In this document: positions 1-64,000 of the stretch, in pieces
How the letters are laid out: every line of letters begins with the position of its first letter
How positions within the stretch are numbered: position 1 is the stretch's first letter
Source of the DNA: Bolinopsis microptera
Taxonomy: Eukaryota > Ctenophora > Tentaculata > Lobata > Bolinopsidae
Assembly (NCBI RefSeq): GCF_026151205.1
Contig: NC_087083.1
Location: 3,362,536 to 3,426,535, forward strand
Length of the DNA: 64,000 nucleotides
Reading direction: 5' to 3'
The notes under the pieces: generated by a model
What the model saw: only the letters and a program-made list of their open reading frames with translations
The model's database searches: none
Told to the model about the DNA's origin: nothing
Translations under genes and position numbers: made by a program

Positions 1-126
1 AATGTTACACCAGTTGAAAGCTGGAAGTTTGACAATATAACACTTATTACAGTGTTACATTAGTGGTATATTAGTGGTATATCCTCACTGCTCCTCTCAT
101 TGTATAATATTCACGTTATAATTGAT

Positions 127-206
127 ATTATGTATGATATGTATGATATGTATGATATGTATGATATGTATGATATGTATGATATGTATGATATGTATGA
201 TATGTA
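127..206. repeat. 9-bp array (GATATGTAT)n
   Basis: About nine copies. The rest of 1-452 shows no coding signal. Confidence 0.85.
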
Positions 207-452
207 CTATAATATAATAATATGTCTACATGACCGCACTATAATGATGTATGAGCCCTATGCTTATTGTGTGGCTAGAGTATATCATATTTGATTGTAG
301 CTTTTCAATATGAAACTGCCACACAAAATATGCAAGAAACATTTTATTTCAAGCCTTACAATTTGTAAAATCTGTGTCCACCCTGAATAAATATGTCCTG
401 ATAAGTTGTACTAGAGAACATGAGCCCCAAAACTCCAAAAGGTAACTGACCC

Positions 453-570
453 TCTCCCTTTCCCTCTCCCTCTCCCTCTCCCTCTCCCTCTCCCTCTCCC
501 TCTCCCTCTCCCTCTCCCTCTCCCTCTCCCTCTCCCTCTCCCTCTCCCTCTCCCTCTCCCTCTCCCTCTC
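453..570. repeat. hexamer array (CCCTCT)n beside calcineurin exon 9 donor
   Basis: About 19 copies of a pyrimidine hexamer. On the minus strand the array starts a few bases after the exon 9 donor. Confidence 0.9.
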
Positions 571-577
571 TTCTTAC

Positions 578-14885
<14,308 letters not shown>

Positions 14886-16700
14886 GTTGGGAAGCAAAAG
14901 GAGGTGTGAGGTTGGAAATCAGATCTTCTAAGTCAATAGCTATTCATCTCACTAACAACATATTCTGCATCAATCAAAGTTGTTACATTTTTGAAAACAA
15001 CAATATTCATTATATATACCCTATTTTTTAGGGGGGGGGGGGGGGGTCTTCATTAAAATTCTCTCGAAAATTGACAAAAAACGAGGTCCAAGATTTTCAA
15101 AATCGAATTAAAAATCTCTAAGGCTTATCTCAAAATTCTGGGTCTAGAGTTCTCTTCTAACTGATCCTAAGAACATGTCCTGAAAGTTTGAGGGTGCTTG
15201 CTCAAAAAATGTAGGAGAAGATAGATTTTTGGACCCGATCTTCAGGACGTGCGATTGAAATTTGCTCACGCAATGATTTGACAAATTCCTCGAACCAGTG
15301 ATAGTAGTAAGTCATATAAGAAAGAATTATTTCAATTGGGCACTCAGTGACTGAGCTATTAGGCTAACGTATGCCCACTGACTTTTGGCCCACCCTGTAT
15401 GATATTAAAATATTATGATGAATTGGAGTAATAAAGTTATTTCAAACAGTATGTATAATATATATATATACAATAAATTAAATTAAGTGATGCAATTGGC
15501 AGAGCACAATCGCAAATCCTGAGCAATAGATATTAGATATCATCTATTCCTCGTAGATCTTCTCCTCAGGTGTCCGGTTGAAGGAGAGATTGGATATATC
15601 GGATATATTGGAGTAATAAAGTGAACATCACTGTGTTTTAAAATTAAAATTATAATTAGCAGTGTTTAATCTGAACATCTTAGAAATTGACCTACACCTG
15701 AGGTGTGGACTGGAAACTTATGCTTCTGCAAGCATAAAATCTCAATAAATGGTATCATGGGGGTGCCAAATTGTCATTTGAATATGGAAAATTTTTTGAA
15801 AAACCTAAGGTATTAGCAAAATTGCTCGTTCAACTAAAGAAACACATGGTTTTAAAATTTTTATCAGTGAATCCCCTAGTTTACCTTTCTATTTGCTTAG
15901 GGGAGGGGGCACCACTGTGTACGAAATGGTTCAGACTAATAAAAGGGTCGATATCGAGTTTGGAGAACAGAGGGAGCCAGCTGGGAATGGATGGATTGAC
16001 AAGGAAAAAAAGAAAGGCTGCCAGTAATTGTATGACTATTTCCATTATTGAGACGTTTTTAATATTTAATTTAAGAGGGTTTTTAAAATTTTTATAGGAC
16101 TGGTTCACAGTGTGAACAGATTCCAGATTTATATAATTTTACACTGATATTTAATAAATGATTAAAAGAACCAATTTAAAAGTTGCCATACTAAAGCCTT
16201 TAGGTCCAAAAATATACCTATTATGTTCACTTAAAAACAACTCTAAATCAGTAGGCTATCACTCTATTAATGCACCACACCGCTACCTCCACAGCACTAA
16301 AAGTTATACAATAAATTCTACAATACTACTTTTGCATAGTGATGGAGACCGGTGTCCATACAAAACATTTACTAGGTTGCCGTTTGATTTGAGCAATAGC
16401 GAACAGCACGCACACTCCTTTTCCCCGTCAACTAAACCTATATCTAATCTATTTAAAGAGTGACAACCATACTACACATTGAATTAGGATACCTTTAAAT
16501 ATCAAATTGATTTATCGTAAACTTGTTTACTCTGTAATAAATGGCATAAAATTGAAATTTTGGTTTAACTGAGTAAAGTTGCAACCCCCACAGATTGTGA
16601 AATATGACATAGCTGAAATCGGGAAAACGTGAAAGGAGGTTTAAATTGTGTTTACTCACATTATATGATAAGATTGTATGATAAAATTGTATGTATAAAA
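14886..16700. other. intergenic; one solitary mariner-type end near 15398
   Basis: The stretch holds a G-run at about 15030 and ACTTTTGGCCCACCCTGTA ending at 15399. The latter resembles the inverse terminus of the element at 3880-5381; no partner end is visible. No host gene is seen. Confidence 0.5.
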
Positions 16701-16704
16701 TTGT

Positions 16705-17730
16705 ATGTATGACAGTTATTACATCAGTAACCCTGTTCGTTTCTTATACAAACGGTATGTAGATGATGCTGGTTCCTTAGCCAAATCCAGAGAAGAAGCA
16801 CTGGATATGTTACAACGCATAGCCGACCAGGATCCCGATAACAGAATCAAGTGGGAGATCGAGTTCCCGTCTACCCCTGCGGATTTTGTCCCGTTCCTGA
16901 GTACGGAAATCCGGATCGATGAGGAAGGAAAAGTGCACCACAGATTCTACAGGAAAACCCAGAACAAGGGGATAACATTACACCAGAAGTCACACCACCC
17001 GGACTCAGTGAAGGAGGAGTGTAAGAAGAACTTCTACCGTAATGCCACCATTGCTTCCTCAGGACCCCAGGAACTCGATCATTCAGTTAAGATCATCGAT
17101 GATCTCTTAAAGAAAAATGGACACCAACCTCTGAGTCATAACGCAAGGAACAGGAGGACTAGGAGAAGACGTCAAACCACACCTGACTCTGTCCCACTCA
17201 CCTTACCATTCATCTCTGGAACAGTTTGTAATAAGATTCGCAACTACATCAAATCTAACAAACTCCCCATCAGAGTTATTTTTACACCTGGTAAGAAGTT
17301 ACAGGACATCTTCTGCCGCTCTCGTCCACTGGATAAGAAGACTTGTGACCTTGGTAACCCTAACAATTGTGAGATCTGCCCTAGACTCACAGGAACAACA
17401 TGCTCAACAAAAGGAGCTATTTACTTAGTTACTTGCGAGTTATGTGGTAAGAGATACTGTGGGGAAACTGAGAGAAGCCTCCATGCTCGTCTGATGGAGC
17501 ACAGACAGGCTGCTAGGAATCCTAGAGCACATCCAGAGAATGGGGTTGGACAGCACTACGCATCTCTACATCCTAACCGAACCCCAGTTTTATCTTTTAA
17601 GTTACTTGATTTACAGAGTAAAACTGTTCGTAGAAAGATTGTAGAAGCGATGTATATATTGAGATTAAGTCCTGAAATGAATGATCGTTCTGAGTTGAGT
17701 TATTTGTACAAATATTTAGTCGATGTTTAA
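16705..17730 (+). pseudogene. Penelope-like element ORF: C-terminal reverse transcriptase plus GIY-YIG endonuclease, 5'-truncated
   Basis: The 341-codon ORF begins inside the reverse transcriptase. The catalytic box RYVDD is at residues 17-21, followed by palm/thumb sequence (PADFVPFLSTEIRIDEEGKV). Residues 145-156 are Arg-rich. A Cys cluster follows (C214, C222, C225, C233), then a GIY-YIG nuclease with GAIY (237-240), YCG (251-253) and R262. RT joined to GIY-YIG is diagnostic of Penelope-like elements. Full elements are roughly twice as long; the upstream RT motifs are missing. The ORF is otherwise intact, so the insertion may be fairly young. A 3' tail runs to AATAAA at about 18113. Confidence 0.88.
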
Positions 17731-19143
17731 CTAGTAAATAATGTATTGATAGGACTATCTTGGATAGTAACCATGACAACCGAGTTATCGTTGCTTAAGT
17801 GCTGATTTTATCATTAGTTTTTACACATGAACTGTGAATTCTGAACAACCAGTTTTACGTTTACTAATTAGTTTAGTATCATGAGTCGTACAGTATTTAG
17901 TTGTATTAGCTTACATTTCTTCTTGTCGTATTTTTTGTTGTTTTGACATTTTTTGCAATTACATTTTTGGGTCATATTTCGTAAATTTTATTTCTCTGTT
18001 TTTGTTTTAATGTTATTTTAAATTTCTTTCCGTCGTTAATTTTTACACATGTTTAACAATTTTATTACAGAACTGAAGAAGACGTTGTTACGTGGAATGA
18101 TTATTTCAATTCAATAAAGTTTCTAGCCTAAAGTTTGCTGCTTCAATTTGTTCGCAAGTTAAGAGTCTAAAGAGAAATTCTCCAAGAGAAATCAAGTTCA
18201 AATGCGACTCATAAATATAGCCCCCTTGAACTATTGTATGTACACATGCAAATTATCTTTTCTCAAATTACCATTAAATCTAAAGTAGCTAGTAACTTGA
18301 CCAATTATTATATATTAACCGGTCCCTTCTTATTATTGATGCATGGAAAATTAAATTATTCACCTTACTGAGGCAGCCAACCAACGCGCGGCTTTATTTT
18401 TATGATACGATACAATTAATACCAAAATTTAAATTTGTTTTCCTACAAATTTGTTTTTCTATCCAGAAGAAAATTCTATTTCTAATGATGTCATTATACT
18501 CGTCTGGATGTCTTGATATGAGAGCGATGCTCTCAAATAGCTATAGCTGTCTATCAGCTGTCCAGACCCTTCGACGGTCGCACGCTACTGCAAGCGAAAG
18601 GGCTCTGGTTAGATGTTAGAGCAACTTTGGTTAAAGCAATAAAATATTTGTTTCGTCAACGAGTTCAATTCGGCGCGCGTCCTGATAAGTTATAAACCTA
18701 AAAGAAGAGCATTATGAATATTTTAGGTTCAAATATATATGCCATGTTCAATGTTGCAAATAAACGTTTTATTATGTATTAGCTCTGAGCTTATAATATA
18801 GTATATTAGTTGGTAGTGGAAAGTATTGTAATTATGTAGATTTTTACTGGGTCTTTTAACCTTTGGCCGGGATTCAGGATTGTTGACGGATGTTACTCGT
18901 CTAAATTTCTTCGAAGTAGCGCGCGCCGCTTTCTTCTCGAAATGTTATGATGGCAAGTAGCGCGCGCCGGGCCTGATTATTAACAATGGTCAACCGGGAT
19001 TGCACCATGCGTCGTACTTGAAACGGTGCAAAAGTATAAACTCGCTCAGTGGAAACCGGCCGCATTAAAGTAAATTATATTTATTTATAAAATACTTCGT
19101 AGTACTTTTCGAAATGAAGAAATTTGTAGCGCAATGCACAAAA
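17731..19143. other. 3' tail of the Penelope-like element, then intergenic DNA
   Basis: The tail includes CTGAAGAAGACGTTGTTACG and AATAAA near 18113. From about 18150 to 19143 I see no gene, only GCGCGC-rich patches. Confidence 0.5.
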
Positions 19144-19487
19144 GGGGCTAAGTGCAAAAAAAGCTGCTGCTCACTGCTGCTCACTGCTGCTCACTGCTGC
19201 TCACTGCTGCTCACTGCTGCTCACTGCTGCTCACTGCTGCTCACTGCTGCTCACTGCTGCTCACTGCAGTGAGCAGCAGTGAGCAGCAGTGAGCAGCAGT
19301 GAGCAGCAGTGAGCAGCAGTGAGCAGCAGTGAGCAGCAGTTAGTAGCAGTGAGCAGCATTAATTGACGATGTCAATTCATGGCAGCTCGGCGCGGCACAG
19401 TAGCGCATCTCGCGGCACAGTAACGCATCGCGCTACAATGAGCAACAGTGAGCAGCAGTGAGCAGCAGTTTCTTTGCACTTAGCCCC
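19144..19487. mobile_element. fold-back element with TGCTGCTCAC palindrome
   Basis: The ends GGGGCTAAGTGCAAA (19144-19158) and its inverse (19473-19487) enclose a palindrome. Ten-bp repeats CTGCTGCTCA run up to 19266, then the exact inverse. A second inverted pair (about 19357-19407 with 19555-19612, sharing TTGACGATGTCAATTCAT) overlaps the right half. Confidence 0.7.
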
Positions 19488-20625
19488 GCCTGTGAATGTG
19501 TTACTGTGCCGCGCCGCGCACTCATTTATGCTTCTCGCTAGATCGGCGAAATTGGAAATGCGCTACTGTGCCTGGCCTCGCCGAGCTGCGATGAATTGAC
19601 ATCGTCAATTAATGAAGACATCATGTATGGCGGTCTATTGAATGACAATGTCAACCCTTTGAGATTGTTGCTTTGCGAAGCACAGCAATGTTCTTCAATG
19701 CGAAGAAAGATTGATTGTTGATAGATCGCGCGGCGCGAGTCCTCCAAAGCGGTCTATAATGGAAAAGATACATAAAACGAACGAGCGTGCTAAATCACTC
19801 TACATAACAGTCGATCTTCAAGATTGTTCTAAAAGGGGCCCCGACAGTTGAAACCAACTTCAATCGATGTATTTTCGGACGCTGATTCCGAATCACCCCC
19901 ATGATGGATACGATCTAAATTTTTTCGAAACGACCCCAGGATCGCAAAGTTCTATGATTGAATTAGAAATAACGAGCCAGTTCAGTCCAACAAAAACGAG
20001 CAAATACTATGACTATGAGCATGGAGCATATGTGATTTGACATCATAAGACTTTAGTTAACTAATAACTATCATTATGGATAGTTTATTGTATTTGTACA
20101 TTGTATATTGTACTTGTATAACTATAACTGTAGTACTCTATAAGTATAAGTATAACTATAACTATAAGTATGATATTCCTGAGGAAAATTTGAGACAAGA
20201 CAAACTAAAATTGTACGATTAAAAATTGTTGAACTATAATGCTAGACAAATAACACCAAATATCAAAGAAATAACACCAGAGAAAATATTTTGCATCATA
20301 TGAAAAATAAATCAACTTCTCAACTTGATTTTTATTGCCATAATAATAACAGCCACCGACTGAGTAACTAAACGTATGCGGTTACCATGGTTACCATGGT
20401 TACTATGGTATCGGTGAGTTATAGTCATCGTATACATTTTGAGAATTTGCTCAAATCACAGGGATAATTCGATATCTTCATTTCGGCTGATTTCGCAGTG
20501 GGCTGTTATAAAACGCTATAAAACAGTCGTTCGATAACACAAATAGAGTAAGAAAATATAAATAGATCATCTGAGCAACACTCCATCACAACTGTTACCA
20601 TGACAACACTCTATCTTAGCGCGCC
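19488..20625. other. intergenic between the two genes
   Basis: Short TATAAGTATAACTATAAC runs near 20130 and one GTTACCATGGTTACCATGG patch near 20380. No gene is seen. Confidence 0.5.
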
Positions 20626-20708
20626 TCAACCCTCCTCCAAGTTGATGGTGTGGTCGTTTTCCATCGCGTAAAAGTGAGGTGGTAAGGGTGACATCCCGTC
20701 TACATCCA
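20626..20708 (-). CDS. KCNMA1: possible alternative last exon of Slo1
   Basis: The acceptor TCTTTTCAG is followed by an open frame VDGMSPLPPHFYAMENDHTI then NLEEG and TGA. Its phase (needs one preceding base) fits a direct join from exon 28, skipping exon 29, or a weak internal donor in exon 29 at 20976. Coding status is inferred only. Confidence 0.5.
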
Positions 20709-21753
20709 CTGAAAAGATACGGCAACTAATTACTCGGTACAATCACATCTAGGTTGAGAGACGAGAGTTCAGTTTATAACTTTATTGGATTTGTTACCAT
20801 GACAACACTACTAAAACCTGTGAATATCGAAAGTTTCAGTCAGAATGTTTCCAGGCTTCAACGACAATTAGTTGTAATCAGTTAGCTCCCAGTCTCAAAT
20901 CCTCATAACTTAATTTAGCTATACAATTATTTATTATTAACGATGAAATTACATACTGTCAGGAGGGTTGGGCACCAGGTGAGTTTCCTGAACTACACCT
21001 CCCTGAACTATCCCTCCTCGCTCTGTGTTTTCTCTTATTCCACAGTCTCAGCAGACGCCTGTGCTTCATGGCGAACAGTTTGAGGTTTGGAGACCTGTGA
21101 GGAGAGGCCAGCTCCTCGGAGAGAGTCGTGCTGATTTGTATTGTGTCTGGCTGGTCTGAAGTCTGTAGAAGTGGACAGCAAGCTGAGCTCTCCTCTTCAA
21201 TTGTTAAGGCTACTTGATGCTGGGATCTTTGCTTTTCCCGCTTCTTATCTGTAGCAGTTGATTTTAGAGGGGCTCTTTTTGTCCAGCTGTGTAGCTCTCA
21301 TCTTTGCTAGCGACTCAGCAGTAACCATGACAACACTACTGTTACCAAGCAACTCCCGTGTAAAGGACACAGCATTTTCTGCTCTGGCTGATGTTCACCT
21401 CAGAACACTCAGCAAGTTATCTTTCTCCCAGCTTCAAATACTGCTCTATTGTTATAATTCTCAGTCTGCTAGCAGTTTTTGCCTCGTTTCTTCAAGTATA
21501 CAACGACAAACGTCGCCCAGCCAAAATGTTACTTATAATAGCGTCAAATTTATAATTTATATCGTGTAATATTTAGCAGTCAGTCGGCTTTAATTATTGT
21601 GTACAAATTTTTGGAATTAAACAGGCTGTAATTGAAAACATTCGCTAATGTAATAATTGATGAAAATTAACGGTGTTAACAGAATTATTAATGAGGCTAA
21701 CTCTGGTTACAAAATGTGCTGGTATCAATACAACTCTGCATGCGAAAGTAGTG

Positions 21754-21808
<55 letters not shown>

Positions 21809-24800
21809 AAGTGTACTAACTGCCTGTGGGAGGTAGGGGTGAGTTTGAGTAGCTGTACTCGTTGTCTGACGAGTCGCTCTCGTCATTCTTGTCAGTGTCT
21901 TCTAGAGGAAAGTTGTGCTCCATCTCCGACTGGGCCAGTACAAATACCTGCCGGACAATGCAGAGCTAAAACATACACTATATACTATACATTACTATAC
22001 ACTACTATACACTACTATACCATATACATACACTATATACACTACTATACGCTATACACTATACACTCTAACTCGGGCATATACCAGTGATACCACAGTT
22101 ATACTCGAGAACATTCTCTTTTTCATAAAATAATTTAAGATTTAAGCGTTATATAACGGCGTTATTGGATCATTAACTGTCTTATTAAGAAAAGGTTCCT
22201 TTGCTGGCGACCTTCTGATTTAATAAATGCGATTATGGAGAGTCTGCTAATGTCAGCCTTGGAGTTGGAGCAACCTTTACGAAACCAATCTGAAATAATG
22301 GGTAAAGTAACCACTAATAAATACCTTGTCACTAGGACGGAGCTTAGCGTCGTAAGGTGGCGCTGTGTTCACATATCTGTCCTCATTGTCTCTACCATTC
22401 CTCCCTCTCTCCCTGCTGATAAGAATTGAATGATAGACTAGCAGGATCACTTGGCTCTTTATTTGGGTAGAAACTTCTGAGCAGCCGTATAAACCAGTCT
22501 AGAATAACAACTTTATTTCGAATAAAATATTTCATAACCATGTTTTGCGCGGGATTTCTTCAAATTCGAGTACAATTTTAGATCAGTTTATAGTACTGTA
22601 AGCAGTGTAAACACTACTGTTACCATGACAACACTACTGTTACCATGACAACACTACTGTTACCATGACAACACTACTGTTACCATGACAACACTACTGT
22701 TACCATGACAACACTACTGTTACCAAGACAACACTACTCAACATGAGGACTCTAACTAAATATAGTTAGACGACTCTAATTACTATATTTACTCGCTGGA
22801 GGTGGGGGATTTCTTGTTAGATCCTTTGTGTGTTTTCTTGTAGCAGCGGTAGAGACCGAGAGCAAGCATCGAGTGTCTTCTAAGTAGCATCTCGAATAGT
22901 TCCCCGTATACCTGGTCAGTGATAAATTAATCTACTTACTGCTTAGTTGCACCTATATACAACTATCAACCATGTAACAACTATGTAACAACTATGTAAC
23001 AACTATGTAACAACCATGTAACAACTATGTCACAACTATGTAACAACTATGTAACAACTATGTAACAACCATGTTACAACTATGTCACAACTATGTAACA
23101 ACTATGTAACAACTATGTAACAACTATGTAACAATTAAATTACCCTTATTCCAGAGAAGCGCTCGTCAGCTAAAGAGATCTGAGCTATTCTGCAGCTCAT
23201 TCTCGTCCTTAACCAAGGACGGAACTTGTTCAGACCTATTGCGATTCCACAATCATCTGGAAGAGAAAACAACTTTTAGTATTACTTTAATAATAGAGTT
23301 ATAATTGTTTAATAATGTTCGATTAAAGCGCCAATCAGAAATTCTTGATAAAGTGATACTCAATTTGGAGGAAAATGTACAAATAGAAATAACTTTGCGA
23401 AGGAGGAAAAAGTTTGCGGAGGGGTTTGATAAGGAGTTTGATAAGGAGTTTGATAAGCGTATATCACACGCTCATGTTTGCGATGCAAACATTATAGTGT
23501 GTCATGAGTTGGTTTTTTTAGATACAATTCATTAAAACACTGACCGAGGTCTGTGAAAGCCAGGTAACCAGGTAACCAGGTAACCAGGTAACCAGGTAAC
23601 CAGGTAACCAGGTAACCAGGTAACCAGGTAACCAGGTAACCAGGTAACCAGGTAACCAGGTAACCAGGTAACCAGGTAACCAGGTAACCAGGTAACCAGG
23701 TAACCAGGTAACCAGGTAACCAGGTAACCAGGTAACCAGGTTATTAAAACACTGACCGAGGTCTGCGAAAGCGTCGTCAGGGTCCTGGGAGTGAGAGTCA
23801 ATCCCAGTTATCAGAGTTCTGATTATCCTCATCAGCTTCTCATTGTAGAACGTCTGTAATTTTATAAAACATGTTAATTAGTAAGGATTAATTAATTGAA
23901 TAGACGTTGTAACAGGGTTGATGAATGAGGACAGTAGTGACAATATAGTATTCTTATATAGTGACTATGTGCCCTGTAAACTCCTGGCAATTTTGTTATT
24001 AGAAAAATGTGGTCCTTCAAATTCAATGGTTCATGCAATCATGTCATCCTCCATTATTCGGCGATAATTAAACAATTGTTGACGATAATTCAACCCTTTT
24101 CAAAATACACTCTGATATTTCAAAACTATGCAAAATCTTCGATTGTAATCCACAGAGCTCCGACTAAAGAATGTAATTACATGATTATACCTCATACGTT
24201 ACTATGATTCCTAATAAGTCACGTGTATTTACATCTACTGTTCAATGCACACTTAACATGGATAATGCTAATAGCTGGTCATGTGCTATCTGGTTAGGGA
24301 GTGGAGTCAAACAATACACAATACAATACAATACATTTGTAAATACAACATGCGCTATCTGGTTAGGGAGTGGAGTCAAACAATACACAATACAATACAA
24401 TACATTTGTAAATACAACATGCGCTATCTGGTTAGGGAGTGGAGTCAAACAATACACAATACAATACAATACATTTGTAAATACAACATGCGCTATCTGG
24501 TTAGGGAGTGGAGTCAAACAATACACAATACAATACAATACATTTGTAAATACAACATGCGCTATCTGGTTAGGGAGTGGAGTCAAACAATACACAATAC
24601 AATACAATACATTTGTAAATGTAAATACAACATGCGCTATCTGGTTAGGGAGTGGAGTCAAACAATACACAATACAATACAATACATTTGTAAATACAAC
24701 ATGCGCTATCTGGTTAGGGAGTGGAGTCAAACAATACACAATACAATACAATACATTTGTAAATACAACATGCGCTATCTGGTTAGGGAGTGGAGTCAAA

Positions 24801-27800
24801 CAATACACAATACAATACAATACATTTGTAAATACAACATGCGCTATCTGGTTAGGGAGTGGAGTCAAACAATACACAATACAATACAATACATTTGTAA
24901 ATGTAAATACAACATGCGCTATCTGGTTAGGGAGTGGAGTCAAACAATACACAATACAATACAATACATTTGTAAATACAACATGCGCTATCTGGTTAGG
25001 GAGTGGAGTCAAACAATACACAATACAATACAATACATTTGTAAATACAACATGCGCTATCTGGTTAGGGAGTGGAGTCAAACAATACACAATACAATAC
25101 AATACATTTGTAAATACAACATGCGCTATCTGGTTAGGGAGTGGAGTCAAACAATACACAATACAATACAATACATTTGTAAATACAACATGCGCTATCT
25201 GGTTAGGGAGTGGAGTCAAACAATACACAATACAATACAATACATTTGTAAATACAACATGCGCTATCTGGTTAGGGAGTGGAGTCAAACAATACACAAT
25301 ACAATACAATACATTTGTAAATACAACATGCGCTATCTGGTTAGGGAGTGGAGTCAAACAATACACAATACAATACAATACATTTGTAAATGTAAATACA
25401 ACATGCGCTATCTGGTTAGGGAGTGGAGTCAAACAATACACAATACAATACAATACATTTGTAAATACAACATGCGCTATCTGGTTAGGGAGTGGAGTCA
25501 AACAATACACAATACAATACAATACATTTGTAAATGTAAATACAACATGCGCTATCTGGTTAGGGAGTGGAGTCAAACAATACACAATACAATACAATAC
25601 ATTTGTAAATACAACATGCGCTATCTGGTTAGGGAGTGTAGTCAAACACTACAGAACAATACATTTGTAAATACAACAAACACTCTTAACACTACAGGAC
25701 ATGCGGGTTATCTGGACACTAGATATTATTGTATAACATAGTAACCATGGTAACCATGGTAACCATGGTAACCTTCACGCTACATGCTCTCTGGGAACAT
25801 AGTTAACATTAACACGTGTAGCAGAATCTCGCGTTTTACCAACGATAAGATAGAGTCGAGTACTGACACGATGAAGGCTTGGCCCTTAGCGAAAGGGGGT
25901 GAGGCGGTGCCGAGAGACTGGTCGCTGTCCCCTCGGTCCAGCACCATGAATTCTACATTCGTATCCTGCACTGCATGGGGCGCGTGTGAGGCGAGTGCTG
26001 CTTAATTAATTAAGAAGCTGACCAGATCCCCTTTTTTGGATTGTCTTAATCCTCAAACTTTGTTATTTTCATTTAAAATAAGTCAATAAGTGCTCTATCC
26101 GGTCAGCTTCTTTATAAAACTATCTGATAAATTTACCAAAGAGAGAATAGCGTCCAGCACGGAAACAATGAAGGCTTGTCCTCGAGTGAAGGGCAGAGCC
26201 ATGTGCAACCCCCTTTGTGAGGAGTCCTTCGACTTCTCCATGAATTGCACATTAGAATCATTTACTGTAAAAGGGTTATTCAAAATACATGCACATTAGA
26301 ATCATTTACATGCATCAAGCTAATTACATAACTTATTACATGCATCAAGCTAACTACATATCGCAAGATTAAAATGTCAAATATTGGAAAGGGTTTGTAC
26401 ACAATGTACAGGTGAAACCTATTTAAATAACGTTACCTATCTCCGAGATAATGGGTACTTGCATCCTGTTTCTCTTCGGTTTCTCGTTCAGAGCATACTT
26501 GAAGGAGCGTGGAGCTATCAGCTCAGTTCCACCGCAGCCTTTTATCTGCCACAAGTTTATTATTAGTGTAACTATGGTAACTAGTAGTGTAACTATGGTA
26601 ACTAGTAGTGTAACTATGGTAACTAGTAGTGTAACAGGGCATAATTAAAGGAGCGTGGAGCTATCAGCTCAGTTCCACCGCAGCCTTTTATCTGTCACAA
26701 GTTTATTATTAGTGTAACTATGGTAACTAGTAGTGTAACTATGGTAACTAGTAGTGTAACTATGGTAACTAGTAGTGTAACTATGGTAACTAGTAGTGTA
26801 ACTATGGTAACTATTAGTGTAACTATGGTAACTAGTAGTGTAACTATGGTAACTAGTAGTGTAACTATGGTAACTAGTAGTGTAACTATGGTAACTAGTA
26901 GTGTAACAGGGCATAATTAAAGGAGCGTGGAGCTATCAGCTCAGTTCCACCGCAGCCTTTTATCTGTCACAAGTTTATTATTAGTGTAACTATGGTAACT
27001 AGTAGTGTAACTATGGTAACTAGTAGTGTAACTATGGTAACTAGTAGTGTAACTATGGTAACTAGTAGTGTAACTATGGTAACTATTAGTGTAACTATGG
27101 TAACTAGTAGTGTAACTATGGTAACTAGTAGTGTAACTATGGTAACTAGTAGTGTAACTATGGTAACTAGTAGTGTAACTATGGTAACTAGTAGTGTAAC
27201 TATGGTAACTAGTAGTGTAACTATGGTAACTAGTAGTGTAACTATGGTAACTAGTAGTGTAACTATGGTAACTAGTAGTGTAACTATGGTAACTAGTAGT
27301 GTAACTATGGTAACTAGTAGTGTAACAGGGCATAATTAAAGGAGCGTGGAGCTATTAGCTCAGTTCCACCGCAGCCTTTTATCTGCCACAAGTTTATTAT
27401 TAGTGTAACTATGGTAACTAGTAGTGTAACTATGGTAACTAGTAGTGTAACTATGGTAACTAGTAGTGTAACTATGGTAACTAGTAGTGTAACTATGGTA
27501 ACTAGTAGTGTAACTATGGTAACTAGTAGTGTAACTATGGTAACTAGTAGTGTAACTATGGTAACTATTAGTGTAACTATGGTAACTAGTAGTGTAACTA
27601 TGGTAACTAGTAGTGTAACTATGGTAACTAGTAGTGTAACTATGGTAACTAGTAGTGTAACTATGGTAACTAGTAGTGTAACTATGGTAACTAGTAGTGT
27701 AACTATGGTAACTAGTAGTGTAACTATGGTAACTAGTAGTGTAACTATGGTAACTAGTAGTGTAACTATGGTAACTAGTAGTGTAACTATGGTAACTAGT

Positions 27801-30800
27801 AGTGTAACTATGGTAACTAGTAGTGTAACAGGGCATAATTAAAGGAGCGTGGAGCTATTAGCTCAGTTCCACCGCAGCCTTTTATCTGCCACAAGTTTAT
27901 TAGACTCCATCATCATTATCGCGGAATTTGGGAGAAATACAAATAATTTTGATAGTAATTACTTGATAGCCTATATATAAATAGCCTAATAATAACCTGC
28001 AGGAATGACAGAATAGTCTCCTTATCCACTAAGTTAGGATCCGTTGCTTTTCCCTGTAACGCGGAGGACAGGATAAGGCACATCAAGCAGTTCTGCACTC
28101 CCGCTGAAATAACGTCTTCTCTTCTCATGGGGGACCCCTGGTGGAGTTATGTGAATCTTTAGGAGCGAATATTATTGCCTTTTATTTAATGACAAGTTAC
28201 ATTAGAGTGAAAAACCCAGTTTTCTGTTAAAAGCAAATGTAGAGTGTACGATGATAAAATCATACCTCCATGAAATAAACGTCTTGGAAGTCGTTCAAAT
28301 CTTTCCACTCTTTTTCGATGTAGTCTTTTTGTCCCAAAAGTAGAACTTTTTTCACCTCCGCCATGGGAAGATTACTGCTTCTCAGCGGTAAGAGCTGAAA
28401 TTGGTGAGATTTGAAAATAAAGTGGCAAATGAAGTTGGAGTATTTGACATTGACAGTAACGGTGAGGGTGACAGTGACGGAATAGTTACTCACCAGATTC
28501 CTAAGCCCAACAGTGGGAGAGTTAGTGTCTCCAAAAACGCACACTATGATATGGTCAGTTAGAGTAGCCACATCTTCTTTCGTCTGAAATTGCAAGCCGG
28601 TAAATGACTGGTAACCATGGTAACCGGTAACTGACTGGTAACTGACTGGTAACCATGGTAACCGGTAACTAACTGGTAACTGTCAGATATATACTACTCA
28701 ATTGCTATAACGGAGATAAAAACAAAAGTAAAAGTAAAAGTAAAAGTAAAAGTAAAAGTAAAATTAAAAGTAAAAGTAAAAGTAAAATTAAAAGTAAAAG
28801 TAAAAGTAAAAGTAAAAGTAAAAGTAAAAGTAAAAGTAAAAGTAAAAGTAAAAGTAAAAGTAAAAGTAAAAGTAAAAGTAAAAGTAAAAGTAAAAGTAAA
28901 AGTAAAAGTAAAAGTAAAAGTAAAACTAAAAGTAAAAGTAAAACTAAAAGTAAAACAATTTATGAAGGTACCATGGTAACGTCGTCCAGAGCACATGGTT
29001 CCCGCCAATGATAAGCCCCTGTTCCATCTAGCGTCAGTTTCTGGTCGTACTTAGCCCGTTCTTCTTTACCAAGTGTCTTCCAAAATGGCACCTGGTTAGG
29101 AACATCCGGACCAGGTCTAGGTGGCATTTCTGTGAATCCCTCCGTTAACTCAAAACTGTGGGGAAACTTATATAGAGACCTCTTCCTTCATATAAACAGA
29201 ATCACTGCAATTATTATATGCTAATAGCATGTTAATTATGCTAATTATGCTCATTATGCTAATAACATGTTAATGAAATAAAAAGTACTTTAAAAAGTGG
29301 ACATACTTGTTAACAGTGCGATATTGTCCGTCAAACTGTCCGTCAGGAACAGGAACAGACAGCCCGGTCCTTATGAACTTGGCTGAGGAGAAAAAACTTG
29401 TTAAAAATTGTTATTTATTAAATAATAGCAGAGGGGTTAACGTAATTCAAATAAAATTGTTAACGTAAAAATAGTTTATTATATATAGCAGAGGGGTAAC
29501 AACTCAGATTTAACATGACATTCAGGGTAGCTTTTACATTTCAAGAAGCAGATTAGTAAATTAATTAATAACTGTATTCAAACTGTCGAATGGTAAGATG
29601 CTCAAATGGAAACTTATAATTAAAGTTGGGACTTACTTTTATCGCAGTTGCATTTGGATATCTCGTTGTTAGATGTATACTCGTGACACTGGTAGCAGTA
29701 GAAGGCTGCACTGTAAATTAATTATGTAATATAATATGTAATTAATGTAATTATCTGAGATATTTATTAACTGGGATGAAACGAGGTTATAGAAAGAAGA
29801 AATGAGCGAGGAAATGAGCAAAGAAATGAGCCAGATGGTTACCATATGAGAATGGTGGATACGTTAACTTATTGGCAGTTAACCTACCTTTTAACTGCTT
29901 GAGGGTTTTGAGCGATGAATATACCCCTACTGTTTTCAGAGAACCTAAAAATACTAGGACTAGGATTAAAGAGGATGCCAGAGCTGTCAGCATTAGTTTC
30001 CACCTCCACTCCTATCAGGAGAATGTGAAGCTTTATCAGACAAATCTCCGCCACCATTGGGAAACTCATTCCCACGAAGTCACTACTCATAGCCCCAGTG
30101 TAGAGCTCATTGGAGGCCCCGAACCCATACTCGTACTGCCAGTGGTCCCGTACGTCGTTAGACGGGTTCTGAATGAGGGAGCGTTATTATTGTGAAGAGC
30201 TGAAAACGATTTACACAAGTATTTTGAAAGCTCCTGCTAATAAAATCCTTTCATATATCACTTATATGTTTTAAATATCCCCCTCCAGGTTATTATTGTG
30301 ATGGGGTTCAGTGGCGTAACTAATCACATAATTTGTCTAATTTAAGGGAGGGCGCTAAAAGGGGAGGGGGCGCCAAAAGGGTAGGGAGCGCCAATAGGGG
30401 AGGGGGCGCTAAAAGGGGAGGGGCGCTAAAAGGGGAGAGGGCGCTAAAAGGGGAGGGGGCACTAAAAGGGGAGGGGGTGCATATAGGGGGACGCTAACAT
30501 GCAAAGTTACGCCACTGATGGGGTTTAGACGGTTATCAATCTAAGCCGCGAACAAGTATCTATATTGCATTGCTGTATTGTATAATGTATAATGTATATG
30601 TTCTATTTGTGAACGGTTCAAATCAAATGGAGTTGTTAGTGAGATAAAAGATTGAGATAAGGATTTGAAAGTGTATGAATGTGAATGCTAACATTATAAT
30701 TGCCGGGCTGGAAGGAACTCATCATGATGAGATTAGCCACCATGGTGCTGAAACCAGGACACAGACAACTCTTTCCGAGCAGTCCTAACTTTAGCTCGTT

Positions 30801-31271
30801 AATACATATCACCTCGTCACCGTGTACTTTATTCCAGTCTGGCACATTGAACAGATGCTCCTGAACGGATACATGTTGACTGGGAGGAGAAATTAAATAT
30901 AAGCAGTGTTAGAATACAATGTTTTATATAATATATATAATCAGATAAACAGATTCGTTTTTGAAATTGTAATGAAAATATTTATAAAGTAAGATTGAAA
31001 TTGATAAAAAGCACCTCATTGTGGTAGTTTAGTATCTGGATGATGACTCGTACACAGGCTCGGAAGTTCTTTATAGATATCACCCTGAATACAAACAACG
31101 TGTTACAATGAGAAACTACACTTACTTGAAGTAAACTAGTAACTATAACACTTACTTATAGTTGTACACAGAAACTATTAACTACACTTTATACTTAGTT
31201 GTACACAGAGATTCAAGATATGAGCACAAATTTGTGCAGGGGCCATGCTAATCATCTCTGTATCGTTCCAA

Positions 31272-31304
<33 letters not shown>

Positions 31305-34300
31305 GTGAGGATAACGTATGTAGGGTTATAGCTTATAGAATATAGGGTTAATGTTATAACTTATAGAGTTATATAATATAGGGTTAATGTTATAACTTAT
31401 AGCCTCTCACCTGAGAATATTAGCGGCGTCCTCTGCGTCAGGTTCGTGCGAGTGCTTGTTTGCAATTACCAGGCACGCTTTAGCTGTGTCACACTGCGGC
31501 AAGCTGCATTAAACTCTTTAAAATCATTTTCTTTTATACTTATTCGCAAAATAAATTATTGTGACGCTCTCTAAATCTAAATTAGCTATTAGAACCGCCA
31601 ACTCCGTCCAGCTCATTTGTTGAATAACCAGATATCCAATAAACCGTTGTATTGTAAAAATAGCTTGTAAGTACTATTATTGAAAGTATTTTGTTGCTGA
31701 GTTTCCTTGATGATTAGGTAATTAGCATGGTAACGCTAGTCGTTACCATAGAAACACCTAGTGTGTAGTTTACCTTGACCCGCTGTAAGTCTCCTGACCC
31801 TAAAGGACTGCCCTGGAAGTACTGACACCGGTAAAAATGTCGGTGCATTAGATTCTGTAATTCTTCTGGTGGTGGGGTACTGAAACGAAATGTTCAAATC
31901 TCACTGTGCAAATCTAGTTGATTTTGTAATATCTGACAGATAAATGTTCTAAGCACTTAAACATATGGATTTGAAACAAACCGAACGAAACTTACGGATT
32001 TAAAAATACGGCAGTAGTTTCTTGGTTTTCGTTTTCCGGATGTAGAAAGTCGCGCATAAAGTTGCTGACAGTACTGGTGGTTATATAACCACTCACAATT
32101 ACGTGACTGAGGGGAGTTAGTTGATTAAATGAGAGAGTTACCATGGTAATACTACTAGTTACCATGGTAACACTACTAGTTACCATGGTAACATTACTAG
32201 TTACCATGGTAACACTACTAGTTACCATGGTAACATTACTAGTTACCATGGTAACACTACTAGTTACCATGGTAACATTACTAGGTACCATATAGGTATC
32301 ATGCTACAGAGTGAAATTAATGGAGAAGAAAATGTGTAATCACCTTGAGTGAGTCAAGGTTTATAAAGCAGATAGCATAACACACGTAATAATATCTCAT
32401 GAGATTAAACAGAGTCACATTAAACAAGCATATCCTGCAAAATCATATCTACAAACCCCGCACAAAAAAGATGCATCAAAATCAAGTATGTATATCTGCC
32501 AAAACTCTCTTACGATTACCTAAGGAACATGTTGCTAATGGATATGTTGCTAAGGAGTAAGGAACATGTTGCTAAGGAGTAAAGAACATGTTGCTAAGGA
32601 GTAAGGAACATGTTGCTAAGGAACGCCTCATTCTATATCAAGGATGGATCTTCAGAGTACGCGGAGTTAAAAAATAATGGGGTTTTATAGAATCATAAGA
32701 ATTAAATATAGGCCGGATAGCGTTTATACGCTCTTAAATTATAGAACTAAAATGTATTTTAAAAATTCCAATAATGTCAATTTTTGAAATGTCCAATTTC
32801 AGTTTTTCAAAATTGCAATTGAACATTGGTTCCCCCCTCACTATCATCGCATTTAGTTTTCTATATATATATATCACTTCTATAATCTATATATGAAGAT
32901 ATATCACTTCTATAATCTGTATAATATGAAGATATCACTTCTATAATCTATATATCACTTCTATATATGAAGATGTAAATATTTACCTAGATCTACTATC
33001 ATCGTATTCCCCGAGGAAGGAAGGTTGTTTATGAAACAATTCTACTACTGCTGGCCCGAAAGAAGCAAATACAGCCTAAAACAAGAGGTGAAGGAAGTGT
33101 TAGCAGTAAGCAGAACATAAACACACAAACAATGCTGAGCATGCTGTTTAGCAGGCTGCTAAGGTGTGGTTACCATGGTAACATCACTAGTTACCATGGC
33201 AACACTACTAGTTACCATGGTAACACTACTAGTTACCATGGTAACACTACTAGTTACCATAGAAACACAGTAGGTGCAGTTAAAAAGAGAAGATATAATA
33301 GGTGGAAATTAAAGATAAAACAAAGCACCGAGCCATTAAGCAGCCTGCCAAGCAGTAAAACACACATGCACTATGTTTCCATAGTAACATAGCAAACAGA
33401 GCATGCACTATGTTTCGTAACATAGCACACAGACCATGCACTATGTTTCCATAGTAACATAGCACACAGAGCATGCACTATGTTTCCATAGTAACATAGC
33501 ACATAGAGCATGCACTATGTTTCCATAGTAACATAGCACACAGAGCATGCACTATGTTTCCATAGTAACATAGCACACAGAGCATGCACTATGTTTCCAT
33601 AGTAACATAGCACACAGAGCATGCACTATGTTTCCATAGTAACATATCACACAGAGCATGCACTATGTTTCCATAGTAACATAGCACACAGAGCATGCAC
33701 TATGTTTCCATAGTAACAAAGCACACAGAGCATGCACTATGTTTCCATAGTAACATAGCACACAGAGCATGCACTATGTTTCCATAGTAACATAGCACAC
33801 AGAGCATGCACTATGTTTCCATAGTAACACCCAGTTACCTAGACTTAGAATCGTCGTATTCGCCCAAAAAAGAGGCAGGTTTTTGGGAGAGTTCCACGAG
33901 GGCCGGCATAAACGAGGCAAAAACTGCCTAAAATAGAAAATATTTTGCAATTTGGTAGTTTTTACAGCTCCGAATTATTTGCAATCAGACCTCTAGCCTG
34001 TAATGTGCTGTTTGGCTGACTACGACTTGAATAGTTACAATAGTTGAAAGAAGATTCACAATAATACATATTTACTTGGAGTAAGTAATAAATAAAATAA
34101 CTGGAATTAATGAACGTACCAGTCCGATTATGATAATAAATATAACGATTATTTGGCTTTCTCGACTACTGGGGTGTTTGTCACCGTACCCAATCGTTGA
34201 TAAAGTAATCTGCGGAGTTGTAATTTTATTAAATATATAAAAATATATAATTATTAATTATATATATACATATAATCATATGCTGATCAACTTTATAATT

Positions 34301-37300
34301 TCTAATTGTAAAATGTGATATCATGAAAATTAAGGCAGAAAAGTGAAAAAATTAAAATTTGTATTCTTTTAACTGTAAGATGAATGCGAAGTTGAATATA
34401 TATGTATGTATACTTACAAATAAAAAATAAAGTGACTCCCAAAACGTTAAACCGCAAGGAGATTTTGTACACTGGGTGTTCTGCGCTGACATATTATCAA
34501 CCTGGGATAATTTACTGTTCTAGTAAGCTCCGAATAAAGTATGTTTTTGAAAAGTAAAATGAATTGAAGTAAGCAAAGCTTTGTCAAATCTAATAATATC
34601 AGCAACTCTGCAAAAGGAGGAGTTTATTGAAGAGTTAAATGGTTCTTGTATCTTGTTGTTCAGTGATTACTTCATAACATAATGGTTCTTGTATCTTGTT
34701 GTTCAGTGATTACTTTATAACATAATGGTTATTGTATTTTGTTGTTCAGTGATTATTTTATAACATCTCACCAGAAAATAAAGTCCCCCAGCAGTTAACC
34801 AGAAGCTAACACACACAGACACACAGACAGACTACTAGTAGTACTCACCAGAAAATAGAGTCCCCCGGCAGTTAACCAGAAGCTAACACACACACAGACA
34901 CACAGACAGACTACTAGTAGTACTCACCAGAAAATAGAGTCCCCCGGCAGTTAACCAGAAGCTAACACACACAGACACACAGACAGACTACTAGTAGTAC
35001 TCACCAGAAAATAGAGTCCCCCGGCAGTTAACCAGAAGCTAACAAACTGACAGACACACAGACAGACTACTAGTAGTACTCACCAGAAAATAGAGTCCCC
35101 CGGCAGTTAACCAGAAGCTAACACACACACAGACACACAGACAGACACACAGACACACAGACACACAGACAGACTACTAGTAGTACTCACCAGAAAATAA
35201 AGTCCCCCGGCAGTTAACCAGAAGCTAACACACACACAGACACACAGACAGACACACAGACACACAGACACACAGACAGACTACTAGTAGTACTCACCAG
35301 AAAATAAAGTCCCCCGGCAGTTAACCAGAAGCTAACACACACACAGACACACAGACAGACACACAGACACACAGACACACAGACAGACTACTAGTAGTAC
35401 TCACCAGAAAATAGAGTCCCCCGGCAGTTGACCAGAAGCTAACACACACAGACAGACACACAGACACACAGACACACAGACAGACTACTAGTAGTACTCA
35501 CCAGAAAATAAAGTCCCCCGGCAGTTAACCAGAAGCTAACACACACACAGACACACAGACAGACACACAGACACACAGACACACAGACAGACTACTAGTA
35601 GTACTCACCAGAAAATAGATTCCCCCGGCAGTTAACCAGAAGCTAACACACACAGACACACAGACAGACTACTAGTAGTACTCACCAGAAAATAGAGTCC
35701 CCCGGCAGTTAACCAGAAGCTAACACACACAGACACACAGACAGACTACTAGTAGTACTCACCAGAAAATAGAGTCCCCCGGCAGTTAACCAGAAGCTAA
35801 CACACACAGACACACAGACAGACTACTAGTAGTACTCACCAGAAAATAGAGTCCCCCGGCAGTTAACCAGAAGCTAACACACACAGACACACAGACAGAC
35901 TACTAGTAGTACTCACCAGAAAATAGAGTCCCCCGGCAGTTAACCAGAAGCTAACACACACAGACACACAGACAGACTACTAGTAGTACTCACCAGAAAA
36001 TAAAGTCCCCCGGCAGTTAACCAGAAGCTAACACACACACAGACACACAGACAGACTACTAGTAGTACTCACCAGAAAATAAGTCCCCCGGCAGTTAACC
36101 AGAAGCTAACACACACACCTGACACACAGACAGACTACTAGTAGTACTCACCAGAAATAGAGTCCCCCGGCAGTTAACAGAAGCTAACACACACGACACA
36201 CAGGACAGGACACCGAAAGAGTCCCCCGGCAGTTAACCAGAAGATAACACAAACACAGACAGACTACTAGTAGTACTCACCAGAAATAGTAGTCCCCCGG
36301 CAGTTAACCAGAGCTAACACAACACAGACACACAGACAGACACACAGACAGACACACAGACACACAGACAGACTACTAGTAGTACTCACCAGAAAATAGA
36401 GTCCCCCGGCCAGTTAACCAGATGCTAACACAACAGACACCAGACAGACACACAGACACACAGACACACAGACAGACTACTAGAGTACTCACCAGAAAAT
36501 AGAGTCCCCCGCAAGCTACAAAACAGAAGCTAACACACACACAGACACACAGACACACAGACACACAGACAGACTACTAGTAGTACTCACCAGAAAATAG
36601 AGTCCCCCGGCAGTTAACCAGAAGCTAACACAAACACAGACACACAGACAGACTACTAGTAGTACTCACCAGAAAATAGAGTCCCCCGGCAGTTAACCAG
36701 AAGCTAACACACACAGACACACAGACAGACTACTAGTAGTACTCACCAGAAAATAGAGTCCCCCGGCAGTTAACCAGAAGCTAACACACACAGACACACA
36801 GACAGACACACAGACAGACTACTAGTAGTACTCACCAGAAAATAGAGTCCCCCGGCAGTTAACCAGAAGCTAACACACACACACAGACACACAGACACAC
36901 AGACAGACTACTAGTAGTACTCACCAGAAAATAAAGTCCCCCGGCAGTTAACCAGAAGCTAACACACACAGACACACAGACAGACTACTAGTAGTACTCA
37001 CCAGAAAATAGAGTCCCCCGGCAGTTAACCAGAAGCTAACACACACACAGACACACAGACAGACACACAGACACACAGACAGACTACTAGTAGTACTCAC
37101 CAGAAAATAAAGTCTCCCAGCAGTTAACCAGAAGCTAACACACACAGACACACAGACAGACTACTAGTAGTACTCACCAGAAAATAGAGTCCCCCGGCAG
37201 TTAACCAGAAGCTAACACACACACACAGACACACAGACACACAGACAGACTACTAGTAGTACTCACCAGAAAATAGAGTCCCCCGGCAGTTAACCAGAAG

Positions 37301-40300
37301 CTAACACACACAGACACACAGACAGACACACAGACAGACACACAGACAGACTACTAGTAGTACTCACCAGAAAATAGAGTCCCCCGGCAGTTAACCAGAA
37401 GCTAACACACACACAGACACACAGACAGACACACAGACACACAGACAGACTACTAGTAGTACTCACCAGAAAATAAAGTCCCCCGGCAGTTAACCAGAAG
37501 CTAACACACACACAGACACACAGACACACAGACAGACACACAGACACACAGACAGACTACTAGTAGTACTCACCAGAAAATAGAGTCCCCCAGCAGTTAA
37601 CCAGAAGCTAACACACACAGACACACAGACAGACTACTAGTAGTACTCACCAGAAAATAGAGTCCCCCGGCAGTTAACCAGAAGCTAACACACACACACA
37701 GACACACAGACAGACTACTAGTAGTACTCACCAGAAAATAGAGTCCCCCAGCAGTTAACCAGAAGCTAACACACACAGACACACAGACAGACTACTAGTA
37801 GTACTCACCAGAAAATAGAGTCCCCCGGCAGTTAACCAGAAGCTAACACACACAGACACACAGACACACAGACACACAGACACACAGACAGACTACTAGT
37901 AGTACTCACCAGAAAATAAAGTCCCCCGGCAGTTAACCAGAAGCTAACAAACTGACAGAGAGTCCTGGAGAGGTTTAGCATTTTGTGGGAGGAGATTAGC
38001 TTCACAGCTGCTACGTCATCACCGAACCAGTTTAGACGCACTGCTCGAATAAACCGCAAACCTGGGGTCATAAACACATTTACAATTTATACATATTATA
38101 CATTGTACATTGTACATTGTACATTGTACATTGTACATTGTACATTGTACATTGTACATGTAGTTACATAACATAAACACATTTACAATTTATATAGTAA
38201 AATTACATAATCAGTGTCTTATTCATAAGATCGTATTATTCATAATTGAGAATTGTTTGAATAAAAGTTAAAACGCATTCAGTGAAGTTATATCATATCT
38301 CATAGTAGTAGTAGTAGTAGTGAAGTTAAAACTGAAATAAAAACACTGTGTTGCCATGGTAACCAGCTAATCGTACTCACCAAGCCACGTAGTACCCAAA
38401 TACATTGTCAGAAATGCCGGAGGAATTGTACAAAAATCAATTAGCGAATTCAGTTCAACCCAAAAACTTAGTTTGTCTTTAGCAACAATACACTGAAATG
38501 TGGTTATTTAGCTTCATTTCACCCCGAGTTATAACTTCATAACACACATTCACCTAATATTATACACAGTAAAATGTTCTCATTAATGGGTTTCGGAACA
38601 TTTCAATTGTAAGCAAATTTGGAAAGGTAATTGCGAATCAATACAAATTTGTGTAAGCAAATTTGGAAAGGTACTTACCATAACTGTGAATCGCCAGAGG
38701 AAAAAAATGTTACATATAAAATCTAAAATAACGCCTATAGCAGACCGTTCTATACAGCGTTCCAAACTCCTGAAATAGAGTATAAAATGTTAATAAATAT
38801 AAATTAAATAAATAATAAATATGTTACAAATTTGGAATGAAGTCCCTCAAAGACGTATTTTTTTGGAATCGAATTATAATTAGGTTATTTGCAATCTAAT
38901 ATAGAAAACCGGGAATAAAATAGAAAATGTTAACAAATTTAATTAAATGGTTATTCTTATTTGAATAAAAGATGGAGAATAGAAAAATCTAGTAAGGCTT
39001 ATTTATAACTTATAACTTATAACTTATAATATAATAAACTTTATAACTTATAACTTATAACTTATAATATAATAAACTTTATAACTTATAACGTATAATA
39101 TAACTTACTCAGATGTGTCTATAAGGTATAATATTATCGCCACTATAGTGAATAGCATCGTCAACCACGTCTGAAATACACAGTGATAACAACAGAATGT
39201 CTCATAGTTAAACAACTTTAACTCACTTTCACGCGCAGACTGGCAGTGTCACGTGATCACTAGGTGCTATGTTACTATGGTAACATACCATGTTACTATG
39301 GTAACATACCATGTTACTATGGTAACATACCATGTTACTATGGTAACATACCATGTTACTATGGTAACATACCATGTTACTATGGTAACACACCATGTTA
39401 CTATGGTAACACACCATGTTACTATGGTAACACACCATGTTACTATGGTAACACACCATGTTACTATGGTAACACACCATGTTACTATGGTAACACACCA
39501 TGTTACTATGGTAACACACCATGTTACTATGGTAACACACCATGTTACTATGGTAACACACCATGTTACTATGGTAACACACCATGTTACTATGGTAACA
39601 CACCATGTTACTATGGTAACACACCATGTTACTATGGTAACACACCATGTTACTATGGTAACACACCATGTTACTATGGTAACACACCATGTTACTATGG
39701 TAACACACCATGTTACTATGGTAACACACCATGTTACTATAATGGTAACACACCATGTTACTATGGTAACACACCATGTTACTATGGTAACACACCATGT
39801 TACTATGGTAACACACCATGTTACTATAATGGTAACACACCATGTTACTATGGTAACACACCATGTTACTATGGTAACACACCATGTTACTATGGTAACA
39901 CACCATGTTACTATAATGGTAACACACCATGTTACTATGGTAACACACCATGTTACTATGGTAACACACCATGTTACTATAATGGTAACACACCATGTTA
40001 CTATGGTAACACACCATGTTACTATGGTAACACACCATGTTACTATGGTAACACACCATGTTACTATGGTAACACACCATGTTACTATGGTAACACACCA
40101 TGTTACTATGGTAACACACCATGTTACTATGGTAACACACCATGTTACTATGGTAACACACCATGTTACTATGGTAACACACCATGTTACTATGGTAACA
40201 CACCATGTTACTATGGTAACACACCATGTTACTATGGTAACACACCATGTTACTATGGTAACACACCATGTTACTATGGTAACACACCATGTTACTATGG

Positions 40301-41359
40301 TAACACACCATGTTACTATGGTAACACACCATGTTACTATGGTAACACACCATGTTACTATGGTAACACACCATGTTACTATGGTAACACACCATGTTAC
40401 TATGGTAACACACCATGTTACTATGGTAACACACCATGTTACTATAATGGTAACATACCATGTTACTATGGTAACATACCATGTTACTATGTTAACATAC
40501 CATGTTACTATGGTAACATACCATGTTACTATAATGGTAACATACCATGTTACTATGGTAACATACCATGTTACTATGGTAACATATCATGTTACTATGG
40601 TAACATGCCATGTTACTCTGGTAACATACCATGTTACTATGGTAACATACCATGTTTACTATTAATTTAACAGACATCCCTTGTACTTGAGAGATGAATT
40701 CACATGTAATTTCATCTGAAACGCTCTATAGCCATTGATTCACTAATTTGGTGCACAGTTCAGCGAATAAACACTGAGATCAGGTGATCTTAGCCACATT
40801 CCACAACCACCTACCACTACACATACGCACCTAATAACACTTTCAGTGAACATGAGCAGAATGCGACGGGAAGGAAATGACGAATTTTAAAAAGTTGGAA
40901 TTATTAAATTATTAAACGAGATTGACTCACCATTATCCGGCCCTTCCTAGTTTTAGGATAGCTGAGATCCTCGGCAAATATCTTTACCATTCTTTGGACA
41001 CTGAAGACGCGACGGAAGATGCGGGCCAGGCACATGTCTCTTGCGCTGCCGCTAGTCTTCTTTCCCTTCTGCATTATGTAAATGTACACGCTTCCTGAGG
41101 GTATCACATCTTAGTTGAGACGATAATATATAATATATAATATCATATAATAATAATATAATAATATATAATATCAGTCCTTAACAGTTCATGGAAACCA
41201 GTATTTAAGCTACTTGCTCGAGAGGTATGAGCGGCTGTTTTACTTACTGATGAGTCTCCAGATAAGGATAAAGATGAGGCCCCCAACAAAAGGGACAGTG
41301 GTTGAGATTATGAATTTTCTCCATGATCCTGCCGGCAAGCAGTTCTTGGTGCTACCCAT
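20626..41359 (-). CDS. KCNMA1: Slo1/BK-type large-conductance K+ channel alpha subunit, complete gene of about 30 exons
   Basis: A plasma-membrane K+ channel opened by voltage and cytosolic Ca2+. From the ATG at 41359, 28 constitutive exons and two duplicated ones join with full phase agreement to about 1,177 codons. Order: extracellular N-terminus and S0 (residues 16-37), S1-S4, S5, pore with filter TIGYGD (264-269), S6, RCK1, linker with Cys-rich FYCYQCHEY, RCK2 and a long C-terminus. S0 and the two RCK domains place it with Slo1 rather than Slo2. S4 keeps the Arg spacing in GLRFIRAVRL. RCK1 keeps PDAED; the Asp-rich calcium bowl of RCK2 is degenerate. Exon joins are inferred from phase and consensus, not from transcripts. 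Confidence 0.95.
20959..21947 (-). CDS. KCNMA1: Slo1 exons 28-29: C-terminal tail
   Basis: Exon 28 (21947-21821) codes VFVLAQSEMEHNFPLEDTDK then a Ser/Asp-rich acidic stretch. Read through its donor GTTAGT it would end at TAG (21818-21816). Exon 29 (21248-20959) joins in phase 1, codes KKREKQRSQHQVALTIEEES and a basic LKLFAMKHRRLLRLWNKRK segment, and ends at TGA 20961-20959. No family match is claimed for exon 29. Confidence 0.7.
21741..21812. repeat. hexamer array (GTGAAA)n beside Slo1 exon 28 donor
   Basis: About 11 copies. On the minus strand (CACTTT)n begins within 10 bases of the donor. Confidence 0.9.
21975..22072. repeat. imperfect ACTATACACT array
   Basis: Short 10-bp-like array close upstream of the exon 28 acceptor. 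Confidence 0.8.
22325..23853 (-). CDS. KCNMA1: Slo1 exons 24-27: second half of RCK2 and C-terminal core
   Basis: Exons: 23853-23757 (TFYNEKLMRIIRTLITGIDS), 23256-23144 (MSCRIAQISLADERFSGIR), 22911-22793 (VYGELFEMLLRRHSMLALGL) and 22415-22325 (DRYVNTAPPYDAKLRPSDK, matching the RYVITNPPYE segment of Slo1). Phases join without a break. Confidence 0.9.
22606..22740. repeat. 20-bp array CACTACTGTTACCATGACAA
   Basis: Six copies in the intron between exons 26 and 27. Confidence 0.9.
22965..23135. repeat. 11-bp array (ACTATGTAACA)n beside Slo1 exon 25 donor
   Basis: About 15 copies, starting within 10 bases of the donor GTAATT at 23143. Confidence 0.88.
23527..23757. repeat. 8-bp array (CCAGGTAA)n bracketed by two copies of Slo1 exon 24's end
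   Basis: The true exon end and donor (junction at 23757) and a second copy (junction at 23545) share ACCTCG|GTCAGTGTTTTAA. About 22 copies of the 8-bp unit lie between them. Confidence 0.9.
24282..25670. repeat. 69-bp satellite-like array, about 20 near-identical copies
   Basis: Units read GCGCTATCTGGTTAGGGAGT...CATTTGTAAATACAACAT. Four carry an extra 6 bp (GTAAAT). Because 69 and 75 are multiples of three, long frames stay open on both strands. It lies in the intron between exons 23b and 24. Confidence 0.95.
25840..25970 (-). CDS. KCNMA1: Slo1 alternative exon 23b: calcium-bowl segment, more acidic version
   Basis: This 131-nt exon (phase 1 to 0) codes VQDTNVEFMVLDRGDSDQSL, GTASPPFAKGQAF and IVSVLDSILSL. 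It lies 166 bp downstream of 23a. Both lengths leave remainder 2 on division by three, so inclusion of both breaks the frame. It keeps LDRGDSD at the bowl position. Confidence 0.88.
26137..26264 (-). CDS. KCNMA1: Slo1 alternative exon 23a: calcium-bowl segment, basic version
   Basis: This 128-nt exon (phase 1 to 0) codes VNDSNVQFMEKSKDSSQRGL, HMALPFTRGQAF and IVSVLDAILSL. Flanks match the Slo1 calcium-bowl exon (NDTNVQF... and ...SVLDS), but the Asp run is replaced by EKSKDSSQRG. Confidence 0.88.
26437..28583 (-). CDS. KCNMA1: Slo1 exons 19-22: first half of RCK2
   Basis: Exons: 28583-28494 (DHIIVCVFGDTNSPTVGLRN), 28394-28266 (PLRSSNLPMAEVKKVLLLGQ), 28137-27997 (NCLMCLILSSALQGKATDPN) and 26545-26437 (IKGCGGTELIAPRSFKYALN then VPIISEI). 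The 26545 exon is the only complete one of five copies of its 5' end; the others are decoys at 26691, 26963, 27382 and 27885. Confidence 0.92.
26567..27905. repeat. 18-bp array (TAGTGTAACTATGGTAAC)n in four blocks, each ending in a copy of Slo1 exon 22's 5' end
   Basis: Blocks hold about 3, 10, 17 and 22 units. Each is followed by about 60 bp copying the acceptor and first part of exon 22 (TTGTGGCAG then ATAAAAGGCTGCGGTGGAAC), diverging at CTTTAATTATGCCCTG. The copies lack the 3' half of the exon. Confidence 0.95.
28715..28955. repeat. hexamer array (AAAAGT)n beside Slo1 exon 18 donor
   Basis: About 40 copies with a few AAAATT/AAAACT variants. The array starts about 25 bp into the intron. 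Confidence 0.9.
28981..29710 (-). CDS. KCNMA1: Slo1 exons 16-18: RCK1-RCK2 linker
   Basis: Exons: 29710-29637 (AAFYCYQCHEYTSNNEISKC, the conserved Cys-rich FYC segment), 29382-29307 (KFIRTGLSVPVPDGQFDGQY) and 29155-28981 (GPDVPNQVPFWKTLG...GAYHWREPCALDD, matching the FHWC segment). The last donor is the weak GTTACC, inside a GTTACCATGG palindrome. Confidence 0.85.
29888..32106 (-). CDS. KCNMA1: Slo1 exons 10-15: RCK1 domain
   Basis: Exons: 32106-31996 (SHVIVSGYITTSTVSNFMRD), 31879-31774 (HRHFYRCQYFQGSPLGSGDL), 31493-31411 (ACLVIANKHSHEPDAEDAAN), 31084-31015 (VISIKNFRACVRVIIQILNY), 30860-30693 (EHLFNVPDWNKVHGDEVICI) and 30168-29888 (SSDFVGMSFPMVAEICLIKL). All align in order with Slo1 RCK1. 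For the 30860 exon, AG at GTTCAG|GAG gives the right frame; a nearer CCCAG 14 bases upstream does not. Its donor, GTTAGC, is weak. Confidence 0.92.
30195..30300 (-). repeat. dispersed repeat, inverted copy of 45955-46072
   Basis: Both copies share AACATATAAGTGAT, TAGCAGGAG and TTCAAAATAC in the same order. Family unknown. Confidence 0.7.
30309..30517. mobile_element. hAT-type MITE with 13-bp TIRs and 8-bp target duplication
   Basis: Both ends are CAGTGGCGTAACT in inverted orientation. ATGGGGTT is duplicated exactly at 30301-30308 and 30518-30525. The interior is an 18-bp minisatellite (GGGGAGGGGGCGCTAAAA). It lies in the intron between Slo1 exons 14 and 15. Confidence 0.92.
31232..31277 (-). 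pseudogene. U6 snRNA fragment
   Basis: The minus strand reads CTAAAATTGGAACGATACAG followed by AGATGATTAGCATGGCCCCT and GCACAA. This is the U6 core with the ACAGAGA box and the AGC triad region. The 5' stem-loop is missing (a long C-run replaces it) and homology stops after GCACAA. A truncated insertion, not a working gene. Confidence 0.88.
32130..32287. repeat. 21-bp array TAGTTACCATGGTAACACTAC
   Basis: About seven copies just upstream of the exon 10 acceptor. A further five copies lie at 33170-33268. Confidence 0.9.
32987..33075 (-). CDS. KCNMA1: Slo1 alternative exon 9b: S6 gate and S6-RCK1 linker
   Basis: This 89-nt exon codes AVFASFGPAVVELFHKQPSF then LGEYDDSRSR, with acceptor TTGTTTTAG and donor GTAAAT. 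It differs from 9a at the S6 end (FM versus FG; SQ versus FH) and keeps the linker, so both copies look selected. Confidence 0.88.
33170..33268. repeat. 21-bp array TAGTTACCATGGTAACACTAC, second site
   Basis: About five copies between alternative exons 9b and 9a. The same unit as 32130-32287. Confidence 0.88.
33362..33830. repeat. 37-bp array beside Slo1 exon 9a donor
   Basis: About 12 copies of GCATGCACTATGTTTCCATA...AGCACACAGA. The array starts within about 10 bases of the exon 9a donor GTAACT. Confidence 0.9.
33839..33927 (-). CDS. KCNMA1: Slo1 alternative exon 9a: S6 gate and S6-RCK1 linker
   Basis: This 89-nt exon (phase 0 to 2) codes AVFASFMPALVELSQKPASF then LGEYDDSKSR. It has the same length, phase and ending as exon 9b. 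Using both would shift the frame, so the pair should be mutually exclusive. Confidence 0.88.
34120..34501 (-). CDS. KCNMA1: Slo1 exons 7-8: pore turret, selectivity filter and first half of S6
   Basis: Exon 7 (34501-34418) codes VDNMSAQNTQC and GLTFWESLYFLF. Exon 8 (34209-34120) codes ITLSTIGYGDKHPSSRESQI then the S6 start IVIFIIIIGL. The filter is TIGYGD, with Ile where Slo1 usually has Val. Both exons are phase 0. Confidence 0.95.
34640..34775. repeat. 44-bp repeat, three copies
   Basis: Copies of TGGTTCTTGTATCTTGTTGT plus TCAGTGATTAC. It abuts the large exon-derived array. Confidence 0.8.
34776..37909 (-). repeat. about 36 copies of Slo1 exon 6's 3' end plus donor, alternating with (CACAGA)n
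   Basis: On the minus strand each 75-110 bp unit has a variable TGTGTC tract, TTAG, then CTTCTGGTTAACTGCCGGGG...TATTTTCTG and donor GTGAGTACTACTAG. The exon part equals the S5 end SFWLTAGGLYFL. Length differences come from the CA/GA tract. Unit boundaries resemble a 34-nt exon with acceptor and donor. Confidence 0.95.
37910..38061 (-). CDS. KCNMA1: Slo1 exon 6: S4 and S5; source of the 34.8-37.9 kb array
   Basis: It codes GLRFIRAVRLNWFGDD (S4 with three spaced Arg), then SFWLTAGGLYFL (S5 end), and stops at donor GTGAGT. About the last 40 exon bases plus donor are repeated some 36 times immediately downstream in the transcript direction. Confidence 0.95.
38096..38160. repeat. 9-bp array (ATTGTACAT)n
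   Basis: About seven copies close to the exon 6 acceptor. Confidence 0.9.
38381..39170 (-). CDS. KCNMA1: Slo1 exons 3-5: S1 to S3
   Basis: Exon 3 (39170-39109) codes S1, TWLTMLFTIVAIILYLIDTS. Exon 4 (38769-38679) codes S2, LDFICNIFFLWRFTVM. Exon 5 (38492-38381) codes KDKLSFWVELNSLIDFCTIP and PAFLTMYLGTTWL, the very conserved S2-S3 linker and S3. Phases are 0-2, 2-0 and 0-1. Confidence 0.93.
39000..39105. repeat. ATAACTT array beside Slo1 exon 3 donor
   Basis: On the minus strand the array unit AAGTTAT is contained in the real donor context GTAAGTTAT. Confidence 0.85.
39263..40662. repeat. 21-bp array CACCATGTTACTATGGTAACA, about 66 copies
   Basis: It fills most of the intron between exons 2 and 3. 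Five or six units carry an ATA insertion (CTATAATGG), spaced irregularly. Open frames on both strands come from the 21-bp period. Confidence 0.95.
40931..41359 (-). CDS. KCNMA1: Slo1 exons 1-2: start, S0 and S0-S1 loop
   Basis: Exon 1 (41359-41248) codes MGSTKNCLPAGSWRK and the S0 helix FIISTTVPFVGGLIFILIWR. An in-frame TGA lies nine bases upstream of the ATG, supporting this start. Exon 2 (41094-40931) codes the cytoplasmic loop ending TRKGRIM, matching GRVLVV at the S1 edge of Slo1. Confidence 0.88.
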
Positions 41360-41749
41360 CCAATACTTTCACTTTCACTTTCAGTTTCTCTTTCACTTCT
41401 CTCGCTTGTTTCACGGTCCCTAGCGGCCCTGCAACATGCTAGCATTTCTCCTAGAAGTCAGTCTTCATTAGATAAATCAACTAGAATGTAATTCATGCAT
41501 CACATTTAGTTGTTTGTAAATAAATAGTGAACAAGTAGTACTATATACTATATACTATATTATATACAAATAACAAGCATTTCAAAGCAAATACAGTTTA
41601 CCGAACTGTAAACAAAAACTAATCAGCTGTAAAAGCTTCACGTAAAAATACTGAACACAAAACAATTCCTTCACTCTGTTCTTATAACAATATTCCTTTA
41701 CAAAACTATTCTTATAAATCATGTAAACTAAGATCTGTTAAAACGGTAA

Positions 41750-42715
41750 ACGTACTGTAGTGCGACACGTACTGTAGTGCGAAACCTGAAGTTCGACAAG
41801 ACCTCCCTCTTTCGCACTAGAGTTCGTGTCGCACTACACTCCAGGTAGCGTACTGTAGTGCGACACCAGATCCTGTCATATCTCCAAGTTCAGGTCAGAT
41901 CCTATCCTTCTTATGGACCATTAAGTGATTCGTCGATTCGGCTCACGTCACGTATTCGGTATTTCGAAGTGATCCACTGATCCAGTCGTAAGCAGCAGAT
42001 GATCCTAATTCCTATCACACGCATCGTATAAAGACATATCTCTGATTGGGATAACAAGTTTATATGCTTGGGCCATACAGAAGGTCACGATGATTCTACC
42101 GAAGCATACTTCTGGTTCAAGAAACGTTATCCACGACGGATACCGCTACTGCCTGGATAAGAAGCGCGACGACAAGACCTACGACGACACAGTTGGTGAC
42201 TGTCCGCGGACTGTATCCTGAAGGCTGTAAGCATTCTGCTTACTCCTCGGAAAGACACAAGCTCATTACAAAGCCCTCCTGGATGAGCTCCCTGCCTTTG
42301 AAGACAGCCCTGAATCTGTGATGAGTGACTACGAGAGAGCCCTGATCGACACTGTGGAGACGACCTGCCCCATAGGATGCTTCTTCCACCACATACCCGC
42401 CAGGAAACACGACCTGGTCCCGGAATACAACGCAGGTCGCAGAGAACTCTTTGTGACACTTAAGTTCTTGTCGCACTACAGTCCGGGTAACGTAGTGCGA
42501 GAGTGTCGATCTTGGAGGTTTTCGCACTAGGGTACGTGTCGCATTAGGGTACGCGTCGCACTACAGTACGTGTTTCACTACAGTACGTGTCGCACTAAAG
42601 TACGTGTTGCACTACAGTACGTGTCGAACTACAGTACGTGTTGCACTACAGTACGTGTCGCACTACAGTACGTGTCGCACTACAGTACGTGTTGCACTAC
42701 AGTACGGGAATCACA
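41750..42715 (+). mobile_element. MULE-type element remnant with tandem-repeat terminal inverted repeats
   Basis: Both ends are made of CGTACTGTAGTGCGACA-type units in inverted orientation, and also share an inverted CGAAAACCTCCAAGATCGAC-like segment. Between them are decayed fragments of a FLYWCH/MULE transposase. The right end has about ten TACAGTACGTGTCGCAC units. No target duplication was found. Confidence 0.65.
42120..42530 (+). pseudogene. decayed FLYWCH plus MULE transposase fragment
   Basis: About 42120-42210 reads VIHDGYRYCLDKKRDDKTY, like the tail of a FLYWCH finger. Then about 42263-42528 in another frame reads HYKALLDELPAFEDSPE, MSDYERALIDTVET and GCFFHHIP, like the MULE core (xDxERA...GCxFH). 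Stops, a frame change and loss of the middle show a dead copy. Confidence 0.6.
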
Positions 42716-45039
42716 TAACAGTATGTTAAACTAACGCTACAGGGCAGTTTACAGGCAGCCTTAGAACATGAATTATAAAGTTCATCAAGACAAGTCTACC
42801 TTATCAGTCTGCTAGTAGCAGTCTACTAACTTATTCTTATTTAATTAATTAATCATTCTAATTTGTTACTATTAACTTATTAAGAGCCTTACCTCTCACA
42901 CCGTGATCTGGAGAGCTGCCCTTAATAATATAAACATAGAAAAGATTAGTTAGCGATATTCTTATTTATCTGTGAAAATTACTAATATCATGACAAACAG
43001 GCAAAAATGAATTAGCCAAAAAGATAAATCGTACAGTTTTGTATTGTATTGTATACAATACAGTTTTGTAGGAGGCAAAACTAGGAGATTAAAAGAAGTC
43101 AGTAAAAATACGGAGTAATATCTGATATAGTATCAGTAAAAATACGGTGTAATATCTGATATAACCTAACTACAGATATGCATCAGCAGCGACCAGTTGT
43201 AAACTTGTAAAGTTAACTCATTACTGCAACTATGTACCAAATTAAAAGCGGAAAGTGCGAAACGCTCAAATTACTCAAATTAGGAAACTATCGACGGAAT
43301 TGTGAGAGTTAGTAAAACAATAAGCACTGTGGGACCAACAAGTGTTTAATTAAATAGTTTATGAAGGAGTAGCTGGGTAAACAAGTGTTTAATGCTTAAC
43401 TCACAGATCACTGGCTTCTACTTCAGAAGAGGAGGAGGAGTAAAAACATTACAATAGCTTGATATACAATACAGTTGCTGTTCCAACAAGCAAACCTGAA
43501 GTACTCGTGTCCGGGTAGGAGTAGTTAGTAATTAAATAGTTTATGAAGGAGTAGCTGGGTGATTGTCAAGAAGAAGTTCGTATAATGAGGAATAAGTTAT
43601 CTCGTGGAGTGTTAATTGTATTTATGAAGGAGTAGTGTTAATTGAAGTGTTCAGCTCATAAGTCACAGAGATTGGTTAATGAAAGTCCAATGTACGCATT
43701 GTGTAGGAAATATAGATTAATATTTACGGCAGATTTTCCCGACAATTCTGGTCGATGATCTTTTGCTCGCAAAAGAAGCCCAGAAGCAATTGGATGTGAG
43801 CACGTATGACTTGGTTTATGAAGGAGTAGCTTGGTTGCAGACAAAGCAGAGATGATTAGCTGACTACATATAATTTGATAAGGATATTTGGCAGCTAAAA
43901 ACGAAAACTCCTGATCGCACATTAACAGCTTATTAGATTTCGACCGAATCAGTCGCTGATGTAAGAACGGTCAGCAGTAATACGGCGGACAATTGTTGTG
44001 AGTCACTACAAGCCATCATTCGTGTGTCAGCAATTACAAGTGTAAATAACAGTGTATAAAGGTATAACAACACAAGTAGCAGCCTGAAAGATAAGCCTAA
44101 AAGATAAGTTACGTTCCTAATCGGAAATCACAACGTGGCTCTCATGTGAACTTATGCAGTTTAACTCGAACGTTTAAACCATTTGACAAATATCTTTATG
44201 AAGGAGCAAAGGTCATGTTAACTTTCATATCTGAACCTAAAGAAGCTAAATGAACATCATAAAACAGACGTAAATCGTGAAACTGGTGGGAAGTTTAGCC
44301 ATTATTTAACCATGAATCAGCTTCCAGTATTTAACCAATCCAGTATTATAACAAACTAAAAGCTGCAGAATAACTACTAGATGGTACCAGTGTCAAATGT
44401 CGTTGTGAATACTAGAATAGCCGCCCTAAGATACAGTCTGTCGTTACCACGTTACCAATCTTCTTATTGCCTCTATTGTAAGCAAGCAAATAGGCGAACA
44501 CTCAGCACCTCATGATTGCTTCTGACATGGGGGCCGGAGCCGGGGGGGGGGGGGGGGGGGGGGGGTGTTTGGAGGCGCGCTCCGATAAAAACAAATCCTG
44601 CTATTAACTTGAATTACAGACTATTTTTAACGATGAATGGCGTCAATAAGAGAATCTACAAGCATATAGTAGGTGTTATTTATTCGGTTTATTCAAAGCT
44701 TTTACACCTTTAAAAATGTCTTTTATCATTGCTCTAAGAATCAGATATAGACGATTTTAGACGTTATTAATGTTTTATCATTATGGAGTAGTCTGCGTCA
44801 GGAAGGCTCTGATATCATTCTAATTCTGCCCAGTTTTATTCAGTTTACTTCGAACTATTGGAAAAGTAATACAAAGTAACACTGATTTAACACAAGCAAA
44901 GTCCGTACATGGGGCTATACAGGTAGCGTATATCAAGATTATATATCTTACTAGTATTCGCTCTCATACAAACTAGTAAGCTGTTCATTTCCTAGCTTCA
45001 CACCTAGTGATACAATCAATATACTGATATCATTATTAA
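42716..45039. other. no gene seen; possible untranslated mini-exon near 42900
   Basis: At 42896-42923 (minus) a 28-bp block lies between TTAAG and GTAAGG and might be a 5'-UTR exon of Slo1; there is no other support. Motif TATGAAGGAGTAGC recurs at about 43361, 43541 and 43621. A G-run lies at 44540. Confidence 0.3.
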
Positions 45040-45650
45040 TATCATTACCACTCTGATACTCACTATCCTTAGTAAGAAATGCTGTGTAGTCACGCACTCT
45101 GATACTCACTATCCTTAGTAAGAAATGCTGTGTAGTCACGCACTCTGATACTCACTATCCTTAGTAAGAAATGCTGTGTAGTCACGCACTCTGATACTCA
45201 CTATCCTTAGTAAGAATGCTGTGTAGTCACGCACTCTGATACTCACTATCCTTAGTAAGGAATGCTGTGTAGTCACGCACTCTGATACTCACTATCCTTA
45301 GTAAGAAATGCTGTGTAGTCACGCACTCTGATACTCACTATCCTTAGTAAGAAATGCTGTGTAGTCACGCACTCTGATACTCACTATCCTTAGTAAGAAA
45401 TGCTGTGTAGTCACGCACTCTGATACTCACTATCCTTAGTAAGAAATGCTGTGTAGTCACGCACTCTGATACTCACTATCCTTAGTAAGAAATGCTGTGT
45501 AGTCACGCACTCTGATACTCACTATCCTTAGTAAGAAATGCTGTGTAGTCACGCACTCTGATACTCACTATCCTTAGTAAGAAATGCTGTGTAGTCACGC
45601 ACTCTGATACTCACTATCCTTAGTAAGAAATGCTGTGTAGTCACGCACGG
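45040..45650. repeat. 46-bp array, about 13 copies
   Basis: Units of ACTCTGATACTCACTATCCT plus TAGTAAGAAATGCTG. On the minus strand every unit contains TTACTAAG followed by GATA|GTGAGTATC, a strong donor-like string. Confidence 0.93.
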
Positions 45651-45954
45651 ACCACACTCATAGACCACACACAACAATACTACTACTAATTATCATTCCT
45701 ACTTCATAAGAATCAGACTTAATTTGGGAACTAATTACATACCTGAAGTACGCGTGAGGTACGGTGATGCGCTCGTAACCATGGTAACAGCACTGATACA
45801 TAGTCAATACACAGCATAACGCGCTGGACAGAGCGGACAAGGCAATTGTACACAAGCTTAATATATAGAATTAGATTAACGAGACTGCACTATTGTATTG
45901 TATTTGTATTATAATATTTATAAAGGAGTATATAATATGTATATATATATTTAA

Positions 45955-46072
45955 AAACCCCTTCGGCTGTAACCTGGAGGGGATTATTTAAAACATATAA
46001 GTGATAAGAAAAGTTTGTTTTTAGCAGGAGATTTCAAAATACATGTGTAAATCATCTTCAGCTGGGGATGAT
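45955..46072 (+). repeat. dispersed repeat, inverted copy of 30195-30300
   Basis: It shares AACATATAAGTGAT and AGCAGGAG with the intronic copy. From 45651 to 46480 no gene is recognised. Confidence 0.65.
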
Positions 46073-46479
46073 GTTGTGAAGGGGTGATTATATAGTATGA
46101 TGTAGTGGTGACAATGATGTAGGGGTGTGTGACGTGCAAGGGTGCAGTGGACAGGGTGGACAAAATGTTTTAAGTTTACAATACAATAACATTAAAAAAC
46201 TAGGCTTCTGAGGTAGATGAAAAGGAAATGCCAGATGGCGTGGGCTTTAGAGATGAAGCAATCTTGGGAAGGATTGGGACTTGGGTCCCATAGTGAGCTT
46301 TATTTGGTGTAGCTCATTATGTACTTCAGCTGTATTGGTGGATTATCCCCATTCTACATCACTTCGTTATCTTGATAAAACGATCAATTATCATAACAGC
46401 AAAATATCTGACAAGGTCAAGTTATCCCCTTTAAAGAAGTAGGGAGAGGGAGGGTGAGCTAGTATCTTCTTCTGGAATT

Positions 46480-46615
46480 TAATCAAAAGTTAACTAAACG
46501 TTAACTGAATGTTAACTGAATGTTAACTGAATGTTAACTGAATGTTAACTGAATGTTAATGTTAACTGAATGTTAACTGATGTTTAATGGATGTTTAATG
46601 GATGTTTACTGTCAT
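46480..46615. repeat. 12-bp array (GTTAACTGAAT)n
   Basis: About eight imperfect copies. From 46616 to 47507 no gene is seen, only single GTTACC/GGTAAC motifs. Confidence 0.8.
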
Positions 46616-47507
46616 TAAATCGAATGTCGTGAAGTTTTGCTTACTAACAAGCTGCACCAGAAAACGTTCCAATACGAACAAAACGTCGTGTTTTTACAGA
46701 TAATCTAATAATGATATTTCAGAACTGAGCGGAATCTACAAAACCATCCTCTCTCACTTTCACTTGACACTAATAAAGTGTTAATAATGAGACTCTCTCT
46801 CTCTGTTCTGGTTAACGGTTTCTGGCCTCCTACTTAAAAGAGGGAGGTCTTATCACCGTGCCCACAGAATGCAACTCCTGCTAGCTGCATGCCAGGACTC
46901 CCAAAGTATATACGAAATCATAAATAATAAATATCAATGCAACAGACCTCTGGAGTCTGATGATAATAAGTACGGAAGTGGGGCTGCAAATTAATGAAGT
47001 GTAAAAATGGGGGCGTGGGTTTAATTCATTACCCTGCTACTACCAGGATTATAGGTTCATTGTTCATGTTATCATGGTAACAAAACTCACTGAACCTGAG
47101 AAAATGCTTGTGATTCTGGTAGCCATGGCAAGACACGGCCCTGAATAACCATGGGAACAAAGCATACCATACTCACAAAGAATTTAAATTATCTGGGTAG
47201 GTAAATAACCATGGTAACAAAAGCAAATTAGGGATAAATATACGTAAATTAAAAGTGAACGAAAAAGCAAACAAAAGGTTAATTTTCCTGGTGAAACGAC
47301 GTGAAGAGAAAATGAAATTGATTGATTGAGGATGTTTAGATGTTTAATGTTTATACATACAACAAATACTATATATTGTACAGTGTAATCGCTATAAAAT
47401 ACAACATTGTACAGTAGCTAAGCGTAGTTTAGGCTATTTTCCAATTACTGTATAAAGGCTTGTGTAGCAACATTCACTTGGATTGTGCAAAGGAGCTTGC
47501 ACTGTAC

Positions 47508-48452
47508 AGACAAGATTACCTGTAATGTACAGCCAAGATTACCTGTAATGTACAGACAAGATTACCTGTAATGTACAGACAAGATTACCTGTAATGTACA
47601 GACAAGATTACCTGTAATGTACAGACAAGATTACCTGTAATGTACAGACAAGATTACCTGTAATGTACAGACAAGATTACCTGTAATGTACAGACAAGAT
47701 TACCCGCAATGTACAGACAAGATTACCTGTGATGTACAGATAAGATTACCCGCAATGTACAGACACGATTACCTGTGATGTACGGACAAGATTACCTGCA
47801 ATGTACAGACAAGATTACCCGCAATGTACAGACAAGATTACCTGTGATGTACAGAAAAGATTAACTGTAATGTACAGACAAGATTACCTGTAATGTACAA
47901 ACAAGATTATCTGTAATGTACAGACACAATTACCTGCAATGTACAGACAAGATTACCTGTAATGTACAGACAAGATTACCTGTAATGTACAGACAAGATT
48001 ACCCGCAATGTACAGACAAGATTACCTGTAATGTACAGACAAGATTACCTGTAATGTACAGACAAGATTACCTGCAATGTACAGACAAGATTACCTTTAA
48101 TGTACAGACAAGATTACCTGTAATGTACAGACAAGATTACCTTTAATGTACAGACAAGATTACCTGTAATGTACAGACAAGATTACCCGCAATGTACAGA
48201 CAAGATTACCCGCAATGTACAGACAAGATTACCTGTAATGTACAGACAAGATTACCTGTAATGTACAGACAATATTACCTGTAATGTACAGACAAGATTA
48301 CCTGTAATGTACAGACAAGATTACCTGTAATGTACAGACAAGATTACCTATAATGTACAGACAAGACTACCCACAATGTACAGACAAGATTACCTTTAAT
48401 GTACAGACAAGATTACCTGTAATGTAAAGACAAGATTACCTGTAATGTACAG
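47508..48452. repeat. 23-bp array, about 41 copies (GACAAGATTACCTGTAATGTACA)
   Basis: Unit variants CCCGCAATG and CCTGTGATG are interspersed. The minus strand of each unit reads ATTACAG|GTAATC, joining acceptor-like and donor-like strings. Confidence 0.93.
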
Positions 48453-50045
48453 AGCATACACACAGCATCAATTTTAATAAACTCGTTTACCTGATTAGCT
48501 ATTATTTAATTAACTAACACCCTCATAACCTGGTAACCTTGGTAACGCCCTCATTTTACTTGGTCAGCTCTCGTTATATGCTCTCATTATACTCCCCTAA
48601 TAGAATTAGGCTATTAGCACGTCGAGCCCAAGAAATACTGAACAATTGCTCATTTGACTAAACACAGGGTATAATAATGTAACAATGGTAACGTGTATTA
48701 ATTGCAGCTGTGATGGTAGGTAGCAGCCAAAACCCCATTAATAAGTAACAAATTATTGCAGATTCTACAGACCGAAAAGTATAATGCTCCAATCACCCGA
48801 GTCAACTCTTGTGTAAAACAAACGGCTAATTTGTAGAATGAAAGGAACTGCAAGTTTCTGAAAGCTACGGGCTAAAGGCACTTAAAGCCCAATTGAGTAC
48901 TTAAAATGTATAGTCTAGTATAATCAGACGGAAGTATAGATTCGAGAGTTCTGCAAGAAACATTTCGTAGAAATTTATTCGTAACAATAGTTCTGCACAG
49001 CAAAAAAAAAGAAGAACGTTCAATTTGTGCCAACGCACAGAAAACTAGCTGGGACGATTGTATTCAGAGGGAGAAATACCACCCGATTACAGCGTTCGAG
49101 AATAATCTTTATTTACAAATGGCAAAACAGAAGCATACGAAACGAATGCAAAAAAGAGATTCTACCGGTCCTGTTCTCTATCCAGATAAACTATCACTTC
49201 ATTACGAACCGCATTCCTCAGTCAGCCAGGCTAGTTGTCATGGTCACCAGGCTAGGTATTTCCGGGCAAATGCGCGTGAAGGTCGTCGGATTATTTCAGC
49301 AACTGCAATATTCATTCCATCTTCTTAGTTCGGTATCAAGCTGATCGTGAACTTGTCCTACCACTGATTGGTTGTTATCTGGTCACGTGCGCGTTGCCAT
49401 GGTCATGTGCGCGTAACTGTGATCACGTGGGCGTTACTGTCGTGATGGGCACGTGACTAGTGATTTAGATATGGTACGCTTGTACTTTGTAGTTAAGGAA
49501 CTAGACACATTTCTTGTACGGTTGTGTTTGATGCTGGTTATTTTGTAATTGCAGCCTTTTTGTGGTCCGGAAGTTTCTGGCAGAATACAGATTTGGGCGG
49601 GAATTTACGTGTATTTTAATTGCATTACTGGTTGGATTTTTGCCCGACTTTTTATTTTATGATATCAGCTGTTATACTACAATTTATTCTCGCCGGTGAA
49701 TCAAGAACTGCAAATGATTGAACTATTCCTCCCTTCCCTCCCTTTTGCTTTTGGTTCACTGATTGTTCTGTTTCTGTATTGTTGGGGGTGGGCCCGGGTG
49801 GGTGGTCTTCAACTTATGGAACTAAAAACTGGACTGACGGCAGATCCGCTCAGACAGAGCAGGTTTTAGTACCGGAAATTTCTTCTGTTCCCTAGATTTT
49901 TCCTCAAGTGTTTCCCATATATATTTTTCTGAATGTGCCCCAAGTTATTTTGCCCCCCCCCCCGCCCCACGTTCCACAAGTTTGGTTAGATCCAGATTCC
50001 CGCCCCGAATAAGGATTGGACCGAAAAAACGCTAATCTGGAGAAA
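48453..50045. other. no gene seen; E-box cluster at 49380-49455
   Basis: An open stretch at 49027-49344 shows no family resemblance. A C-run lies near 49960. Confidence 0.4.
49384..49455. promoter_or_regulatory. cluster of CACGTG E-boxes
   Basis: CACGTG occurs at 49384, 49424 and 49450, with a CATGTG between, each in a GCGCGT/GGGCGT context. This could be a bHLH-bound element; no adjacent gene is identified. Confidence 0.35.
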
Positions 50046-50046
50046 A

Positions 50047-50142
50047 GGGTCACCAGGGTTACCAGGGTCACCAGGGTCACCAGGGTCACCAGGGTTACCA
50101 GGGTTACCAGGGTTACCAGGGTTACCAGGGTTAGTGGTTACC
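50047..50142. repeat. 9-bp array (CCAGGGTTA)n
   Basis: About ten copies with CAGGGTCAC variants. The same family as 52677-52916 and 53434-53705. Confidence 0.88.
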
Positions 50143-50482
50143 AGGAGATATATTGCTCAGTGGAGGAGACATCACATGTACATTCAACATATTTATATTT
50201 AATATAGTTAGTAGTTACAATGTATAAATATGCTCTATTAGCAAATTAGATTAAACATACCGGAAATCGGATTTATTAGGCAGATTAATTTGGAACTAGT
50301 TATAAATACCCAGTACATGTGATGATTGTACATAATTAAGGTTAGTTAATATTAGTTAATATTGGTTGATATATTAGTTAATATTAGTTAATATTAGTTA
50401 ACAGACTTCCTACTTTTTAAATTGCTGACTGGATAATACTTTCAGCACTACTACATATATATAATATATATATTATATATAT

Positions 50483-50525
50483 CCATAGACACAGTGTTTC
50501 GTCCTATTAGGACTCATCAGTATGG
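50483..50525 (-). ncRNA. type I hammerhead ribozyme motif
   Basis: The minus strand from 50525 reads: stem I CCATA; core CTGATGAG; stem II TCC, loop TAATA, GGA; core CGAAA; a short stem III (CAC/GTG, minimal loop); cleavage triplet GTC; stem I partner TATGG. All invariant core bases are present. Cleavage is predicted between 50488 and 50487. Very short stem III is known for hammerheads of Penelope-like elements and retrozymes. It lies directly before a Penelope-type GIY-YIG ORF, but on the opposite strand. Confidence 0.88.
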
Positions 50526-51166
50526 CTCAAATCATCAGGGTTGGTTTTGCCGATATATTATTAATATATATATATAGAGAGAAAACAACTGCAAGCCAGA
50601 TCCAGGAACCAGACTCCGAAAGTCTAAGGGCGGTTCCCGGGGCTGTCGACCCAGGGTGCCATGCTTGTGGTAAATGTTATGTTTGTAAGCAAAATTTCCT
50701 GTCCCCCTGTTCCAATTTTAGTAGTCACCATTCTAAACAAGTTTTCCCTATAACTAAGTATATATCTTGTCAGAGTTATAACCTCATTTATTTAATGGAG
50801 TGTAAGACTTGTAAACAGTCGTATGTCGGTTATACTACCTCAAATCTCCCTAAGAGATTCTCTAACCATAAGAGTCACATAAAGAAAGGTATAAGAAGTT
50901 GTAAATTAGTTAACCATTTTTTAGATATTGATCATGATTTAGATTTTAGTACCATGGCCTCCTATAATTCCTCACTTAGTAAGCACCTTTCTGTCATTAT
51001 AGTAGACGCTTTAGTATTTGAGCCTAATATTAGTAAAGCAGACAAAGAAAAGGCTATGGAAGCTAGAGAGGGGTTCTACCAGACCCAATTGAAAACCCTT
51101 GAACGGTTTGGGGGTATGAACACCCTTGATAGTAACCATCTACTTTTTAAATCTGCCGGAGCTTAG
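50522..51166 (+). pseudogene. Penelope-like element, GIY-YIG endonuclease end only
   Basis: This 214-codon ORF has a Cys cluster (C46, C49, C52, C55, C63) and a GIY-YIG nuclease: NLIY (87-90), YVG (101-103), R112 and NHKSHI. No reverse transcriptase remains; the sequence before residue 20 is ATATAT-rich and probably not coding. It differs from the copy at 16.7 kb, so at least two families are present. AATAAA follows near 51478. Confidence 0.8.
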
Positions 51167-52676
51167 TTTTAATTTTAGTATATTTTGTAGATTTTATTTA
51201 GTTATACCATTATTCCAGAGACGTGCATATTACATTTTTTACTTAAGTATAAATTTTACAGGTTTTTGTTGTGATTTTAAGTGATTTTGCGAGAATCAGT
51301 TATCAGTATTTAGATAAGAGATAAGATAAGAGTACATTTTTAACGGCTTTCAGTTTCTTTTTTAAATTTCAGTTCATCAGATTTTCCCACTGCTTTTAGT
51401 TTGTATTTATTCTCAATTGTATATGATTCGTATTTGTTGTAGTTACTTTAATGATATAATTTCTCAGAATTGATGTAAATAAACGATGCAAAGACTTTCG
51501 AAGATCTAATCACAACCGCTTTCTTTTATTGTGTAGAAGTCCAGCCATGAAATATATATATATATATTATATAAGTAATAAATAGTTGTTGCTTGGTTTC
51601 CCAAAGAGAGTGCTCGACTGCGGTTAAGCAGGAGCATTATAATTCCAACAATTGAAACAAATCAAATTGGCGGGCAAACGATCCGTTTCATGATATGTTT
51701 AAAACAATACCAATCATCAGTGCCCTGATGATTGGTATTGTCGAATTATATATATTATATATATATATAACAAATGATATAACAAATGATACATGTATGA
51801 ATGGAAAAACTAGAAATTAGGAGAAAAAATTATTTTAAAAAGAGTACTAACTATTTAACCAACTATTTAACTGATATTCTAATTATCACAACGTATCATG
51901 ACTTGCTCTAATCTGACTAAAATGTTAGACCATTGGAAGAAGTAGATTGAAAGCGCACAAATCAATTGCGGGGAGGCATGAATTAATCCTGGTAACCCTG
52001 GTAACCCTGGTAACTGTGGTAACTCTGGTAACCCTGGTAACCCTGGTAACTCGCACAAGGGAAAAAGAAGTTGTCAACAAAAAGAGGAGAAAAGCTTTAA
52101 ATTAAGGTAAAACTAAAATAACCGGATGAGAAAAGTGTTAAATTAAGGTAAAACTAAAATAGCCCTTCCTGGAGCAGTACCAAACAGTTAGCACTGTCAG
52201 AGAATACAGGTCAGTATGTATATACTGTCATTCTCCCCGTGTAATTGCCCTGGTAACCCTGGTAACCCTGGTAACCCTGGTAACCCTGGCATTAACTCGG
52301 CTACCGGTATTGTTCACACTCACCCAGAGGAACGAGCAGATGCATTAATTATGCTTAATTTGCGGTCATAATCTTAATTTAGTTTTCCAGTTATTCAAAA
52401 ATATGCATACCTTTAATAAAGAAATAGAATATGTCCAAATTACATCAAAATTAGCTAGTATGAAATTCAGGAATATCGTCAGATAAGGCACGGTCACATT
52501 ATATTTATATAATGTTGTTTATAACTGGTGATTTTATAATTCCATGTAAATGCTTGGTTGATATGTCGAAAATTGGAAAATTACTGCGCTACACTCGCTA
52601 ACACTAACAGTCAGAATGCAGATTATAAAAAACAGTATATTAAAGTCTGATGGAGTAAGGTAACCACTAACCATGG
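51167..52676. other. 3' tail of the Penelope-like copy, a 16-bp hairpin, short CCTGGTAAC arrays
   Basis: A perfect 16-bp stem (CAATACCAATCATCAG and inverse, loop TGCC) lies at 51705-51740. Short CCTGGTAAC runs are at 51985-52050 and 52248-52292. No gene is seen. Confidence 0.6.
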
Positions 52677-52916
52677 TGACCCTGGTAACCCTGGTAACCC
52701 TGGTGACCCTGGTGACCCTGGTAACCATGGTAACCCTGGTAACCCTGGTGACCCTGGTAACCCTGGTAACCCTGGTAACCTTGGTAACCCTGGTAACCTT
52801 GGTAACCCTGGTAACCCTGGTAACCTTGGTAACCCTGGTAACCCTGGTGACACTGGTAACCCTGGTTACCCTGGTTACTCTGGTAACCCTGGTAACCCTG
52901 GTAACCCTGGGTAACC
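52677..52916. repeat. 9-bp array (CCCTGGTAA)n
   Basis: About 27 copies. The minus frame GLPGLPGLP looks like collagen only because of the 9-bp period. Confidence 0.92.
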
Positions 52917-53433
52917 CCAGAATAGACACAGAGCAGCTGCTGACCTAGATAGTACAGTATAGACAAGATTTAAGATTACTGTACTGTATATACTACTGTA
53001 TATAGTATATATATATATATATACAGTACTGTGGCATGACTCACTAGAGATTAGTGACGCTGTGTCAATACTATTCCAGTCAGAGTGTAGATTAGTGTAG
53101 ATTATAATGGCTGATATCTAGACAAGTCAGCTTGCTTTCTTAATCCTTGATGACAACTTTATTACTATTCTCTTTCTGTGGCGGTTCTAAAATACTATTG
53201 CAGTAATTCTTTTCTCCTGATAATAACGATGTCAACAGCTTAACCAGTACATCAGATTTCCGTTTTTCAGATTTCAGAGCAAAAAACGGAAAAAACAAGC
53301 CAACAAGAATCAGAACAATCTAGATCTATGTTTAGTAGTAAGATCTGCACGGAGCCTTGCAGCTTCCTTGTTTAGCTAACCGTACAAATAGAGTCACTTA
53401 TAGGCACACATAACACCCAACACAAGTACATAT

Positions 53434-53705
53434 CAGGGTTACCAGGGTTACCAGGGTTACCAGGGTTACCAGGGTTACCAGGGTTACCAGGGTTACCAGG
53501 GTTACCAAGGTTACCAGGGTTACCAGGATTACCAGGGTTACCAGGGTTACCAAGGTTACCAGGGTTACCAGGGTTACCAGGGTTACCAGGGTTACCAAGG
53601 TTACCAGGATTACCAGGGTTACCAGGGTTACCAGGGTTACCAGGATTATCAGGGTTACCAGGGTTACCAGGGTTACCAGGGTTACCAGAGTTACCAGGGT
53701 TACTC
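53434..53705. repeat. 9-bp array (ACCAGGGTT)n
   Basis: About 30 copies; the inverse orientation of the unit at 52677. The gap 52917-53433 shows no gene. Confidence 0.92.
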
Positions 53706-54413
53706 AACACAACTACATACAAGTAACCAAATGAATGATGATAATGCGAGCATGTTACATTCCTCGGTGGAAGAAACAAAGGTTACAATGTTACAGCACG
53801 TGCGGGAGAGAATCAAGTCTTCATTATACTATTATAGTAAGTGTAGTTGTTCGTTTATAGCTGTAAACCAAATTAGCAGCATTAAACTCTGCTGTTAGAG
53901 CAGTGTTCAGAAGGAGAGGACATGTCTTGCCAAAACCTGTGTGAAGCTAGACAAGTTTGTGAGGTGACGATATTTGTAACCCTGGTAACCCTGGTAACCC
54001 TGATATTTGTAACTGAAACTACGAGAAAATGAGTTGCTATAGTGTGACATGTAACTAAACATTCTGGTGAAGATCCATGCAGTTACATTTACAGCAGCCA
54101 CGTCACCCTGCAAGTGTTACAGGGTAACACTTGCAATGTGAACAGCTCCACTTGCAATGTGAACAGCTTGAAAACGACCTTTTTAACACCAAGAAAACCA
54201 AGACACAGACAGGCTGATCTTCTTGAGATACACGAAATAACTATCTAGCAATGTTTAGCGGTTGTCGAATATAAAAAAATGAAAAGTTTAAATTACCTCG
54301 GTCAGAGATCAAGTCAACCGTACAGACAATTGTGCAATCAATATCATGGATACGTTTTAAAAAATGAACTGTGGAAAACCGGATTTAACGTCTTGTCATA
54401 AAAGAACCGAAAG

Positions 54414-54605
54414 AGGACAACAGGGGGAGAAAGAGGACAACAGGGGGAGAAAGAGGACAACAGGGAGAGAAAGAGGACAACAGGGGAGAAAGAGGGCTTT
54501 CTGATGAGGATTGAAAGAGGACAACAGGGGGAGAAAGAGGACAACAGGGGGAGAAAGAGGACAACAGGGGGAGAAAGAGGACAACAGGGGGAGAAAGAGG
54601 ACAAC
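54414..54605. repeat. 20-bp array AGAAAGAGGACAACAGGGGG
   Basis: About nine copies interrupted once near 54500. From 53706 to 54413 no gene is seen. Confidence 0.9.
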
Positions 54606-54812
54606 GAAGGGGAGGGGGTTTAAAGTAAAACAACTGCTTGTCAGGAATCAAAATTACTTGATCTGTCCACATCTGCCAGATCACTGGAAGAGCGACAAAT
54701 AAATTCTCGAATTTAAAAGATGAAAACGAACGAACCTCACATTTTATTTAAAGGGAATTTGTACTACTGCTACTGCAGTGAAAATTAAAATAATATTTTA
54801 TCTCGAGGAACC

Positions 54813-54945
54813 AGCGATAAACGGCACATAATGACTTGGTTAGGGTTAGGGTTAGTTTATCTAGTTTGTATAAGCGATAAAAGGCACATAATGACTTGGT
54901 TAGGGTTAGGGTTAGGGTTAGTTTATTTAGTTTGTATAAGACAAA
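54813..54945. repeat. two 60-bp copies carrying short (TTAGGG)n
   Basis: TTAGGG occurs about 2.5 and 3.5 times inside duplicated GGCACATAATGACTTGGTTA blocks. These are short interstitial telomere-like runs, not a chromosome end. Confidence 0.75.
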
Positions 54946-55189
54946 ATATGAAATTGTAGTGTTCTTAATTCCTATGTCTAAATTCTAAACCACGAAATAG
55001 ACGAACATAAAGAATTAAGATGTTCGGATAAAAATGAAATATTGTTTAAAAATAAATTTAGGAATCCTCAAAAATGCAGGTTTACTGCACATGCTGCAAC
55101 CTCACAAGTGTATGCTAAGATCGGGATCTGTTCGGCTGTAAAGTTTGAAAGAATACAGACATTAGTACTTCTACTACTACTGTATAGCT

Positions 55190-55209
55190 CCTTATATGGG
55201 CATCACGTG
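55190..55209. promoter_or_regulatory. CArG box plus E-box
   Basis: CCTTATATGG (55190) followed by CACGTG (55204). The same pair recurs at 58679/58693, and a lone CArG box lies at 62225. Confidence 0.35.
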
Positions 55210-55372
55210 ATATTAGTACTTCTCCAGGTCTTCACTCTGACGCTGTATATTCTAGACTGTAAAGTTACAGGATCTGCAGTTTGAAAATTTTATAGAACAA
55301 CTCAAACAAACGTGATCAGTAATAAGAAAATGTGCAACAGACGTCCAGACGAGTAAGAAATAAAAAGAGTAG

Positions 55373-55450
55373 TGGTTACCAGGCGATTACCATAGTTACC
55401 AGGCGATTACCATGGTTACCAGGCGATTACCATGGTTACCAGGCGATTAC
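55373..55450. repeat. 19-bp array GGTTACCAGGCGATTACCA
   Basis: Four copies. Confidence 0.85.
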
Positions 55451-55629
55451 TAGACGTAGGTAAAACAAAGTACACTAGACATATGTATTGAGGGAGTGAT
55501 GCAGGCTGTAAAGGAAGAGCAAGCCACTGTGTACATGTCTATACTGATCCAAGGAGTCAAGCTTCCAGCATTATATAGTAAGTAACTCAACCTCGCTCGT
55601 AATTGGTCCAAATTAGAGCACATCCTGAA

Positions 55630-57820
55630 TTATAGGCCTGCAATTACTGGTTACCGACTGCATACTGCTTATACTACTGTATAGCTCCTTATTTAGGTAG
55701 CACGTGAATTATAGGCCTGCAATTACTGGTTACCGACTGCATACTGCTACTGTATAGCTCCTTATTTAGGCAGCACGTGAATTATAAGCCTGCAATTACT
55801 AGTTACCGACTGCATACTGCTTATACCACTGTATAGCTCCTTATTTAGGTAGCACGTGAATTATAAGCCTGCAATTACTGGTTACTGACTGCATGCTGCT
55901 ACTGTATAGCTCCTTATTTAGGTAGCACGTGAATTATAAGCCTGCAATTACTGGTTACTGACTGCATGCTGCTACTGTATAGCTCCTTATTTAGGCAGCA
56001 CGTGAATTATAAGCCTGCAATTACTAGTTACCGACTGCATACTGCTTATACCACTGTATAGCTCCTTATTTAGGTAGCACGTGAATTATAAGCCTGCAAT
56101 TACTGGTTACTGACTGCATGCTGCTACTGTATAGCTCCTTATTTAGGTAGCACGTGAATTATAAGCCTGCAATTACTGGTTACTGACTGCATGCTGCTAC
56201 TGTATAGCTCCTTATTTAGGCAGCACGTGAATTATAAGCCTGCAATTACTAGTTACCGACTGCATACTGCTTATACCACTGTATAGCTCCTTATTTAGGT
56301 AGCACGTGAATTATAAGCCTGCAATTACTGGTTACTGACTGCATGCTGCTACTGTATAGCTCCTTATTTAGGTAGCACGTGAATTATAAGCCTGCAATTA
56401 CTGGTTACTGACTGCATGCTGCTACTGTATAGCTCCTTATTTAGGTAGCACGTGAATTATAAGCCTGCAATTACTGGTTACCGACTACATACTGCTTATA
56501 CTACTGTATAGCTCCTTATTTAGGTAGCACGTGAATTATAAGCCTGCAATTACTGGTTACTGACTGCATACTGCTACTGTATAGCTCCTTATTTAGGCAG
56601 CACGTGAATTATAGGCCTGCAATTACTGGTTACTGACTGCATACTGCTACTGTATAGGTCCTTATTTAGGTAGCACGTGAATTATAAGCCTGCAATTACT
56701 GGTTACTGACTGCATACTGCTTATACTACTGTATAGCTCCTTATTTAGGTAGCACGTGAATTATAAGCCTGCAATTACTGGTTACTGACTGTATACTGCT
56801 ACTGTATAGCTCCTTATTTAGGCAGCACGTGAATTATAGGCCTGCAATTACTGGTTACTGACTGCATACTGCTACTGTATAGCTCCTTATTTAGGTAGCA
56901 CGTGAATTATAAGCCTGCAATTACTGGTTACTGACTGCATACTGCTTATACTACTGTATAGCTCCTTATTTAGGTAGCACGTGAATTATAAACCTGCAAT
57001 TACTGGTTACTGACTGCATACTGCTACTGTATAGCTCCTTATTTAGGTAGCACGTGAATTATAAGCCTGCAATTACTGGTTACTGACTGCATACTGCTAC
57101 TGTATAGCTCCTTATTTAGGTAGCACGTGAATTATAAGCCTGCAATTACTGGTTACCGATTGCATACTGCTACTGTATACCTTACAAGACTTTTTTGTGG
57201 CGGACCAATTTGCGACGACCGAAATTTTGGCGGTCCGAAAATATGGCGAAATTGAACAAAAACCGTCACATTTCGGACGTCACAGAAAATAAGGGTATTT
57301 TTCATCATTTTTTGTGACAGTAAGCAGTAAGGAAATTTCTGAAATTCGGTAAAATCATGTTCAAACTTAGTCTGTATTAAGACTGTAAGACTTTCATGTT
57401 AGCACATAATATACATGTATTTTAATGCAAATTTAAACTGTATTGCTTGACATTCAATTCGTCATTGGTGTGGTGATAATTTGTAATTGTCCCAAGGGCA
57501 AGATGCCAGAATTTATTTATTTATTTTACTTGATATTACTTTTTAGAAACAAAATAAAGCAGTGAAGGCACAGTCATTGAAATAAGCTAAAATATAATGC
57601 GACGGATTCTATTACGACGACCGAAATTTTGACGGTCCGAAAATATGGCGAAATTTTCGGAAAACCGCCACATTTCGTACGTTATAAATATGTCTTGTAA
57701 GGTAGCTCCTTATTTAGGCCGCACGTGAATTATAAGCCTGCAATTACTGGTTACCGACTGCATACTGCTACTGTATAGCTCCTTATTTAGGTAGCACGTG
57801 AATTATAAGCCTGCAATTAC
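55630..57820. repeat. 72-82 bp array, about 28 copies, each with a CACGTG
   Basis: Units read GAATTATAAGCCTGCAATTA, CTGGTTACTGACTGCATACT and GCTCCTTATTTAGGTAGCACGT. Two length forms differ by a TTATAC insertion and tend to alternate. A 523-bp MITE interrupts it at 57180. Confidence 0.93.
57178..57704. mobile_element. MITE with CCTTACAAGAC inverted ends and TA target duplication
   Basis: It spans 57180-57702, with TA on both sides. Neighbouring array units give the empty site TACTGTATAGCTCC. Two internal direct copies share CGACGACCGAAATTTT and GGTCCGAAAATATGGCGAAA. No ORF. Confidence 0.88.
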
Positions 57821-57822
57821 TG

Positions 57823-57965
57823 GTCACACACAAACAAGTCAGTCTGTCTAAAATTGGGGGTCACACACAAACAAGTCAGTCTGTCTAAAAGTGGGGTCAC
57901 ACACAAACAAGACAGTCTGTCTAAAAGTGGGGTCACACACAAACAAGTCGGTCTGTCTAAAAGTT
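57823..57965. repeat. 36-bp array, four copies
   Basis: Units of GGTCACACACAAACAAGTCA plus GTCTGTCTAAAA. From 57966 to 58474 no gene is seen. Confidence 0.9.
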
Positions 57966-58474
57966 GTAACTTTCATCGCACCGTCATGCATCCGTCATGC
58001 ATCCTAATTTCTTAAGATAGTTACGAAAGATCAAAACAAATGAAGAAATAGCAAAAATAAGTTAAAATTAAGTTAAATTAAAAATAAGTACTGTATTAAA
58101 GCATTGACGGAGTATAGTCACACGACTGCTATTAGATAGCACAAGAAGACTGAAATTCATAATGTATTAGCAATAAAAGTCGGCTGTGTTGAAATTATAA
58201 AGTGTGTGTTAAAATCTGGAAAAAACTTTCAACACCGAGATAGGTTGAAGCACTTAGCAATCAATACGATACTACATGACGAGTTGTTAATCGTCTGATT
58301 TTCAACAAGTCTGGGTGGCGTGAGTTACTGGTCGAATTAGAAAGTAGAAGATTTGTAGAGACGTATAAGAGAAGTAGAGGAGTAGAAGATGAATAGAGGA
58401 GTAGATGAGAAGTAGAGGAGTAGAAGAGGAGTAAAAGAGGAGTTGCAGAGAGATCTTATTTAACCAGGCTTTAA

Positions 58475-58640
58475 CCAGGAATGGTGGTTCCGTTACCAGG
58501 GGTTGAGTTCTATTACCAGGGGTTGAGTTCCGTTACCAGGGGTGGTAGTTCCGTTACCAGGGGTGGTAGTTCCGTTTACCAGGGGTTGAGTTCCGTTACC
58601 AGGGGTGGTAGTTCCGTTACCAGGGGTTGAGTTCTGCATT
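58475..58640. repeat. array GTTACCAGGGGTTGAGTTCC
   Basis: About eight imperfect copies alternating with GTGGTAGTTCC. From 58641 to 59309 only the CArG/E-box pair is notable. Confidence 0.88.
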
Positions 58641-59309
58641 TACCAGGCCAGTGACCTCTACAAGGAAGTGTGGGACGCCCTTATATGGGCATCACGTGAC
58701 ACAGACAAGTGCAGTGTAGTGTGGGACGCTGGAGTACGCTCGGAGTGACGGACTTGGTTAATCTCTTTCTACTGAGTAATTTGAAGCAGAATTACATTTA
58801 TTAGGCACTACTCGTATGAACCGGGTTTTATAATTCTGTACTACACTGTAATTCAGACAGATCCACAGAGTTTATTAACTCCTTTATAAATTATTAACTC
58901 TTTTATAATTTCCAAATTATTAGTCTAAATTTATTTCTGTGAATTTGTGGTGCTTCACAAAAAAGTACCTATAAAACTTGTAATAAAAAAGTAAGTCAGC
59001 GGCTGACTGCAAGAAAAACAGGGTATCTCAGGAGGTATGCCTCTAGATAATATTTAGTACTTGGAGCGAGGCTAACTAGGCTAGTGAGCTTGAGGATATA
59101 AATCTAACAAAGCATCTTATCATGTGGTTCCAGGGTCGAGGGAGTGACAAGGTCTCAAACACAGGGCCGGTAATGTCAGCGGGGTGGGTCTCCGTTTAGC
59201 AGGAATCAACACAAATTAATCTTACCAATTATGTAATATTATAATGGGATAATTAGTTTGTTAGAGCTGCAGTGTACTGGGCGCCACGACGCAATCTATT
59301 GTCTGGACT

Positions 59310-59815
59310 TTTATACTGAGAGACTATAGTAACTGCTATACTGAGAGACTATACTTATAGTACCTGCTATACTGAGAGACTATAGTACCTGCTATACTGA
59401 GAGACTATAGTACCTGCTATACTGAGAGACTATAGGACCTGCTATATTTAGAGACTACAGTACCTGCTATACTGAGAGACTATAGTACCTGCTACACTGA
59501 GAGACTATAGTACCTGCTACACTGAGAGACTATAGTACCTGCTATACTGAGAGACTATAGTACCTGCTATATTGAGAGACTATAGTACCTGCTATACTGA
59601 GAGACTATAGTACCTGCTATACTGAGAGACTATAGTACCTGCTATACTGAGAGACTACAGTACCTGCTATACTGAGAGACTATAGTACCTGATATACTGA
59701 GAGACTATAGTACCTGCTATACTGAGAGACTATAGTACCTGCTATACTGAGAGACTATAGTACCTGCTATACTGAGAGACTATAGTAACTGCTATACTGA
59801 GAGACTATGGTACCC
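59310..59815. repeat. 23-bp array GAGACTATAGTACCTGCTATACT
   Basis: About 22 copies with few substitutions. From 59816 to 60429 no gene is seen. Confidence 0.92.
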
Positions 59816-60429
59816 ACTAAACTATAGTACCTGCTGTGAGACCAACTAATTGTTGGAATTTTTGTTATTTGTGCATGGTGAAAATATCATAACATTAGGC
59901 AATACGTATGATTTTAAGCAACTCAAGTCTTTCTTGATAGATTGTTTAACCAAGGTTCAAGGTAGTAAATAATCGTGATATGGAGCGGTTACAATGTTTG
60001 GCTTTAAATACCATTTCCAGCCTCTTTCTTCTGACTAACAATTAAATTTTAAAACTTATGAAACTTAAAAACGTAAAGCTGAACGAACAACTTCCAATTT
60101 GACTTAACAAGTAAAAGTAGATACACTGCAAAACAAACTATCAATTGACTATTCTGAGTTAATTTCTAAAATAAAAGCAGATTGTACGGGACTACTACAC
60201 GGTGCCAGACATTGTGTGAGCCGAGCAAGCATTCCTTCTCACATTGTATAGCCTTTTAAACAGTGCTTCCAAACGAATATCTCTCCTGCTTGGCAGAATA
60301 CTTAATATAAAAACACAACACTTATATATATATTTAATTCTTAACTGCTTGATTATTGTGGGGCTTATTGTGTGGTGTTTTTAGATGCTTAATTTGAGTC
60401 ATCTGATGTGAGTACATGCTCAATGCTAT

Positions 60430-62055
60430 ACTGAGTTATTCTAATGTTGGCCCGGACAGTACTCCTAAAAAATACCTACGCACCGGCCCGGACAGTACTC
60501 CTTAAGAAAGTACATACACACCGGCCCGGACAGTACTCCTAAAGAAAATACCTACACACCGGCCCGGACAGTACTCCTTAAGAAAATACCTACACACCGG
60601 CCCGGACAGTACTCCTTAAGAAAATACCTACACACCGGCCCGGACAGTACTCCTTAAGAAAATACCTACACACCGGCCCGGACAGTACTCCTTAAGAAAA
60701 TACCTACACACCGGCCCGGACAGTACTCCTTAAGAAAATACCTACACACCGGCCCGGACAGTACTCCTTAAGAAAATACCTACACACCGGCCCGGACAGT
60801 ACTCCTTAAGAAAATACCTACACACCGGCCCGGACAATACTCCTTAAGAAAATACCTACATACCGGCCCGGACAATACTCCTTAAGAAAATACCTACACA
60901 CCGGCCCGGACAATACTCCTTAAGAAAATACCTACACACCGGCCCGGACAGTACTCCTTAAGAAAATACCTACACACCGGCCCGGACAGTACTCTTTAAG
61001 AAAATACCTACAAACCGGCCCGGACAGTACTCCTTAAGAAAATACCTACACACTGGCCCGGACAGTACTCCTTAAGAAAATACCTACACACCGGCCCGGA
61101 CAGTACTCCTTAAGAAAATACCTACACACCGGCCCGGACAGTACTCCTTATAAAGATAATACCTACACACTGGCCCGGACAGTACTCCTTAAGAAAATAC
61201 CTACACACCGGCCCAGACAGTACTCCTGAAGAAAATACCTACACACCGGCCCGGACAGTACTCCTGAAGAAAATACCTACACACCGGCCCGGACAGTACT
61301 CCTGAAGAAAATACCTACACACTGGCCCGGACAGTACTCCTGAAGAAAATACCTACACACTGGCCCGGACAGTACTCCTTAAGAAAATACCTACACACCG
61401 GCCCGGACAGTACTCCTTAAGAAAGTACATACACACCGGCCCGGACAGTACTCCTAAAGAAAATACCTACACACCGGCCCGGACAGTACTCCTGAAGAAA
61501 ATACCTACACACTGGCCCGGACAGTACTCCTGAAGAAAATACCTACACACCGGCCCGGACAGTACTCCTTAAGAAAATACCTACACACCGGCCCGGACAG
61601 TACTCCTTATAAAGATAATACCTACACACCGGCCCGGACAGTACTCCTTAAGAAAATACCTACACACTGGCCCGGACAGTACTCCTGAAGAAAATACCTA
61701 CACACTGGCCCGGACAGTACTCCTTAAGAAAATACCTACACACCGGCCCGGACAGTACTCCTGAAGAAAATACCTACACACTGGCCCGGACAGTACTCCT
61801 GAAGAAAATACCTACACACTGGCCCGGACAGTACTTCTGAAGAAAATACCTACACACCGGCCCGGACAGTACTCCTGAAGAAAATACCTACACACCGGCC
61901 CGGACAGTACTCCTGAAGAAAATACCTACACACCGGCCCGGACAGTACTCCTTAAGAAAATACCTACACACCGGCCCGGACAGTACTCCTGAAGAAAATA
62001 CCTACACACCGGCCCGGACAGTACTCCTGAAGAAAATACCTACACACCGGCCCGG
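60430..62055. repeat. 38-bp array, about 42 copies
   Basis: Units of GGCCCGGACAGTACTCCTTA plus AGAAAATACCTACACACC. Variants CTGAAG for CTTAAG and CACTGG for CACCGG occur in runs, showing local homogenisation. Confidence 0.93.
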
Positions 62056-62807
62056 AGTAGCGGCAGTATGTTATATAAGAAATAGAAACGTTGACCACTC
62101 CGCAAGCAACCCTAGTATGAGCCACAATGTTAGGGTGGCATCAATTTAATAAAATGATAACTGTAACCACATACCAAAATGTAGCCAAGGTACGACTAAG
62201 ACGTCTTTAAAAATGTACAACGGCCCTTATATGGGCAGCGTGCTATATTAGCTATTCAAGAGTCAAGTACCTGTCACCCAGTTACTGCGGGTCCCTTACT
62301 ATCACCCACACGTAAACCAACTTCGGCCCAAGGTAACATTGGTCGAAGTTGGCTACATCTTGGTAACAGTAATAGTACAACAATTGCCATGTTACAATAA
62401 GTAAAACCCGTGACTTCTCAGCTGAATCATTACCCATTTGTACAATTTCAATATTGTCATAGCAATCAGATTAAACCTAATGTTTGTTATTGTCCAAGAA
62501 GGTACGTTGTTGTCATAAAACATTGAGGATCAGTAGCCATGGCAACTGTAGTAACTGTAGTAACTGCGGAGTGTGGTAACTGCAGTAACTGCAGTAACTA
62601 TGGTAACCAATATGTTAAGGTGGCATGAAGAAGAGGGAGCTAACAAAATACAGATTAATGGTAGCAGACTACAAGGTAAATAACAAGCCAGGAGAGAGCT
62701 GACTAAGGCACTGTATGACGGCGAGATGTACACTGTGTGTGTACTCTGCTCACAATACCTGCTGATTAAAGATTCAAATGTCAGCTCCGCTAGTGGCGTT
62801 CCCCGCC

Positions 62808-62831
62808 CACGTGACTCCTCCCGCCCACGTG
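62808..62831. promoter_or_regulatory. duplicated CCCGCCCACGTGACTCCT element
   Basis: An 18-bp direct repeat with CACGTG at 62808 and 62826. It resembles USF/MAX-type sites. No gene start is identified beside it. Confidence 0.35.
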
Positions 62832-62914
62832 ACTCCTAATCAGACAAGGGTCGACTAATTACGCAGTGACGTAACCTGGAGTAGCAGAGAGTGCTCTATA
62901 CCTACAGCACATTA

Positions 62915-63485
62915 TAGAGCCTTTCAAACAAGGCCTTTCAAACAGGGCCTTTCAAACAGGGTCTTTTAAACGGGGCCTTTCAAACAGGGCCTTCCAAACA
63001 GAGCCTTTCAAACAGGGCCTTCCAAACGGGGCTTCCGAACAGAGCCTTTCAAACAAAGCCTTTCAAACGGGGCTTCCGAACAGAGCCTTTCAAGCAGGGC
63101 CTTCCAAACAGGGCCTCTCAAACAGGGCGTTCCGAACAGAGCCTTTCAAACAGAGCCTTTCAAACGGGGCTTCCGAACAAGGCCTTCCAAACAGAGCCTT
63201 TTAAACAGGGCCTTCCAAACAGAGCCTTTTAAACAGGGCCTTTCAAACAGAGCCTTTCGGACGGGGCTTTTCAATCAAGGCCTTTCAAACAAGGCCACTC
63301 AAACAGGGCCTTTTAAACAGAAACTTTCAAACAGAGCCTTTCAAACAGGGCCTTTTAAACAGGGCCTTTCAAACAGGGCCTTTCAAACAAGGCCTTTCAA
63401 ACAGGGCCTTTTAAACAGAGCCTTTCAAACAGGGCCTTTCGGATGGGCCTTTTAAACAGGGCCTCCCAAACAGAGCCCTTTCAAG
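62915..63485. repeat. 14-bp array (GGGCCTTTCAAACA)n
   Basis: About 40 imperfect copies, more diverged than the other arrays. Confidence 0.9.
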
Positions 63486-64000
63486 TTAATTATAATATCG
63501 ATCCTTTTATTTTAAGGTAATTGGTTTGCAAACATGTAAAACTCCAGCAATCCTAAAACTTTGTCTAAGGATTGAGAAGGTGGTTAGTACCTGACAGTGT
63601 TAATATTAGAGAATTAGGTGAGATGAACAAAATTAAACCTTATTGAGAGAGCTTGAAATGATATTTTATATCATCAAGATCGCTTTGTTTCACGAATTTC
63701 ATTGTTGATGTCTCTGCAATTTTTACGTTTTTTCAAGTCAGCACTATCATCAAATTAAAATGAACATTTTGGTACTCGATAAAAGGCATACCCACAAGAA
63801 CCAGTATGATCCTACCTACCTGCTATGCCGAGAAGCATTTCGTTTAAAAGTTATAGTCGTTTTGCAGAGTTACAGAATAATAGCCACTGACGACGACACA
63901 GATACGTATACTACGTATTATATACGTATTATATACGTATTATACACGTAATATAAGGGGTGTGAAGAGATTTCAGGTTACAAGGCAAGAAACAAAATAA
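63486..64000. other. no gene seen
   Basis: A 63-codon open stretch at 63760-63951 shows no family resemblance. There is a short TATACGTAT run near 63910. Confidence 0.5.

Follow-up and report, generated by a model that had tools for sequence, protein, structure and literature searches.

The choice that the spliceosome makes among equal donors is usually studied in minigenes with few sites. In the ctenophore Bolinopsis microptera, there are introns in which about 20 to 100 donors are identical or nearly so and the true exon is still attached. One of them lies in the window (the whole 64,000-nt stretch of DNA that was analysed), raising the question of how dozens of copies of an exon end and its donor came to stand in the intron behind that exon, and what they mean for splicing. 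The features are collected in Table 1.

Table 1. Arrays that copy exon edges, with the exons and intron around them; positions without a prefix are those of the window.
Feature	Position	Strand	Remarks
Mirage-type array	34767..37909	-	36 copies of exon end, donor and TG-rich tract; unit mostly 77-107 nt
Degenerate copy, donor lost	36184..36243	-	sequence reading
Fossil-like tract before the copy at 35038 (copy 33)	35039..35083	-	keeps TCTGTCAGTTTGTTAG as in the exon
Copies 16-21, single-base indels	36072..36529	-	probably residual assembly errors
Slo1 exon, S4-S5 region, ...WLTAGGLYFL	37910..38061	-	152 nt; acceptor at 38061, donor after 37910; PDB homology, splice sites, open joined frame
Slo1 intron	34502..37909	-	3408 nt, phase 0, nearly all tandem arrays
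Downstream Slo1 exon, VDNMSAQNTQC...	34418..34501	-	acceptor CCCAG/GTTGAT; homology, splice sites, open frame
Second, unrelated array	34638..34766	-	43-bp x 3; between mirage array and intron acceptor
Calcineurin A exon	12489..12600	-	end CCTTCAAACTAGAAT/GTAAGT copied in next intron
Calcineurin A 29-bp array	12407..12504	-	3 donors in all: the true one and 2 copies
Calcineurin unit, second block, same intron	9570..10335	-	16 more AAACTA[AG]AATGTAAGT copies
Slo1 RCK2 exon	23757..23853	-	end and donor CTCG/GTCAGT recur once behind (TGGTTACC)n array
Second copy of Slo1 RCK2 exon end and donor	23530..23560	-	
Myosin exon	C2:3176547-3177430		~22 units of 40 bp, all perfect, the true one counted
LRR exon	L010		98 donors can be recognised, the true one among them, and 88 read GTGAGT; about 105 copies
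Another LRR exon	L010		7.4 units
Myosin exon	L057		4 donors including the true one
Kv T1 exon	L030		2 donor copies
Myosin exon	L087		2 donor copies
Acceptor-spanning arrays	L035 and L010		

An array of exon ends in a Slo1 intron

The gene is Slo1 (BK), as the preliminary description had named it: a joined translated query matches PDB BK chains with an E value of 1.8e-76, and the homology covers the voltage sensor, pore, and RCK domains, with exons of both RCK1 and RCK2 found. The last base of the exon preceding the array is 37910 and base 1 of the intron is 37909. Slo1 homology and an open reading frame span the 37910/34501 junction, indicating that the array is intron.

The exon end occurs 37 times, once as the true one and 36 times as head-to-tail tandem copies that adjoin the true exon in the following intron, confirming the earlier count of about 36. 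Each copy comprises the last ~40 bases of the exon and the donor; the exon end is present in all 36 and the donor in 35. The donors are intact, as had been claimed, with the same nine bases (CTG/GTGAGT) in 34 of the 36 decoys and GTGAGA in the final copy; CTGGTGAGT is counted 35 times, the true site included. The exon part, counted from CTTCTGG up to the donor, has a length of 34 nt in 31 of 36 measurable copies (true exon included) and of 32, 33, 33, 35, and 37 nt in the other five. Among the 30 decoy copies of 34 nt, only five of the 34 exon-part sites vary, and the next 33 intron bases show zero variation in 29 (the last copy excluded), a near-identity that puts chance out of question. The TG-rich tract preceding the exon part ends, as described earlier, in TTAG in every copy except the degenerate one (TTAT), but the TTAG itself is exon sequence, lying within the codons GTT AGC, and the 'acceptor' therefore came with the copied exon.

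Copy 33 matches 50 exon bases, compared with 40 in the usual copy, and its join lies in the motif TCTGTC, which is common to exon and intron. The tract before this copy may preserve a trace of an initial duplication that was longer and was joined at TCTGTC. The indels clustered in copies 16–21 (36.07–36.53 kb) resemble unpolished long-read error and probably are such. The copy number comes from one assembly, including this error-prone-looking stretch, and its exact value may be wrong.

Relatives of the unit in the genome

The true exon end, used as query against the genome, returned 37 matches, all of them in G000:C12:3397302-3400535 (window 34767-38000), and none outside the Slo1 locus. An origin of the exon part from a transposable element, an introner family, or a dispersed repeat was rejected on this basis. 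The intron half of the unit (CTG/GTGAGTACTACTAGTAGT plus the TG tract) recurs once, at C12:3648361-3648600, 248 kb away and behind a different upstream sequence. Abundance of the copied segment elsewhere as an unrelated repeat, which the preliminary description had named as a refutation, is thus not seen for the exon part, though the intron half has this one relative. When up to one mismatch is allowed, the donor plus intron start gives 36 matches, of which 34 are in the array or at the true site and two are outside (exact at C12:3648508, one mismatch at C12:2872326). The 15-mer AGTACTACTAGTAGT from the intron start is a scattered word, with 70 matches, 36 of them outside the Slo1 locus, versus 2 for the reversed control.

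Predicted consequences of splicing within the array

The true donor is indeed the first met in transcription, ahead of all decoys. The introns on either side of its exon are 319 and 3408 nt long, placing the exon in the long-long class of PMC9225289. In that class, the upstream of two equal donors is preferred, and it is used exclusively in five strong-donor minigenes; on the other side, when strength is not matched, the downstream donor is the favoured one in ~60% of human events (PMC9225289). The arrangement of the locus suggests that the donor at 37910 is the one chosen.

The TTAG acceptor of the array is middling, with a mean crude pyrimidine score of 1.73 (range 0.7–2.2, 35 sites), compared with 2.27 (range 0.5–4.2, 27 sites) for the acceptors of the window's gene models. 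In silico, decoy donor use leaves the frame open as far as the S6 exon in 0 of 35 cases and places a stop in the message in all. Inclusion of a single 34-nt copy is open in 0/30 cases, bearing out the prediction that such a pseudo-exon would break the frame, and inclusion of two copies in 0/435, while 154 of 4060 three-copy inclusions are open.

Similar arrays in other genes

A reading of the array as unique to Slo1 was rejected, and one as a channel-specific device finds no support, since calcineurin, myosins, LRR genes, and Kv share the structure. Besides the main array, the small part of the genome examined holds eight further repeats of an exon end with its donor (in calcineurin A, three myosin exons, two leucine-rich-repeat exons, a Kv channel, and another Slo1 exon) and two that span an acceptor. 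Calcineurin A has 19 donors in total, the true one included. The Slo1 array has many counterparts of this kind in a genome that abounds in minisatellites; tandem repeats identified by TRF make up 39.6% of the window. In this small sample, donor-side arrays reach higher copy numbers than acceptor-side arrays and outnumber them by 9 to 2, both differences being suggestive only. The count of 9 to 2 mixes search strategies and includes the second Slo1 exon (binomial one-sided 0.03, two-sided 0.065, only a hint).

Origin of the array and alternative explanations

The array is, with good probability, a minisatellite seeded at the exon–intron junction (a 'mirage' array) that was locally duplicated, amplified, and tolerated in the intron. 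A tandem duplication joined at the short TCTGTC common to exon and intron would have copied at least 50 exon-end bases, the donor, and the intron start; the fossil copy points to this step, and the microhomology join rests on that one copy. Slippage or unequal exchange would then have raised the unit to 36 copies and homogenised them, with changes in the TG tract trimming the copied exon part, as suggested by the near-identity of the copies and the variation in unit length. The acceptor of the exon would pair across the exon with the nearest donor, which is the true upstream one, and the array would be removed as intron and be close to neutral, while stray use of a decoy would lead to a stop codon and probably to message decay. 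On this account, which is the best we have, no function of the array's own is demonstrated, and exon definition, by using the exon-proximal donor, would allow the array to be tolerated. It counts against the account that a purely local duplication does not explain the intron-half relative at C12:3648361-3648600, and selection for a function of the Slo1 array is conceivable. The existence of acceptor-spanning arrays (L035, L010) is a further point against it.

Nearly every unit carries a donor, a TG tract, and TTAG, and any decoy donor, or one or two included 34-nt copies, would introduce a stop, as might be expected of a Slo1 regulatory device in which certain cells make use of decoy donors or pseudo-exons and unproductive splicing lowers channel output. 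The available text of PMC4039745, a survey of C. elegans that builds on earlier slo-1 work, links intronic minisatellites to multiple splicing decisions. We regard such a device as improbable, since unrelated genes with unrelated units show the same structure, which argues for a mutational origin, and since the acceptor is a middling by-product of exon sequence. The strong donor and TTAG in nearly every unit would also suit a proto-intron or proto-exon factory, whose units, rarely used, remain available as raw material for new exons and introns, a model proposed for amphioxus globin mirages in the accessible part of PMC3087553; no new exon or intron position is shown here, however, and we consider this reading unlikely.

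Multiplication or invention of copies by the assembler is very unlikely, although the indel-rich copies 16–21 look like unpolished long-read sequence and the B. microptera assembly is described, in the available text of PMC10232365, as made with wtdbg2 and polished by pilon with short reads: different units stand in different genes, one of them perfect over ~22 copies, and substitutions common to several copies and varying unit lengths speak for real repeats. An array of mutually exclusive or cassette exons, that is, of duplicated functional exons, might be suspected from the two duplicated exon pairs elsewhere in Slo1 (33.9/33.1 kb and 26.3/26.0 kb) and from the open triple inclusions. It is scarcely credible and was rejected, since the copies hold only the last 34–50 exon bases with the frame shifted, are partial rather than whole in-frame alternatives, and are never open as single or double 34-nt inclusions.

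Comparison with known systems

The Slo1 array is a further case, in a ctenophore, of the known 'mirage' type: it is a head-to-tail repeat, its unit spans the exon–intron boundary, and splice signals are present in many, but not all, copies. To our knowledge, structures named 'mirage' are known only from amphioxus, and the ctenophore cases extend them to another phylum. The boundary-spanning minisatellites of amphioxus (lancelets) are called 'mirages' in the accessible part of PMC3087553, and that text together with the available part of PMC3902484 describes them in Adh3, the globins BflGb6 and BflGb9, and troponin C, with similar ones in PGBD5, and reports that they do not disturb splicing. 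The homology across 37910/34501 is consistent with regular splicing being kept, as in mirages. Length instability, between haplotypes or within one individual, is another hallmark of mirages; here the exon-end matches all fall on C12, and no second haplotype was seen. As far as those texts go, the likeness lies in a unit that spans the exon–intron boundary, in a splice signal in many copies, and in the occurrence of both donor and acceptor sides, while the ctenophore sample differs in its phylum, in the predominance of donor-side arrays, and in copy number (36 in Slo1 and ~105 in the LRR gene, versus 6 and 3 units in two BflGb6 haplotypes). The internal tandem repeats at exon–intron boundaries of human duplicated genes likewise overlap splice boundaries and, according to the accessible part of PMC2812944, form novel introns in recent paralogs, whereas the Slo1 repeats are intronic and the original boundary appears to be kept. 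Polyubiquitin UBC, with its tandem dual-specific splice sites, likewise has a splice signal in every unit, but its units are described in the available text of PMC10809524 as coding monomers that are variably spliced, whereas the Slo1 units are non-coding and mostly frame-breaking. The Slo1 array would be a tandem duplication across an exon–intron boundary that carries splice signals and has lengthened an existing intron rather than created a new one.

It is possible, although we lean against it, that exon-edge minisatellites are pervasive in the introns of this ctenophore and that nearly all of the large ones that persist are at donors, since commitment of the spliceosome falls on the first, exon-proximal donor and an upstream decoy acceptor is harmful. 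If so, the genome would offer, as natural competition experiments, a series of introns holding from 2 to ~100 equal donors, and exon-edge arrays would steadily supply new exons and introns. Use of only the first donor in transcripts would support exon-proximal choice in a deep-branching animal; if the first donor is not exclusive, the array must shape channel and myosin output.

Survey of exon edges

In the homology-first test, 3 of 30 window exons had donor-spanning copies (in two cases arrays, in the third a single extra copy), as did 1 of 73 myosin-head exon matches (54 + 19 in 17 loci, two loci with two exons each being tested as one stretch). No donor-spanning copies were found at the 30 Ion_trans matches or at the 17 TCP1 matches tested out of 35. 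Search edges were those of the profile matches, so that exon ends further out, L087 among them, were missed. An 8-bp array touches the start of a stop-containing myosin match at C3:11063974 and was left out of the count. Other hits that were not counted are L015 and L045 (16–18 nt, dispersed), L055/L062 (a duplicated exon pair), slo_S3 (15 nt), cna5 (a 20-nt exon piece without donor), and slo_R12a (a 20-nt exon start without AG).

Two array-first scans were made, with differing thresholds for donors and acceptors. One gave 14 rows; the other started from 155 arrays (unit of at least 18, at least 1.9 copies) in L009-L093 and the window and yielded 16 rows for donors and 15 for acceptors. After the sequence had been read, eight loci of the donor kind and two of the acceptor kind were kept. 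Among the donor rows, L045 was dropped because its array begins at the donor without copying it, L058 for want of exon evidence, and L071 because its strand is opposite to the matched gene. From the 14-row scan, L026 had no exon edge on reading, and L066, L011, and a 391-bp array at 6275-7453 were left out. The acceptor rows dropped were L020, apparently a coding repeat, window 28599-28682, where the array stops before the acceptor, L051, where the donor is not copied, the Slo1 array itself, and L077, which is antisense.

By eye, the calcineurin A and myosin units have no obvious palindrome. Palindromes are weak as a general driver of array birth: among 75 array units, perfect palindromes of at least 12 occur in 6, versus a shuffled mean of 0.81, those of at least 10 in 7 versus 3.21, and those of at least 8 in 20 versus 10.09.

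The Slo1 exon end is repeated in tandem within an intron

The minus strand of the window contains two genes, calcineurin A (~0.6-14.4 kb) and the Slo1/BK channel gene (~22-39 kb), identified by PDB matches of their joined translations to calcineurin (E 5e-91) and to BK channels (E 1.8e-76). Behind Slo1 exon 38061-37910, 36 tandem copies of the exon end, its donor and a TG-rich tract reach 34767. The frame joined across 37910/34501 is open and aligns with BK over the junction, and the array is therefore intronic. The preliminary description of some 36 copies with an intact donor is thus borne out: the nine-base donor is identical in 34 of the 36, reads GTGAGA in one and is absent from one. The copied exon segment was not found elsewhere in the genome: all 37 matches of an exon-end query against 264.65 Mb (232 contigs) lie at the Slo1 locus.

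In the 30 decoy copies (extra copies of the exon end and its donor) whose exon part measures 34 nt, 5 of the 34 positions in that part are variable; the next 33 intron bases are invariant in 29 of these copies (the last copy excluded). By reading, two of the five variable sites, which carry the most variants of all, show synonymous changes in the frame of the exon itself (GCC/GCT and CTC/CTT). Single-base indels are numerous in copies 16-21, as expected of unpolished long reads; the assembly is reported to have used wtdbg2 and pilon (PMC10232365). The match to the exon spans 40 bases in the usual copy and 50 in copy 33, which retains TCTGTCAGTTTGTTAG at the place of the TG repeats in other copies. 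Copy 33 may be read as a remnant of the original duplication, the ends of which would have TCTGTC in common. The array probably originated by microhomology-mediated duplication and was amplified by slippage or unequal exchange.

Each unit had been proposed to resemble a 34-nt exon with its own acceptor and donor, inclusion of which would break the frame. The frame-breaking holds, as inclusion of any single 34-nt copy leaves no open frame (0/30). As to the acceptor, copy 33 shows that the TTAG belongs to the exon, which makes the "acceptor" a by-product, of middling strength by a crude pyrimidine score.

Among the matches listed outside the array for a 301-base query, all are simple repeat except C12:3648461-3648527, which extends to the donor. 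The surrounding sequence (G000:C12:3648361-3648600) reads CTG then GTGAGTACTACTAGTAGT and a TG tract, and carries the donor and palindromic intron start of the Slo1 unit once. Its upstream sequence differs from Slo1 and resembles a short exon preceded by an acceptor of its own (TTTACAG-GACAGAG...GACCTG-GTGAGT). With one mismatch allowed, a pattern search gave this site, a second with a mismatch at C12:2872326 and, beyond these two, the Slo1 locus alone. A relative of the Slo1 unit's intron start therefore lies 248 kb from the array.

Other exon edges are repeated in the same genome

The Slo1 array is not unique in the genome (see table). All 11 matches of a 201-base calcineurin query lie in exon 12600-12489 and its intron. 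The largest leucine-rich-repeat (LRR) array, in a stretch 10-20 kb past the window's high end (L010), exceeds the Slo1 array in copies, and the second LRR array is a decaying case; the LRR exons were identified by Pfam. Searched by itself, the L057 exon matches nothing in Pfam or PDB; it aligns with myosin once the following exon is added. Donor cases outnumber acceptor cases by 9 to 2 in the sample, and copy numbers of at least 4 occur only at donors (six cases), a donor excess that is post hoc and from a small sample.

Exon edges that recur in extra copies, and the exon that follows the Slo1 array (L010 is G000:C12:3436536-3446535; positions without a contig or stretch name are window positions)
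Exon	Location	Strand	Edge and copies
Slo1	38061-37910	-	ends ...GGA CTT TAT TTT CTG, then GTGAGT donor
Slo1, next exon	start 34501	-	acceptor CCCAG, exon start GTTGATAATATG
Slo1	23853-23757		donor, two copies
Calcineurin	12600-12489	-	ends CCTTCAAACTAGAAT, then GTAAGT; junction x19 including the true one
Myosin	C2:3177387-3177578		followed by perfect 40-bp array, ~22 units, the true one among them
Second exon of the C2 myosin gene	L087		donor, two copies; <=4 exon bases copied
Myosin	L057		donor x4 including the true one
LRR	L010 4343-7083	-	CTCAAG-GT at 26-bp spacing; ~105 units; 98 donors recognisable, the true one among them
LRR, second exon end	L010 9720-10000	-	7.4 units; GT lost at 4/7 readable donor positions
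LRR, third	L010		acceptor edge x3
Kv T1 (BTB_2 match)	L030		donor, two copies
Ion_trans	L035		acceptor edge x3

Use of decoys would mostly yield no open frame

Read up to the S6 exon, 0 of 35 messages spliced from an alternative donor keep an open frame. Inclusion of two 34-nt copies is open in 0/435 combinations and of three in 154/4060; with odd-length copies added, the values are 2/35 (single), 47/595 (double) and 238/6545 (triple).

At splicing, the upstream donor would be chosen. When exon-defined minigenes offer a pair of identical strong donors, only the upstream one is used; short introns favour the downstream donor, as do ~60% of events unmatched for donor strength (PMC9225289). Both exons fall in the long-intron class: the Slo1 array exon is flanked by introns of 319 and 3408 nt, the calcineurin exon by introns of 942 and 3930 nt. 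A first-come rule would predict donor arrays to be better tolerated than acceptor arrays, because decoy acceptors come first and decoy donors last in transcription, whereas exon definition makes no such prediction.

The amphioxus literature describes "mirages", minisatellite-like tandem duplications of exon-intron boundaries that include both boundary sides, preserve the splice signals in many of their copies and vary among haplotypes, with splicing seemingly undisturbed (PMC3087553, PMC3902484). The Slo1 array agrees with them in structure and is best classed as a mirage minisatellite. Among the papers listed by the literature searches, none was seen to report mirage-type arrays from ctenophores; this is weak evidence of absence. 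The interest of the Slo1 array lies in its copy number, in the apparent abundance of its kind in this genome and in the natural test of donor choice that it offers.

Additional features of the region

Two pairs of Slo1 exons are duplicated in tandem, 33839-33927/32987-33075 (S6/linker) and 26137-26264/25840-25970 (calcium-bowl region), and are probably mutually exclusive. The human calcium-bowl region holds an acidic DDDDDPD run, which neither copy of the second pair keeps. At L055 (C3:9154012-9154485), a myosin-head exon is duplicated in tandem, with a 65-nt stretch 91% identical; these are possibly alternative exons.

The minisatellite load is extreme: tandem repeats (TRF) occupy 39.6% of window 1-64000 and 50-56% of the 20 kb that follow it (L009, L010). 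By eye, a palindrome, GTTACCATGGTAAC, is common to several repeat units. A 391-bp unit at 6275-7453 is present in three copies, 98% identical, with open frames of ~60-100 codons. Long open frames at 16699-17727 (+) and 50489-51163 (+) resemble retroelement protein ends with a GIY-YIG-like motif (by eye), and are perhaps Penelope-like. G000:C68:524-1285, on a small contig, and C3:15521599-15522360, on a chromosome-sized one, have equal kinase match scores, which may point to a leftover haplotig.
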